Source: Thermoflexia bacterium (GTDB lineage: Bacteria > Chloroflexota > Anaerolineae > B4-G1). From it: DNA of 64,000 nucleotides. The position numbers and the translations under genes are program-made. The notes below the pieces were generated by a model. It saw only the letters and a list, made by a program, of their open reading frames with translations. It did no database searches and was not told where the DNA came from. The DNA is taken from assembly GCA_011192155.1 (NCBI GenBank), contig DUEK01000008.1:1-64000 (forward strand), read 5' to 3'. Of this stretch, positions 1-64,000 are shown one piece after another (position 1 is the first letter of the stretch; each line of letters begins with the position of its first letter).

Positions 1-179
1 ATTAGATAATTTGATGAGATCGCCGCTTCACACTGATAGATTCTCTCAAAAAACCTCTGTGTGTCTCGGTGAATTCTCCGTGAGTCTCTGTGTAATCATA
101 AACTTGGCAAAAGTGTCCGGTAGCAAATAGCTTGTCAACAGATTGCTGATTGATCGCCGGTCAAAATCAGGTTTCTCTT

Positions 180-1763
180 TTAGCTCAAAGGTCTGACGAC
201 CTCCAAATCTGGCTGTTGGTCTGTCTTCTGAACCCGCTCTTTACCCTTTTCCTCTGCCATCCGCCGGTACGAACCCCAATAAGCGTCCACCGATCTCGAT
301 GTGCGGTATTTAGCCAGCACCTCGTTGCGCGCCTTGCGGCCCAACGTCTGGCGCGCCTCATCGTTTTGAAGCAATTTGATCACGCCCGCCGCCAGATCAG
401 CGGGGTCCCCGGGCTTGCAGACCACGCCAAAACCCTCCAGCGCCTCCCGCACCCCGCCCACGTCGGTCGCCACCACCGGCCGCCCACACGACATGGATTC
501 CAACACGGTATAGGGAAAGCCCTCAGAGATGCTGGTCAGGATGCTGATGTCGCCCTCGACAAATATCTTGGCCGGTTCGCTGTGGTATCCGGCCAACTCG
601 AACGTCTCTTCCAATTCCAGTTCGGCGATCAGCGCGCGGCACTCTTCCACGTAAGGCGGGTCGGCGGTCAGCGAGCCATAGACGGTGAACTTGACGTCGG
701 GTATGGTCTGGCGCACGATAGCAGCGGTGTGGATCATGGTCAGGATGTCCTTGAGAGGAAAAACACGGGCCGCAGCCACCACAGTCGGCCGGCCCTGGCT
801 CTTTGCCGGCTTGGACGCAGGTACGAACATCTCAGGGTTGACGCCGTTGTAGATGGTTTGCAATTTTTCCTCCGGCACGCCGTACAGCCGTTCCCACTTT
901 TGGTTAAAGTTGCACACCGGCGAGATCTGGTCAGCGTAGGCGTAGCACAAGCGCGACATAAAGGCCGACAGGTTGATCAGAAAGCGCTTGAGGAAATAGG
1001 TCATATCGGTAGCCGAGACGTGGATATAGCGCTCGCGGATATATACGCCGTGCTCGGTCAGCAACATCGGCGTGCCGTATTCCAGCTTGGCGATCACGCT
1101 GGCCAACCCAACGAAAGCGGCAATGGTGGCGTGGGTGATATCGGTATTGGGGATGGGCGCGTTCAACACCATCAGCAGCTTGTTCAGCCAGCGCAGCGCG
1201 GTGGTCAGATCGTAGAGATTGGGTATCTCTTCAGGCGCAAAGTCGTCGGGCCGCTCGCGGTAGGGGCGCAACATCTCTTCCTGAAAAACCTCCCACACCT
1301 GCTGTGCCTTAAAGCTCTCGACGTAATCATATTGTCGGAAGTAGTGATACAGTTCGTGGATCACGCGCCCGTAAGGGGCCATATTCAGACTGGTCTCTTC
1401 CAGACCATGCAAAAAGCGGCGAAAGAGGGGGATGAACTTTTCCTCAATGATCTGCGGGGTAGTATCCTGCTTGTGCTGGTAGATATCTGAAAAGAGCACA
1501 TCGGGCAAGATGAACTCGGCCGGCTCCTCCGTGCCCCACAGCGGGACGTGGATGAGTTGCTTCACATTGTCCATCAACTCGTATCTGAGTTTGACGTTGG
1601 GATCACCCGTGATGGCGCAAACGTAATAGTCCACCCGCTTGTCCGGCTCGTCCGGCGGCCTGTTAAATTCTCGTACCAGGATATCACACCACGTGCTGAC
1701 ACCCCCACCCACGAAAGGGTAGGTGCCCTCGGTTTCCAATAGAACTGAGATATGCTCGCTCAT
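180..1763 (-). CDS. GT4-family glycosyltransferase, PelF-like
   Basis: ORF 180..1835; likely start MSEHISVLLETEGTYPFVGGGVSTW; PelF-like N-terminus and GT-B donor-site motif SEGFPYTVLESMSCGRPVVATDVGG. Confidence 0.85.
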   Translation of the reverse strand: MSEHISVLLETEGTYPFVGGGVSTWCDILVREFNRPPDEPDKRVDYYVCAITGDPNVKLRYELMDNVKQLIHVPLWGTEEPAEFILPDVLFSDIYQHKQDTTPQIIEEKFIPLFRRFLHGLEETSLNMAPYGRVIHELYHYFRQYDYVESFKAQQVWEVFQEEMLRPYRERPDDFAPEEIPNLYDLTTALRWLNKLLMVLNAPIPNTDITHATIAAFVGLASVIAKLEYGTPMLLTEHGVYIRERYIHVSATDMTYFLKRFLINLSAFMSRLCYAYADQISPVCNFNQKWERLYGVPEEKLQTIYNGVNPEMFVPASKPAKSQGRPTVVAAARVFPLKDILTMIHTAAIVRQTIPDVKFTVYGSLTADPPYVEECRALIAELELEETFELAGYHSEPAKIFVEGDISILTSISEGFPYTVLESMSCGRPVVATDVGGVREALEGFGVVCKPGDPADLAAGVIKLLQNDEARQTLGRKARNEVLAKYRTSRSVDAYWGSYRRMAEEKGKERVQKTDQQPDLEVVRPLS

Positions 1764-1862
1764 AGAAATCTCCACTCGGTTTTTAGGGTAGAACGACAGT
1801 CCGCCTCGTCGGCTAAATAAACCTTTGATGCCCAAAATTCTTTACAGATGAGACAAGATTTC

Positions 1863-1954
1863 GGACACGGATGAAGTCGCTTCGCTTACGGGAAAACACG
1901 GATTGTAAGCCAAGCGACAAAATCCGTGTGCGCAGCCCGTGTTAATCCGTGTCC
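1863..1954. repeat. Intergenic inverted-repeat element, outer arms GGACACGGAT/ATCCGTGTCC with a nested ACACGGATT/AATCCGTGT pair
   Basis: Arms read directly from sequence. Confidence 0.6.
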
Positions 1955-2037
1955 CATTTCTTCCCTCTCGTCGGTTTGAGGCGTAGCTTCGCTAGAGTTA
2001 TACCACTAAACTCACTTTTATGCCAACGGCCCAGCTT

Positions 2038-4572
2038 TTACGCAGCCGGATACGACCATCGCCTGTGCTTTGGATGCCTGATCATCTTTGAGTGCGGCAC
2101 GATAGCGTAGGGATAAGCAAACGCTTCGGCGTCAAACCTGATTCCCTCCGGCGGCGCGTCGCCCGCATAAGGCGCGAGCAGTTGAGAAAAGCTCTCGCTG
2201 CGCCCGTTATAAGACGGCGCGAGCGGGTCGAGCGAATCCGCCATCTTGACTGCGAGGAACTTGCCCAGGCCGCTAAAGGCGGTCACATAGCTCAACTGCT
2301 TTCCGTAATAACTGCCGAACGGATTGAGAAAGATACGAACGCCGCGCTCTGTCACTCGCGTTCGCATGGGGCAAAAAGCGAGCGACGCATTGACGTCAGC
2401 CGTCTGCGCCACGAGCAACCCATTGTCCCCGTCCGTCACGGCCACCCAGCCGTGCGTCACGTGATTGTTGAACGAATCAAGCTCCTTGTTCTTTGAAAAC
2501 TCGCCATAGTCGAGGTCGTAATGGCTCACGTGACCCAGGTAGTTGTGTTTCCACACCCGCAGCGGCTTCCCGCGACGCCCGAACAGGGCCGGGCGCAGTT
2601 CGCACGGCATGACCTCGCGCCAGTTACCATCGTACTCCTGCCCAAGCCGGCGCGCTCTTTCCTTGTCATAGTTGTTCGAATGGGTTTGGGGATAAGTGAC
2701 ACGCGTGTCCACGTACAGGTACGGCAGGCCGGCGGCGAGTGTAAACGTATGCTCAATTTCAACCCACTGCCCCTCGCACGGTATCGCGCCCCTCACCCTC
2801 ACGACCCCGACAAGCCCGTTTCCAAGAACTTGAGCCTGCACGGTCTTCCAACGTGAGGCTTCCGCGATGCGGCCCGCATAGTTGACCGCGCTCCGTATGA
2901 ACGACCCGTCGGCCATCTCGACTCCCGCGCACGCAAACCCCACCGTCCGCATGGCCTCGTCAAAGCGCAGCGTGATGAACTCGTTTTCCAGCAGACCTTT
3001 TTCCACCGACACCGGCTTTTGCACGGGGACGGCGGCGCCCGGCCGGCTGGAAAAATCAATGTAAAAGTCCTTGCGCTCACCGCCGTCCATACTCTCGACG
3101 AACAAAAGCTCGGCGTCGAGCGCCCCGCCCTCGCCATCCCCGCGACAGACGGCGGCCGGGCGCGCCTGCCTGTCGGCGTCGAACAACCTGACCATGACCA
3201 TCTCGGAGACAGAGATGGGTAGCCGCACCAACGCACGGGAGGGCCTGGTCTCGTATTTGACCGCCTCGGTAGATACGCCGCGCACGTAATCGAGCAACGA
3301 AAACGCAACCTCGTCCCCTGGTTCGTCAAAAGCGCTTTCCGCGGCCAGGTCGAGCGCGCGAGACGCCTTTTTGACCGAGACATACAGCAAGTTGGCCGCC
3401 GTTTGCAGACGGGTGCGGTTCATGACCGGCGACGATAATCCAAAATGCGTGGTCGAAAGCGCCCGCAGCCGGGCCTCGCCAGATTCTTCGAGCAACTCTT
3501 CCATCTCCCGGCGCTCGTTCTCGCCCAACGAGTTCATCAACCGCCGCGCTTGTAGCTCCAGTATGCGCGAGCGCTCCACGCCCGTCCACAGTTGATGGTT
3601 GGACCATTTCTCGGCCCAGCTAGCGAGACCGTCAAAGCTGCCGTCGGCGGTATCTTGCCCGATGGTGATGGCGCCGACCGGCGGGTGCGTCTCCACGTAC
3701 TCGCCCGGCGTCGTGAACGCGACATAGTTCAGATCGCGCGCGCTCTCGACCAGCCCCCGCAGCCCACGCGCCGCCGCCAGGAGGTTGCTCACCACGGGCC
3801 AATCGTACCCGTACCAGTACTCGTCATCGGCGTCCGCGTCAATCAGCAGCAACAAATCCTGCGGCTCGGCCAGCGACAGTTGCTCGCGTCGCAGCCGCTT
3901 CAGCCACCAGCGGAGAGAGACGTTATCGGCGATGTCTCCGTGATTGTAGGCCGGCAGGAGCGTCAGCGTTTCTTCGATGCCCGGATACATCAACGTCAGC
4001 GGGTTGTAGCGCTGCTCGACCGGCAGCGGCGCGACGAAATTACTGAACCCGTTAAAGGGAATCGCGCTGTAAAAAAGGCTGATGTGCTCGATGCCGCGCC
4101 GCCGGTACAGTTTTAGGTGCAGCGGTGTGTACATCATCTCCTGCGGGCGCACCATAGGGGCGAACGCGCCAAAAATGTCGCGCAAGCCCGAACCGGCGTC
4201 GTTCGTGATGGCGCGCCCTATGGCGGCGTCGAACTCGGCGGCGGTGTGGGCGCTGATGAGTCCGTTGTTGTAGGACATCACCTGCGCCTCGTCTCGCTCA
4301 CTGGCTACCCGCCGCTTGAGAGATGCGATGATATCGGGGCAATGCTGCGGCATGATCTTTTCGAGCGAAAAATAGTTCTCGATATCCCACGCGCCGCGCA
4401 CCGGGACGCCGTCCGCGTTGAATTCATCGAGCACCTGGATGATCTTGCGAATGACGCGCATGTCCTTGCCAAATCCAAGTTCATCGGGCGTGTCGCCCCG
4501 GTAGGAGTGGTAGAAATTGACGTGGAACCTAAAGGCGAGAAATATCCTGGGGTCAGGCTGGGACCTCGTCAC
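2038..4572 (-). CDS. Glycoside hydrolase, GH57/GH38-like
   Basis: ORF 2038..4656, probable GTG start at VTRSQPDPRIFLAFRFHVNFYHSYRGD; overlaps the MFS gene end; C-terminal part resembles the GH38 beta domain. Confidence 0.6.
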   Translation of the reverse strand: MTRSQPDPRIFLAFRFHVNFYHSYRGDTPDELGFGKDMRVIRKIIQVLDEFNADGVPVRGAWDIENYFSLEKIMPQHCPDIIASLKRRVASERDEAQVMSYNNGLISAHTAAEFDAAIGRAITNDAGSGLRDIFGAFAPMVRPQEMMYTPLHLKLYRRRGIEHISLFYSAIPFNGFSNFVAPLPVEQRYNPLTLMYPGIEETLTLLPAYNHGDIADNVSLRWWLKRLRREQLSLAEPQDLLLLIDADADDEYWYGYDWPVVSNLLAAARGLRGLVESARDLNYVAFTTPGEYVETHPPVGAITIGQDTADGSFDGLASWAEKWSNHQLWTGVERSRILELQARRLMNSLGENERREMEELLEESGEARLRALSTTHFGLSSPVMNRTRLQTAANLLYVSVKKASRALDLAAESAFDEPGDEVAFSLLDYVRGVSTEAVKYETRPSRALVRLPISVSEMVMVRLFDADRQARPAAVCRGDGEGGALDAELLFVESMDGGERKDFYIDFSSRPGAAVPVQKPVSVEKGLLENEFITLRFDEAMRTVGFACAGVEMADGSFIRSAVNYAGRIAEASRWKTVQAQVLGNGLVGVVRVRGAIPCEGQWVEIEHTFTLAAGLPYLYVDTRVTYPQTHSNNYDKERARRLGQEYDGNWREVMPCELRPALFGRRGKPLRVWKHNYLGHVSHYDLDYGEFSKNKELDSFNNHVTHGWVAVTDGDNGLLVAQTADVNASLAFCPMRTRVTERGVRIFLNPFGSYYGKQLSYVTAFSGLGKFLAVKMADSLDPLAPSYNGRSESFSQLLAPYAGDAPPEGIRFDAEAFAYPYAIVPHSKMIRHPKHRRWSYPAA

Positions 4573-6022
4573 CAAATCCTCCTCGCACGCGGGTGAGCAC
4601 GAGCGTGGACAGCAGAAAAAGCCCCGCATAGATGGCAAAGATGAGCAAGTATCCAATCTCTGGCGATTGTGGGGCGCGCGCGGTGAAATAATCGGCTATG
4701 GGGCCGCCGATGTAGGCCCCCACCGCGCCCGCGCCCGCGCCGGCCAGATTGGAGATGCCCAGGTACTTGCCGGCCTCGTCTTTGGGAACGATGTCTGTGC
4801 CCAACGCCCAGTTGGTGGTGAAAAACGTGCCCGTGGCAGCGCCGATGAGACAGCCGCCCACATAGATCACAGTCATACTGGGCGAAAGGAGCAGTATCAG
4901 TGTACCTAGCGCCGCTACGAGGCCGCTGAGCGCCACCAATTTCTTGCGCCCGATCCGGTCGGCCAGCCAGCCGCTCGGCAGCGCGCACAACAGGATCAAA
5001 ATACCGACCGCCATCATCAATTGCGAAGCCGGGCCGGCGGCCTCCTCCCCCTCCATCCCCAGCCGGGCCTGGAGAAAGTAAACGGCGAAAGCAGAGATAT
5101 TAGTGGCTCCCACGAGAAACGCCAGCCGGTTGATCACCCACCAGGAAAAGGACGGGTAGCGGCGCGCACCCTCGCTGCCGATGCTGATGCGCGCGCCGGC
5201 CCACACGCCCACAACGACAGCGCCCGTCATCGCCAGCAATCCAGCGACCCCCATCACGGCCAATAGCGTGGATAGTGAACTCACGCCGCTCAAGAGCCGG
5301 CCTATCCAATTGACGATCCCCCCCAGGCCAAGAATAACGACCAGAAAGACCAACGTCATAGCTACCAGGCGTCCAAAGGGCTGCCAATCCAGTGGCTCGG
5401 GAGACTCGCGCAGCGGCTCCTCCCGCACGAACATAGTGATGAACATGGCAAAGAGCAGGATGCCGACCGCCACCCCGATGCCGGCCCACATCTGACCCGC
5501 CGCGATCAATTGGCCGATGGTGAGAGCAACGATGATGACGGGCAGCAAGTCCATCACCGACTTGATGCCGGAAAAGATGCCGCGCCGATCCTCCGGAACC
5601 AGGTCGGGAATCAGCCCCTGCTCCGCGCCGTGAGCAAAGTTGGACGCGATCTGCGAGAGCACCGCCGCCCCGAACAGAAACATGTAACCAGGCGAGGCGC
5701 CCATAGCGATCACGCAGGCCGCGTTCAGCAGCGTGCCGATCAGGATAAAGGGCCGCCGCCGCCCCCAGCGCAGCGTGCTGCGATCAGAAAGCAAGCCCGC
5801 CAGCGCCTGCACCAACAGGGCCACCATCAGGGTGTAGAGCCGCAAGTTGCCATACGCGGTTCCCTGCTGTTCAGGCCCGACAAACCCCTGTATCAGCAGG
5901 GGCTGGATCAGCCCATTGGCCTGAGATACCGTCGTCAGGCCCAGCCAGTAGATGTTGATCGTGATGTAATCGTACCAGCGCACCCGTTTCATTGGCCGTC
6001 TCCCTTCGTATTGAGTTTGCAT
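4553..6022 (-). CDS. MFS transporter, SLC45/sugar-transporter-like
   Basis: About 12 hydrophobic segments; motifs LSDRSTLRWGRRRPFILIG and LADRIGRKKLVALSG; start may be an internal Met at about 5992. Confidence 0.8.
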   Translation of the reverse strand: MQTQYEGRRPMKRVRWYDYITINIYWLGLTTVSQANGLIQPLLIQGFVGPEQQGTAYGNLRLYTLMVALLVQALAGLLSDRSTLRWGRRRPFILIGTLLNAACVIAMGASPGYMFLFGAAVLSQIASNFAHGAEQGLIPDLVPEDRRGIFSGIKSVMDLLPVIIVALTIGQLIAAGQMWAGIGVAVGILLFAMFITMFVREEPLRESPEPLDWQPFGRLVAMTLVFLVVILGLGGIVNWIGRLLSGVSSLSTLLAVMGVAGLLAMTGAVVVGVWAGARISIGSEGARRYPSFSWWVINRLAFLVGATNISAFAVYFLQARLGMEGEEAAGPASQLMMAVGILILLCALPSGWLADRIGRKKLVALSGLVAALGTLILLLSPSMTVIYVGGCLIGAATGTFFTTNWALGTDIVPKDEAGKYLGISNLAGAGAGAVGAYIGGPIADYFTARAPQSPEIGYLLIFAIYAGLFLLSTLVLTRVRGGFGDEVPA

Positions 6023-6084
6023 TTCGACTGGTGGATGACATCAGTATAGTTCACGTAATCCAACAAGTCAAATTCGGCATACAA

Positions 6085-6235
6085 AGCCTATTTTCCGCAC
6101 CTCTGGGCAACTTGATTTGGAGCTTGCCACTTTGTTCTCCCGAACCCAATTTGGGCAGATCCGCCGTCTGAGTCAGTGAGAAACCAGGTTTTTTCTGAAA
6201 AACCTGGTTTCTTTCCCCGACTTTTTGAAAAAGAT
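6085..6235 (+). repeat. Dispersed repeat family R1, copy A
   Basis: AGCCTATTTTCCGCACCTCTGGGCAACTTG...GAAACCAGGTTTTTTCTGAAAAACCTGGTTTC...AAAAAGAT; same sequence in reverse orientation at 54356..54533. Confidence 0.85.
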
Positions 6236-6323
6236 GGGATGGTACCCTATTCTGTGATGAGAAGGTGAATTATTCGTGGGTTGCAATGACATTAGGAGTG
6301 TTTTTCTATGCCAAATCCGCCCC

Positions 6324-6421
6324 CCGTCTGAGTCAGTGAGAAACCAGGTTTTTTCTGAAAAACCTGGTTTCTTTCCCCGACTTTTTGAAAAAGATACAAA
6401 TAGGCTGCGTCAGGGTGCGAA
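6324..6421 (+). repeat. Dispersed repeat family R1, copy B (right portion)
   Basis: CCGTCTGAGTCAGTGAGAAACCAGG...AAATAGGCTGCGTCAGGGTGCGAA. Confidence 0.85.
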
Positions 6422-6690
6422 GAATACCGTAAAACGTTGTAAAATCGCACCCCCTTCGACAGGCTCAGGACTCGGCTTCGATACGCGCTCACGCTGTTCA
6501 CGCTACTCAGGATGCTCAACCAGAAAACGTCAGAATCAGATACTACGTGAATAGCAATGTTGTTTCTGAGCAATGCATCAACTGACGTTTCTCCCCCTCT
6601 TTTCCCAACCCGTCTCACCGCAGAGGCGCAAAGCTGCCGGAGAAAACAACCCACCCCAACTCTATGCGCTCCGCGCCTCTACGGCGCACG

Positions 6691-8163
6691 CTACTTCCTT
6701 TTCGGCTTTTCAGGTTCAGGAACATCCTCTTCAATGTTCATTATCTTTTTGGCATAGTCGACGTACTCCTCCATCGGCGTCGCGAACCTGATGACCAACT
6801 TGGCACCATCAGGCGAGCCGCCGCCGTGCATGCAGCCCGGTACCCCAGCGCCGACGGTCAGCCATTCGGCTAGGCGGGCTGCCTTAAAGCGCGTCTCGCC
6901 GGAGCAGTCGCCCGCCTTGAGATATTTCTGGAGCAGGGGGCCGTATTCGGGGTTGGCGAGGTCTTTGTAAGAAGGCATACAGCCAGTCTCTGCAATGCCG
7001 CCGCCAATGTCCTGAGTCAGCCGCTTGACCTCGTAAGGCAGCGTTGCCACCATAACCTTGTTGGTATGAGCGGTGAGCGGGTCGGCGAAGAACGATCCCG
7101 AAGGATGCTGGAAGCCTATGGCGCACGCACCCACTCCTAGCCCATAAGTGATCTGGTTGTTGACAGACATATCCACCAGTTTGTTGGCAAACTTTTTGGC
7201 GGAGAGGCCGTTGGCCCGGGCCATCAACACAGAAGTCCCCAACATCACGTCCCCCTGCCCCGCAACACAGGCCCCAATGCAAGCCCGGTAATTGGCTGTA
7301 AAGAACTGGATCACCTTGCTGGTGTACTTCCACTCCTTGCACATAAAGACTCGCTCATTGGGCACAAAGACATCCTCGAACAAGAGCCAGCCCTGGGTGA
7401 TGCCCGTGTTCGGAACCTCGACGTCGGCGGTTTCCTCAAGCTCCCGCCGGTCGCTGGGATGCGTCGCTTCGACGATGGTTAGACCTTCGATATCGCGGGG
7501 CACGACGCAGGCCACGGCAAAATCCTGATCCGGTTCGCGGTAGATGCCGCCGGGCAAGACGAAAATCTCGTGCGAGGCCGCGGTGCCGCAGATCATCACT
7601 TTGGCCCCCCGGATGACGATACCATCATCCCTGACTTCTACCACCCTCACGTTGGTGTCTGGGTCAGGCTGCTGTGAGGGCTTGAGGCCACGGTTGCCTT
7701 TGGCATCGGTCATGGCCCCGGCCACCGCCAGTCCATTGCTCTGGGCCGACAGAATCCAATCCTTTAGCCTTTCTTGATAATTTGTACCAAACTCCTCATC
7801 TATGTCGTGAGTGATCGCCCACATCACGTTCTGGGCGTTCCATCCGCAGCAGACGGCGCCGGTGCAGCTTCCGGTGCGCCGATAGTTCTGGCGTTTCATC
7901 TTCATATTGGCAATGAGATCGTCCGCGTTCTGCATCATCGAATTCCAACGCAGAATTTTCTCGCCGGTGAACGTGGACACAGTCGTGTACATATCGGCCA
8001 ATTCCGGATCGTTGGCCGCGTCATAGTTAAGAGCGTGGCTCTCGACCGTTCGTTTCGTCGCCGGGTGCGTCGTCACATCCTCGATCAACTCGCCAAATTT
8101 GTACACATTCGGGCGCAGCGCCTGCAGCGCCGCCAGATAATCCTCTCTCGTTTTGATTCCCAT
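6691..8163 (-). CDS. HpaB/AbfD superfamily protein, 4-hydroxybutyryl-CoA dehydratase / 4-hydroxyphenylacetate 3-hydroxylase-like
   Basis: Full-length family similarity (TREDYLAALQALRPNVYKFGELI, DEEFGTNYQERLKDWI, FEDVFVPNERVF); next to acyl-CoA dehydrogenase and EtfAB. Confidence 0.75.
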   Translation of the reverse strand: MGIKTREDYLAALQALRPNVYKFGELIEDVTTHPATKRTVESHALNYDAANDPELADMYTTVSTFTGEKILRWNSMMQNADDLIANMKMKRQNYRRTGSCTGAVCCGWNAQNVMWAITHDIDEEFGTNYQERLKDWILSAQSNGLAVAGAMTDAKGNRGLKPSQQPDPDTNVRVVEVRDDGIVIRGAKVMICGTAASHEIFVLPGGIYREPDQDFAVACVVPRDIEGLTIVEATHPSDRRELEETADVEVPNTGITQGWLLFEDVFVPNERVFMCKEWKYTSKVIQFFTANYRACIGACVAGQGDVMLGTSVLMARANGLSAKKFANKLVDMSVNNQITYGLGVGACAIGFQHPSGSFFADPLTAHTNKVMVATLPYEVKRLTQDIGGGIAETGCMPSYKDLANPEYGPLLQKYLKAGDCSGETRFKAARLAEWLTVGAGVPGCMHGGGSPDGAKLVIRFATPMEEYVDYAKKIMNIEEDVPEPEKPKRK

Positions 8164-8243
8164 GACTAGGCTCCTTTTATTTTTACTTATCGCGCTATGT
8201 ACAAAAGTTGCTGTCTGTGTTCAATTCTATCAGCTCGATAGAC

Positions 8244-8388
8244 TCAGTAGATCCAAAATGTTACGACAACAAGACCTCGGAGGTCTCTCGAGAGCGCCTT
8301 TGCCGGTAAAAACGGACGCAATCTAAGCAATTTTGCTGCCAATGTCACCCTCCGAGACCTCCGAGGTCTGAAATTTGGATCTACCGAG
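8244..8388. repeat. MITE-like element family R2, copy 1
   Basis: CTCAGTAGATCCAAA...TTTGGATCTACCGAG terminal inverted repeats; interior matches 33335..33476 and partly 47211..47305. Confidence 0.85.
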
Positions 8389-8457
8389 ACTCTCCGTCGA
8401 TGCCTCTGAAATAGAATGCTTTGCCGTTCAGGTCTACCTAGCACATACCATTTCTCC

Positions 8458-9465
8458 CTACACCTGGCGCCCTTTGATTTTCTCAATCAGCACCGGCACA
8501 AACTCCCGGCAATCATCCACGATACCATAATCCACCTGCTCGAATACCGGCGCTTTACTGTCATTATTTACGGCTACCATCACTTGAGCGCCGACTATGC
8601 CGACCACGTGCTGCTGCTCGCCCGAAAGCCCCACTCCGATGTAGAGTTCCGGGCTTACCATCTTGCCGCTCTGCCCGATCATTGTCTCTAGCCCGGCCCA
8701 GCCTTCGTCAACAACGGGGCGGGTAGAGCCTAGTCCGGCATTGAGCGCCTCCGCCAGTGCGGCTATCTCGCGCCATCCTTCCAAGTCGCCGGCCCCGGCC
8801 CCGCCGGCCACGACGATGGAAGCTGATTCCAAAGGCACTCCCTCCGGTTCCTCGCGCACGACCTCCAGCGTCTGAATCCGACAGGGGAGACCGTCTGGAA
8901 CGTCGAGCGGGACGACCTCTCCCGTCCGGTTCTCGTCCACTGTGGGCATAGGGAAAACCCCCTTGGCGACGGTGGCCATCTGCGGACGCCTGACCGGGCA
9001 AGTGATCGAAATCAACCCGCCGTAGGCCGGGATCATCTGCTCCAGAGTTCCATCCTCGCCGAGCGCCAGGCCAGTGCAGTGAGCGGTCAACCCGGTCTCC
9101 AATCGAGCCGCCACCAGCGGAGCCAACTCTCTGCCCATAGACGTAGAGCCGATGAGCATAATTTCCGGCTGCTGCCCCTTGGCAAGCTCGACGATGATCT
9201 CGACATAAGCTTCCTGCTGGTAAAAGGTCAGGCTGGGGTCGTCGCCCAAATAGACCCGGTCGGCGCCGGCGGCAAACAACTTTTGGACCTGCTCGCCCAA
9301 CTCGCTTCCTAGAATAACAACCTCCACAGATGTCTCCATCTCATCCGCCAGCTTGCGCGCCTGCCCAATCAGTTGGAGAGACACGGCCAGAACCCGACCA
9401 TCAATCTGCTCGGCAAAGACCCACACCGGCCCACCTTTACTTCCCACTACCTGAACCTCCTCCAC
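8458..9465 (-). CDS. etfA: Electron transfer flavoprotein alpha subunit
   Basis: EtfA-like C-terminal FAD-binding sequence (VVAGGAGAGDLEGWREIAALAEALNAGLGSTRPVVDEGW, QHVVGIVGAQVMVAVNNDSKAPVFEQVDYGIVDD). Confidence 0.9.
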   Translation of the reverse strand: MEEVQVVGSKGGPVWVFAEQIDGRVLAVSLQLIGQARKLADEMETSVEVVILGSELGEQVQKLFAAGADRVYLGDDPSLTFYQQEAYVEIIVELAKGQQPEIMLIGSTSMGRELAPLVAARLETGLTAHCTGLALGEDGTLEQMIPAYGGLISITCPVRRPQMATVAKGVFPMPTVDENRTGEVVPLDVPDGLPCRIQTLEVVREEPEGVPLESASIVVAGGAGAGDLEGWREIAALAEALNAGLGSTRPVVDEGWAGLETMIGQSGKMVSPELYIGVGLSGEQQHVVGIVGAQVMVAVNNDSKAPVFEQVDYGIVDDCREFVPVLIEKIKGRQV

Positions 9466-9468
9466 TTG

Positions 9469-10266
9469 CTACATCACACCCGCGTCAACCAGCTTTTGGA
9501 TCAGCAGTTCCGCTTTCTCCTCCCTCGCGCCGGTGATGATCTCGACCTCCCGCTTGCTCTCCTGGGTCGTCATGTCAGAGACAACCGTCGGCGATCCCTT
9601 CAGCCCCACAGATTCCTCCGACGCGCCCAACTCGCCAATCCCCCACTGGCTGATTTCCTTCTTCCTGGCCTTGATGATGCCAGAAAAGCTGAGCGTCCTC
9701 GGCGTGTTCAACTCTCTGGTGACGGTAAAGACCGCCGGAAGTTTCACCCGCACCAGGCGGTGCCCATTTTCCAGGCTGGCCCTCACCTTCCACCACTCCT
9801 CACCGCACTCGACAAGCTCCTGCACCATCGTCACCACTGGCGCTTTCAAGAACGTCGCCAACTCCGGTCCGACCCACTCCGTACTGCCGTCGCTACTGGC
9901 CATTCCACAAAAGACCACGTCGCACGCGCCGATTTTCTCTATCCCCTGGGCCAGAGTGTAGGCTGTGGCGTAGGCATCTGCGCCAGCAAAGGCTCGGTCA
10001 GAAAGCAAAACCCCCCGGTCAGCGCCCAGAGACAGGCACTCTTTGACGATCCTGGCCGCCGCCGGAGGCCCCATACTGAGCACCGTGATATGCGTTTCGC
10101 GTTGCTCCTTCAGCCGGAGAGCCGCTTCCAGCGCATATTTATCGAGTGGGTTCAACACCAGCGGGATGTCGCTCCGCGTGAGGGTTTTGGTGCTAGTGTC
10201 TATCCTTATGCTGCCCGCCTCTTTGGGGTCAGGCACTGCCTTGACGCAGACAACTATTTTGAGCAT
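9469..10266 (-). CDS. etfB: Electron transfer flavoprotein beta subunit
   Basis: MLKIVVCVKAVPDPKE start; VLNPLDKYALEAALRLKE; four-base gap to etfA. Confidence 0.9.
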   Translation of the reverse strand: MLKIVVCVKAVPDPKEAGSIRIDTSTKTLTRSDIPLVLNPLDKYALEAALRLKEQRETHITVLSMGPPAAARIVKECLSLGADRGVLLSDRAFAGADAYATAYTLAQGIEKIGACDVVFCGMASSDGSTEWVGPELATFLKAPVVTMVQELVECGEEWWKVRASLENGHRLVRVKLPAVFTVTRELNTPRTLSFSGIIKARKKEISQWGIGELGASEESVGLKGSPTVVSDMTTQESKREVEIITGAREEKAELLIQKLVDAGVM

Positions 10267-10306
10267 TACGCCAATCCTACGTCCGTAAATCCCGCCCATC
10301 CATGTT

Positions 10307-11443
10307 CTAAGCGAGCGCCCAACGAGCGACGATGACCTTCATAATGTCAGAAGTGCCCGCCGACGGCCCCAGGACAGCGGCATCGCGCCAGTAACGGGTC
10401 ACAGCATACTCTTCCATGCAGCCGTAGCCGCCGTGAATATCCACGGCCATCTTGGCCGCTTTCTGCGCCGCCTCAGTGGTGAAATGCTTGGCAGCGGCAA
10501 ACTCCCTGTCCGAGCGCAGACCCTGGTCCTGCACAGAGGCGGCCCGGTATCCCAGCAGGCGGCCCGCTTCCAAATCAATCTTCATCTCCGCCAGTTTGTT
10601 CTGGATCGTTTGCAAGCGGCTGATTGGTTTCCCATAAAGCACCCGCTCCTGGGCAAACTTTATGGACGCCTCCAGGCAAGCCGCTTGCAGCCCCAACGCG
10701 CAGCCTACCATCCCGCCCCGGCCCACGCCGCCGATAGCAGCCATAGCCACCCGCATACCCTTGCCTTCCTTGCCCAACAAGTTCTCCCCCGGCACCCGGC
10801 AATTCTCCAAGATCAACTCGCCAGTGTTGCAGCCGCGCATGCCCACCTTGTGCTCTTTGTGTCCGGGCCGGAGCCCCTCCATACCCCCCTCCAGGACAAA
10901 GGTGCTGAAAGCATCGGGATTCTCCTCATCCTTCGCCATAACGGTGATGGTATCGGCAATGTGGGAATTGGTGATAAAGCACTTGCGCCCATTGACGATA
11001 TAGTCATCCCCGTCCCTCTTGTAAGCGGTGCGTCCGCCCTTGGGATCGGAACCTCCGGTCGGTTCGGTCACGGCGACCGTGGCCAACCGCTCGCCGGTCG
11101 CTAACCCAGGCAGGTACTTTTTCTTCTGTTCCTCGCTGCCAAACTGGATGATCGGCTCAATACCCAAAGCAAATACCTGGAGCGTCATGGCCGTCGCCAC
11201 CGAAACCCGAGCGATCTCCTCCAGGGCGATGAGACGAGCGACGTAGCCTAACCCCAGACCGCCGTACTCCTCCGGGATGGTGAGCGCCATCATCTCGGCC
11301 TCGCCCAAAGCTTCGATGACATCATCACAGACCTCGGCCGTCTCCTCCATATCGGGAACCTTGGGCGCGATCTTGGTCTCTGCAAACTCGCGCGCCGCTT
11401 GCCTGAACAACTCTTGCTCTTCTGTAAAAGTAAAATCTATCAT
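10307..11443 (-). CDS. Acyl-CoA dehydrogenase
   Basis: MIDFTFTEEQELFRQAAREFA; AVTEPTGGSDP; QIHGGYG-like DIHGGYGCMEEYAVTRYWRDA. Confidence 0.93.
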   Translation of the reverse strand: MIDFTFTEEQELFRQAAREFAETKIAPKVPDMEETAEVCDDVIEALGEAEMMALTIPEEYGGLGLGYVARLIALEEIARVSVATAMTLQVFALGIEPIIQFGSEEQKKKYLPGLATGERLATVAVTEPTGGSDPKGGRTAYKRDGDDYIVNGRKCFITNSHIADTITVMAKDEENPDAFSTFVLEGGMEGLRPGHKEHKVGMRGCNTGELILENCRVPGENLLGKEGKGMRVAMAAIGGVGRGGMVGCALGLQAACLEASIKFAQERVLYGKPISRLQTIQNKLAEMKIDLEAGRLLGYRAASVQDQGLRSDREFAAAKHFTTEAAQKAAKMAVDIHGGYGCMEEYAVTRYWRDAAVLGPSAGTSDIMKVIVARWALA

Positions 11444-11471
11444 CGTTAACTTTCTCCTTTTATACTAGGTT

Positions 11472-11610
11472 GGTGATTACCCACATGTTCAAATGTGACT
11501 GCATTGATCCTGTTTTCTTTCACCGCAGAGGCCGCAAAGCACGCAGAGAAGGCCTTTTTGACTATCTCTGCGACCTCTGCGCGCTCAGCGGTGAGATGTG
11601 GGTAATCACC
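11472..11610. repeat. MITE-like element, 15 bp perfect terminal inverted repeats GGTGATTACCCACAT/ATGTGGGTAATCACC with an inner CACCGCAGAGG-type hairpin
   Basis: Terminal repeats at 11472-11486 and 11596-11610. Confidence 0.8.
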
Positions 11611-11728
11611 AGAGCCGGACAGGTCATAGCTCGACCTCTCGTTCAAGCTCGAAGGGAGATGGCGGAGGACTGTAAACCGCAGGGTGGACAAGTTAGGTAG
11701 TTGGCGTGACCTTTGACCGACGCCCGCG

Positions 11729-13051
11729 CTACCGGCGAACGAGCGCCCAGGCAACTAGCGCCAGCAGCACGGTGGAAGAGGCGCAGCAAGAACAGGGGAG
11801 TGTAGGAGGCGCACCATCGAGGGGAAGCGTAGATGTGGGCAAAACTGCCGGTTCTGGGATAGCAGTGGCGGCGGGCTGCCCGCGTGGGGCAGTTGGCAGG
11901 GGGATGGGGACAATGGTCATCTGGGGCAGCGTCACTGGCGTGGGTATCGAATCCACCGGATAGCCCAGCCATTCTCGCCAGGCCATCTCGAACTCGATCA
12001 GGTCCATATCGAGTGTCAGTTGCAGCGTCTCTTCCATGGGGTGATTGTCGGCCAGGGTCAGGATCACCTGGCCCAGTTTATGCTCACCGTAGGTATCGGC
12101 GATAAAGGCGACCAGGCTGTATGCCTCAGCGTACCACAGGTGGACGTCGCCGTGAGCCAAGCCGCTGGCCTGTGTGCCCATGTGGCGCAGCGGGATGAGT
12201 TCGTCATCGGCGGCCGCTTCTTTGACGAGAGCTGTCTCGACGCTGTGGTCGGTGTGCTCGTTGTAGACGGCGATGCCCTCGTTGAACCAGGTGGGTACCC
12301 GCACCCAGGTATCGCGAAAGACCTCGTTGTATAGAACGTGGGCCAGTTCGTGGGGCACCACGTCGTGAGTCAGCCAGCCTAGATCAGTGCCCTGCTGAAC
12401 CGTGAGGCCGGGGAATGCCTGCCCGCCGACCCAATCTTGGCAAGAATTGGGAGCATAGAAAGCGCAAAAATCGGCATGGTTGTTATAGATAACGACGCGA
12501 GCCACGCGCTCGGTCGTGGCGCCGGTGATAGCGGTGACGTGATCGTACCCCCCAGCGGCAGCCTCGAACAACGCTTCACCAAAATCGTCCGGCTTGTCAT
12601 ACCAATAGACGATGACGTGTTCGTCGCCCCGTGACTGCCAATCGTGGGTATAATCAGTGTACTCGATGTGCTCCGGTTCGGTGACGAGTTCGTTCCCGGC
12701 GCTATCGGTGATTTGCCAATAGTAGGTGATCTCGACAAACGGCGGCACGGTCTCGCCGTGGGTATTCCAGACGTGGGTGAGAGTCACTTCAGCAGCCGGT
12801 GTGAACGGTTCGGTCTGGCCGATTCTCTCCGCCTTTTCCCATCCAACCTGGTAGTAGATGGCGGTGTCTGTGATATCGCCGGCGTCACTGCGCGCCTGGA
12901 TGGTGAAAGTGAGATCGTCGGGAAAGTGGCTCTCGACCGACTGGGAGATGATTTGAATGGCAGGCGACGGCGCGGCCGCAACCGGCGTCACGAGCAGTAG
13001 GACGATAATCAATGAGAAAGCTATTCTTGATATGCGATAAATTCGAGTCAT
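11729..13051 (-). CDS. Membrane-anchored metallopeptidase, peptidase MA-like
   Basis: N-terminal signal; zinc motif HELAH followed by PTWFNEGIAVY; hydrophobic C-terminus. Confidence 0.75.
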   Translation of the reverse strand: MTRIYRISRIAFSLIIVLLLVTPVAAAPSPAIQIISQSVESHFPDDLTFTIQARSDAGDITDTAIYYQVGWEKAERIGQTEPFTPAAEVTLTHVWNTHGETVPPFVEITYYWQITDSAGNELVTEPEHIEYTDYTHDWQSRGDEHVIVYWYDKPDDFGEALFEAAAGGYDHVTAITGATTERVARVVIYNNHADFCAFYAPNSCQDWVGGQAFPGLTVQQGTDLGWLTHDVVPHELAHVLYNEVFRDTWVRVPTWFNEGIAVYNEHTDHSVETALVKEAAADDELIPLRHMGTQASGLAHGDVHLWYAEAYSLVAFIADTYGEHKLGQVILTLADNHPMEETLQLTLDMDLIEFEMAWREWLGYPVDSIPTPVTLPQMTIVPIPLPTAPRGQPAATAIPEPAVLPTSTLPLDGAPPTLPCSCCASSTVLLALVAWALVRR

Positions 13052-13075
13052 TTGAAAAGTATGAAAGGCAATCTG

Positions 13076-14860
13076 CTAATGCACGAGCACAAAACACATT
13101 ACCTGAAGCAATCCGTGGGTGATGGCAAACACAAAGAAGGCTCCAAACAACGGCTTTTCATCTCGATGCCGCAGGTACAAAAGCGCCAACAATAGCCCAA
13201 TAGCGGCTGTGAGCAAAGGGACAGACCATTGGAGCGCCGGAGACATTCTACTGCGGTGAGGATAGTACAGGTACGTGCTCATCACTTCCAGCAACACGGA
13301 TATGCCAAAAGCCGCCCACGTCCCCACTTCTGTCAGATGCTCGCGCCCGGTGGCCAGGAGGTAGATGAGCAACCAGCCCAGGGGAAACAGAGACCAATAG
13401 ATAGCCAGCACGGGCGTCAAGCCTACCGCTATAAAGAATTGCATAGCCAGTCCTAGCGCGCGGTCGGTCGCGTCCCACAAGGTTAGTCTATCGTAAGCCG
13501 TTTTCACCCCAGGGGTTGTGCTGGCATAGGCCACACGGTACGCCCCGAAACCACTCGTTTCCAACCAGGTCAAATGAAGATTATTCTGCGCGTCCACTGC
13601 CAATGTTGGTTTGAGGGAAGGGTGCTCCGAAGCGGTGACGATATAGTCTGAATGGCGGATGGCGGATGGCGAATTGCCAGCATGGCTCAAGGTATGCAGC
13701 GGAAGGTGTAGGGCGATGGGGCTAACTATACGATGCCGCATAATGCCTGCTCCTGAATCCGCCAATCCAAAATTCCCCACCCTGGCCTGATCTCCCGACG
13801 ACTGCTCGCCGTGCAAGGCGACGACGCCAACCTGGAGCTGCGGGCCATCCGAAGCTATAACCGTCTCGGTCAAAGCAACCAGCAACGTTTCGCGTTGGCC
13901 GCGCGCGGCCCAAAGGCTGAGCGGATTGCCGCCGTTTTCTAGTTGCAGGTCCCTAACTTTTTTCTGTCGCGGTATCTCTAGGGGGAAAAAGGCGTACTGG
14001 GCGCTTGAAGTGACGTACTTTAGATCCTGAATGACCCACAGGATGTAGCCAGTATCAAGGTCGAGGCCAATGACGGGGTCTTGCACAACTTGGCCGGTTC
14101 GCAAAAAGAGCCTGGTCATCTCTTCCGGCTGGCTCAACGCTTTCTGGTCTGGGTCGAAAGAAGCATAGTAAATTACGCGCATATTTGGCCCTGCGTTCTC
14201 CAGCCAGACGAGATGAATGTCGCCGGCCCGATCCGCCACTATGCCAGCGCTCTCGCCATCCTTGACCAGCAGGACGCGCTCTTTCTGCATTTCTCCCTCG
14301 GCGCTCAGAGTGGCCTGGTAGACGCCGGCCTGGCCAATCCAGAAAACTTCAATTTCACCCCGCTGGTTAAAGATCAAGCTCGGAGATTGTACTTTGTCTC
14401 CTGCCGGGGAAAGAGTAAGCGGGCCAACTTGCACCAGACCCGAACTATTCACCTGGGCGTAGGTCAGGAGCGAGCGTTCCTCGCTCGTCTCCCGCCAAAC
14501 GAGGTGGGTTTCGCCTCCCGGCCCCACGAGAAGCCGTGGCTCTCGCGGTATACCCGTTCCCAATGATGGCGTCCAGTTTGATACAATCTGTCCCCGCGCC
14601 CCCAATCGCGCCACGTGCAACCGATTATTGAGGTCAACCCAAGACAAAAATGTCCCGCCGTCGGGGGCGGTGTAGGCATCCGGCCGAACGTTCACCGGCG
14701 TTACACTGAGAAGCCGGCCCCGGCTCCACTCTTCCGACGCGCTGGGAGTCCTCAACGGAATGTAGGCCCTGGCCCACCCAATCAGGGCGACCACAGCCAG
14801 CAATACCGCTCCAATGCTGACCCAGTATCCCCATCGTTTCATCTCGCCCCCTCTACACAA
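13076..14860 (-). CDS. Membrane protein with repetitive beta-propeller-like ectodomain and C-terminal TM segments
   Basis: Signal/TM at N-terminus, repeated GxxHLVW-type motifs, C-terminal hydrophobic helices. Confidence 0.6.
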   Translation of the reverse strand: MCRGGEMKRWGYWVSIGAVLLAVVALIGWARAYIPLRTPSASEEWSRGRLLSVTPVNVRPDAYTAPDGGTFLSWVDLNNRLHVARLGARGQIVSNWTPSLGTGIPREPRLLVGPGGETHLVWRETSEERSLLTYAQVNSSGLVQVGPLTLSPAGDKVQSPSLIFNQRGEIEVFWIGQAGVYQATLSAEGEMQKERVLLVKDGESAGIVADRAGDIHLVWLENAGPNMRVIYYASFDPDQKALSQPEEMTRLFLRTGQVVQDPVIGLDLDTGYILWVIQDLKYVTSSAQYAFFPLEIPRQKKVRDLQLENGGNPLSLWAARGQRETLLVALTETVIASDGPQLQVGVVALHGEQSSGDQARVGNFGLADSGAGIMRHRIVSPIALHLPLHTLSHAGNSPSAIRHSDYIVTASEHPSLKPTLAVDAQNNLHLTWLETSGFGAYRVAYASTTPGVKTAYDRLTLWDATDRALGLAMQFFIAVGLTPVLAIYWSLFPLGWLLIYLLATGREHLTEVGTWAAFGISVLLEVMSTYLYYPHRSRMSPALQWSVPLLTAAIGLLLALLYLRHRDEKPLFGAFFVFAITHGLLQVMCFVLVH

Positions 14861-14925
14861 AAACGGGAGGTACGCCCGATTCTCTCGGCTCGTACCTCCC
14901 GTCGCTTGCAGTCACGCGTAGTGCT

Positions 14926-15909
14926 CTAAGCGGTAGCCGCCGCTGCCTTGCGCGCTTTTTTCTTCTTCCGCCGGGCTGCGCGGACCAGAGCAGTGCCGCG
15001 CATCGTCGGGTCCAGCGCATCTCGCAGGCCATCGCCCACAAAGTTAAAGGCCAACATGGTAAAAGTAATCGCCAATCCTGGGAAAATGGTCAGGTGAGGC
15101 GAGGAACGCAGACCCCGCCAGCCCTCGCTCAACATCTGCCCCCAACTGGGGTAGGGCGGCGGTACGCCCAGACCGATGAAACTGAGCACTGCCTCGGTGA
15201 GGATCAGGCCGGGAATACCCAGTGTCAACGTCACGACGGCCGGCCCCAGGCTGTTGGGCAATAGGTGACGGGAGATGATGCGGGCCGGGCCGGCGCCGAC
15301 CATCTGCGCCGCCAGGACGTACTCTTTCTCTCGCAGGGACAGGAACTGTCCCCGAATCAGCCGGGCCATACCCATCCACCCCACGATACCGATGGCGATA
15401 AAGATGTTGATCATACCCTGGATAGCGGTTTCCGCTGGCAGTACCACCATGACCAGGATGATAAAGAGCAGGGTGGGAAAGCCGTACATCACGTCCACAA
15501 AGCGCATCATCAGGTTATCCACCTGGCCGCCCAGATAGCCGGCGATGGAGCCATAGGTGATGCCAATGATCAGCGAGGTCAATGAACCCACGACGCCGAC
15601 GGTGAGGGAGACACGCGTGCCCCACCAGATGCGGCTAAAGACATCCCGGCCCATCTTGTCGGTACCAAAGATGTGATCGGCCCGTGGAGCGATGCGGGTA
15701 TTATCATAGTCCGCCTCACGATAAGAATAGGGGGGGAGAAAATCCCCGGTGATAAAGCAGAAAACCATGAGGGCGATAAATAGCAACCCAGCCAATGACA
15801 TGCGGTTGCGCAGCAACCGATGCCAGGCATCCTGCCATAGGCTCACCCCTCGTTCAGCAAACTGTTCCTCTTCCTCTCGTCTGCGTCGCTCGGAAGCAGT
15901 CTCAGCCAT
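14926..15909 (-). CDS. Oligopeptide ABC transporter permease, OppC/DppC family
   Basis: DHIFGTDKMGRDVFSRIWWGTRVSL N-terminal motif; BPD_transp signature region. Confidence 0.92.
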   Translation of the reverse strand: MAETASERRRREEEEQFAERGVSLWQDAWHRLLRNRMSLAGLLFIALMVFCFITGDFLPPYSYREADYDNTRIAPRADHIFGTDKMGRDVFSRIWWGTRVSLTVGVVGSLTSLIIGITYGSIAGYLGGQVDNLMMRFVDVMYGFPTLLFIILVMVVLPAETAIQGMINIFIAIGIVGWMGMARLIRGQFLSLREKEYVLAAQMVGAGPARIISRHLLPNSLGPAVVTLTLGIPGLILTEAVLSFIGLGVPPPYPSWGQMLSEGWRGLRSSPHLTIFPGLAITFTMLAFNFVGDGLRDALDPTMRGTALVRAARRKKKKARKAAAATA

Positions 15910-15944
15910 AATTTATTCCTCCTTTGCTGGTGTCTACTGGTGTC

Positions 15945-15980
15945 AGAAACCAGGTTTTTTCAGAAAAAACCTGGTTTCTT
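15945..15980. repeat. R1-core hairpin AGAAACCAGGTTTTTTCAGAAAAAACCTGGTTTCTT between oppB and oppC
   Basis: Near-perfect inverted repeat; overlaps the stop codon of the upstream permease. Confidence 0.85.
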
Positions 15981-17112
15981 AATCGAACCGGATGCGCGGA
16001 TCAATGAACCCGTATGCAACGTCCACGATCAGGTTGAACAGTACCAGTACCCCCGAGTAAATGATGATCGTACCCATGATCAAAGTATAGTCACGGTCGG
16101 TGACCGCGCTGACAAAGAACTTGCCAATGCCGCCGATGGAAAAGACCCACTCCACCATGAACGAGCCGGTGAGCCAGGCAGCCATCAGTGGGCCTAGAAC
16201 TGTTGTCACCGGGATGAGCGAGTTCTTTAACGCGTGGCGGACAATGACGACCTGCTCCGTCAACCCTTTGGCCCGGGCGGTGCGGATGTAATCAGCGCGG
16301 ATGACCTCTAGCATGCTGGCGCGGGTCAGCCGGGCGATGATGGCCATACCGCCCGTGCCGAGCGTGATGGCCGGCAAGATCACCTGTTTCCAGTTCTCCC
16401 CCCAGCCATAAGTAGGCAGCCACTCCAGAGTCAAGGCAAAGACCAGGATCAACAAGATGCCCAGGAGAAAATTGGGAACAGAGACACCCAACATGGAAAA
16501 GAACATTGCCACGTAATCCACCGCGCTATTCTGCTTCAGAGCAGAGACGATGCCCAGGGGCACGCCGATGAGAAGAGCCATACAGACGGAGACCAGCCCT
16601 ACCTGAGCCGAGACCATGACCGGCGCCAGCGAAAAGAAGCGCTTGATAACATCAAGGCGGGTTCTCCAATTTATGCCAATGTAGCCCACCACCTCTCTAT
16701 TGGTCTTGACCACCAGAGCCTCGGAATCAAACAGGCCCGGCGGCTCGGCAAAAGTCATCGAACTGGCTTGCACATCGTAACTGGCCCGCAACTGGTCGCG
16801 CAGCACCTCTACCATATAGTTGGGGCCAAAGAGCATGCTGGTGACCGTCCGACCAGGCCGCCGCAAGGAAGGGCCAAAGTCAAAGTGCAGCAACAACCGG
16901 TCCATATAGCTGAGGTACTGCTGCCACACCGGCTTGTCCAGCCCATACTTGGCTTCCATATTAGCTCGGATCTCTGGCGGCACCGGCCGGCCAGACGCGC
17001 TGCCCGAGAAGGGGCCTCCCGGCACGAGCTGCATCATCCCAAAGGTGACGACAGAGATCAGGAGCAGCACCGGAATATTCCACAAAATTCGCTGTACGAT
17101 AAATCTTTGCAT
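15979..17112 (-). CDS. Oligopeptide ABC transporter permease, OppB/DppB family
   Basis: MQRFIVQRILWNIPVLLLISVVTFGMMQLVPGGPF; permease motifs. Confidence 0.92.
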   Translation of the reverse strand: MQRFIVQRILWNIPVLLLISVVTFGMMQLVPGGPFSGSASGRPVPPEIRANMEAKYGLDKPVWQQYLSYMDRLLLHFDFGPSLRRPGRTVTSMLFGPNYMVEVLRDQLRASYDVQASSMTFAEPPGLFDSEALVVKTNREVVGYIGINWRTRLDVIKRFFSLAPVMVSAQVGLVSVCMALLIGVPLGIVSALKQNSAVDYVAMFFSMLGVSVPNFLLGILLILVFALTLEWLPTYGWGENWKQVILPAITLGTGGMAIIARLTRASMLEVIRADYIRTARAKGLTEQVVIVRHALKNSLIPVTTVLGPLMAAWLTGSFMVEWVFSIGGIGKFFVSAVTDRDYTLIMGTIIIYSGVLVLFNLIVDVAYGFIDPRIRFD

Positions 17113-17155
17113 AGCTACACTCTCCTAATCAACTAGTTATTATCAAGGTAACTAC

Positions 17156-17293
17156 GGGCTGTTACACAAAGTTTCACAGAGTATTTCACAGAGGAACACA
17201 GAGAAAAGAGTATTTTGTTGTATTCTCCGGCGGATGTTCTTTATCCGCAATCTCTGTATCTTCTCAGGGCTTCTCTGTGCCTAAACTAGAATT
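17156..17293. repeat. CACAGAG-type dispersed hairpin element, copy A
   Basis: GGGCTGTTACACAAAGTTTCACAGAG...TCTCTGTGCCTAAACTAGAAT; homologous to 52775..52895. Confidence 0.75.
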
Positions 17294-17620
17294 TTCTACC
17301 GTACATTTTGGGTGAATACTCAATTTCCCATCACGAATAGCACGAATATACGAATTTCACGAATGACTCCTCTGAAAAAAGGTCATCTAACCACAGAGGC
17401 ACAGAGGACACGGAGAAAATTTGATATTTGGTTTAAAAAAATCCACTTTACACGTCAAAAAGTTAATTTTTCAAGGTCAAGTTTAAAATCTCTGTGTCTC
17501 TGTGGTGAAATTCCTAGTTTTTTCAGTAGAGTCACGAATGGCTTTATCATTCATTTCAACACAGATTCGTGTCATTTGTTCATTTGTGACATTCGTGATC
17601 ACAAAGTGTACGGTAGAGAA
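17294..17620. repeat. Long nested inverted-repeat element with outer arms TTCTACCGTACA.../...TGTACGGTAGAGAA
   Basis: Outer arms plus inner arms CACGAATGACTCCTCTGAAAAAA/TTTTTTCAGTAGAGTCACGAATG; a related shorter element lies at 23807..23913. Confidence 0.75.
17390..17506. repeat. ACCACAGAGG...CTCTGTGGT hairpin element at the tip of the 17294..17620 inverted repeat
   Basis: ACCACAGAGGCACAGAG / CTCTGTGTCTCTGTGGT arms. Confidence 0.75.
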
Positions 17621-17894
17621 AACCAGAACAGCCTGAACAGTTATTTATCAACCTATGATCAAAATCAATTCTCACAAATCCAGTCACGAACCTGCGCCCA
17701 TACCGCGCCCATCACTTGGCAATCCGTGGATTCGTAAACTCGCGACTGTGCTCGTGAATATGGCTGGGGTGTGTTTCATTTTCGATTGTAGTGTAGGGCC
17801 TTGCGCCCGTTAAATGGCCTATGAGACGCCCACGAGGGGCTACCAAACTCTCAACCCACTTGAAACACACCTATACGATTTCACCTCAAGGGGT

Positions 17895-17928
17895 GGGCTT
17901 GGGGCTCCCAGGCGGGAACCCCAAGCCC
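17895..17928. terminator. Strong stem-loop GGGCTTGGGG...CCCCAAGCCC just 3' of the substrate-binding protein gene
   Basis: 10 bp perfect GC-rich stem, no clear U-tract; could be mRNA stabiliser/processing site rather than terminator. Confidence 0.5.
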
Positions 17929-17962
17929 CGTCGGATAGCCCAAAGGCTATCTGACGATCGTA

Positions 17963-19681
17963 CTAGTTGTTGCACTCGTCAAGCGTATCCAGGTAAGCGG
18001 CCCATTCCATGATGGCTACGTTGACATTGATGCCGAGGTTGGTCTCCCACTGCTCGGCGACCGCGTCGAGGGTGTCCTCGTTGCCACGGTTGTACCAGAT
18101 ATTGACGGTGATGTCACCTGGATCGGCAACATCCGCCTCAGCCATGTAGGCATCCAGGTATCCCAGAGCGGCGTCCACGTCGAACTCGTAGCCGACCTCG
18201 CCACAACCCTGGTAGCCAGGGATGCCCGGAGGCACCACGCCGCACGCCACGTTGCGCCAGGGCATTTCCAGCACGTTGTCGAGGATGGCGCGCTTGTTGA
18301 TGGAGGAAGCCAGAGCTTTGCGCATATTCAGGTTGTCCGTGGGCGGGCGGAGGAAGTTAAAGCCGATGTAGTAGGGACCAGGACGAACCAGAACGCGGAT
18401 GTGATCGGGTGTCTCCTCCAGGAGGCGCGTTATTTCCTCGCTGGGGAAAAGACCAACATCCAACTCGCCCCGCTCGTAAGCGGCCAGCGCGGTGGCGTTC
18501 TCGACGATGATGGGGAACTCGACCCGCTCGATGGTCACGTCTGCCGCGCCCCAGTAGTCGGGGTTCTTGTCAATGGCGACGTAATCCTCGTGCGCCCACT
18601 CGGTCAGCAGGTAAGCGCCGTTGCCCACAAAGTTGCCGGGTTCGGCCCACAGATCGCCATACTCTTCGATGACGTCCAGGCGGACGGGGTAAGTGGTGGA
18701 AAAGGCCAGGATGCTGTCAAAGTAGGAGGCCGCCTCTTCCAGTGTGATCTCTAGCGTCAGGTCGTCAACGGCCTTTACGCCCAAGGTGGAGGGGTCGTCG
18801 GTCTCGCCGGTGTTAAAGGCCTCAGCGCCCTGGACGATGTACATCAACCAGGCGTACTCGGCCGCCGTCGCCGGCTCCAGCAAGCGCGTGATGCCGTCCA
18901 CATAGTGCTGGGCGGTCACAGGCTCGCCATCGGACCACAGAGCGCCTTCGCGCAACTGGATGGTGTAAACCAGCCCATCCTCGGATACCTCATAGCTCAC
19001 AGCGCCGGCCGGTTCAATGGTGCCATCGGCCTTGTACTCGTAGAGAGAATCCATGATCTGGTGCTGGATCAGGTGCGAGGTGGTGTCGGTAGCGGTGTTC
19101 ACGTCCAGCGTGGGCGGCTCGGTGCCAATCGCGACCCGCAGCGTGGTCTGGCCCTCGGGCAAGCGCCAGTGCTTGTAGGGGGGCGAGCCAAAGGGCGGGT
19201 AGACGGCCTCGATCTCAGGCCGCAACAGCGCGGTGCGGTCATAGTAAAAGATAGGAGCAAAGGCCGCGTAATCGGTCATCATGATTTGCTCGGCCTGTTT
19301 CCACAACTCTGCGCGGGCTGCGGAGTCAAACTCTACCAGCGCCTGGTCCACCAGGTCGACGTAGGTCTCGTCATACCAGAAGCTGTACTGGAACGGGGAA
19401 TCGGGGTGGTAGACGACGTTGAGGACGTTCTCAGCATCGCCATAGTCCATCACCCAACCCATGCGGTAGGCGTTGTAGGTGCAGCCAGCGCCCAGGCCCG
19501 GCTCCGCCGTCACTTCGATGATCTCGGGCGGAACTGTCACCTCAACGGGGACCTCGACCTCGACCTCCTCGGGCGGGGCCGTGATAACCACGGTTTGAAC
19601 TTCGCCCCCACCGCAAGCAGTGAGCGTCAACGCTAAGAGCGTCACTACAGAAGCAAGGATATACCACTTTCTAGAAAACAT
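17963..19681 (-). CDS. Oligopeptide ABC transporter substrate-binding lipoprotein (SBP_bac_5), apparently circularly permuted
   Basis: Lipoprotein signal MFSRKWYILASVVTLLALTLTAC; SBP_bac_5 motifs in non-canonical order (see findings). Confidence 0.93.
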   Translation of the reverse strand: MFSRKWYILASVVTLLALTLTACGGGEVQTVVITAPPEEVEVEVPVEVTVPPEIIEVTAEPGLGAGCTYNAYRMGWVMDYGDAENVLNVVYHPDSPFQYSFWYDETYVDLVDQALVEFDSAARAELWKQAEQIMMTDYAAFAPIFYYDRTALLRPEIEAVYPPFGSPPYKHWRLPEGQTTLRVAIGTEPPTLDVNTATDTTSHLIQHQIMDSLYEYKADGTIEPAGAVSYEVSEDGLVYTIQLREGALWSDGEPVTAQHYVDGITRLLEPATAAEYAWLMYIVQGAEAFNTGETDDPSTLGVKAVDDLTLEITLEEAASYFDSILAFSTTYPVRLDVIEEYGDLWAEPGNFVGNGAYLLTEWAHEDYVAIDKNPDYWGAADVTIERVEFPIIVENATALAAYERGELDVGLFPSEEITRLLEETPDHIRVLVRPGPYYIGFNFLRPPTDNLNMRKALASSINKRAILDNVLEMPWRNVACGVVPPGIPGYQGCGEVGYEFDVDAALGYLDAYMAEADVADPGDITVNIWYNRGNEDTLDAVAEQWETNLGINVNVAIMEWAAYLDTLDECNN

Positions 19682-19845
19682 TCTTTCTCCTCCTAAGTTA
19701 GTTTTACGTACAAGCAAGGTTTGTCAACAGCTTCACTCGATCTTTATTCTCTGTCTTCTCAGTAGCCATCACCTCCTTTTGTAATGGTATGCACCCTCCA
19801 AACAGCACTCTTCTCAAGACAACCCGAATCAGGTTGTCAACGTAC

Positions 19846-20847
19846 TTAATTCACTTGGCCAGGTTTCACCAGGTGACAGGCGCAAAAGTGGCCCTTCTTT
19901 ACCTCGACGAACTCCGGTTCCGTCTCAAAGCAGGCATCTATGGCCACCGGGCAACGGGTGTTAAAGTTGCACCCCGCCGGAGGTTTGGACGGACTGGGAA
20001 TATCTCCCTCCAGGATGATGCGCTGCCGCTTTTCCTCGACCACCGGATCCGGCACCGGCACCGCCGACATCAAAGCCTTGGTATAGGGATGGAGCGGGTT
20101 GAGGTAAATCTCGTTCCGGTCGGTCAACTCCATGATCTTGCCCAGATACATCACGGCCATACGGTCGCTGATGTGACGAACCATGCTCAGGTCGTGAGCG
20201 ATGAACAAATAAGTAAGGCCCAACCGTTCCTGCAACTCTTCCAATAGGTTCACTACCTGGGCCTGGATGGAGACATCTAACGATGAGATAGGCTCGTCGC
20301 AGACGATCAGGTCGGGGTTGAGGGCCAGAGCGCGGGCGATGCCGATGCGCTGCCGCTGCCCGCCGGAGAACTCGTGGGGATAGCGGTTGACAAAGTAGGG
20401 ATTGAGGCCCACCATCTTTAAGAGTTCTTGTACCCGTTCGCGCTTCTCTTTTCCCTGGGCAACTGCATGCACCTCAAGCGGTTCGGCAACAATAGAGCCG
20501 ACCGTCATACGCGGGTTCAATGAAGCATAAGGGTCCTGAAAGATCATCTGCATCCGACGGCGCATGTGGCGCAGTTCGCTGCCTTTGAGATCCATCATGT
20601 CCGTGCCGTCAAAGGTCATCTGCCCCTCTGTCGGCTCGTACAGCCGAAGCATTGTCCGGCCTATGGTAGTCTTGCCGCTGCCGGTCTCCCCGACCAGCCC
20701 CAGCGTCTCTCCCTTCTGGATGTCAAAGCTAACGTCGTCCACCGCTCTAACGTCGCCGACGTGGCGCTGTATGATGACGCCCCGCATGATGGGAAAGTAC
20801 TTTTTAAGATTGCGAACTTGTACCAGAGGTATTGTGTCAGCGACCAT
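19846..20847 (-). CDS. Oligopeptide ABC transporter ATP-binding protein, OppF/DppF family
   Basis: Walker [10 protein letters not shown], signature [15 protein letters not shown]-terminal [10 protein letters not shown] oligo_HPY motif; start [18 protein letters not shown]. Confidence 0.93.
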
Positions 20848-21877
20848 CGTCTCCCTCCCAGCGATCTGTATCCACGACGTGTTTCCACTTCCAGCAAGCC
20901 ACAATATGCCCCTCGCCCACCACTTCCTCCAGCGGCGGCATCTCCTCCAGGCACTTGTCCACCGCGTAGATGCACCGGGCAGCGAAGGGGCAACCAGGTG
21001 GCAGGTCAATCAGATCAGGCGGCAGGCCTGGAATGGAGATCAGTTTGGCGCCCGGAGGTGCGTCCAGCCGGGGCAACGATCCCAGCAACCCCCTCGTGTA
21101 GGGATGACGCGGCTGCCCGTAGATATTCTTCACATTGCCCCGCTCGATGATGTAACCGGCATACATCACGTTCACTCTGCTGGCCAGCCCCGCCACGACT
21201 CCCAGGTCGTGGGTGATCCACATCACCGCCATGCCCAGTTGCTCCTGGAGCCGTTTCACCAGATCCAATATCTGGGCCTGGATGGTGACGTCCAGGGCCG
21301 TGGTAGGCTCGTCGGCGATGAGGAGCTTGGGATTGCAAGAAAGAGCCATAGCGATCATTGCTCGCTGGCGCATACCGCCAGAGAACTGATGCGGATAGTC
21401 GTCCAGCCGCTGGTCAGCGTCCGGGATGCCGACTAACGCCAGCAGTTCCCCGGATCGCTCCCGCGCCTGTGCATTGTCCATCCCCTGGTGAAGTTTGAGC
21501 GCCTCCATGATCTGGAAGCCAACCGTGTACACTGGGTTGAGCGAAGTCATTGGGTCCTGAAAGACCATCGCGATTTCCGCACCACGAACGTGGTGCATCT
21601 CGCTCTCGCTCACCTTCAATAGGTCACGCCCATCGAACCAAACTTCCCCCTCCTCAATTCTGCCAGGGGGGCTGGGAATCAAGCGCATAATGGAGAGCGC
21701 ATGGACGCTCTTGCCACAGCCGCTCTCGCCAACGACGCCCAGGGTGCCTCCTTCTTCCATAGCATAGGAGACCCCATTAACAGCGTTCACCACACCATCC
21801 TCGGTGTAAAAGCGGGTGGCAAGGCCTCTTATATCAAGCAAGATATTTGGAGATCGAGTTTGCCCCTGTTCAGACAT
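20837..21877 (-). CDS. Oligopeptide ABC transporter ATP-binding protein, OppD/DppD family
   Basis: [22 protein letters not shown], oligo_HPY C-terminus; overlaps the OppF gene. Confidence 0.93.
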
Positions 21878-22055
21878 AAACCCCCCTTTTGGTATAGATA
21901 AGAGAATACACAACGTTCAGAGCAAAAAGCACTTTACATTATACCCAATTGCCATAAAAACGCAAGCTCATCAGCAAATTATTGCCTGGTGGATCAAATC
22001 AAGGTTGCGTTCTCCCCACCTACTCTTATTTCCAAAGTAAATGCGCCCCAAATAT

Positions 22056-22403
22056 CTAGCACGCTAACTTTAGCATAGAGCTGTACTGTTCAAGAAGGCG
22101 CGTCAGCCAGGGATCGTACCTCCACTCCACCCACTCATTCTTAGGCTGAGGCCACTTGAAAGCAGTATATTGCACCGAGAGAAAGGCATCTATCTTTGAG
22201 AGCGGTATCGTTGCCATCCGATAGCCGCTGGCGATCAGGTCTACCAACGCCCAGGGTTTGGGTCGCTCCGCGCGCGCGCGAATGCGCTCCCAAACCTGGG
22301 GTGACGGGGAAGCGCCGGCCACCCTTCTCCGCAGCGCCCACCGAATCAAGCCGTCTAGCTCGTCTGCCTGCGCTCTCTCTAACACATCCTTACGTAAAAT
22401 CAT
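22056..22403 (-). CDS. Small protein (115 aa) translationally coupled to the ECF sigma factor
   Basis: Overlaps the 3' end of the sigma gene by 14 bp; same strand. Confidence 0.6.
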   Translation of the reverse strand: MILRKDVLERAQADELDGLIRWALRRRVAGASPSPQVWERIRARAERPKPWALVDLIASGYRMATIPLSKIDAFLSVQYTAFKWPQPKNEWVEWRYDPWLTRLLEQYSSMLKLAC

Positions 22404-22977
22404 ACGCCACCTCGGGTGCCAATCTGCGCTCCTGCTCCAGGATAGTTTTCCTCAGTTTTTTCCGAGCATAGTGCAGGCGTGACTTGACCGTCCCTTTTGG
22501 AATGTCTGCCACATAGGCAATCTCTTTCAGGCTCAACCCCTCCAGATAGTGCAGAATGATGACCACACGATGATTGGGGGATAGCGCATCAATCGCTTGC
22601 TGTATCATCTGTCGCCATTCTTGTTCTTCTACCGTCGCCTCGGGGTACAACTGGGGAGACATGACCAAATGGTCGAGAGTGTCTTGGAGTAAGTAGAACC
22701 ATCTCTTGACCCGGTTCGCCCAGGTATAGGCCGAGTTAATGGTGACACGATACAACCATGGCTCTAGCGCCACAGTCTCGTCAAGGCGGTCGGCATAGGT
22801 ATGGACTCGCAGAAAGACATCCTGGAGAATATCCTCAGCCGCTCGCTCATCACGAGTGATCGCTAGAGCCGTTCGATAGACCAGCGCTTTGTATTTCTTG
22901 TACAGTTCACCCAGAGCCTCAAAGTCGCCGTCTCGGATGCGAACGACGAGCCAGCCATCTGTGTGCTGTGCGGTCAT
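22390..22977 (-). CDS. RNA polymerase ECF-type sigma-70 factor
   Basis: Region 2 (LVYRTALAITRDERAAEDILQDVFLRVHTYADRLDE) and region 4 (VVIILHYLEGLSLKEIAYVADIPKGTVKSRLHYARKKLR). Confidence 0.93.
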   Translation of the reverse strand: MTAQHTDGWLVVRIRDGDFEALGELYKKYKALVYRTALAITRDERAAEDILQDVFLRVHTYADRLDETVALEPWLYRVTINSAYTWANRVKRWFYLLQDTLDHLVMSPQLYPEATVEEQEWRQMIQQAIDALSPNHRVVIILHYLEGLSLKEIAYVADIPKGTVKSRLHYARKKLRKTILEQERRLAPEVAYDFT

Positions 22978-23041
22978 CTACCCCCCATCTATATATACTA
23001 CTCAAGACTCAAAAGGTTCAATTGATGCAAGATTTACGGAT

Positions 23042-23779
23042 TCAAGATTTTGGGATTTGGATCAATTGCGCCAAAAATTCTCGATCTTGACGAGTTAAAT
23101 CGGCTTGTTTCAAGAGATCCGGACGGCGCTCGAAAGTGCGACGCAGAGCCTGCTCGCGTCGCCAACGGGCGACAGCAGCGTGATCCCCGGAAAGCAGCAC
23201 CTCCGGCGCCTCCCAGCCCCGGAACTCGAACGGGCGGGTATAGTGCGGCCCTTCCAGCAAGTTGCGAGCGTAGGAATCCTCACAAGCAGCGCCGGGATCT
23301 CCCAACACGCCTGGCAGTAGCCGAGTCACGGCGTCAATGATGACCAGCGCCGCCAACTCGCCGCCGGTGAGCACATAGTCGCCGATGGAGATTTCATCGC
23401 TTGCCAGATGTTGGCGCACTCGCTCATCTACCCCCTCGTACCGCCCGCAGATGAGGAGGATTTTTCGGTGGTGGGCTAGTTCAGCAGCGATGGCTTGGGT
23501 AAAGGGCCGCCCCTGAGGAGTCAGGAGTACAACCGGCGCGCCAGACTCTCCCGCCAGGGCCGCCTCGGCGGCGGCAAAGATGGGACCCGGTTTCATCACC
23601 ATCCCGCCCCCGCCCCCGTAGGGAGTATCGTCGGTGATATGGTGTTTATCGGTCGCATAGTCGCGAATGTTATGCAGCGCGACCGAGAGCCGCCCGCTCT
23701 CTTGAGCGCGCTTGAGGATACTCTCTTCCAAAGGGCCGGCAAATATCGCAGGAAAGAGAGTCAAAACGTCAAAGTGCAT
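23042..23779 (-). CDS. trmD: tRNA (guanine-N1)-methyltransferase
   Basis: [13 protein letters not shown] start; [44 protein letters not shown]. Confidence 0.96.
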
Positions 23780-23806
23780 ATTCAATGACCGTTCAAGAAT
23801 CAATGT

Positions 23807-23913
23807 CACTTTTGCTACTGTACACTTTCTGCCAAGCAACCAAACCTTTATCACGAATTGTACGAATGTCGCGTTTGTGACATCCGTGATGAAAAAGAGT
23901 ACGGTAGTGAAAT
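23807..23913. repeat. Inverted-repeat element related to 17294..17620
   Basis: CACTTTTGCTACTGTACACTTT...GTACGGTAGTGAAATG ends; inner ATCACG/CGTGAT. Confidence 0.65.
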
Positions 23914-23914
23914 G

Positions 23915-24973
23915 TTACTCTGGTAAAGCTTCCCGCAGCAGGCGCAACCAGTTACCTCCCAGCACGGCGGTGATATCTTCCTCGCTGTAACCAGCCTCGT
24001 TCAGCGCCGGGCCGATGCGGACCAGATCGGCGACGGTGTCCAGCCCGGACGGCGCGCTCTCGGCTCCAAAGCCGCCGTCAAAGTCGGAGCCTACTCCCAC
24101 GTGGGCCGAGTCTCCCGCTACCTGGCAGACGTGGTCTATGGCGGCGACCACATCGTCCAGAGTGACAGCATCTTTGGGGTCACCCATCGTCCAATCAGGT
24201 CGCAAAAAGCTGTTGAACAACACGATCCCGATGACGCCATCCCGCTCGACCAGTCGCCGGATCATCTCGTCGGAGAGTTGGCGGGGGCCAGACACACGGG
24301 CGCGGGGATTGGCGTGACTGGCGATGATGCGGCCTTCAAAACGATCGAGCACCTCAAAGAACGCTTCTTCGGCCAAATGGCTGATGTCCAAGACCATATC
24401 CAGGTTGGCCATAGCAGCCAACAGATCGCGTCCGATATCGGTGAGCCGGCCAGGGGACGAGTCGCCGCCAGCGTAGCGGGATCCCGTCATCCAAGAAAGA
24501 CCCACCATGCGCAGGCCGCGCTCGAACCACTGCTCAAGCTCGGCTGGCTCGCGAACGGGGTCCGCTCCCTCCATCAGCGGAACGATGCCCACCTGAGGAA
24601 TCTCGCTCTCCCAACTGGCGAGCACTCTGTCGAGATCGGCGCAGTTTCCGATCAACGCTACCTGCTCGCACTCGCCGGCCAGACGATGGTAGTAATCTAG
24701 TTGAGCCCGTCCCAATGCACAAGCCTCTTCGGCAGTGGTGTAGGTATGGAGTTTCGCGGCCCCCGACCGGGTAGGCGAAGCAAAGACGGTGCCAAAAACA
24801 ACCGCCACGCTGCCGGACAGCCATTCGGGCAGCCCAACCATGCAAAGACCGCCGTGATGAGAAATATCGGTGTCCTCCTCGCGGCGTCGGGTGTCGAGCG
24901 CGCTACGGCGCATATCGCGGCTCAAGTTGAGCGCGTTGAAGGCAATGTCCTCGTGAGCGTCTATTATGACCAT
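23915..24973 (-). CDS. Membrane dipeptidase (renal dipeptidase, M19 family)
   Basis: IIDAHEDIAFNAL, LVLDISHLAEEAFFEVLD, IASHANPRA, VGVGSDFDGGFG. Confidence 0.9.
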   Translation of the reverse strand: MVIIDAHEDIAFNALNLSRDMRRSALDTRRREEDTDISHHGGLCMVGLPEWLSGSVAVVFGTVFASPTRSGAAKLHTYTTAEEACALGRAQLDYYHRLAGECEQVALIGNCADLDRVLASWESEIPQVGIVPLMEGADPVREPAELEQWFERGLRMVGLSWMTGSRYAGGDSSPGRLTDIGRDLLAAMANLDMVLDISHLAEEAFFEVLDRFEGRIIASHANPRARVSGPRQLSDEMIRRLVERDGVIGIVLFNSFLRPDWTMGDPKDAVTLDDVVAAIDHVCQVAGDSAHVGVGSDFDGGFGAESAPSGLDTVADLVRIGPALNEAGYSEEDITAVLGGNWLRLLREALPE

Positions 24974-25095
24974 AAATCCACTCTATAGCAGCAAGTTTAC
25001 CACCAAGCGGCGCGTTTGACAACTTTGAACAACAATCATATACTTTAGGCCAGGAGCAAGAGACTAGAAACGTAAAACTGGCGAGGAGAAAAACA

Positions 25096-25761
25096 ATGAC
25101 CACTGATTCCCGATTGGTAATGAGTCAAGGCCCTCAACCCGGCCAAACCTTTATGATAGATCGAGATGTAGTGACAATTGGACGAGACCCGGCCAACGAC
25201 ATTGTGATCAACGACCCGCAGGCTTCGCGTCAACACGCGCACATCAAGCGCCAGGGCAACCTGATGATAATTGAGGACCTGGGCAGCACTAACGGCACAT
25301 TCGCCAACGGTGTCCGGCTGACCAACCCACATACGCTGTCCAACGGCGACGTGATTGGCTTGGGAGATTCGGTGAGGTTGACCTACCATGGAGCAAGTCC
25401 AGATGCAAGTATGACGGCCCCAACCGAGGTGCTCGTTGGGGAGCCTACCGCGCCGCTGCAAGCGAGCTACACGCCGCCGCCACCGCCCACACCATCACCG
25501 TCGCCTCAACCCGCGCCGCCGCCAGCTTATGCGGCCCCTCCCCCGCCGCCAGCGAGCGCGCCACCGCCGCCTTATGCTCCCGCCCCACCGATCGAAGAGA
25601 AGAAAAGCAGAACCGGGCTGTGGTTGGGATGCGGATGCCTGGTGCTGTTGGTCATTTTTGTCTGCGTCGGGATGTTCGTGCTCGACTATTTCGAAATGTT
25701 GCCGCCCGTTTTCTACCAGCCATTGTACTGGTTAGGGCTGGACAAGTTCTTGGTACAATAA
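25096..25761 (+). CDS. FHA-domain protein with Pro-rich linker and TM segment
   Basis: VTIGRDPANDIVINDPQASRQHAHI...LGSTNGTFANG FHA signature; PPPPPTPSPSPQP linker; C-terminal TM helix. Confidence 0.88.
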   Translation: MTTDSRLVMSQGPQPGQTFMIDRDVVTIGRDPANDIVINDPQASRQHAHIKRQGNLMIIEDLGSTNGTFANGVRLTNPHTLSNGDVIGLGDSVRLTYHGASPDASMTAPTEVLVGEPTAPLQASYTPPPPPTPSPSPQPAPPPAYAAPPPPPASAPPPPYAPAPPIEEKKSRTGLWLGCGCLVLLVIFVCVGMFVLDYFEMLPPVFYQPLYWLGLDKFLVQ

Positions 25762-25820
25762 TCTCCCCCACTCCCCGATGTTGTGACCTTGCGAGGGGCA
25801 GAGAACCTCTCGCAAGGTTT

Positions 25821-28403
25821 TTATTTCTCTACAATCGTCTCCAGTAATTGACGGGTGAGAGCTTTAGCGCCAGTCCCCACGTCACCGGTCGGCCCCACGC
25901 AGCCGGGGCAGCCATCGGCGCAAGGGCAACGACGTGCCACGTCCAACGCAGCCAGCAGCAGTTCGTCGTGGAGTTCATAGATCCGCGCACTCAGTCCGGC
26001 CCCGCCCGGCGCGCAGTCGTAGAGCGTGATGGTGGGCAACCCAGTCTCTGGGGCTCGAGATTGCACTGCCGACCCCAGGTCGCCGGGGTCGCACATCAGA
26101 TGCAAGGGGGCCAAGTTGCGCAGCAGATAGGCCAAGCCGCTCAACGGGCCTCGCGCCCCCCGCGTCCGCTCGGCGCGGCGGTGGCAGGCGGCGCAGAGTG
26201 TGATCAGATTCTCCAGCCGGTTAGCGAGCCTGTAAAAGTTGTTCACGCCAGGCACGTAGCCAAAGGCGCGAAAAGGCGTGATGTGATGAACGTCGTGCTG
26301 GCGGCCCTCCCGCTCCGGAGCGCCGCATTGCCGGCAGACGTAGCCATCGCGGGCGCGGGCGGCGCCCCGCTGGGCGGGCCAATCGGGACCATAGTCGGTC
26401 GGCGGCGGCAGAACCCCGGCTTTCTGTAACCGCGCCGTGATTTCCTCGGAAAGCGTCAGCCAGTAGCCGATGGTGCGCAACTCCTGTTCCGGCAGGTCAA
26501 TTGGCGCCCAGGCCAACGTCTCGTGCGTGTAACGCTTGATCTTGCGGTAGCCGGTGGCCCGCGTCGTCACCAGCACCTTGCCATACCCTCTCGCCGCGTT
26601 CCCTTGCTTTTCTGTCCCCTCGGCCCCGTGACTGGGTAAATACTCCTCAAGCACTCGCACGTCCGTCGTGGACGAGGCCCGCGTGTAATAGTCCAGTTCG
26701 GCGGCCCGCACGCAGGCGAGTCCATCCTCCCAGTTCAACGATTCGACGACGTAGGTCGCTCCGCCGTGCAGGTAGACGGCCCCCGCGTGGAGCAGCACGG
26801 GCGCGCTGGGACGATCCATCTGACCGATCACGCGCGGTGCGCTATTAACTTTTTGAAACGGCCATTCTGATGGCACGCTATCACTCATCTCTTGGATGAC
26901 GACGTTATCGGGGATGCCGGTGCGCAGCGACAGCCTCCCCGCCGGGTAGCCCTCGCCGATCCACGTATAGCGGCCGTTGGAGCGGTGCAGCACCCCCTCC
27001 TCGGATAACACATCCAAGAGCGCGTCCGCGTCATCCACACTGCCGAAACGCTCACCCGTCTCGAAAGGCAATTCAAAGGCCGCGCAGGCCAGGTGATTGG
27101 TCAGCACTGCCAGGTTGTCCGGATCGAGCAACGCCCGCTCGACCGGCTGGCCGAAAAAGTAGCGCGGGTGAGAGATCAAATACTGGTCGAGCGGAAGCGC
27201 GCTGGCGACCAGCACCGCGACCGAGGTTCCCACCCGCCGCCCGGCCCGCCCGGCCTGCTGCCACGCGCTGGCGATGGTGCCCGGATAGCCCGTCATCACG
27301 CACGCGCTCAGTTGCCCAATATCTATGCCCAGTTCGAGCGCATTGGTGGCGACTACGCCGCGCACCCGCCCCTCGCGCAACCCCCGCTCAATAGTGCGCC
27401 GCTCGCTGGAGAGATAGCCGCCCCGGTAGCCCTGAATCGCCTGTGGATCGCGTCCCTCAGCGGCGACAGCATCACGCAAATAGCCCAGTAATAGCTCGGT
27501 GGTCAGCCGAGCGCGGGCAAAGGTGATAGTCTGCACGCCAGCGTGCAGAAAGTGGATGGCGATCTCCTTGGCCGCCAGCGTACTGCTGCGCCGGATGCCG
27601 AGTTGCCGGTCCACCAGCGGAGGGTTATACAGGATAAAGTGCTTGTCCCCTTGTGGGGAGCCGTCATCGTCCACCAGCGTGACCGGGGCCTCAATGAGCC
27701 GCTCGGCCAGTTCGCGCGGGTTGGCAATGGTGGCGGAAGTACAGATAAAACAAGGGTCGGAGCCATAGAAGCGACATACCCGCCGCAGCCGTCGCAGCAC
27801 GTTCGCCACGTGCCCGCCAAAGATGCCCCGGTAGGTGTGCAGTTCGTCGAGCACGACGTAGCGCAGGTTGCCAAAGAAGCGCGCCCAGCGGGTGTGGTGG
27901 GGCAGGATGCCGATGTGAAGCATATCGGGGTTAGTGATCAGTAGCCGGGCCTCGCGGCGGATGGCGGGGCGCTGAGACGATGGTGTATCACCGTCATAGG
28001 GCCGCACCGCAACTTGGGCCTTGCAACTTGCCGCTTGCAATTTGAGATTTGCAATTTGGTCGTGGGCCAGGGCTTTGGTGGGGAAAAGATAGAGGGCGCA
28101 AGTGTCCGCGTCGTTCAGCAGAGTGTGGAGGATGGGCAGGTTATAGGCCAGCGTCTTGCCGGAGGCGGTAGAGGTGGACAGAACAACGTGCTGCCCCGCC
28201 AGTGCCGCCTCGATTGCTTGAACCTGGTGGGTATATGGCTGCTTGATGCCGCGCTCGCGGGCAGTGGCGATCAGGCGCGGGTCGAGCGCGGCCGGCCAGG
28301 GCGCGACGTGAGCGGATCGGGCCGGAATGCGCTCCCAGGCGGTCACGCAGCGCATAAAGGCTGGGTCTTGGCGGAAGTCAGCTAACACACCAGATAAAGA
28401 CAT
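25821..28403 (-). CDS. DEAD/DEAH-box helicase, MrfA/YprA-like with DUF1998 region, containing an HNH motif
   Basis: STSTASGKTLAYNLPIL; DELHTYRG; MTGYPGTIASAWQQAGRAGRR; CPCADGCPGCVG; CRQCG..HHITPFRAF...NLITLCAACHRRAE HNH-like segment. Confidence 0.88.
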   Translation of the reverse strand: MSLSGVLADFRQDPAFMRCVTAWERIPARSAHVAPWPAALDPRLIATARERGIKQPYTHQVQAIEAALAGQHVVLSTSTASGKTLAYNLPILHTLLNDADTCALYLFPTKALAHDQIANLKLQAASCKAQVAVRPYDGDTPSSQRPAIRREARLLITNPDMLHIGILPHHTRWARFFGNLRYVVLDELHTYRGIFGGHVANVLRRLRRVCRFYGSDPCFICTSATIANPRELAERLIEAPVTLVDDDGSPQGDKHFILYNPPLVDRQLGIRRSSTLAAKEIAIHFLHAGVQTITFARARLTTELLLGYLRDAVAAEGRDPQAIQGYRGGYLSSERRTIERGLREGRVRGVVATNALELGIDIGQLSACVMTGYPGTIASAWQQAGRAGRRVGTSVAVLVASALPLDQYLISHPRYFFGQPVERALLDPDNLAVLTNHLACAAFELPFETGERFGSVDDADALLDVLSEEGVLHRSNGRYTWIGEGYPAGRLSLRTGIPDNVVIQEMSDSVPSEWPFQKVNSAPRVIGQMDRPSAPVLLHAGAVYLHGGATYVVESLNWEDGLACVRAAELDYYTRASSTTDVRVLEEYLPSHGAEGTEKQGNAARGYGKVLVTTRATGYRKIKRYTHETLAWAPIDLPEQELRTIGYWLTLSEEITARLQKAGVLPPPTDYGPDWPAQRGAARARDGYVCRQCGAPEREGRQHDVHHITPFRAFGYVPGVNNFYRLANRLENLITLCAACHRRAERTRGARGPLSGLAYLLRNLAPLHLMCDPGDLGSAVQSRAPETGLPTITLYDCAPGGAGLSARIYELHDELLLAALDVARRCPCADGCPGCVGPTGDVGTGAKALTRQLLETIVEK

Positions 28404-28516
28404 TAGAGTTCATCAAGATTATAGGCAGGAGTTGAGAGAGTGCAAGTGTGCGATGTGCTGCGTTGACATCCTCGCACCGTCGTGATACTATTAGCCTAAT
28501 TCTGGAAAGGAGCGAG

Positions 28517-29176
28517 ATGCTCGAAAAGGACAAAGTAGAAGCCGTTCTATTCGATCTGGACGGGACGCTGATGGACACCGATGACCAGGCGGTGGAGAAA
28601 CTGGCGCACCGGCTGGAGCGGCTGCGCTGGCCTCACCCGCACCAGGCCGCCCGCCGCTTCGTCATGGCTGCCGAAACCCCCGGCAACGCCCTGATGACGT
28701 TGATAGACATGCTGGGATTGGACGGGCCGCTGGCAGCGCTCACCGACCGACTGCACCACTGGCGCGGCCTGCGCGCGCGGGCCGACTTTCGCATCGTCGC
28801 AGATGCAGAAGAGATGCTGGATGCACTGAAAGGGCGCTATCGGCTGGCGGTGGTCACCACGCGCGGCCGGCGCGACGCAGAGGCGTTCCTGGGTCAACAC
28901 AACCTGCACGACTATTTTGACGCCCTGGTGACGCGCGAAAGCACTTGGCGGCTCAAGCCCCATCCCGCCCCCGTCCGGCGCGCGGCCCAATTGCTAGACG
29001 TGCCCGTTGAGCAGTGCGTGATGGTGGGAGACACGCCGGTGGACGTGAAATCGGCCCGGCGGGCCGGCGCGTGGGCAGTGGCGGTACTGTGTGGCTTTGG
29101 TGAGCGGGGGGAGTTGGAGCGGGCCGGCGCTCACGTTGTCTTGGAACACACTTCGCACTGTTCGTCATTGCTGTAG
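28517..29176 (+). CDS. HAD-family hydrolase (phosphatase)
   Basis: VLFDLDGTLMDTDD; VVTTRG; MVGDTPVDVKSARRAGAWAVAVLCGF. Confidence 0.9.
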   Translation: MLEKDKVEAVLFDLDGTLMDTDDQAVEKLAHRLERLRWPHPHQAARRFVMAAETPGNALMTLIDMLGLDGPLAALTDRLHHWRGLRARADFRIVADAEEMLDALKGRYRLAVVTTRGRRDAEAFLGQHNLHDYFDALVTRESTWRLKPHPAPVRRAAQLLDVPVEQCVMVGDTPVDVKSARRAGAWAVAVLCGFGERGELERAGAHVVLEHTSHCSSLL

Positions 29177-29285
29177 GGTCACCTTTTTCACTGCAACTTG
29201 ATTGTAACTGGCTCGTAACACTGTGTGGTTTAGCGGCGTCGTATAATCAAAGAAACCAGGCTTCTGACCTTTACCGGGAGAGATT

Positions 29286-30467
29286 ATGATGACGAGCAGT
29301 GCAACTGAAATACTGCGCCAGGTATTTCCCGGCCTGAGCGAGCAAGACCTGACCGAACTGGCCAGTGTAGCTAAACGGCGCACTTATCCTCCAGATACCA
29401 TTCTGTGTCACGAGGGACGCGCCGAGGAAATCTTCTACGTCATCGTCAGTGGGCGAGCGGAAATCAGCAAGCATATGGAAGAGGGCGCGCAGCGAATACT
29501 GCACCAACAGGGACCAGGCGAGTTCTTTGGCGAACTTGCATTGGTGCAGGAGGGCCAACGCGCCGCTACCGTCCGCACGCTAGAACCAACTACAGTGTTG
29601 GAGATTGAGCGTGAAGCCTTTACGAGTGTGCTGCAACGCAGTGCCTCGATGGCAGTGCGCATTATGCTGCAAGTCACCTCGCGCCTGCGTGATTCTGACC
29701 AGCGCTCCATCGCTGACCTGCGCCGCAAGAACGTCGAACTGGCGCGAGCGTACGAGGACTTGGAGACCCAACAACGACTGCGCTCCGAGTTCCTCACCAC
29801 TGTATCCCACGAACTGCGCACACCCTTGACAGCCGCCACCGGCTACCTGCAATTTGTCAACTCTGGCGTGGTGGATCCAGAGCAAACGCTGGATTTCTTG
29901 GGCAAAGTATCCCAGAACCTAGAGACTGTCGTATACCTGGTCAACAACATCCTGCTCCTGCAAGAATTGGAGTTGATCACACCAGAGTTCAAACCGCTGA
30001 ACGTGGCAGAAATAGTGGCTCAGGTCGTCCACGAGATGATAGAACAGGCGGCGCCGGCCGGCCTCACGATAGATACCCACATCGCGGGCAAACTGCCCCA
30101 TGTGATGGGGGACGCCAGCAGCCTGGGCCGCGCGGTGGGTGTACTGCTGGATAACGCTGTCAAGTTCAGCCCCGCAGGCGGTGGAATCTCCGTCCGAACG
30201 CGCGCCGACGATGGCTCGCTGCTGATCGAGATCCGCGACCCCGGCGTCGGATTTCCCGTGGAGCAATTGGAGCACCTGTTCAAGCCCTTTACACGCATTG
30301 AGGCGACAGACGGCTACCTGTTCGGCGGCGTGGGGTTGGGGCTGCCCATCGCAAAGCATATAGTGGAATCACACGGCGGGCGCATTGAGGCCGCAAGTGA
30401 GAAAGGAAAAGGCAGCACCTTTACAATCGTGCTGCCTATCGCTGAAAAAGTGAAACGTGAAGCGTGA
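29286..30467 (+). CDS. Sensor histidine kinase with N-terminal cyclic-nucleotide-binding (Crp-like) domain
   Basis: cNMP-like fold GPGEFFGELALVQEGQRAATVRT; HisKA LTTVSHELRTPLTAATGYLQ; HATPase GGVGLGLPIAKHIVESHGG. Confidence 0.9.
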   Translation: MMTSSATEILRQVFPGLSEQDLTELASVAKRRTYPPDTILCHEGRAEEIFYVIVSGRAEISKHMEEGAQRILHQQGPGEFFGELALVQEGQRAATVRTLEPTTVLEIEREAFTSVLQRSASMAVRIMLQVTSRLRDSDQRSIADLRRKNVELARAYEDLETQQRLRSEFLTTVSHELRTPLTAATGYLQFVNSGVVDPEQTLDFLGKVSQNLETVVYLVNNILLLQELELITPEFKPLNVAEIVAQVVHEMIEQAAPAGLTIDTHIAGKLPHVMGDASSLGRAVGVLLDNAVKFSPAGGGISVRTRADDGSLLIEIRDPGVGFPVEQLEHLFKPFTRIEATDGYLFGGVGLGLPIAKHIVESHGGRIEAASEKGKGSTFTIVLPIAEKVKREA

Positions 30468-30509
30468 TCCGCCAATCCTGCTAACCCACGTTCTGAAGGA
30501 GAGGAATTT

Positions 30510-31100
30510 ATGAGCAAACATAACTCGCTGATGTATCTACCCTTCATTGCGCTTGTGATCGGTATTCTGGCCTGTAACGCCCCTGCTCCAACGGCCACAG
30601 GCCCACAAGACCCTCCACCCACCGTGACGGCCTACGCCCCGGCTACTTTGCCGCCCCCGCCAACCGAAACCCAGCCGCCGGCATCCGAATCGCCAGAGGC
30701 AACAGAGGCGGTGACTGCCACAGTTTCTCCATCGGCGACGACTCAATCTACGCCGGCGACGACGGCCGCGCCCACAGAGACGCCCACCCCGCCGCCCAGC
30801 GAGGGCTCGCTGGATTTCGATTCGCCGACCTGGGTGCACAGTTGGGAGTCGCTATCAAACGATCAGTATGAAGTAGTGGTCATTGTAAACATTAGAGGCG
30901 GAGCACCGCCGTTTACAATTGAGCACGATCACATTGCAACTGAGGATAGTCCAACTTCAGAACGGGACTATAATCTCACACTCCTCACGAGCGGGTGCGG
31001 CGCCATCGTTCACAACATCACTGTTAAATCGGCCGATGGACAAGAGGTCTCCAAAGATTACTATATCGGGATGGACCCCCAGCCCTGGTGCGAAGACTAG
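30510..31100 (+). CDS. Putative lipoprotein with Thr/Pro-rich linker
   Basis: N-terminal lipobox LVIGILACNAPAPT; low-complexity TPPP region. Confidence 0.6.
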   Translation: MSKHNSLMYLPFIALVIGILACNAPAPTATGPQDPPPTVTAYAPATLPPPPTETQPPASESPEATEAVTATVSPSATTQSTPATTAAPTETPTPPPSEGSLDFDSPTWVHSWESLSNDQYEVVVIVNIRGGAPPFTIEHDHIATEDSPTSERDYNLTLLTSGCGAIVHNITVKSADGQEVSKDYYIGMDPQPWCED

Positions 31101-31106
31101 CCACAG

Positions 31107-32096
31107 ATGACCAATCTGACACGCAGGGAATTTCTCAAACTGGGCGGAGGTGCGCTGGCAGGCGTCGCCTCTCTGCCGCTGCCTCCCCGCGCTCAGATCG
31201 CGCGTGAGAAAGTCCGCCTGGGGCGGATCACCGACTGGTCGGTGCGGGTGCGCGCCGAACCGGACCACAGCGCCCCCACCGTGCGCTATCAGCGTCTCGA
31301 CGATACCGTCGCCTACTTTGAGGAGGTTGAGGCCGAGGGCCTTAACCCCCATAACCCGATATGGTTCCGCGTCATCGGCGGCTACATTTATTCCTCCTAC
31401 GTCCAGCCGGTTGAGATACACCTCAACACGCCACTACAACACATTCCCTCCGCAGGTCTGTGGGGAGAGATCAGCATCCCTTACACCAACGCCCGCTACA
31501 CTCCATCGCCCGACGTTGGCGGCTCCTACCGCCTGCGCTACAGCTCGGTCTACCGCATCGCCGAGGCCGTGTGGGGTACAGATCACCAACTGTGGTACCG
31601 GTTGCACAGCAGCCAGTCCCCCACTGCGCGCCGCTATGTCCCTGCTGCCCACGTGCGCCCCATCTACCCGCAAGACCTGGAACCGATCTCGCCTTGCGTT
31701 CGCGCCAAACGCATCAAAGTCTCGCTCGCCGACCAATTGCTCGTGGCCTTTGAAAACAACAGACCGGTGTTCGAGACCCGCATCTCTGGCGGCACGGGGG
31801 GCGATCGCTCCACCCCCACGGGCCATCACCACATCACCTTCAAAGCCCCCTCGCGCCACATGGTGGGCGATACCTATAACCTGCCCGGCGTCCCTTTCGA
31901 TTCTTACTTTTGGGGCGCGGTCGCCATACACGGCGCTTACTGGCATAACGACTTTGGCCGTCCGCGCAGTCACGGCTGCGTCAACGTCCCCTCCGAAGCC
32001 GCCAAGTGGATCTTTCGCTGGACCCAACCAGTCACCCCCTACGAGGATGACGGACTGCGCGTGCAAGAAGGCGGCACCCCTGTGATTGTCTCCTGA
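31107..32096 (+). CDS. L,D-transpeptidase (YkuD family) with Tat-type signal
   Basis: MTNLTRREFLKLGGGALAGVASLPLP; HGAYWHNDFGRPRSHGCVNVPSEAAKWIF. Confidence 0.88.
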   Translation: MTNLTRREFLKLGGGALAGVASLPLPPRAQIAREKVRLGRITDWSVRVRAEPDHSAPTVRYQRLDDTVAYFEEVEAEGLNPHNPIWFRVIGGYIYSSYVQPVEIHLNTPLQHIPSAGLWGEISIPYTNARYTPSPDVGGSYRLRYSSVYRIAEAVWGTDHQLWYRLHSSQSPTARRYVPAAHVRPIYPQDLEPISPCVRAKRIKVSLADQLLVAFENNRPVFETRISGGTGGDRSTPTGHHHITFKAPSRHMVGDTYNLPGVPFDSYFWGAVAIHGAYWHNDFGRPRSHGCVNVPSEAAKWIFRWTQPVTPYEDDGLRVQEGGTPVIVS

Positions 32097-32099
32097 GCG

Positions 32100-33401
32100 A
32101 TGCACGACGACCTGCTACGGCGACTGCGCGACCTGGGAGTGGTGAAAGGCGTACGCGAGCTAAAAACGCTGCCTGCCCGCCGCCGCGTCGCCATAGAAGA
32201 CCTGGTGGATGGTCGCTTTCACGCCACATCTCACGGGCAGTGCTTTGTCGCCGAGGAAATCTATCCCCTCGATCACCTCCACAGCAACCTGCCGCTCTCC
32301 TCGTTTCTGGAACTAGCTCCTCAAGTCATCGCACAGATCGCGCGAGACGACGCGCTCGCCAGCCTGAACCTGCGGCGGGCCTGCTTCCTCGATACCGAGA
32401 CCACTGGCCTTTCCGGCGGCAGCGGCACGATGGCTTTTATGGTCGGGCTGGGCTATTTCTCAGAAGATAGTTTTCGCTTGCAACAATACTTTCTGCGCGA
32501 CCCTGGCGACGAACCGGCGATGATCGAATCGCTGGCGGAGCTGCTGCACAAGTTCGAGGCTCTGATCTCGTTCAACGGGCGCGGCTTTGACGTGCCCATC
32601 ATCGAAAACCGCTTTATCCTGGCCCGCGTCCCCCCGCCCACAACTGGGATGCCGCACCTCGACCTGCTCCTTCCCGCGCGGCGATTATGGCGCTACCGCC
32701 TGCCCTCGCGCGCGCTGGGCGCGATTGAGCGAGAGGTACTGGGCGTGCTGCGCGAGCAGGACGACGTGCCCGGCGGCGTCATCCCCTGGCTTTACCGCGA
32801 CTATTTGCGCACGGGCGACGCCCGCGAGATGCAGCGCGTACTCTATCACAACGCGGTGGACATCCTCAGCTTGGTGACGCTGGCGGCGCGACTGTGCCGG
32901 GTCTATGCCGACCCCTGGAACGAGCCATCCTTGAACGGCGCCGAGTTCTACGGTCTGGCCCGCTGGTACGAGGCCGAGGGCGCCCTGGACGACGCTGAAC
33001 AAGCATACCGCGCTGCCATTGCGGCCCCTCTTGCCCCCGACCTGCGCCCCAAGGCTCTGCGCGATCTGGCATACTTCCTCAAGCGCGCTGACCGCCGGGC
33101 CGAGGCCTTTGCCTATTGGCAGCAGTTGGCGCTGGAGACGACCGATGACGTGCTGGCTCACATCGAACTGGCAAAGTATTTCGAGTGGCGCGTGGATAAC
33201 CTCTCCCTGGCGGCAGATTGGACGCGGGCGGCGCTGGCGCGGGTCGAGCGGTGGCCTCGGGGCGAGCGCCGCACCGTTACCCTGGTCGAGCTACGCCACC
33301 GGCTGGCCCGGTTAGAGCGCAAGCCAGGAATAGACTCAGTAGATCCAAAATGTTACGACAACAAGACCTCGGAGGTCTCTCGAGAGCGCCTTTGCCGATA
33401 A
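32100..33401 (+). CDS. Ribonuclease H-like (YprB-type) exonuclease-domain protein with TPR-like C-terminus
   Basis: ACFLDTETTGLSGGSGTMAFMVGLGYF; ISFNGRGFDVPIIENRF; helical repeats; C-terminal tail encoded by R2 element. Confidence 0.8.
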   Translation: MHDDLLRRLRDLGVVKGVRELKTLPARRRVAIEDLVDGRFHATSHGQCFVAEEIYPLDHLHSNLPLSSFLELAPQVIAQIARDDALASLNLRRACFLDTETTGLSGGSGTMAFMVGLGYFSEDSFRLQQYFLRDPGDEPAMIESLAELLHKFEALISFNGRGFDVPIIENRFILARVPPPTTGMPHLDLLLPARRLWRYRLPSRALGAIEREVLGVLREQDDVPGGVIPWLYRDYLRTGDAREMQRVLYHNAVDILSLVTLAARLCRVYADPWNEPSLNGAEFYGLARWYEAEGALDDAEQAYRAAIAAPLAPDLRPKALRDLAYFLKRADRRAEAFAYWQQLALETTDDVLAHIELAKYFEWRVDNLSLAADWTRAALARVERWPRGERRTVTLVELRHRLARLERKPGIDSVDPKCYDNKTSEVSRERLCR

Positions 33402-33476
33402 AAACGGGCGCAATCTAAGCAATTTTGCTGCCAATGTCACCTTCCGAGACCTCCGAGGTCTGAAATTTGGATTGAG
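33335..33476. repeat. MITE-like element family R2, copy 2 (overlaps the 3' end of the 32100..33401 CDS)
   Basis: CTCAGTAGATCCAAAATGTTACGACAACAAGACCTCGGAGGTCTC... nearly identical to 8244..8388. Confidence 0.88.
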
Positions 33477-33560
33477 ACTAGTTCTCGGTACAAATTTGTG
33501 TATTCTACCTGGACGGTGCGCCCATTCTGTGTTAGAATGTCGCCTGTATCGGAGAACATT

Positions 33561-34733
33561 ATGCGTCGTTACCTGCTCATTATCCTAACATTACTCATCC
33601 TGCTGTCGTTGACAGCGGGGGCCGCCGGGGCAACCAACCTGTACGATCCAGGAGAGCCTCACGCGCGCTACGTCTGCGTACCCAACCTCTTTTGGCGCAA
33701 CCCGGAACAGTGCCCCTCCTACGGCCCCGGCGCCACCCCCTACCGCCTCGCCTCCATCCGCCTGCCCGACCCGCTGCCCGAACTGCCCGTGCTCGAACTT
33801 CCGCAAGAGGATGAGGTCGTTCCATATACCTATGCCTACGTCAAAACCTTGCCGCTGAACGTCTACCGCCACCCGATGGAGGCCGCGCTGGGCTTGCCGC
33901 CCGCGCGCACGCTGCTCTCCGGCGACTGGTGGGTCAGCGTGGATGGCGCGGTCGAGTACGAGGGGCAGCGCTGGTACCAGATCAATGAGGAAGAATTCGT
34001 TCCTGCCGACGCGCTCTCACTGGCCGCCCCCTCCCGCTTCCAGGGTATCTACCTCACCCAACAGCCATCGCACCCCTTTGCCTGGATCAACCGCTGGGTG
34101 CAGCCCTCGCTCGTGCCACAGGGGCCGCCCAACACCGAGGCCGAACCGCTTTTGCGCTACCAACTGGTCACCATCTTTGCCGAGGAGCGACGCGGCGACG
34201 AAATCTGGTACCTCATCGGCGAAAATCAATGGATCAACCAGGAAAACATCGCCCGCGCCGACATAGACCCGGTACCGGAGGGAGTGCCCCAGGGCGCAAA
34301 GTGGATCGAGGTGGACCTGTACGAGCAAACCATTGCCGCCTACGAAGGGGAACGCATGGTCTATGCCACACTCATCTCTAGCGGGCGGACGGGCACTGCC
34401 ACGCCGCCCGGACTGTACAGCCTGTGGTCAAAAGTGCGGGAAGGCAAGATGAGCACACCCGATGTCGAGGATGGAAGTCCGGCCTGGTACTATCTCGAAG
34501 ACGTGCCCTGGACGATGTACTTTCACGAGGGTTACTCGATCCACACCGCCTACTGGCACGATGCCTTTGGCTTTACGCGCAGCCACGGTTGCGTCAACCT
34601 GCCCCCCCGCGACGCCGAGTGGTTTTTCACCTGGGCCGACCCGTTCATCCCCGACGACGTGGACCTGCTCTACATAGGCGGAGGCGCGCCCAACACCTGG
34701 GTCTGGGTGCACTTTTCGTCGCCCTTTGAATAG
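33561..34733 (+). CDS. L,D-transpeptidase (YkuD family), secreted
   Basis: Start MRRYLLIILTLLILLSLTAGAAGA; HTAYWHDAFGFTRSHGCVNLPPRDAEWFF. Confidence 0.87.
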   Translation: MRRYLLIILTLLILLSLTAGAAGATNLYDPGEPHARYVCVPNLFWRNPEQCPSYGPGATPYRLASIRLPDPLPELPVLELPQEDEVVPYTYAYVKTLPLNVYRHPMEAALGLPPARTLLSGDWWVSVDGAVEYEGQRWYQINEEEFVPADALSLAAPSRFQGIYLTQQPSHPFAWINRWVQPSLVPQGPPNTEAEPLLRYQLVTIFAEERRGDEIWYLIGENQWINQENIARADIDPVPEGVPQGAKWIEVDLYEQTIAAYEGERMVYATLISSGRTGTATPPGLYSLWSKVREGKMSTPDVEDGSPAWYYLEDVPWTMYFHEGYSIHTAYWHDAFGFTRSHGCVNLPPRDAEWFFTWADPFIPDDVDLLYIGGGAPNTWVWVHFSSPFE

Positions 34734-34750
34734 AACTCGTCATTCGCCCT

Positions 34751-36454
34751 ATGAAACCAACTACTCCATCACGCCGCGCACTGTGGATCACTTCTCTCGC
34801 CGGACTGGGCCTGTTAGCGGCACTGTTCGCCGCCTGCGGCAGCCCGGCCGATTCCGACATCACTCCCACGCCCACCCGCACGCCGCGCCCCTCGCCCACG
34901 CTGACCCCCTCGCCTGTCCCGCCCACCCCCACTCCCGCCTGGCCGGTGACTGTCTTCATCCCGGAGGGACTGCCCGCACCTGCCGCCGGCACGCTTGACG
35001 CCGTGCTCGCCGATCATTCCGACCTCTTTGTTCCGGCTTCCTCTGCCGAATCCGCGGACATAGCGGTGCAATTCGGCCACGATTTTGGCATCCCGCTGCT
35101 CGCCGAGTGGGTCTACGCAGTCGTGGCTCCCTTCCCTACTCTGACCGACGAGGTGGCCTGGAGCGACGTCACCGCTGCCTGGGGCGGCGCGCCCGCCGGC
35201 CCATTTTCCGGGCGTCCTCTATTGATGACGTCCGACACCGCCGCCGCGCTGGTTCCTCTCCTGGGCGATCCCGCCCCCGGCACAGTCGAGATACTGTCCG
35301 CCGAAGAAATCACGCAGCACGCCTGGGACAACCGCCCGGCTTGGGCCATTCTCCCCTTTGACCAATTAGAGCCGCGCTGGAAGGCGCTGCGCGTGGATGG
35401 CGTCTCGGTGTTGGATAAAGACCTGGACACTGAAACGTATCCCCTGGTGATACATCTGGGCCTGTCCGGGATGATACGCGGCATCACCAAACTCGAAGAG
35501 ACGGTGAGCGCGCCCCTCACCAACCGCGACTCGGACAAAATAACCGTGCTGCTGTTGACCGGCGTCACTGCGCTCACTCGCGGCACCGGCATCAAAATGG
35601 ACCAGCACGGCGTGACCTACCCCGCCCAAGACATCCGCGACTGGTTGCTCGAGGCCGACATCACCCACATCAGCAACGAAGTCTCCTTTGCCGAGAACTG
35701 CCCCCCGCCGGCCAACTATACTTCTATGGTCTTTTGCTCCAACCCAACCTACATCGGCCTGCTAGAGGATATTGATGTGGACGTGGTCGAACTGACCGGC
35801 AATCACCTGCTCGATTGGGGCCTGGCGGCGATGGAGAACTCGCTACAAATGTACGAGGAGCGCGCCATCCCCTACTATGGCGGCGGCTGGAACGAGACAC
35901 AGGCGCGCGCGCCGCTGACGCTCACCCACGGCGCGCACACCTTTGGCTTTGTGGGCTGCAACCCGGCTGGCCCGCCCGAAGATTGGGCCACTGAGGAGCG
36001 GGCTGGCTCGGCCCCCTGCAACTTTGGCGCGCTGGATGACCAACTCGGCCCGCAGATTCGCCAACTGCGCGAGCAGGGCATCATCCCCATTGTCACCCTC
36101 CAATACCTGGAAAACCCCACCTACGAGCCGACCGGCCTGCAGCGGATCGAATTTCGCGCCCTGTCTGAGGCCGGCGCCGTCATCGTCAGTGGCAGCCAGG
36201 CCCACCAGCCGCAGAGCTTTGACTTTGTGGACGGCGTCTTCATCCACTATGGCCTAGGCAACCTGTTCTTTGACCAGATGCAGGCGCTGGAATATCGGCA
36301 AGAGTTTTTGGACCGGCACGTCTTTTACGACGGGCGCCACATCAGCACCGAGGTACTGACGGCCATGCTAGAGGATTACGCCCGCCCCCGCCCAATGACG
36401 CCGGAGGAGCGAGAGGCTTTTCTGACGACGGTGTTTGGGGCCAGCGGGTGGTGA
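34751..36454 (+). CDS. CapA-family lipoprotein (poly-gamma-glutamate biosynthesis-like metallophosphatase fold)
   Basis: Lipobox LLAALFAACGSP; VELTGNHLLDWGLAAMENSLQMYEERAIPYYGGGWN; VIVSGSQAHQPQSFDFVDGVFIHYGLGNLFFDQ. Confidence 0.85.
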   Translation: MKPTTPSRRALWITSLAGLGLLAALFAACGSPADSDITPTPTRTPRPSPTLTPSPVPPTPTPAWPVTVFIPEGLPAPAAGTLDAVLADHSDLFVPASSAESADIAVQFGHDFGIPLLAEWVYAVVAPFPTLTDEVAWSDVTAAWGGAPAGPFSGRPLLMTSDTAAALVPLLGDPAPGTVEILSAEEITQHAWDNRPAWAILPFDQLEPRWKALRVDGVSVLDKDLDTETYPLVIHLGLSGMIRGITKLEETVSAPLTNRDSDKITVLLLTGVTALTRGTGIKMDQHGVTYPAQDIRDWLLEADITHISNEVSFAENCPPPANYTSMVFCSNPTYIGLLEDIDVDVVELTGNHLLDWGLAAMENSLQMYEERAIPYYGGGWNETQARAPLTLTHGAHTFGFVGCNPAGPPEDWATEERAGSAPCNFGALDDQLGPQIRQLREQGIIPIVTLQYLENPTYEPTGLQRIEFRALSEAGAVIVSGSQAHQPQSFDFVDGVFIHYGLGNLFFDQMQALEYRQEFLDRHVFYDGRHISTEVLTAMLEDYARPRPMTPEEREAFLTTVFGASGW

Positions 36455-36492
36455 ACAGCCTGGCGACAGCATAGCGAATACGAGGAAATCGT

Positions 36493-36855
36493 ATGGACGA
36501 CACAAAAAGCTCCAATCCCATGAAATTTGGCTCCATGCCGCTCGACCCGATCTATGCCTGGGGGATCGTGCTGGAACCGGTCGAGACGCTCATCGAGCGC
36601 ACCTCTGGCTTTATCGAGCAACTGGCGCGCGAGTCTCTCGAGCGCGGCGCGGAGTTTGAGGATGAAGAATTGGAGCGCCGCTTTCTGGCTTTCTTTGACC
36701 AACTGGTGCAGGAAGGCACGCTCACCCGCCTGCCCGACGCGCCCCCGGAGATGGGCCGCCGCATCCTCGGCCCGCGCCGCTGGCTGCGCGCCCAACGCAT
36801 CCGCATCAACCGGCTGGTCGAGCATTGGCGCGAGCACGGCGGAGCCGATCTCTAG
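36493..36855 (+). CDS. Conserved-type hypothetical protein
   Basis: 120 aa ORF between CapA and S41 genes on the same strand. Confidence 0.5.
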   Translation: MDDTKSSNPMKFGSMPLDPIYAWGIVLEPVETLIERTSGFIEQLARESLERGAEFEDEELERRFLAFFDQLVQEGTLTRLPDAPPEMGRRILGPRRWLRAQRIRINRLVEHWREHGGADL

Positions 36856-36868
36856 CCTCCAACCTCTC

Positions 36869-38143
36869 GTGAACGCCCAACGCAAATTCACACTCGCCTG
36901 CTTCACCGTTGTCATCCTCGTCACTGCCTGTCTGCTGACCGTCCTGTGCGGCGCGGGCGGGCTGACTTGGTGGGCAACGACTCGCCCCACATCCACCCCC
37001 GACCCTGAGACAACTGCCCGTCACCTGCGCGTCTTTACCGAGCTGTGGGAGATCGTCCGCGATGACTATCTCTACCCCGACCACAATGGCGCTGACTGGG
37101 ACGCCATCGGCCAGGAGTACCGCGCCCGCGTTCAAGCCGGCCTGGCGGACGAAGAGTTCTGGCTGGCAATGGACAAGATGCTCGTTGAACTGGGCGATGA
37201 CCACTCTGTCTTTCTCTCCCCCGCCGACGTCGCCGACGAGGAACAGGCGCGCGCCGGCGAGATGGAATACGTGGGCATCGGCGTCTATGCCGTTGGCCTG
37301 CCGGAGAAGGGGTACTCGGTAGTGCTGCTGGCGCTGCCGAATAGCCCCGCCGCCCGCGCTGGGATACTGCCCCACGACCACATCCTGGCCATAGACGGCC
37401 TACCCGCCTGCTGCGATGAGTTCGGCTACGATTACCTGGATCGGCTGCTCGGCCCCAAAGGCAGCCAGGTTGAGCTGCGCGTGCAGACGCCGGGACAATC
37501 GCCCCGCGCGGTGACGGCGACCCGCGCCCTCATCCGCGAGCCATTGCCCGTCGAGGCGCGCCGGTTGGAGGGGAACATCGGCTACATCCTGATTCCCACC
37601 CTCTGGGACGAGACTGTCGTCGGGCGCGTGCGGGAGGGGTTGGAGACGCTATCTGCCGAGGGAGAACTGGCCGGGTTGGTGCTCGATATGCGCATCAACG
37701 GAGGCGGCAGCGACACAGTGCTGGAAGGACTGCTGGCCTTTTTCGCCGACGGCAAGTTGGGCCGCTACATCGGTAGCTGGGGAGAAGAACCGCTGCGCGT
37801 GGAGGGGATAGATGTCGAGGGGTCACAACAAACGCCCCTGGTGATCCTGGTGGGGAGCGAGACGGCCAGTTTTGCCGAGATTTTCAGCGGCGTGCTGGCG
37901 GAGGCCGGACGAGCGCGCATCGTGGGCCGCACCACGCCCGGCAACGTCGAGATCACCTATAGCTACGACTTTGAGGATGGGTCGCGGGCCTGGATCGCGC
38001 AAGAGAGTTTTCTGCCGCCCAGCGGGGCCGATTGGGAAGAGACCGGCATCGTCCCCGATGTAGAAATTCCGCTCGATTGGGACGAGTTCACCGTCGAGAA
38101 CGATCCGCAGTTGGAGGCGGCGCTAGACCTGCTGCGCCCGTGA
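36869..38143 (+). CDS. S41-family peptidase-like protein with PDZ-like region
   Basis: GTG start VNAQRKFTLACFTVVIL (TM); LVLDMRINGGGSDTVLEGLLAFF; ETASFAEIFSGVLAEAGRARIVGRTTPGNVE. Confidence 0.75.
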   Translation: MNAQRKFTLACFTVVILVTACLLTVLCGAGGLTWWATTRPTSTPDPETTARHLRVFTELWEIVRDDYLYPDHNGADWDAIGQEYRARVQAGLADEEFWLAMDKMLVELGDDHSVFLSPADVADEEQARAGEMEYVGIGVYAVGLPEKGYSVVLLALPNSPAARAGILPHDHILAIDGLPACCDEFGYDYLDRLLGPKGSQVELRVQTPGQSPRAVTATRALIREPLPVEARRLEGNIGYILIPTLWDETVVGRVREGLETLSAEGELAGLVLDMRINGGGSDTVLEGLLAFFADGKLGRYIGSWGEEPLRVEGIDVEGSQQTPLVILVGSETASFAEIFSGVLAEAGRARIVGRTTPGNVEITYSYDFEDGSRAWIAQESFLPPSGADWEETGIVPDVEIPLDWDEFTVENDPQLEAALDLLRP

Positions 38144-38851
38144 AACGTCAAGCGTCAAACGTCGTCTCCGCCATGCGCGCCACACCATCGCCAGGAAGCG
38201 GGCTGAATCCTTCAGCGGATGAAAGTAGCTCACCTCGCCCACGCCATAGATGGTGCGAATCTCCACCCACCCGATACGCATCCCGCGCGACTGCTGCGGC
38301 CGCCAACACACCGCCTGGATAATGACCTCGACCTCCAACTCGAATCCAGTAGTAGCCAGGTTGAGTTTTTCTAACAGGCGGCGGCCATACAGCCGGTAGC
38401 CGCTCTGACTATCGTGAATGTGTACGCCCAGCGCCCACGAAAGCAGCCGCGAGCCAAAGATGCGGTTGGTGTAATTGCGCGGAAAAGGCATCTGGTCAAA
38501 GTCGCGCCGTCCGATGATCAGGTCTCCCGCGCCGGCTTCGTAGGCGGCGAGAAATTTGGAAATTTCGTCCGGGTCGTGTTGGCCGTCGGCGTCGAGCGTG
38601 ATGACGGCCTCGTAGCCGTGTTCCAGCGCCCAGGTGAAACCCGTCATCAGCGCCGCCCCTTTACCCTGGTTCTGAGGATGGCGCACGACGGTCGCGCCGG
38701 CAGCCTCGGCCACAGCGGACGTTTCGTCGTGGGAGCCGTCGTCCACCACCAGCACCGGCAAGTGGGCGCGCGTCGCCTCCACGACCGGGCCGACGCGGGC
38801 GGCCTCGTTCCATGCAGGGATGAGGGCCAAAACTGGAATTTCAGTCATCAT
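38123..38851 (-). CDS. Family 2 glycosyltransferase (dolichol-phosphate-mannose synthase-like)
   Basis: LALIPAWNEAARVGPVVEATRAHLPVLVVDDGSHDET; VITLDADGQHDPDEI. Confidence 0.9.
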   Translation of the reverse strand: MMTEIPVLALIPAWNEAARVGPVVEATRAHLPVLVVDDGSHDETSAVAEAAGATVVRHPQNQGKGAALMTGFTWALEHGYEAVITLDADGQHDPDEISKFLAAYEAGAGDLIIGRRDFDQMPFPRNYTNRIFGSRLLSWALGVHIHDSQSGYRLYGRRLLEKLNLATTGFELEVEVIIQAVCWRPQQSRGMRIGWVEIRTIYGVGEVSYFHPLKDSARFLAMVWRAWRRRRLTLDVSRAQQV

Positions 38852-38919
38852 GCACTCCTCGCGATTCGAATCATCGACATTATATCACCATCGAACAAAG
38901 TAGTCGCCTCTCACCGGGC

Positions 38920-38948
38920 TTGACAAGTTGCCCAAAGTGTGTTATCTT
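38920..38948 (+). promoter_or_regulatory. Sigma70-type promoter of the cold-shock gene: TTGACA-N17-TATCTT
   Basis: -35 at 38920-38925, -10 at 38943-38948, spacing exactly 17; long 5' UTR to 39079. Confidence 0.7.
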
Positions 38949-39078
38949 GTCGCCCGTTTGGTGTCCGACAGAACCGCCTCTATGTACGGAGAGGGCAGAG
39001 GAGACATTCTGTCTGGAGACAAGAAAGCACAATTAGCAAGTTGGCAAGTCAGCAAGTTTGTAAGGAGGAACGAAAGTT

Positions 39079-39366
39079 ATGGATGATAATGGTCGCACTA
39101 CCGGAACAGTTCAGTGGTTTAGCCGCGTAAAGGGGTTCGGATTTGTCCGCCCCGATGAGCAGGAGGAAGACGTCTTTGTTCACTACTCTTCCATCAGTGG
39201 CGAGGGCTACCGGAACCTGGATGAGGGACAGCGGGTAGAGTTCACTATGGAAGACACCCCGAAGGGTCCTCAAGCTGTGGATGTGGTAGGGCTTGAAACT
39301 GAAGCCGCGCCGAGCGCTGTCGAGTTTGAGACAGAAGAGGCTGACACCACAGAAGCATTCCTGTAA
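39079..39366 (+). CDS. Cold-shock-domain protein with acidic C-terminal tail
   Basis: GTVQWFSRVKGFGFVRPDEQEEDVFVHYSSISGEGYRNLDEGQRVEF; RBS AAGGAGG. Confidence 0.95.
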   Translation: MDDNGRTTGTVQWFSRVKGFGFVRPDEQEEDVFVHYSSISGEGYRNLDEGQRVEFTMEDTPKGPQAVDVVGLETEAAPSAVEFETEEADTTEAFL

Positions 39367-39391
39367 AGAATTACGAGACGCCTCTCCAGCC

Positions 39392-39422
39392 CCGGCGGTT
39401 CAAGCCCCGGGGCTTTTTTTTT
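39392..39422 (+). terminator. Rho-independent terminator after the cold-shock gene
   Basis: AGCCCCGG-loop-CCCCGGGGCT followed by TTTTTTTTT. Confidence 0.85.
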
Positions 39423-39496
39423 GTTTCTGGAGTCTGGCAAATTTTCAGAATGCCCACATCTTGGGGTAGGCAACAATAAAGGCGCTAGATATGGGG

Positions 39497-39559
39497 GTTC
39501 GTAGTAGCGGCTTTAGCCGCTTTTGAGCCTTTTGGACGGCTGAAGCCGTCACTACGAAC
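39497..39559. repeat. Inverted-repeat element GTTCGTAGTAGCGGCTTTAGCC.../GGCTGAAGCCGTCACTACGAAC
   Basis: About 22 bp imperfect arms. Confidence 0.75.
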
Positions 39560-39672
39560 AAAAACGCCAGACTCCAGTATTTGAGTATCACGATCCACAA
39601 CCGGATTGCAAAAAGCGCCTCGTGTTTCTAAAGCACGAGGCGCTGATGAGTATAACAGCAGGATGGGGGAGG

Positions 39673-40614
39673 TTACTGGACAACAACCTCCACCGGCCCC
39701 AACAACCTGAAGCCGTTCCCGTCGCGGAATTGGACGACTAGCCACAAGTGATACGTGCCGGGGGCATCGATCTTGTTGTGCATCTGGTCTTTGTGGTAGA
39801 ACTGTTGGTTGGCTGCAAATTCCGAGTACGTATAGCTCTTTTGAACCCGGCCTGTCTCCTCCACCTGCACCCCCAGGTACTCGTACTCGACCGGTGAGGC
39901 GGTCTTGTTGGTGATCCACATGTGGAACCATATCGGGTTGCCCAGTTGGTACGGGCCCGGCGCGCCTTCGACCTGAAAATCGTCTGGGTGCAGCCCCCGA
40001 ACGTCTGCCGCTGGCGCGGCGGTTGGCTGCGGCGCGATGGTTGGAGCGACCGCGGTAGGAGGGATTGCGGTCACAGGGGCGGCCGTCGGCGCGGGAGGCG
40101 GCTCGACTTGCGCCACTCCATCCGCGTCTGAAGCAGTGACAAGCTCGCCAAAAACCCAGCCCGTCCCGCCGCTGTACCGGATCTGCCACCAATCGTTATA
40201 GCGACCGGTCACGTTGACCTGGGCGGCCGGTTCGAGATACCCCAGCTTGGTATAGTTCGTGCCCGGCCCGCTGCGCACGTTCACTCCCTTTGCTCCCACT
40301 GTGGCGCTTGGCGTGGCCGGGACTTTCGTTGGGGCGGAGGGAATGGGCGTGGCTTCCAGGGTGGCGGTGGGCACGGGCACGGGCGTCGCTACTGTCGGCG
40401 GAGGGGTGAAGGTAGGATATAGCGCCAGCGTCTGAGTCGGCGCGGGCGTCGCGCTGCCCGACGCTGAATCCCCGGGTTGCTCTCTCGCGTCTTTCTTCAA
40501 AGGTTGTATAAAGCCAACCCAGACCAGCCCAATCCCCAGTGCTACCAGAGAGAGCCATCCCAAGATGCCCCATACACTGAGACCTTGCCCAGACGGAGAA
40601 CTTGATTTCCTCAT
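39673..40614 (-). CDS. SH3-domain-containing membrane-anchored protein
   Basis: N-terminal TM; VGAKGVNVRSGPGTNYTKLGYLEPAAQVNVTGRYNDWWQIRYSGGTGWVFGELV. Confidence 0.85.
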   Translation of the reverse strand: MRKSSSPSGQGLSVWGILGWLSLVALGIGLVWVGFIQPLKKDAREQPGDSASGSATPAPTQTLALYPTFTPPPTVATPVPVPTATLEATPIPSAPTKVPATPSATVGAKGVNVRSGPGTNYTKLGYLEPAAQVNVTGRYNDWWQIRYSGGTGWVFGELVTASDADGVAQVEPPPAPTAAPVTAIPPTAVAPTIAPQPTAAPAADVRGLHPDDFQVEGAPGPYQLGNPIWFHMWITNKTASPVEYEYLGVQVEETGRVQKSYTYSEFAANQQFYHKDQMHNKIDAPGTYHLWLVVQFRDGNGFRLLGPVEVVVQ

Positions 40615-40698
40615 CTACCAAACCACCTTTCGCTGGAATCAATGCCACCCATAACGGTATCTTAGCACAAGGCGCTAGCGTCGTCAAGGCGAGTTTTG

Positions 40699-41790
40699 CT
40701 ACAGGACCTCTTCTAGCCGGATGCCGCGTTCTTGAGCGCGCCGAACCATCCAATCCTCGTCGTCAATTGGCAATGGGGGGATATCGTCTTTGGGACGACG
40801 CTCCAGGCTCAGCGCATCGGCGGGGCAGACCAGCGTACACGCTCCGCAGCCCACGCAACGGGCATAGTCCACCACGCAAACATCCTCCGGCACAGCCAGT
40901 GCTCCAAACTGGCAGCGCTCGACGCAATCCTCGCATCCAATACACTCTTTGGCGTCCACGACGGCGCGAAAGCCAGAGTGAGCGATGGCGGTGGGGATGC
41001 CAAACTCGGCCACGCCGCGCAGTATCCCACAGCAACAGGTGCAACAATTACAGATGTAAGAGTGCTCGTCGCGGTAATTGCCGGTCGAGTGTACCAAGCC
41101 CGCTTCCTCGGTCTCGCGCAGGATATGCAGCGCCTCCTCTTTGCTGATGGCGCGAGTTATATCGCTGTTGACGAAGGATCCCTCGGTTGCCGCAAAGACC
41201 AGGCAGTTTTCGATCTCGTGATCGCATCCCTTGCCAATGAGTCGCTGCTGGACGCGGCAGATACAGTCGCGAACGCCCCACGCTTTGGCATTCTCCAGCA
41301 TTTCAGTGGCCTGTTCGTAGGGAAAGATTTCCAGATCAAAGGGGATCGCTTCCTCAACGGGGATGACACGATGTACGGCCGGCGTTTCGTGGAGAATGCT
41401 GCCTTGTGTTTCTTGGTAGTACTGCTCGAACAGAGTCGCCATCTCTTTATCCATCCGCTTTAACTGTTCCTCGTAGAGGCCAACAGCAAAGGGCATTAAT
41501 CCAAAGACAAGGTGTCTGTCTCCTTTCTTGACGCGGATCAATCCCTTGCGGACCATCTGCTTGAGCGTGCGCCAGGCCGCACGACGCTCAACACCAGCGC
41601 GGGCGGCGATGTCGGCGCTCGGCTCGCGAGTCAAGCGCATCACGGCTGCCAAAGTAGCCTCTTCTGGTGTAAATATCTTGGCCAGCAGGCGCAGCTCGAC
41701 GCCGCTCTCAGTGGCCGGGAAACCATTAGGAATAGCGTCTAGCCGCTGGGCCAACTTGCGGTAGATGCCCTCGGACGTTGTTTGATGCAT
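40699..41790 (-). CDS. 4Fe-4S protein with N-terminal winged-helix-like domain
   Basis: ECIGCEDCVERCQFGAL and RCVGCGACTLVCPADAL; CNCCTCCCG; N-terminal ADIAARAGVERRAAWRTLKQMVRKGLIRVKK. Confidence 0.8.
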   Translation of the reverse strand: MHQTTSEGIYRKLAQRLDAIPNGFPATESGVELRLLAKIFTPEEATLAAVMRLTREPSADIAARAGVERRAAWRTLKQMVRKGLIRVKKGDRHLVFGLMPFAVGLYEEQLKRMDKEMATLFEQYYQETQGSILHETPAVHRVIPVEEAIPFDLEIFPYEQATEMLENAKAWGVRDCICRVQQRLIGKGCDHEIENCLVFAATEGSFVNSDITRAISKEEALHILRETEEAGLVHSTGNYRDEHSYICNCCTCCCGILRGVAEFGIPTAIAHSGFRAVVDAKECIGCEDCVERCQFGALAVPEDVCVVDYARCVGCGACTLVCPADALSLERRPKDDIPPLPIDDEDWMVRRAQERGIRLEEVL

Positions 41791-42109
41791 TTTACACTCC
41801 TTAACAGTAGGGTGGGGTGGTCACTACCAAAATAGCGCCGTGAATCTCGTGGAGGAACACATCGGGTTGTACAATCTGTCTTGTGCTCTTACATAATTTC
41901 GGACAAAAAAATTGAGAGCTTTGCCAATAAAGAGTGGTCACAGCCTATAGAAAGTCGTTTTACCGGTCATTCATTCCTTTGCAAGATTTGCGCACAGAGC
42001 TAGATTATAGGCCAAGATTGCGCTTTTGTCTACTCATCGCGCATTACCTCATCCAGTTCACGCTCGTCTAGGTTGAGAAAGGGCTGGATATAACTTCCGA
42101 CTATATGTA

Positions 42110-42151
42110 TTATGTCAAGCAGATAGTAAAATTACTCTCTACTTGACATAA
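42110..42151. repeat. 42 bp near-perfect palindrome TTATGTCAAGCAGATAGTAAAATTACTCTCTACTTGACATAA
   Basis: Arms read directly; intergenic. Confidence 0.85.
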
Positions 42152-42320
42152 AGTAGCGTGATTTGGAGCCACAATTGAGTTTGCCTCAATCACAATCGCT
42201 GCCAGCAATGAGCAAGCAGGCACTCCAAGCAGGCACTCCAAGCAGGTGCTCTGCGATTGTAAAATCGTGGCTGCAGAACAAGCGTGAGGCTTGAGAGACC
42301 TGGAACATTTGTGCTAACCG

Positions 42321-42411
42321 CAATACGGTTTAGTTAAGGCCGGGAGTCAAGGCTTTAGCCGGGTTTTTCCGCCTGAAGACTCCACTCCAACCGCTTATCT
42401 AAACCGTATTG
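42321..42411. repeat. MITE-like element with 13 bp perfect terminal inverted repeats CAATACGGTTTAG/CTAAACCGTATTG
   Basis: Arms at 42321-42333 and 42399-42411. Confidence 0.8.
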
Positions 42412-42557
42412 GTGCTGCTAAGAAACAGCTCTTTGGAAAAACCCAAAACCCCGCCCTCGCTGTTTCTCGTAAAATGAAGGACACCGTAGGGGTTTTGGGC
42501 GCTAACCCGTAACTTGTAACTTGCTTGCCCACTGCTTTGTGTTAGAATATCACACTT

Positions 42558-43721
42558 ATGTCAACACAGCGTACTCTTCGATTACTCAGTGCCCTTCTCT
42601 GCTTTTGCCTGGCTTTTGCCGCCGGGTTCGGCGTTCACCAAGTCTGGGGCGAGTTTGAGCAACAAGCGCAATCCAAGCCCCTGGAGCTGTTCTGGGAAGC
42701 GTGGGCGTTGGTGGAAGAATACTTTTATGGCGAGCTGCCATCGCCGCAGGAACGCACTTATGGAGCCATCCACACGGCCTTGACACTGCTCGACGATTCT
42801 TACACGGTTTTCGTCGAGCCTCAACCCCGAGAGTTAGAGCGGGATCGGATGCGGGGGGCCTTTGGCGGCATAGGAGTCGTGCTGTGGCGCAGTTCCGCAG
42901 GCGAGATGATGCTTTCTCCCCACGCCGACTCTCCTGCCGAACGAGCCGGCATTATTGAGGGCGACGTCCTGCTGGCGCTGGACAGCGAAGAGATCACCGA
43001 ACTGACGACGGTGAACGACGTAAGCGTGCATCTCCACGGCGAGGTAGGCACACCTGTGACGCTCACTATCTCCCGCCCCCCCACCCCACTGTTCGAACTC
43101 GTCATCACGCGGGAGGAGATTCAGACGCCCTCTGTCACCTGGCGGCTGCTCGAGCAGCCGCCCAATGTGGGTTACATCGGCATTGGATCTTTTACTGAGC
43201 GGACAGGCGACGAGATCGTGACCGCCATTCAGGAATTGCAGGCGGAAGGCTCCACCAGCCTGGTCATGGACCTGCGCGATAATTACGGGGGGTTGATTGA
43301 TCCAGCTGTCGTTGTTGCCAGCCAGTTTCTCAGCGATGGCGTCGTATTGTACGAGATGACGCGCGGCCCTGAAGAGCGCGTCATCAAAGTGCAGCCAGGG
43401 GGCATCGCCGCCGACATTCCCCTGGTCGTGCTGGTCAACAACGGGACGGCCAGTGCGGCCGAAATCGTCGCTGGCGCGCTACAAGATCACGGCCGCGCTT
43501 CCCTGGTTGGAGAACCTACTTTTGGCAAGGGGGCGGTTCAGCTGATCTATGAAATCTCTGATGGCTCATCTGTACACATCACCTCGGCGATCTGGTTGAC
43601 GCCGACCCGGAATCGAATCGATGGGCGTGGGTTGACGCCCGATATCTATGTTGTGCGTGGCGATGGGCCGCAGGATGAACAGCTTGACCGCGCCATAATA
43701 CATCTGCAATCACAGGACTAG
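42558..43721 (+). CDS. S41-family C-terminal processing peptidase (PDZ-containing)
   Basis: LVMDLRDNYGGLIDPAVVVASQFL; NNGTASAAEIVAGALQDHGRASLVGEPTFGKGAVQ. Confidence 0.92.
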   Translation: MSTQRTLRLLSALLCFCLAFAAGFGVHQVWGEFEQQAQSKPLELFWEAWALVEEYFYGELPSPQERTYGAIHTALTLLDDSYTVFVEPQPRELERDRMRGAFGGIGVVLWRSSAGEMMLSPHADSPAERAGIIEGDVLLALDSEEITELTTVNDVSVHLHGEVGTPVTLTISRPPTPLFELVITREEIQTPSVTWRLLEQPPNVGYIGIGSFTERTGDEIVTAIQELQAEGSTSLVMDLRDNYGGLIDPAVVVASQFLSDGVVLYEMTRGPEERVIKVQPGGIAADIPLVVLVNNGTASAAEIVAGALQDHGRASLVGEPTFGKGAVQLIYEISDGSSVHITSAIWLTPTRNRIDGRGLTPDIYVVRGDGPQDEQLDRAIIHLQSQD

Positions 43722-43731
43722 GAGTTAGTTT

Positions 43732-45042
43732 ATGGATAGCACTCTGCGCAACGTACTAAAGTTCTTGTTTGTGACAACGATCGTCGTGGTATTCTCGGCG
43801 ACTGCGTTCGTCGCCGGATTTGGCACATCTCACTTGTTGAGCAGGAGCGGCGTGGCACCCGCCTGGTTGGCGACTACTCCAACAGCTACTCCGCTGCCGG
43901 TCGAAGGCGACCCAACCAAAGAACCTACCCCCCTACCCTCGCCTACACCCATGTCGCTTCCCACACCAATGAATGAGGACGAGCAAGCCTTTCAAATTTT
44001 CTGGGAGGTGTGGGACCTGGTGCAGCGCAACTTTTACGGTGAACTGCCGGATATGCAACAGGTGACCTACGCTGCCATTCATGGTATGCTAGGCACACTG
44101 GATGATGATTACACTGCTTTCATTGAGCCAGAGGTTGCTACCGTGATGGCCGAAGACGCTACCGGCGCGTTCGAAGGCATTGGCGCGTTTGTGGACCTGG
44201 ACGAAGAAGGTAAGGTAGAGCTTGTGGGCATTTTCGAGGGCGGACCGGCCGAAAAAGCGGGGCTACTCACAGGCGACCGGGTCGTAGAAGTGGACGGTGT
44301 CTCTATCGTTGGAAAAACACTCTACGAAGCCATCAACCTGATCCGTGGCCCGGCCAACAGCGACGTCGTGTTACTCGTCGAGCGCGAGGGGGAGCAAGAG
44401 CCATTTGATGTCATCGTCACCCGCGCCCGCCTGGAAATCCCCATCGTTGAGGTGGAGATGCGCGACGATGGCGTTGGATACATTCATCTATACGAATTCA
44501 GCGCCACGGCTCACGAGCGGATGGAGGATGGATTGGAGGAGCTTTTGGCCCAGAACCCAGTCGGCATCGTTTTTGATCTGCGCAACAATCCGGGCGGCTG
44601 GCTTGATCAGGCTATAAATGTCAGCGATTTGTTTCTCGACGATGGTGTGATCGTCATTGAACGCTGGAATGACGGCCGAGAACAGCGTATCGAAGCCGAC
44701 CCTGGAGATGTGGGGGAAGACGTGCCGTTGGTCGTGCTGGTAAATGGGGGCAGCGCCAGCGCCTCAGAGATCGTCGCTGGCGCGTTGCAGGATCACGAGC
44801 GGGCTATACTGATTGGAGAACTTACCTTTGGCAAAGGATCGGTGCAGCGACCTTTCACACTCAGCGATGACTCTGAGTTACGGGTCACTTCTGCCCTGTG
44901 GTTCACGCCCAACGATCAGGCCATTCACGGCCAGGGAATCTCTCCCGACATTGAAGCGCCGTGGCCTGTTGATGAAGAACTGGAACCGGACCAAGACCCG
45001 CAATTGGAGCGAGCCGTCGAGTATCTTTTGACAGGAGAATGA
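43732..45042 (+). CDS. S41-family C-terminal processing peptidase (PDZ-containing), tandem paralog
   Basis: IVFDLRNNPGGWLDQAINVSDLFL; NGGSASASEIVAGALQDHERAILIGELTFGKGSVQ. Confidence 0.93.
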   Translation: MDSTLRNVLKFLFVTTIVVVFSATAFVAGFGTSHLLSRSGVAPAWLATTPTATPLPVEGDPTKEPTPLPSPTPMSLPTPMNEDEQAFQIFWEVWDLVQRNFYGELPDMQQVTYAAIHGMLGTLDDDYTAFIEPEVATVMAEDATGAFEGIGAFVDLDEEGKVELVGIFEGGPAEKAGLLTGDRVVEVDGVSIVGKTLYEAINLIRGPANSDVVLLVEREGEQEPFDVIVTRARLEIPIVEVEMRDDGVGYIHLYEFSATAHERMEDGLEELLAQNPVGIVFDLRNNPGGWLDQAINVSDLFLDDGVIVIERWNDGREQRIEADPGDVGEDVPLVVLVNGGSASASEIVAGALQDHERAILIGELTFGKGSVQRPFTLSDDSELRVTSALWFTPNDQAIHGQGISPDIEAPWPVDEELEPDQDPQLERAVEYLLTGE

Positions 45043-45500
45043 TGCCGGGCACTAAAACCGTTGCCACCAATCGCAAAGCCGCTCACGATTTCCATCTGGA
45101 AAAGCGCTACGAGGCCGGGTTGGTTCTCAAAGGGACAGAGATCAAGTCCATCCGCGCTGGCCAAGTGAGCTTGAAGGAAGGATACGTGCAGCCCCGAGGT
45201 GGGGAATTGTGGTTGATTGATGTACACATCGCGCCTTACGACCCCTCGGGCAGATACGGTCACGAGCCAACGCGCCCGCGCAAGCTGTTGCTCCACCGCC
45301 GGGAGATTGACCGTCTCATTTCCCGCGTCCAGGAGCGCGGATATACCATCGTGCCCCTGCGTATGTACTTGAAGGAAGGCCGCGCCAAGATCGAGATTGC
45401 GCTGGCGCGCGGGAAACGGAAGTACGATAAGCGACAATCTATCGCCAAGCGAACCGCTCAGCGGGATGTTGAGCGGGCTTTGAAGGAGCGATACGCGTAA
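45039..45500 (+). CDS. smpB: SsrA-binding protein
   Basis: NRKAAHDFHLEKRYEAGLVLKGTEIKSIRAGQVSLKEGYV; RGKRKYDKRQSIAKRTAQRDVERALK. Confidence 0.97.
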   Translation: MMPGTKTVATNRKAAHDFHLEKRYEAGLVLKGTEIKSIRAGQVSLKEGYVQPRGGELWLIDVHIAPYDPSGRYGHEPTRPRKLLLHRREIDRLISRVQERGYTIVPLRMYLKEGRAKIEIALARGKRKYDKRQSIAKRTAQRDVERALKERYA

Positions 45501-46318
45501 TGCAACAGCTGCCCCCTCTTTTGCTGGATACGGAACTGTTTTCCATCAACCAGATCAACAACCTCCCCGACGAACAAAGGCGGCAAGTTTACTGTCGCCT
45601 GGTGCCGCGCCAGGTTCTTCAGCGTCTTGGAATTGACCCTGAAACGCTGGCTGATGGCGAAGGACGGTCTCTCCTTGAGCTAAAATGCTCCCTTGGCACC
45701 TCGTCTGTGGAACTCTCTCTGTACCATGTTTGGGGAGCTGCAGACCCAGCGATGTACTTGCAAATGGCCGATACACCCAACAATCAAATCGAGGTGCTCC
45801 TGTTTATCATCAACGATCCATACTCAGAACGGTTCGGCACCGACCGTCTGCCGGACGGGACGCCGACCTATTTTGGTACGTTGGGACGCAACATTGAGGA
45901 AGAGGTACGAGCAATGAAGGCTGGACTTGCGCCAGGACAGGTGCATTCTGGTTTGGGTCTGACTCGGCGGCTGATTCCCACCCTGGAGCACTTTGTTGCT
46001 GATCTCAATCACAATGCTGTTTACATTCAACCTCTGGCTTATCACAACGCCATTCTCTTTGAGCGCGTTGGGTTTTCCTACATGCTAGGATTGGGTCGGA
46101 TGGAGTGGATTGGCAAAGAATTTGCCCCTGGGGGATTGTTGTTCAAGCGGCTTGATGGAAGCACCCCATTCCGCCGTCCCGGGGCGGATACCAGTGTCCG
46201 TGGCCGAAGTTGGGCCATCCACGACGGCATTCTCGGCGAGCCGTATGCTGGTGTGAAAATGTACAAGCGCGTGGGAGTTCACGCTGGCGTCGTTACCTTT
46301 CCCAATGCTGTGTGGTAG
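45500..46318 (+). CDS. Conserved-type hypothetical protein
   Basis: 272 aa ORF coupled to smpB (TAATG overlap). Confidence 0.7.
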   Translation: MQQLPPLLLDTELFSINQINNLPDEQRRQVYCRLVPRQVLQRLGIDPETLADGEGRSLLELKCSLGTSSVELSLYHVWGAADPAMYLQMADTPNNQIEVLLFIINDPYSERFGTDRLPDGTPTYFGTLGRNIEEEVRAMKAGLAPGQVHSGLGLTRRLIPTLEHFVADLNHNAVYIQPLAYHNAILFERVGFSYMLGLGRMEWIGKEFAPGGLLFKRLDGSTPFRRPGADTSVRGRSWAIHDGILGEPYAGVKMYKRVGVHAGVVTFPNAVW

Positions 46319-46510
46319 ACAACTGTGTGGTATTTTCGCATAGCCTAGTTTACCTTCCAAAGTAAGGAAGAGCAGCGGCAGTGCGTTTTGCCTTTAATGA
46401 CTATGCGAAAAGTCATCCGTTGGCAGCCGTAAAAGCCCTTGACACTTTGAAATCATGCATTATAATGTTACAAAACATAATGCTCAATCAAGCACGTAAA
46501 GGAGTACCTC

Positions 46511-47209
46511 GTGGAACAAGAAGCACAACCTCAAACTATCACCGATTTGCAGCCCAAGATGCAGTTGCAAGGCACCATCAAAGAGACATACCTGTACGGC
46601 GCGGTGGTAGACATTGGCCTAGAAAAAGATGGGATGGTTCACATTTCCCAACTCGCCCCCAAGCGCGTTAACCGTGTCACGGATGTGGTCAAGCCAGGAG
46701 ACAGCGTGAATGTGTGGGTCGTCAAAGTAGATCAAGATCAGGGCCGCATCGGATTGACGATGATCGAACCGCCCGATGTGACGTGGCGCGAACTAGCAGA
46801 GGGTCAAGTCTATACTGGCACCATAACACGAATAGAGAATTACGGGGTCTTTGTGGACATTGGCGCTGAGCGACCCGGCCTGCTGCACATCCGAGAGATG
46901 GCAGACAGCTACGTTCGTCACCCATCCGACTTGGTCAAAATCGGCGACGAGATTGATGTGCGCATCCTCAAGCTAGATCGCCGCAAGCGACAGGTTGATC
47001 TGGGAAGGCCAGATCCCAACGCCATGCTAGAGGAAATCATGGAAGAAGAGGAAAGCGAACCAACCCAGACGGCAATGGAGATCGCGCTGCAACGCGCTCA
47101 ATCGCAGAAGAAGGGGCGCGGGCAACGTCACAAGAAACGTAGTTCTTTTGACCTATCCGAACGGGAAGATATTCTGGCGCGCACTCTCAAGCAACACTCG
47201 CAGAGCTAG
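46511..47209 (+). CDS. S1 RNA-binding-domain protein (two S1 repeats)
   Basis: GTIKETYLYGAVVDIGLEKDGMVHISQLAPKRVN and GTITRIENYGVFVDIGAERPGLLHIREMAD. Confidence 0.9.
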   Translation: MEQEAQPQTITDLQPKMQLQGTIKETYLYGAVVDIGLEKDGMVHISQLAPKRVNRVTDVVKPGDSVNVWVVKVDQDQGRIGLTMIEPPDVTWRELAEGQVYTGTITRIENYGVFVDIGAERPGLLHIREMADSYVRHPSDLVKIGDEIDVRILKLDRRKRQVDLGRPDPNAMLEEIMEEEESEPTQTAMEIALQRAQSQKKGRGQRHKKRSSFDLSEREDILARTLKQHSQS

Positions 47210-47210
47210 T

Positions 47211-47305
47211 CTCAGTAGATCCAAAATGTTACGACAACAAGACCTCGGAGGTCTCGGAAAGGCGCTCTCGAGAGACCTCCGAGGTCTGAAATTTGGATCT
47301 ACTGA
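47211..47305. repeat. MITE-like element family R2, copy 3 (internally deleted)
   Basis: CTCAGTAGATCCAAAATGTTACGACAACAAGACCTCGGAGGTCTC...ATTTGGATCTACTGA. Confidence 0.88.
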
Positions 47306-48318
47306 ATCTCCGTTACGACCGCCTTGCGCGCTGCGCGGATATTCGACGTGGGCGCAACAATAGGCGTGACGCACCCCGTACCGAGGATAAAACGCCGCCC
47401 GCCAGTCTGCGCAATTGCATCGGCAGCCTGCTCCCGCACTTGCTCTGGATTTCCTCGTACGACCACGTCCCAGCGCTGTAACCCGCCGCATACCGCGCCG
47501 CCAAAACGGCGCTGTCCCTCGGCCAACGACGGGAACGTCTCACGGTCGTGCCAGTTAATCACCTGGACAGGATAGTCTGCCAGGAGGTCGAACATCACGT
47601 CAGTACCGTGCAGGTGTAGCACGTTCAACCATAACCCTCGCGCCGCTTCCAACACCCGCAGGTCGTATGGACGGCCAAAGAGAGCGTACTCCTCCTCGCC
47701 CAACAGATCGTACTGCGCGTGCTGCACGGCGTAAAAGACGCCGGCGACGCCCGCCTCACGCACTGCGGCGATGAACCGGATCGTGCTTGCGGTGATGGTC
47801 TCTAGTCCGGCGCAAACCGCATCGGGATGGCGACGCAGATGTACCAACAACTGCTCTTTGCCCACCAGATTCTTGGCCTGAGACAAGGGGTTAAAGATGG
47901 TCTGGATAAAAGGTGTATCATCGCCCAATTCATCCGCGATCAAACGCAAGCACTGCAATTGCGCGCCCAGAGCGCCCTGAGCGGGGTCGAGAGGCCGGAG
48001 CTTGCGCCAATCATCGGGGTGTAGAACAGGGTAATGAACATACTCGCGAGTGCCCTCCAACTTGTCGCCCATCCAACGATCTCGCGCGCCCCAATCTTGC
48101 ACGCAAAAACTACTGGCTGGCGTGACCTTGACAAAGTCAAAATCGTACCTGCGCTGGAAGGCGACCGTCGCCGCCGCCAGATCGCCGGGGCGATAGTCGT
48201 CTCCCGGAAAGTGTCGCCACAGAGCCACCGGCGGCCGATCCACCGGCTCGCCGTTGATGGCGGCTTGCAGCCGTTCGATTTTCGTCATCTTGGTCATTAC
48301 TTCCTCCCATAAGAACAC
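47299..48318 (-). CDS. Uroporphyrinogen decarboxylase (URO-D) family / corrinoid methyltransferase-like protein
   Basis: AAINGEPVDRPPVALWRHFPGDD; FIQTIFNPLSQAKNLVG; FILGTGCVTPIVAPTSNIRAARKAV. Confidence 0.85.
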   Translation of the reverse strand: MFLWEEVMTKMTKIERLQAAINGEPVDRPPVALWRHFPGDDYRPGDLAAATVAFQRRYDFDFVKVTPASSFCVQDWGARDRWMGDKLEGTREYVHYPVLHPDDWRKLRPLDPAQGALGAQLQCLRLIADELGDDTPFIQTIFNPLSQAKNLVGKEQLLVHLRRHPDAVCAGLETITASTIRFIAAVREAGVAGVFYAVQHAQYDLLGEEEYALFGRPYDLRVLEAARGLWLNVLHLHGTDVMFDLLADYPVQVINWHDRETFPSLAEGQRRFGGAVCGGLQRWDVVVRGNPEQVREQAADAIAQTGGRRFILGTGCVTPIVAPTSNIRAARKAVVTEIQ

Positions 48319-48339
48319 GGATCCCAGAATGTCGACGGA

Positions 48340-50616
48340 TCACGGAACCACTTCGATTGAACCAATCACGATGCTATCACCGGCTGTCTGCCCACTTTCA
48401 TCATACCGTTGCAAGCGATAGCCGCCGGCCGCCGAGTAAAGCCCCACGTTGAGCGCGTACTCCCCCGGCGGCGTCTCCGGCAGAACGTAAATCTCGTACT
48501 CGTCCCACACATACTTGTCGAGCGGCCAGCGCGTCGTCGGCAGGTCGCCTGGGTTGAGATGATCCTCCTGCCCCCATAGAACGTGCAACGGTTGGGCCAG
48601 GTGGACAAAAGATTGATAGTTCACGCTCAATGGTGCCAGCGCGCGCCAATAGAGCACGACGGAGAACTCCTCTCCGGCGCGAACGCGCTGCCGGGGCAAG
48701 TCGTAACCCAAGAGCTCAACCTGATCGGCAAAGTTGGCCCGCAACTCGTGCTGAGCGGCCCATGCCTGCCCCGGCGGTGAGGTGTAGCGCAGCCAATCGT
48801 CGCGGGAGTCAATCACACCGCTTTTTAGAGTTATGAAAAGCAAAAGCGTCCCGCCCAGCCAAAAGAAAGTGTGAAGAAGCCAGGTTTTTGTCAAAAACCT
48901 GGCTTCTTGAACGCGAGAAACGTCCATTAGTACCAGTGCAATGACCAACACCACCAGGCCGGCCGCCGAGATGATCCATCCGGCGGTGCGAGGCGGGGTG
49001 CTCTCAAACTGCACCACTACCTCGTGCTCACCCTCGGGCACCATTAGAGTAATGAATCCTTCTGGATCGCCGATCTTGATCTTGACCTCCTCACCATCCA
49101 CGTAGGCCCGCCAGCCGGGAAAGTAGAAGGTGAACAGGCGCAAGATAAATTCCTGGGGCATATAAACGGCAAAACGGTCATGGAGCGGGCCGTGCTCGAC
49201 GATCTCGACTCTGGCACCAGCGGGCAGGGAGGCGCGATTGACTCTATCAACCGGGCCGGGTCGCGTGTAGGATTCGATCAGGCTTGCCTCGGGATGCACC
49301 ATAACGCGCGCCGCTTCCACCGGCATAAAGTCCGCCGTCGAGGTCGTGCCAAGCGCCAGGCTGCGCTGTTCCCATTCGATAATATCGTGAGGCGCGGTGG
49401 GGCCAAAATCGGGCTGCCACATCGGAGGGTAAAGCACCGGCAGCGATAGTAGCAAAATCGCCGCCAGACCGGTCGCCAGCGCTGGATTGCGCCATCGTCC
49501 CTGAGGCAAAAGAGTCACGCCGGCGGCGGCGCACAGCGACAGCATTAAATTGACCGGCCCCAGCAGTCGCCACGGGAACTGGAGGTATTCCATCAGCGGG
49601 ACGCGCTCCCAAACAGACGTCGAGGCCGGCAACATCAAAAAGAGCAACCCTAATCCAGCCAGAGCGAAATAAGATAAAATTCGACGGTTGGGCGTCGCGG
49701 GGCGCAGGAGCGCGCCCAACACGGGAAGCGCCAGCAACCATTGAGCTAATCCCAGGTTGAACCGGTAGCGCGGGGCAGTCGCGCCCATATCGAGAATACG
49801 TGACGGGGCCAGCAACTCGCTCAGCGCTAGGAAATGCTCGCGGAAATCAAAGTGGCCCGGGCCAACGACGTCCAACCGCACCGCGCCCCGCTCCAATATC
49901 GCCGGCAGCCAGAAGAAAGCGACGCTGGCGGCAACCAGAGCGAACACCAGCGCGCCCCACCCCGCCCGGCTGCGCCCAACACCGAACAGCGTCTCCCACG
50001 TCCAATAGGCTAACAACAGAGTGACAGAGACCAGGGCGAGTAGGTTGTGGCTGAGGAGAAGAGCCGCCAGCGATAACACGCTCCCCAATAGCGCCCATCT
50101 TCCCCCCACCCCGCTCATCAGGCAGCGGAAAGCATAAAAGACCATTGGAAGCAAGCAAATGGCAAAGTGCTCCGCCAGAACGCCGCGAGCGTGGGGGTCA
50201 ATAAAAACAACATAGGGGGCAAAGGTGTAAGAAGCAGCCGCTAACACGCCCGCCGCCGGGCCGAACAACTCACGGCCCAGCAAGTACGTCCCCAACGAAG
50301 CGATAAAGAACCCCAGAACGAACACTGCCTTCACTCCGCCTACAATGTCCACGCCAGGCAGCAAGTCGAACAGATTGGCCAGGTAGTAAGTCAGGGGAGT
50401 GTAATAGTTAAAAATTGGGTAGCCGTAGCCATAGTAGAAATCGGGGGCCCAGCGAGGGTAGAAAAATCCGCCTCGGATGGTGTGGCCCAATTCAGCCGCC
50501 CGATAGACGTGCAGTTCGGCATCCGTCTGGTGTGGGAGGCCGGGCCGGGTGAGGAAAGGGGCAGCCGCAACGAGGGCCAATACCAAAACCAAAAGGATGA
50601 ATCGTGAATTGGACAT
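48340..50616 (-). CDS. Multi-pass membrane protein (GT-C / 6-pyruvoyl-tetrahydropterin-synthase-related type)
   Basis: Many TM segments; start at MSNSRFILLVLVLALVAAAPF; FYYGYGYPIFNYYTPLTYYLANLF. Confidence 0.75.
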   Translation of the reverse strand: MSNSRFILLVLVLALVAAAPFLTRPGLPHQTDAELHVYRAAELGHTIRGGFFYPRWAPDFYYGYGYPIFNYYTPLTYYLANLFDLLPGVDIVGGVKAVFVLGFFIASLGTYLLGRELFGPAAGVLAAASYTFAPYVVFIDPHARGVLAEHFAICLLPMVFYAFRCLMSGVGGRWALLGSVLSLAALLLSHNLLALVSVTLLLAYWTWETLFGVGRSRAGWGALVFALVAASVAFFWLPAILERGAVRLDVVGPGHFDFREHFLALSELLAPSRILDMGATAPRYRFNLGLAQWLLALPVLGALLRPATPNRRILSYFALAGLGLLFLMLPASTSVWERVPLMEYLQFPWRLLGPVNLMLSLCAAAGVTLLPQGRWRNPALATGLAAILLLSLPVLYPPMWQPDFGPTAPHDIIEWEQRSLALGTTSTADFMPVEAARVMVHPEASLIESYTRPGPVDRVNRASLPAGARVEIVEHGPLHDRFAVYMPQEFILRLFTFYFPGWRAYVDGEEVKIKIGDPEGFITLMVPEGEHEVVVQFESTPPRTAGWIISAAGLVVLVIALVLMDVSRVQEARFLTKTWLLHTFFWLGGTLLLFITLKSGVIDSRDDWLRYTSPPGQAWAAQHELRANFADQVELLGYDLPRQRVRAGEEFSVVLYWRALAPLSVNYQSFVHLAQPLHVLWGQEDHLNPGDLPTTRWPLDKYVWDEYEIYVLPETPPGEYALNVGLYSAAGGYRLQRYDESGQTAGDSIVIGSIEVVP
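48874..48908. repeat. R1-core-like perfect palindromic element inside coding sequence
   Basis: AAGAAGCCAGGTTTTT-GTC-AAAAACCTGGCTTCTT, 16 bp perfect stem. Confidence 0.9.
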
Positions 50617-50691
50617 GGTTCGCAAAGCGTGAAAACGTGAGCCGTGTGATCTGGCGGGGGTCGTCTCACGTTTCACGCATTACGTTCCTTG

Positions 50692-51561
50692 CTAATTTTG
50701 CGCCACGAGATCAGCGATCTGCTCCGGGTGCTCGGCCACCCGCACGCCGACAGCCTCAAAGGCGGCGATCTTTTCCGCAGCGGTGCCGCTGCCGCCCTGG
50801 ATGATGGCCCCGGCGTGCCCCATGCGCTTGCCCGGAGGCGCGGTGCGCCCGGCGATAAAGGCCGTGACCGGCTTGGTCATCCGCTCGGCGACGAATCGCG
50901 CGGCCCGCTCCTCGTCGCTGCCGCCAATCTCGCCAATGAGGACTATTTGCTCGGTCAACGGGTCATTCTCAAACATCTCTAGCACGTCCACGAACGTCGT
51001 GCCAATGATGGGGTCGCCGCCGATACCCACGCAAGTGGTCTGGCCGATATTGCGCGCGGTGAGCGCATAGACCACCTCGTAAGTCAGAGTGCCGGAGCGA
51101 GAGACGAGGCCCACGTTGCCGGGAGCCGCGATGTGGCCGGGCATGATGCCGACCTTGGCCTCGCCGGGCGTGAGCAGTCCGGGACAGTTGGGGCCGATCA
51201 GCCGCGCCCCCTGCTGGTCGAGATAGGCGCGCACGCGGATCATATCTAGCGTGGGGATACCCTCGGCAATGCAGACGATCAACCGGATGCCGGCGCTGGC
51301 CGCCTCCAGGATAGCGTCGGCCGCAAAGCGAGCCGGGACGTAGGTGATGGACGCATTGGCGTCCGTCGCCGCCGCCGCCTCGGCGACGGTATCGAAAACA
51401 GGAACCTTGCCATCACACGCCCACTGGCCGCCCTTGCCGGGCGTGACGCCGGCCACGACCCGCGTGCCGTATTCGATCATCTGCTGGCTATGAAACTCGC
51501 CCTCGCGCCCCGTGATGCCCTGCACGAGCAGCCGGGTGTTCTTGTCAACTAGGATTGCCAT
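50692..51561 (-). CDS. sucD: Succinate-CoA ligase (ADP-forming) subunit alpha
   Basis: [64 protein letters not shown]. Confidence 0.96.
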
Positions 51562-51566
51562 CTATC

Positions 51567-52718
51567 TCATACCTCCAATTCACCCCTGGCGGCGGCGACA
51601 GCCTTTTGCGCCGCGTCGGCCAGTGTTGTAGCCGTGATCAATTCGTAACCCGATTCAGCCAGAACCGCGCGTCCCTCTTCCTCGTTTGTCCCCACCAGCC
51701 GGGCGATCAATGGAACGTCCGGCTTGACCTCCTCAAAGGCAGTGATGATGCCTTTGGCGACCTCGTCGCAGCGCGTGATGCCGCCAAAGACGTTGAACAG
51801 CACGGCTTTGACGTTGGGGTCGGCCAGGATGAGGCGCAATGCTGTCGCCACGCGCTCCGACTTGGCCCCGCCGCCAATATCGAGGAAATTGGCCGGCGCG
51901 CCGCCAAAGTGCTTGGTGATGTCCATCGTCGCCATCGCCAGCCCGGCCCCGTTGACCATGCAGCCGATCTCGCCGTCGAGTTGGACATAGCTCAGGCCAG
52001 CCTCGCGCGCTTCCCGCTCAGTTTCCGTCTCTTCGTCCAGATCGCGCTTGGCGGCCAGGTCGGGGTGACGAAAGAGGCCATTATCGTCGAGCACCATCTT
52101 GCCGTCCACCGCCAGCAAGTCGCCTTCGGTGGTGACGATCAGCGGGTTGATCTCGGCCAGCGAGGCATCGCAGGCCACAAAAGTCTCGTACAGGCCGCGC
52201 GCGATGCGGTCGAAAGCCCGGCGGTGCTCGTCCGCCAGCCCGATACCCTTGAACAACTCGATGGTCTGATAGCCGCGCAGCCCCAGAAAGGGGTCAATGG
52301 CAATTCTTTTGATCGCGTCGGGGTTAGTGCGGGCGACTTCCTCGATCTCTACGCCGCCCTCAGATGAGGCCATCATCACCGGCCGGCGCGCGGCGCGGTC
52401 TATGACGATGCCCAGGTAGATTTCCTGCTGGATGTCGGCCGCCTCGTCCAGCAAGACCTTGCGCACGGGCAGCCCCTTGATCTCTAGCCCCAGGATTTCC
52501 TCGGCCAATTTTTGCGCCTCGTCGGGGGTCTGGGCCAGCTTGATGCCGCCGGCCTTGCCGCGCCCCCCCACCAACACCTGAGATTTGACGACGACGCGCC
52601 CGCCCAGTTTCTCGGCGATACGGCGCGCTTCAGCGGGCGTCGCGGCGACGTCTCCATCGGGAATCGGCACGCCGTGCGCGGCAAAGAGCCGTTTGGATTG
52701 ATACTCGTGTAGCTTCAC
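51567..52718 (-). CDS. sucC: Succinate-CoA ligase subunit beta
   Basis: [52 protein letters not shown]. Confidence 0.96.
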
Positions 52719-52774
52719 TCGTTTACCTCCATTATTTACGGATTACGTCATTACGCATTGTTACTACTAAACCT

Positions 52775-52895
52775 GGGCTGTTACACAGAGTTTCACAGAG
52801 CATTCCACAGAAGAACACAGAGAAAAGGCCATTTTTGTTGTATTCTCCGTGAATCTCTGTGCCTTCTCAGTGGCTCTCTGTGTCCAAACCAGAAT
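52775..52895. repeat. CACAGAG-type dispersed hairpin element, copy B
   Basis: Homologous to 17156..17293. Confidence 0.75.
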
Positions 52896-52903
52896 AGCCT
52901 GGG

Positions 52904-53166
52904 TTGATGCTTTGTTGCATGGGCCGCCCCCGGGACGGAGGCTGTGAGCGCTCTGTAGGCTCTAGCCCTCGTCCCCGAGGGCGATTTTTGGTAGAAAATT
53001 ACCCAAAAGTTGATGCTTTGTTGCATAGGCCGCCCCCGGGACGGAGTTCTAGATTTCCAAGGCTCTAGCCCTCGTCCCCGAGGGCGATTTTTGGTAGAAA
53101 ATTACCCAAAAGTTGATGCTTTGTTGCATGGGCCGCCCCCGGGACGGAGGCTGTGAGCGCTCTGTA
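52904..53166. repeat. Tandem repeat, about 2.5 copies, unit 103-106 bp
   Basis: Units start at 52904, 53010, 53113 with TTGATGCTTTGTTGCATRGGCCGCCCCCGGGACGGAG; each full unit contains GCCCTCGTCCCCGAGGGCgaTTTTT. Confidence 0.95.
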
Positions 53167-53271
53167 CTGAGAGAGCATTAGAACTGAACAGCCCTGCGTT
53201 TCGATTATATCACAGCGCCCATACTGTGCAAGAAAGCGCCACTGTGATACAATCGAGGAAAGAAGGGTCGA

Positions 53272-53784
53272 ATGGGAAAAACCAATCAAAAAATCATCCC
53301 CCACCGTTACCAGGTCGTCCCGCGCACGTTGTGCTTTATCACTCACAGCGACGACGTCCTGTTGCTACGCGGAGACCCCGACAAGCGCATCTGGCCCAAC
53401 CTGTACAACGGCGTCGGCGGGCACGTAGAGCCGGGCGAGGACGTGTACGCCGCCGCCTTGCGCGAGATTCGGGAAGAGACGGGGCTAGAGGTACGCGACC
53501 TGCGGCTGCGGGGCGTGATCAACATCCCTGTGGACGAGCAGAGCAACACGGGTATCTTGATCTTTGTCTTTACCGCCACCTCAGCCACGCGGGACGTCCG
53601 CCCGTCAGACGAGGGCGCGCCGGAATGGGTGAGGCTCGACCATCTGCCGCAGTTGGATCTGGTCGAAGACCTCCCCACCCTGCTCCCTCGCGTGCTGGCG
53701 ATGGGGGCAGGCGATCCCCCCTTTTTTGCTCACTATCGCTACGACGAGCAGGGCCGGCTGACGATCACTTTTTCGGGTGCGTAG
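53272..53784 (+). CDS. NUDIX hydrolase (8-oxo-dGTP diphosphatase-like)
   Basis: NUDIX box GGHVEPGEDVYAAALREIREETGLEV. Confidence 0.93.
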   Translation: MGKTNQKIIPHRYQVVPRTLCFITHSDDVLLLRGDPDKRIWPNLYNGVGGHVEPGEDVYAAALREIREETGLEVRDLRLRGVINIPVDEQSNTGILIFVFTATSATRDVRPSDEGAPEWVRLDHLPQLDLVEDLPTLLPRVLAMGAGDPPFFAHYRYDEQGRLTITFSGA

Positions 53785-53861
53785 GTCGGAATGTCATTCC
53801 GACAGCAATTCCCGTTTTGTAGCCGCGATTTCCAAATCGCGGCTGTTTTTCCGCGTAAAGC

Positions 53862-53931
53862 GCCCTGCGCGATTGCGAAATCGCGGCTATGACCTGACTT
53901 TTCCCCCATAACGGGAATTGCTGAGGTACAA
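53862..53931 (+). repeat. 70 bp direct repeat, copy 1
   Basis: GCCCTGCGCGATTGCGAAATCGCGGCTATGACCTGACTTTTCCCCCATAACGGGAATTGCTGAGGTACAA. Confidence 0.95.
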
Positions 53932-53959
53932 GTTGAGCGTTGCCTGGAAAGAAAAAGCA

Positions 53960-54029
53960 GCCCTGCGCGATTGCGAAATCGCGGCTACGACCTGACTTTT
54001 CCCCCATAACGGGAATTGCTGAGGTACAA
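53960..54029 (+). repeat. 70 bp direct repeat, copy 2
   Basis: One substitution (CTATGA to CTACGA) relative to copy 1. Confidence 0.95.
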
Positions 54030-54048
54030 TAAGGGAGCGGCCTGTTAC

Positions 54049-54246
54049 TCAGTGGGATACGTCGCTTATCTCGGTGGGATACGCCACTTATCTCAGTGAG
54101 ATACGTCACTTATCTCGGTTAGATACATCACTTATCTCGGTGAGATACGTCACTTATCTCAGTGGGATACGTCACTTATCTCAGTGGGATACATCGCTTA
54201 TCCCGGTGGGATACGTCACTTATCTCGGTTAGATACGTCACTTATC
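54049..54246 (+). repeat. Iteron-like array: 9 full units of exactly 22 bp
   Basis: Consensus TCRGTGRGATACGTCACTTATC; unit starts 54049, 54071, 54093, 54115, 54137, 54159, 54181, 54203, 54225; a degenerate partial unit follows. Confidence 0.97.
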
Positions 54247-54281
54247 CCGAAGGATACCCTGGACAAATGGCGGGGCGGCGT

Positions 54282-54309
54282 TTGCACACGGGCCGTTGTT
54301 GAGTATAAT
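54282..54309 (+). promoter_or_regulatory. Sigma70-type promoter TTGCAC-N16-TATAAT directly downstream of the 22 bp array
   Basis: -35 at 54282-54287, -10 at 54304-54309. Confidence 0.6.
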
Positions 54310-54355
54310 AGTGGCGCTCGCGTCGGCCTATGACAAAACCAACCTGAACCTATAT

Positions 54356-54533
54356 TTCGCACCCTGACGCAGCCTATTTGTATCTTTTTCAAAAAGTCGG
54401 GGAAAGAAACCAGGTTTTTCAGAAAAAACCTGGTTTCTCACTGACTTCAGACGGCGAATCTGCCCAAATTGGGTTCGGGAGAACAAAGTGGCAAGCTCCA
54501 AATCAAGTTGTCCAGAGGTGCGGAAAATAGGCT
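54356..54533 (-). repeat. Dispersed repeat family R1, copy C (most complete, reverse orientation)
   Basis: TTCGCACCCTGACGCAGCCTATTTG...CGGAAAATAGGCT, reverse complement of 6085..6235 / 6324..6421. Confidence 0.9.
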
Positions 54534-54555
54534 GAAACACACAAAAGGCTAACCC

Positions 54556-57357
54556 ATGCTACCCACCCTCTCCGCCCAAGAATTCGTCGCCAAATGGCGC
54601 AACGTCACCCTAAAAGAACGCTCCGCCGCACAAGAACACTTTATCGACCTCTGCCGCCTGGTCGGCCATCCCACCCCGGCGGAAAAAGACCCCACCGGGC
54701 AGACCTTTGCCTTCGAGATGGGCGCGACCAAGCAGCGCGGCGGGCAGGGTTGGGCCGACGTGTGGTACAAGGGCCACTTTGCGTGGGAGTACAAGGGCAA
54801 GCACAAGAACCTCGACCGGGCCTATCAACAGTTGCTCCAATACCGCGAGGCGTTGCAGAACCCGCCCTTGCTGGTGGTATCCGATATGGAGCAGATCATC
54901 GTCCACACCAACTTTACCAACACCGTCAAGCGCGTCGCGCGCATTGGGCTGGATGACCTGCTCGAACCGGAAGGCCAAGAGCGGTTAAAGGCAATCTTTT
55001 TCGAGCCGCAACGCTTTCGCGCCCCGCAGACGACGGAGCAGGTGACCCAGGAAGCGGCGAACCAGTTCGCCCGTCTGGCCGACTTGTTGCGCCGCTATGG
55101 GGCCGAGCCGCAACAGGCGGCCCATTTCCTGATCCGGCTGCTCTTTTGCCTGTTCGCCGAGGACATTGGCCTCTTGCCCAAGGACTTGTTCACGCGCCTG
55201 GTCAACCAGACGCACAGAAACACCGCCGCCTTTGCCGGGCAGTTGCGCCAATTGTTCCAGGCAATGTCTACCGGGGGATGGTTCGGCGCGGACGAGATCG
55301 CCAACTTTGACGGGCGCGTGTTCGACGACGCCACAGTGCTGGAATTGGACAGCGACAGCCTCGACATCCTCGCGCGCGTCAGCGGCCTCGACTGGTCGAG
55401 CATCGAGCCTTCTATCTTTGGCACGCTGTTCGAGCGCAGCCTCGACCCGGACAAACGCTCGCAGCTTGGCGCGCATTACACCGGCAGGGACGACATTCTG
55501 CTGATCGTCGAACCGGTGCTGATGACGCCCCTGCGCCGCCGTTGGGCCGAGGTGCAAACAGAGGCCCGCGAGCTGGCCCGCCGCGCCGCCGAGTCAAAGA
55601 CCCCGCGCACGCGCGACAACCGCCAGCGCGAGTTGAGCAATCTACTGATGGGCTTTGCGGGCGAGATCGCCCAGGTGCGCGTGCTCGACCCGGCCTGCGG
55701 CAGCGGCAACTTTTTGTACGTGGCCCTCAAGCAACTGCTCGACCTGTGGAAAGAGGTCTCTACACTGGCGCGCGACCTGGGGCTGCCCATGATGTCCCCC
55801 CTGCCCACGCTCTCCCCCTCGCCCGCCCAACTGCACGGCATCGAGGTCAACGAGTACGCGCACCAACTGGCCCAGGCGACGGTGTGGATTGGCTATATCC
55901 AGTGGCTGCACGAGAACGGCTTTGGCGTGCCCCCCGAGCCGATCCTCAAACCATTGGACACGATCCGGCGCATGGACGCCATCCTGGCCTACGACGAGCA
56001 GGGGCAGCCGGTAGAGCCGGAATGGCCGGAGGCGGATGTGGTGATTGGGAATCCGCCTTTTTTGGGTGGCAATAAGATACGGTCCGAGTTGGGTGACGAC
56101 TGTGTTGAATCACTGTTCAGACTCTATGATGGCCGTGTACCGGCATCAGCCGACTTTGTGTGTTACTGGTTTGAGAAAGCACAGGCAATGGTTGAGGCTC
56201 AAAAAGTGAAACGAGTTGGATTGCTGGCAACGCAAGCGATTCGCGGTGGCGCGAATCGAACAATTTTAGACCGGATCAAAGAAATTGGAAACATATTTTG
56301 GGCACAATCTGACCGTGATTGGATTCTTGATGGTGCAACTGTACACGTCTCAATGATAGGATTCGACAACGGTACAGAGAAAGATTACGAACTTGATGGT
56401 GCCCAGGTCAAAAAGATCAATTCTGACTTGACATCCACAGTCGATTTGACACAAGCCAAAAAGCTGAGTGAGAATGAATCTCTAGTCTTTGGTGGAACAA
56501 AAAAGGGTGGGGCATTTGATATCTCTGATAATCTTGCAGAACACTTTTTAAGTCTTCGAGGTAATCCAAATGGACGACCCAATAGTGATGTTATCAAACC
56601 TTGGGTTAACGGACGAGCTCTAGTCGGGAATCCCGGAAAAACGTGGATAGTGGATTTCGGTGTTGATATGAGCCAAGAAGATGCAAGTTTATATGAAGGC
56701 CCATTTGAATACATTAAAGAGCATGTCTACCCAGTTCGTTCAAAGAATCGAATGGCTCGTAGACGCAAGTACTGGTGGCTACACTCAGTTACAGGCCCAG
56801 CAATGAGGAAAGCTGTAGCTGGATTTTCAAGGTTTATAGCCACACCTCGCGTTTCTAAGTATCGTATTTTTGTATGGGTTTCATCAAACACAATACCTGA
56901 TGATGGAGTCTATATCTTTGCGAGAGAAGACAATTACTTTTTTGGTATTGTCCACTCGAAAATCCACGAGCTTTGGGCACGAGGTACAGGGACACAACTC
57001 CGCGATGCGGTCAGTGGTTTTCGCTATACACCTAGAACATGCTTCGAAACCTTCCCCTTCCCCTGGCCGCCCGATCAAGAACCCCAGGACGACGCCCGCG
57101 TGCAAGCCATCGCCCAGGCCGCCCGCGAGCTGGTCGAAAAGCGGGATCGCTGGCTCAACCCGGAGGGCGCGACAGAGAAAGAACTGAAAAAGCGCACCCT
57201 GACCAAGCTCTACAATGCCCGCCCCACCTGGCTAGACCTGGCCCACCAAAAGCTCGACCGGGCCGTTCTGGACGGGTACGGCTGGCCCCACGGCTTGAGC
57301 GACGAAGAAATCCTGGAACGGCTGCTGGCGCTCAATTTGGAGCGGGCAGGAGTGTGA
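54556..57357 (+). CDS. MmeI-like (Type IIL) single-chain restriction endonuclease-methyltransferase
   Basis: PD-(D/E)XK nuclease motif D68-x9-E78YK80 (ADVWYKGHFAWEYK); SAM motif VLDPACGSGNFLYVAL; catalytic VVIGNPPFLGGNK. Confidence 0.92.
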   Translation: MLPTLSAQEFVAKWRNVTLKERSAAQEHFIDLCRLVGHPTPAEKDPTGQTFAFEMGATKQRGGQGWADVWYKGHFAWEYKGKHKNLDRAYQQLLQYREALQNPPLLVVSDMEQIIVHTNFTNTVKRVARIGLDDLLEPEGQERLKAIFFEPQRFRAPQTTEQVTQEAANQFARLADLLRRYGAEPQQAAHFLIRLLFCLFAEDIGLLPKDLFTRLVNQTHRNTAAFAGQLRQLFQAMSTGGWFGADEIANFDGRVFDDATVLELDSDSLDILARVSGLDWSSIEPSIFGTLFERSLDPDKRSQLGAHYTGRDDILLIVEPVLMTPLRRRWAEVQTEARELARRAAESKTPRTRDNRQRELSNLLMGFAGEIAQVRVLDPACGSGNFLYVALKQLLDLWKEVSTLARDLGLPMMSPLPTLSPSPAQLHGIEVNEYAHQLAQATVWIGYIQWLHENGFGVPPEPILKPLDTIRRMDAILAYDEQGQPVEPEWPEADVVIGNPPFLGGNKIRSELGDDCVESLFRLYDGRVPASADFVCYWFEKAQAMVEAQKVKRVGLLATQAIRGGANRTILDRIKEIGNIFWAQSDRDWILDGATVHVSMIGFDNGTEKDYELDGAQVKKINSDLTSTVDLTQAKKLSENESLVFGGTKKGGAFDISDNLAEHFLSLRGNPNGRPNSDVIKPWVNGRALVGNPGKTWIVDFGVDMSQEDASLYEGPFEYIKEHVYPVRSKNRMARRRKYWWLHSVTGPAMRKAVAGFSRFIATPRVSKYRIFVWVSSNTIPDDGVYIFAREDNYFFGIVHSKIHELWARGTGTQLRDAVSGFRYTPRTCFETFPFPWPPDQEPQDDARVQAIAQAARELVEKRDRWLNPEGATEKELKKRTLTKLYNARPTWLDLAHQKLDRAVLDGYGWPHGLSDEEILERLLALNLERAGV

Positions 57358-57366
57358 AGCGGTCAA

Positions 57367-59145
57367 TCAGCTCACGCCGCGCACCGCCTCAAAGAACGCC
57401 CCATAGATCGGTTCTTTGGGCTCGTCGCGCGTATCCACGATGCCCGAGCCTCTCATCTTGTTCGACCAGGCGAACCAAAAGACCACCGGCACCCGTTCCC
57501 GATAGCGCTGCTCCACCTCAGCGTAGACGGCTCTCAGATACTCCCCGATCTCGTCCCAGTGATAATCGCTATCGTCCGCCAGTGACCAGTCGTCTATCGG
57601 CACGCCGATCTCGGTGATCCAGATGGGAATATCGGGCAGCCCCTGTGTGACTATGTGCAAATAGTCGCGCAGTTGACCGAACATGGTCAGGTGTGGGATC
57701 TCTGTGATGCCGGCCGGATACTGCCCATAAGGGTGCATCCCGACCGCGTCTATGGGCCAGTCGTCCATCAAGGCGCGGGTCTGCCGGACATAGTCCACGT
57801 TGGCCTGCGCGCCCCCGCACACACCGCCGAACACAACCAGCGCCTCGTCATCCTCCTCTTTGATGGCCCGCGCCGCCGGAAGCAGGATAGAGGCATAGGT
57901 CTCTGGCTCGACGTAGATGGAGGTGCCCGCGCCGTGCTCGTTATCGCCCTCGTTCCAAATCTGATAAGCGGCCACCCGGCCACGGAAGCGGCGCGCCACT
58001 CCCCGCGCATAGTCGGCGAACTCGCGCGTGTAGCGGGGCCAGTCGCCGTGGTCCCAGGGGCCGTGCCCCCAAAAGGACTCCCAGTTGAGGATCATCAGGG
58101 TCTTGATACCGGCGGCCCGATAAGCATCCACGATCTCGCCATAGTGGGCGAGCGATTCCTCCAGCGTCATATCCGGCAGCACGCTGTCTTTGAATACAAA
58201 GCGCGCCCACCCCACCCCCTCCAACTCCTCGACGGTAGGCAGGCGGTGCGGGCTGTGGCCCGGCTGAGAAGGGGGGTGAGGGGCCAAGTTGATGCCGTAA
58301 CGATCGGGCTGCTTGGGCATCTCCCACCCTGGAGCCACTATCTCGCCGCCGGCTGGTTCGCCAAGCGCAAAGCCCCGGATCAGCGGGTACAGGCTGGGGT
58401 CAATGGTGTGGATAGCGTAGAGGCTGAAAAAGGTCGGCTCGTGGGCCGCCAGCCGGTCGAGCCAGGGCTGGAACTCGTTCGCCGTCAGCAGCCGCAGTTC
58501 GGGTATCTCATGGAACGGGCCTAGCGCGGGGTACATCGCTGGCTTGAAGGTCAGAGCGGAGTAAAAGCTCTCGTACTGCGCATAGGTCCACTCGTCAATC
58601 ACCGTCTCCGCCTGGTCGGCCGGGCCCACCTGGGTGTCGGAGCGATAGAAGATGGAGTAGGCCATCGGCATCAGCCCGCCCTGGCATAGTGTGTTCAACG
58701 TCGCGTAGGGCAAGTCGCTGTGACCGTCAATGTTGGGGAACGAGCAGTTATAGACCCGGCGCGGGTCCACGCCGTGCGAGATGGCGTACTCTACCAAACG
58801 CTGCGCTTGGTCATGTTTGCCGTCGCACTGATCCTCGACGTCCAAGATCACGCCCTGGTAACCGTCGGCAAAGGCGCGCAGGATGAGCTGGGCCTCCTGC
58901 TCCGGATGCAACAGGCGCATAAATATCCAGGCCAGCGGTACCAGGCCGGCGTCCGAGATCTGCCGGCGCGCGGAGGCGGCGTGATCGTAATACACAGTTC
59001 TGCGCACACCATTGTCGAATTCGGGCGTATCGCCCACTTTGGCCAGAACGTGGGTGACGCCCATCGGCTCCGCTTGCTGGGTTGCCTGCGTCACGTGCTC
59101 GGCCGTCACGGTCCACACACCCTTTCCAGAAAGTATAATACTCAT
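57367..59145 (-). CDS. Two-module TIM-barrel glycoside-hydrolase-like protein
   Basis: C-terminal module AAYQIWNEGDNEHGAGTSIYVEPETYASIL (NE acid/base-like) and PIWITEIGVPIDDWSL (nucleophile-like); N-terminal barrel-like module GYQGVILDVEDQCDG. Confidence 0.7.
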   Translation of the reverse strand: MSIILSGKGVWTVTAEHVTQATQQAEPMGVTHVLAKVGDTPEFDNGVRRTVYYDHAASARRQISDAGLVPLAWIFMRLLHPEQEAQLILRAFADGYQGVILDVEDQCDGKHDQAQRLVEYAISHGVDPRRVYNCSFPNIDGHSDLPYATLNTLCQGGLMPMAYSIFYRSDTQVGPADQAETVIDEWTYAQYESFYSALTFKPAMYPALGPFHEIPELRLLTANEFQPWLDRLAAHEPTFFSLYAIHTIDPSLYPLIRGFALGEPAGGEIVAPGWEMPKQPDRYGINLAPHPPSQPGHSPHRLPTVEELEGVGWARFVFKDSVLPDMTLEESLAHYGEIVDAYRAAGIKTLMILNWESFWGHGPWDHGDWPRYTREFADYARGVARRFRGRVAAYQIWNEGDNEHGAGTSIYVEPETYASILLPAARAIKEEDDEALVVFGGVCGGAQANVDYVRQTRALMDDWPIDAVGMHPYGQYPAGITEIPHLTMFGQLRDYLHIVTQGLPDIPIWITEIGVPIDDWSLADDSDYHWDEIGEYLRAVYAEVEQRYRERVPVVFWFAWSNKMRGSGIVDTRDEPKEPIYGAFFEAVRGVS

Positions 59146-59156
59146 CGTCTCCCTCC

Positions 59157-59570
59157 CTATTTACTCAGGAACTTTTCGCAAGCCCCGCGCCACAGCGCCG
59201 GCTTGCGCGTCATCTGTTTGACTGTGACATCGGCAAAATGGGGCATCAATTGCGCCAGCACGGCTGGAAGCTCATCCCACTGATCGTTGTAGATTATGGC
59301 GCCCAGTTCATCGGCGGCAGGCTCCGTCCAGCGCCATTGCTCGCGGAATCGCTCAGCCTTCATCCAATAATCCCGTTTCTCCCAGGCCTCGATCGTCCGG
59401 TCAACAGTATCCGCGATGCCATGCAGAGAGAAAACGATGAGAGCGGCTAAATCTTTGGCCTCGTCATCCAACTGCGCTTTCTGACTCAGTCGCCGCAGCG
59501 CCTCGGCGATGGTGCGGCGGTGATAGTTGCGGGCCTTGCCCGGCCCTTGGGTAGTGACAACTCGACTCAT
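59157..59570 (-). CDS. Conserved-type hypothetical protein
   Basis: 137 aa ORF on same strand as neighbours. Confidence 0.6.
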   Translation of the reverse strand: MSRVVTTQGPGKARNYHRRTIAEALRRLSQKAQLDDEAKDLAALIVFSLHGIADTVDRTIEAWEKRDYWMKAERFREQWRWTEPAADELGAIIYNDQWDELPAVLAQLMPHFADVTVKQMTRKPALWRGACEKFLSK

Positions 59571-59606
59571 TAAGAACTGTTCCTTTCACGCTTCATCCTA
59601 CCGGTA

Positions 59607-61109
59607 TTATCTCCCTGCGGCGTTGAGCAAACTGCGGTCCATCATATCGCGCAGCAGAGGGTGCTCGACGATTATGCCCTCTTCGAGCGCGGAAGCGGCG
59701 GCCAGCGTCCACAGAGGTATTTCCTCCTCCTCGTATAGTTGCGCCAGCAACCACGCCTGACGGCGCAGGCGGTTTGCCAGAAGACGCCGATAGTCATCGT
59801 CTATGAGGAACTTGATAGCATCATCTAGCAAAACCTCAAACTCAGCGTCGCCCTCCTCCGCCAGTCCCTTCTGAAGCAGTTCGCGGTAGCGAGAGACGAA
59901 GGGTTCCACCTCATCAGGATTAAAGAACCAGAAATCAAATTCGTCCAGGTTCAAAAGTTCCAAGCACTCTGCCAGCAACTCTTCCTGCTGAGATGGTTCC
60001 AGAGTGGGCAAGGGGAACTCTTCTATCTGACGCGCATCCTCGCCCTCCAGCCCCCCCCGCCAGGCCACATAAGCGGGCGGCAAACGGCGGCCGGCCTCGA
60101 GCGTGACCTGGTAGGCGCGGGCCACTTCGGCCCGGGCGCGCTCCAGGCTGACGTCCACAAACTCATTACCTCCAAACGAATCCGCCATTTCATCCAGCTC
60201 ATCCTTGTTCACAAAAGCGGTGAAACAATCCTTGATGCCTTCGTGATCGTTGAACATCAAGTCGAGCATCTGTAACTCGCCATCAGGCTGCTCGCGCGCG
60301 ACCAAGAGCACCTGCCCACCGCTGCCATCTATCGTGCATAGCAGACAACAATCGAGCGGCAGTGGGGAGGCAGTGAACCAGGAGGGAGTGTATTCCTCAT
60401 CCGGCGCGCCGATGCGTACCTCAAGCCGCAGGGCCGCGTTCTCGGCCGTGTGACGCACCAGGGTGGAAGGATCGTATTTAGCCCGTTCCGCCAGGATAGG
60501 GATAGTGGTTGTTTCTTTCATACGTTCGATGGCGTCTATAGCGGCAATGATCACGTCGTCATCGTCGTTGTGCAGCAATGTGGCCAAGAAGAGCAAGAGT
60601 CGGCGGTCTGCAAGGGGCGCTAACGCATCCTGCACGTATGCCGCCAGCACCTCTGGCGGCGCTTCCCCCATCATCTCTAGGAAAGCCTCTATATGGATAG
60701 GATCTTCAATCGTCGCCAACATCTGCTCCATCGAGTCCTGCATCAAAGCGCCGAGATCAGAGATGGCGCGGCGAAAGGTAGCCTCGTCAACCGGCGCGCC
60801 CAATACCTCTAGCGTCTGGATGACCATCATTTTCTCTTCGTCGCCGTAATCAGGGTTGCGCAGTGTGCGCCGCAATGGCCCCACCGCGCGTGTGTCGCCA
60901 AGCTCGCGTAGCAGCACGAGCGCCGCGAGACGGTTTTCTTGTTCCAGAGATTCGAGCAATTCTACGATCCGAGGCACAGCATCATCGGCAAGGCCCTGCA
61001 ACCGCCTGATGATGCGCTCGCCCTCTTCAACGTTCATCTTGGCGCTGTTTAGCCCCTCAACGAAGCGATCAATCAATCCAGTAACTTTTTTCTCATTTTC
61101 TTTCTTCAC
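59607..61109 (-). CDS. HEAT-repeat-containing protein
   Basis: VPRIVELLESLEQENRLAALVLLRELGDTRAVGPLRRTLRNPDYGDEEKMMVIQTLEVLG. Confidence 0.8.
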   Translation of the reverse strand: MKKENEKKVTGLIDRFVEGLNSAKMNVEEGERIIRRLQGLADDAVPRIVELLESLEQENRLAALVLLRELGDTRAVGPLRRTLRNPDYGDEEKMMVIQTLEVLGAPVDEATFRRAISDLGALMQDSMEQMLATIEDPIHIEAFLEMMGEAPPEVLAAYVQDALAPLADRRLLLFLATLLHNDDDDVIIAAIDAIERMKETTTIPILAERAKYDPSTLVRHTAENAALRLEVRIGAPDEEYTPSWFTASPLPLDCCLLCTIDGSGGQVLLVAREQPDGELQMLDLMFNDHEGIKDCFTAFVNKDELDEMADSFGGNEFVDVSLERARAEVARAYQVTLEAGRRLPPAYVAWRGGLEGEDARQIEEFPLPTLEPSQQEELLAECLELLNLDEFDFWFFNPDEVEPFVSRYRELLQKGLAEEGDAEFEVLLDDAIKFLIDDDYRRLLANRLRRQAWLLAQLYEEEEIPLWTLAAASALEEGIIVEHPLLRDMMDRSLLNAAGR

Positions 61110-61353
61110 ACGTACACCTCCGGATTTATGGCACTGGTTCAGTTGAATGGGATTACGATGTAGCCGAGGTTTCCATACCTCGTAGAGCCTTACGCGCTAT
61201 GGAAAGCGCGGCTACAAGCTCGTTTTTGAGCCACAATAGCCGATTCCCAGCGCCTATACTTGGGCTTGGAGGGATACCGGCTATTCGCCTGAGCACCCCT
61301 GTATATGGCCGCACCACGGGAGTTCCCAGAGAACCAAGCAATGTGACCGAGCA

Positions 61354-62400
61354 TCAGGCCAGCACGGGCGCACTTGGCGTCATCCCCAGGATTGGGTCAT
61401 CAAAAGTCTCCATCAGAGATCGCGCTGATCTAGCGCCAGCGAAAAGCCCCACCATCACTGCCGCCGCTTCCAGGCTCAAGGCGAGCGCCGTGGCGAGAAA
61501 CGCCAGTGGCGGGGTCACCACCAAAGCGGCGCCGAGGGCCGTTCCTATAGCCGGTATGCCGACAAAGACCAGCGCCACCCACAGCCCCCACAACGCCAAC
61601 CGAACCAATCCGCGATTCCAGTTCTTCCAAATCAGCCAGCCCGACCCCCACACGAGGGACTCGGCCACGACCGCTAACCCGGCCCTGGGGCGCGTCTCGA
61701 TCAGGCGTATCACCCGGCCGACGCCCTTCCCCAACTTCCACAGTTGATAGACCGCCCACGCCAACGCACCCACGATGATCAGCACGATTAACGCCAGCAG
61801 CCCCACCAACAGCCAAGGGTTGATGCGGGTCAGAACGTACGCCAGCGCCATCAGAATGACGGCAGCCACGTTTTCCAGAGTCGCATAAGCCGGCGCAGAT
61901 ATGTGGCCCGCCGTCCCCGTGGTGGCGCTGACCGCCGGCTTTGCCAGGAACTTGGCGCCAGTCAGAGCCGAGGCCGTCAGCGCGCCGCCGCCGGCCATCA
62001 GCCAGCCTGCCGCGCCGACAGATTGACCACTCGGATCAAAAATTTGCAAGGTCTGAAGGACATCGTAGAGCTCGGGGTTCATCTCGGCGATGACGCCAAC
62101 CGAGGCCAACGTCAGCAGCGCGGCCGAAGCCGGGACCACGAAACCACTGAGAAGATTGACAACCGTGTTGACCGCGTTCATAACTCCAGGACTGAGAAGT
62201 GAACCATAAGCCGGTAGAGTGGTGAGCACCCAGAACACGGCCACGATACCGATGAACCACCACGACTCTATAAAGGCCACCGGATGAGCCACACTGACCA
62301 GGTCAAACCTGGCCGCGACCGATATAATGATCAAGCACAAGTATTGATCAGCCGCGCCAGAAAGACCTCCCGTAGATATAGCGGATAGTAGTAATTCCAT
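61354..62400 (-). CDS. DUF4126-like membrane protein
   Basis: Multiple TM segments; SAISTGGLSGAADQYLCLIIISVAARFDLV; LLSGFVVPASAALLTL. Confidence 0.7.
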   Translation of the reverse strand: MELLLSAISTGGLSGAADQYLCLIIISVAARFDLVSVAHPVAFIESWWFIGIVAVFWVLTTLPAYGSLLSPGVMNAVNTVVNLLSGFVVPASAALLTLASVGVIAEMNPELYDVLQTLQIFDPSGQSVGAAGWLMAGGGALTASALTGAKFLAKPAVSATTGTAGHISAPAYATLENVAAVILMALAYVLTRINPWLLVGLLALIVLIIVGALAWAVYQLWKLGKGVGRVIRLIETRPRAGLAVVAESLVWGSGWLIWKNWNRGLVRLALWGLWVALVFVGIPAIGTALGAALVVTPPLAFLATALALSLEAAAVMVGLFAGARSARSLMETFDDPILGMTPSAPVLA

Positions 62401-62580
62401 ATCATTCCCCCTTTTCTTGTCGCCAGGTCATTCGAGTTCCTTGCCCTGCTAGTATACCCCTACTCACAATCCGCGCAAGTAGATGATTGCGCGCTCACAA
62501 ACTTGCGCCATTCGAGCGTAAGAGGTATACTCTTTTCCGCAGCAAACGGAAACCTCCAAATCAGCAAAAAGGAATAAACT

Positions 62581-64000
62581 ATGACTCCTAGAACAATTGG
62601 CAAATCCGTCACCCGCGTGGATGCCCGCGACAAAGTCACAGGAAAAGCAAAATATCCGGCCGACTATACACTGCCAGACACCCTGCACGCCAAAATCCTC
62701 TTTGCCGGACACCCCCACGCCCGCGTCTTGGGCATTGATACCGCAGAGGCCGAGGCCGTACCGGGAGTCATCGCCATCTTTACCGCTCAAGACGTGCCGG
62801 TCAACGAGTACGGCCTGCAAACTCCCGACCAGCCCGTTCTCTGCGGCCCCGGCTCCGACAAGCCCGGAACTGATGTGGTGCGCTTTGTTGGCGACCAGGT
62901 AGCGCTCATCGTAGCCGAGACTGAGCGAGCGGCCGCCCGCGCCCGCGACCTTGTTCACGTCGAGTATGAGGAGCGCCCCATCCTTAGCGACCCCTTCGAG
63001 GCGCTGGAGCCAGACGCGCCGCAGCTACACCCCTACCGCATGCCCAGCGAGTTCCATCCAGAACTAAACGGCATGGAGGGCAACCGCATCTGCCACCACC
63101 AGATCCGCAAAGGCGACATGGCAGCCGGATGGGCGGCTTCAGATGTGATCATCGAGAGCGAATACCGCACCCCCTTCCAGGAACACGCATACCTCCAGCC
63201 AGAGGCGGGCCTGGCGTATATAGACAAAGAGGGACGAGTAACGGTCGTGGCAGCCGGACAATGGACGTGGGAAGATCAGCAAGAGATCGCCCACTCGCTG
63301 GGCCTACAACCGGAGCAGGTACGGGTGATTTACCCGGCCATCGGCGGGGCCTTTGGCGGACGGGAGGACATGTCGGTGCAGATCGTGCTGGCGTTGGCGG
63401 CCTGGAAGCTCCAACGCCCGGTCAAGATCGTCTGGAGCCGCGAGGAATCCATCCTGGGCCATTGCAAGCGCCATCCTACGTGGATCCGCTGCAAACTGGG
63501 CGCTACCCGCGCGGGCGAACTGGTCGCAGCCCAAGTGCGCATCGTGGCCGACGGTGGGGCCTACTGTTATACCACCAACAAAGTCCTCGGCAACGCCGCC
63601 ATGACCTGCACTGGCCCCTATGATATCCCCAACATCAAAGTGGACGTGGACGGAGTTTATACCAACAACCCGCCCAGCGGAGCCTTTCGCGGTTTTGGCG
63701 CGCCGCAGGCTCTCTTTGCCGCCGAGACACAGATGAACAAACTGGCCGAGGCGCTGGCAATGGACCCGGTGGAACTACGGATAAAGAACCTGCTGCGCGA
63801 GGGCAGCCTGACCGCTATGGGCACCCCTCTGCCTGGCGGCGTGAACCTGATCGAAGTAACCGAGAAATGCGCCCGCGCCGCTGGCTGGCAACTGAAAGAC
63901 CCTTCGGGTTTCAGAAAACCCGAAGGGTCTCATATCGGCATCGCCGTTAGCCTCAAGAACACCGGTTTCTCCTTTGGTTATCAGGAAAACTGTTGGGCAA
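62581..64000 (+). CDS. Xanthine dehydrogenase/aldehyde oxidase-family molybdopterin-binding subunit (truncated by window edge)
   Basis: Open from ATG 62581 to the end: MTPRTIGKSVTRVDARDKVTGKAKYPADYTLPDTLHAKILFAGHPHARVLGID...PAIGGAFGGREDMSVQ...NNPPSGAFRGFGAPQ; absent from the ORF track because no stop is in the window. Confidence 0.95.
   Translation, partial: MTPRTIGKSVTRVDARDKVTGKAKYPADYTLPDTLHAKILFAGHPHARVLGIDTAEAEAVPGVIAIFTAQDVPVNEYGLQTPDQPVLCGPGSDKPGTDVVRFVGDQVALIVAETERAAARARDLVHVEYEERPILSDPFEALEPDAPQLHPYRMPSEFHPELNGMEGNRICHHQIRKGDMAAGWAASDVIIESEYRTPFQEHAYLQPEAGLAYIDKEGRVTVVAAGQWTWEDQQEIAHSLGLQPEQVRVIYPAIGGAFGGREDMSVQIVLALAAWKLQRPVKIVWSREESILGHCKRHPTWIRCKLGATRAGELVAAQVRIVADGGAYCYTTNKVLGNAAMTCTGPYDIPNIKVDVDGVYTNNPPSGAFRGFGAPQALFAAETQMNKLAEALAMDPVELRIKNLLREGSLTAMGTPLPGGVNLIEVTEKCARAAGWQLKDPSGFRKPEGSHIGIAVSLKNTGFSFGYQENCWA
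63897..63930. repeat. Perfect palindromic element inside coding sequence, 14 bp stem AGACCCTTCGGGTT/AACCCGAAGGGTCT
   Basis: Read directly; in frame within the molybdopterin hydroxylase gene. Confidence 0.9.

Follow-up and report, generated by a model that had tools for sequence, protein, structure and literature searches.

Circular permutation of an OppA-type substrate-binding lipoprotein in a Chloroflexota opp operon and recurrent order changes in the SBP_bac_5 family

At 17963-19681, the minus strand of the window (the whole 64,000-nucleotide stretch analysed, from contig DUEK01000008.1 of a Thermoflexia bacterium) very probably encodes an OppA-type cluster C lipoprotein that is naturally circularly permuted and serves the surrounding OppBCDF importer. 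In this 572-aa protein the C-terminal ~107 residues stand directly after the lipobox and linker, and their tail is joined to the normal N-terminus (Table 1). The circular permutation proposed in the preliminary description was borne out by the swapped homology both to PDB chains and to the nearest canonical proteins, by the lack of a second copy on the contig and by conservation of the order in seven genomes.

Table 1. Gene, protein parts and operon neighbours in the window, and cut points of permuted SBP_bac_5 proteins on the mapping profile
Feature	Position	Strand	Basis or remark
Circularly permuted SBP_bac_5 (OppA-type) lipoprotein, 572 aa	17963..19681	-	ATG at 19681, TAG at 17963-17965
AGGAGG ribosome-binding site before ATG at 19681	19689..19694	-	sequence
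Signal peptide and lipobox, aa 1-23, end LTAC (aa 20-23)	19613..19681	-	sequence
Tether rich in acidic residues, Val and Pro, aa 24-66	19484..19612	-	sequence; last part pLDDT < 50 in model
Cys67, adjoins the domain's new N-terminus	19481..19483	-	kept in 7/7 type-A proteins
Moved C-terminal segment, aa 67-172 (OppA 8are 419-512)	19166..19483	-	phmmer alignment
Joint of old C- and N-termini, RLPEGQTT, aa 173-180	19142..19165	-	sequence
Original N-terminal part, aa 181-572 (OppA 8are 17-415), end ...EWAAYLDTLDECNN	17966..19141	-	phmmer
Cys570, adjoins new C-terminus	17972..17974	-	kept in 7/7 type-A proteins
OppB-type permease, same operon	15979..17112	-	80-82% identical copies beside type-A genes elsewhere
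OppC-type permease	14926..15909	-	operon context
OppF-type ATPase	19846..21009	-	coding start inside ORF
OppD-type ATPase	20837..21913	-	coding start inside ORF
Break A	profile ~395		7 proteins, including the 17963-19681 product
Break B	profile 100-125		73 proteins; PDB alignment: 8are 132|138
Break C	profile 250-277		17 proteins; PDB alignment: near OppA 288
Break D	profile 197		4 proteins, in large ORFs; PDB alignment: near OppA 200
Break E	profile 344		3 proteins; PDB alignment: near 8are 356|366

Segment order, operon and conservation

In phmmer searches against PDB chains, aa 176-568 matched residues 17-415 of B. subtilis OppA (8are) and aa 69-163 matched residues 419-512, and Y. pestis OppA (2z23) gave the same two-stretch swapped match. 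Homology to OppA spanned the whole length, but the blocks did not follow the usual linear order. The matches were all to SBP_bac_5 chains, and the type I / cluster B sugar-binding fold (Cluster Bc) was not found among them. Scoring 225 bits against the curated PF00496 cut-off of 32.4, the protein belongs to SBP_bac_5; Pfam reported a single match (aa 222-566, profile 2-333 of 368), because PF00496 is a model of the central part alone, beyond which most of the moved piece lies. The two swapped matches that had been predicted from an HMM alignment were thus obtained by phmmer with whole PDB chains, but, for this breakpoint, not with PF00496 itself. A duplicated segment, or a second copy downstream, had been named in advance as evidence against a permutation; neither segment was found again downstream or elsewhere on contig DUEK01000008.1, and the assembly had just one further close copy, a domain of canonical order within a 2237-codon ORF of contig C106.

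The remaining features of the gene described beforehand were also recovered. The protein ends at the TAG codon exactly at the point where the canonical protein would continue, the old termini are fused through a short joint without spare residues, and the signal is retained ahead of the moved segment; a lipobox is present in 6/6 type-A proteins (those sharing break A) with a complete 5′ end. The SBP gene is flanked by oppD, oppF, oppB and oppC, as in relatives, and is the only SBP gene between oppF and oppB. Within the moved segment, R73, W76 and D79 align with R413, W416 and D419 of OppA, which belong to its peptide site.

The preliminary description had suggested looking for homologues of the same order; six other genomes encode such proteins, 62-80% identical and colinear from end to end. 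Five of these genomes (G002, G004, G011, G034 and G028) came from a search of 59 relatives, and G216 (protein L059) is the seventh overall when the source genome is counted. The protein of G002 (DSAR01000579.1, a Chloroflexi MAG) is 78% identical, and the G004 gene is truncated at its 5′ end by a contig edge; most genomes in the comparison are drafts, many of them probably metagenome-assembled. The nearest canonical proteins, L039, L040 and L042, are 56-59% identical and match in the order 185-572 then 65-175. The D-F-SBP-B-C gene order is common to canonical L042 and the permuted loci, as far as the contigs reach. Of five type-A pairs compared, four had a whole-gene dN/dS of 0.16-0.23 and the most distant one had 0.38; values well under 1 were also obtained for the moved segment and for the stretch spanning the joint. 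As judged from these ratios, the type-A gene is under purifying selection.

These data bear on two alternative readings. The source assembly is a draft genome of 178 contigs, 83% complete, in which the halves of a canonical gene might have been joined in the wrong order during assembly or binning; however, the six additional genomes share the order together with the flanking genes where the contig reaches, and other permutants sit in single-contig genomes (e.g., G441, G625, G637 and G056), so that such an artefact has almost no chance of being the explanation. Nor does the locus look like a decaying gene or a functionless recombination remnant, a reading to which we give a very small probability: the frame is open, the ribosome-binding site and lipobox are in place, the gene is kept in seven genomes with low dN/dS in both segments, and the operon offers no other SBP gene at this position.

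Cut site and predicted structure

Across the cut, the canonical sisters read ...YLDYLDQCNNSKEELAACEFNAYRMGW..., while the permuted protein ends ...YLDTLDECNN and its domain starts GLGAGCTYNAYRMGW. A short loop flanked by two Cys is lost at the cut. Both residues remain, one next to each new terminus, and the Cys pair noted beforehand is present in all seven permuted type-A proteins. The two Cys flank an uncut loop in canonical L039 (CNNSKEELAAC), L040, L042, L003 and L015, and likewise in L068, a protein cut at break B. Since canonical relatives have a Cys-loop-Cys at the site of the cut, and 7/7 type-A proteins keep both residues, a disulfide Cys67-Cys570 closing the cut is plausible, and the circumstantial support that the sequences lend to this idea is strong. 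The new termini would lie close together, judging solely from the short loop that separates the equivalent positions in the canonical sisters.

An AlphaFold2 model of aa 51-572, for which the input alignment consisted of type-A proteins and canonical half-fragments, had a mean pLDDT of 93.6 and a pTM of 0.88. Its best Foldseek matches were OppA, DppE and MppA chains (TMq up to 0.66), with ~410 of the 522 columns aligned; full coverage is not expected, because an aligner that proceeds in sequence order loses the moved part. The confident OppA-type model agrees with the normal cluster-C SBP fold anticipated in the preliminary description, and the protein is predicted to adopt the two-lobed type II SBP fold. 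Further, a type-C permutant, L070, gave a model of fair confidence (pLDDT 83.2, pTM 0.81).

Permuted SBP_bac_5 proteins across genomes

A profile of the new junction, with the tail block followed by the head block, was used as the survey query. More than 100 of 396 same-class genomes had a single junction-spanning match among the matches listed. The ORFs concerned are mostly 520-900 codons long and are spread over a great many families, some of them in single-contig genomes. Spanning matches were also found in other classes of the phylum, including the single-contig genomes G441, G570, G625 and G637. In the Actinomycetota control, 3 of 298 genomes (G716, G728 and G768) had spanning matches at E <= 1e-25, and the Modestobacter genome at the centre of that set had none. 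Plasmid records yielded one confirmed permutant, L105 of the Firmicute Subdoligranulum variabile, which lies in an opp operon (OY725879.1 109352-118011), matches OppA 138-522 then 16-132 and is unannotated in the plasmid record. A Phyllobacterium plasmid match (H2) that seemed to span the junction covers two adjacent genes and was rejected, as were the Enterococcus matches H3-H15, which are weak and, where annotated, extend into a second gene. Permuted SBP_bac_5 proteins are common in Chloroflexota and rare in Actinomycetota and on plasmids, in samples of unequal size and with a search not calibrated for prevalence.

Most permuted genes with examined surroundings adjoin oppB/oppC, often also oppD/oppF, and most of the encoded proteins carry a lipobox. 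Automatic annotation and Pfam hide the permutation, because permuted genes match their models like any other substrate-binding protein. In 13 near genomes, ~7 of ~125 SBP_bac_5 matches were permuted, and no split or permuted SBP_bac_1 was found among the matches listed for the same genomes. Several ORFs of near genomes hold two SBP_bac_1 domains, so tandem fusion is not rare there; these are ORFs of 849-924 codons with two tandem PF01547 matches each (G002:C308, G002:C403, G007:C59, G007:C166 and G007:C170). From the small sample of 13 near genomes, the survival of permutants looks specific to SBP_bac_5.

Among 178 SBP_bac_5 proteins collected, a set that the search had enriched for permutants, 104 distinct ones were permuted, and their cuts, mapped on a 507-position profile, fell at five points (Table 1). 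Several ORFs have unusual architectures. L047, L081, L083 and L115 are large, apparent surface proteins with an N-terminal break-D domain, which in L047 is followed by DUF11 repeats. In L050 (4051-10761 on C106 of the source genome), another apparent surface protein, a repeat-rich region, DUF11 and Ig-like domains surround an SBP_bac_5 domain of canonical order. L049 (4133-6652, G053:C178) has an SBP_bac_3-like region apparently fused ahead of a type-B SBP_bac_5 domain in one ORF, and other type-B ORFs of ~790-890 codons may resemble this fusion. The N-terminus of L207 (1219-2856, G570), a type-E permutant, resembles the signal of L206 read out of frame, which suggests a frameshift. L048 (609-3830, G049:C147), a protein-kinase/ATPase-like ORF, ends in the N-terminal half of SBP_bac_5, and the adjacent ORF contains the C-terminal half, a possible sensor fusion with a frameshift.

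To count order changes, a tree was built from 72 rows after rotation of all sequences to canonical order, by a quick search that left some long branches. This tree requires 11 order changes, and its well supported branches alone force 9 canonical-vs-permuted changes. A single origin of all permutants was rejected (AU p = 5e-6), as was break B as one clade (p = 4e-56), in tests whose groups were named after a first view of the data and on a tree without direction of change. Type A formed one clade, to which L068 is sister (SH-aLRT 96-99). Once rotated, L029 and L062 share 64% identity with canonical L018, as calculated with an earlier version of the mapping profile. By this reconstruction, the SBP_bac_5 family would have undergone about 10 order changes at five cut points, mostly in Chloroflexota. 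Tentatively, and with somewhat less than even confidence, we propose that Chloroflexota SBP_bac_5 might be a circular-permutation hot spot, with ~10 independent events in five loops, one loop being reused several times independently, driven by frequent in-frame tandem SBP fusion together with tolerance of, or selection for, tether relocation.

Few natural permutants have close canonical relatives, and it is rarer still for one family to contain several that arose independently at different sites. Pairs such as L029/L062 and canonical L018 would allow direct tests of how permutation affects SBP folding, binding and docking. SBPs serve as biosensor scaffolds that rely on engineered permutants, and natural, working cut sites would be of practical use for them.

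Origin and comparison with known systems

The permuted protein most likely binds peptides for the Opp importer in the ordinary way, with its lipid tether moved to the other lobe. It would fold as a usual two-lobed SBP, bind peptides in the cleft and hand them to OppBC; the lipid anchor would enter at a loop of the C-terminal lobe, not at the normal N-terminus, and the Cys67-Cys570 disulfide probably substitutes for the lost peptide connection.

Most probably, the SBP domain was first duplicated in tandem and in frame, after which the first copy lost its front and the second its tail. Permutation by duplication predicts fused tandem copies (PMC3320104), and L133 (G147:C455, 625-4638) contains two complete, 42% identical SBP_bac_5 domains head to tail with a short linker in one ORF; it is the kind of intermediate that the model predicts, although the type-A clade is not among its close relatives. 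Its tandem domains stand behind an ATPase/TPR-like region. Excision and reinsertion of a segment, or gene fission and fusion, would account for joints that are almost exact, without spare residues, and for the lack of a half-permuted intermediate within the type-A clade; we nevertheless consider such routes improbable, given that fused tandem copies are known in SBP_bac_5 (L133) and that several near genomes' ORFs are fused double SBP_bac_1. Short of a systematic search, no gene for a free half came to notice. It is also debatable whether type A arose directly from a canonical gene. The sister position of L068, a break-B protein, to all seven type-A proteins would suit a second permutation from a type-B permutant of that kind, but two independent permutations from a canonical ancestor cost an equal number of tree changes and canonical L042 branches just outside, so that re-permutation, although a serious alternative, is the less likely course.

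The protein resembles the canonical cluster C members of SBP_bac_5 (PF00496; 8are, 2z23 and E. coli DppA) in its sequence blocks, lipobox, oppBCDF operon, predicted fold and equivalents of R413, W416 and D419. It differs from OppA in that the C-terminal ~107 residues come first, and the new termini and lipid tether lie at a loop of the C-terminal lobe. Other permuted families include saposin/swaposin and DNA methyltransferases, for which duplication is a standard model and, in methyltransferases, intermediates are documented (PMC3320104). Those families have other folds and functions, whereas the permuted SBPs are exported, two-lobed proteins whose export signal has kept its place.

A search of freely accessible published papers returned no report of permuted OppA, DppA or cluster C SBPs, or of repeated permutation in SBP_bac_5. 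Earlier work had described circular permutation as such and, among SBPs, one permuted class (cluster Bc); it is the oligopeptide/dipeptide-family cases for which no report was found. The known class is represented by the circularly permuted TpMglB-2 (Tp0684), a lipoprotein of Treponema pallidum that binds glucose and for which "Cluster Bc" was proposed (PMC4990184). Similar to the protein described here, TpMglB-2 is a natural permutation of an ABC-importer SBP, has a lipid-anchored N-terminus and shares its order with relatives. In contrast, it has a type I / cluster B fold, a sugar ligand, a rearranged N lobe with an extra hinge crossing, and one topology, and its permutation is a separate event in another family. 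The authors of its structure likewise asked whether the moved lipid tether matters (PMC4990184).
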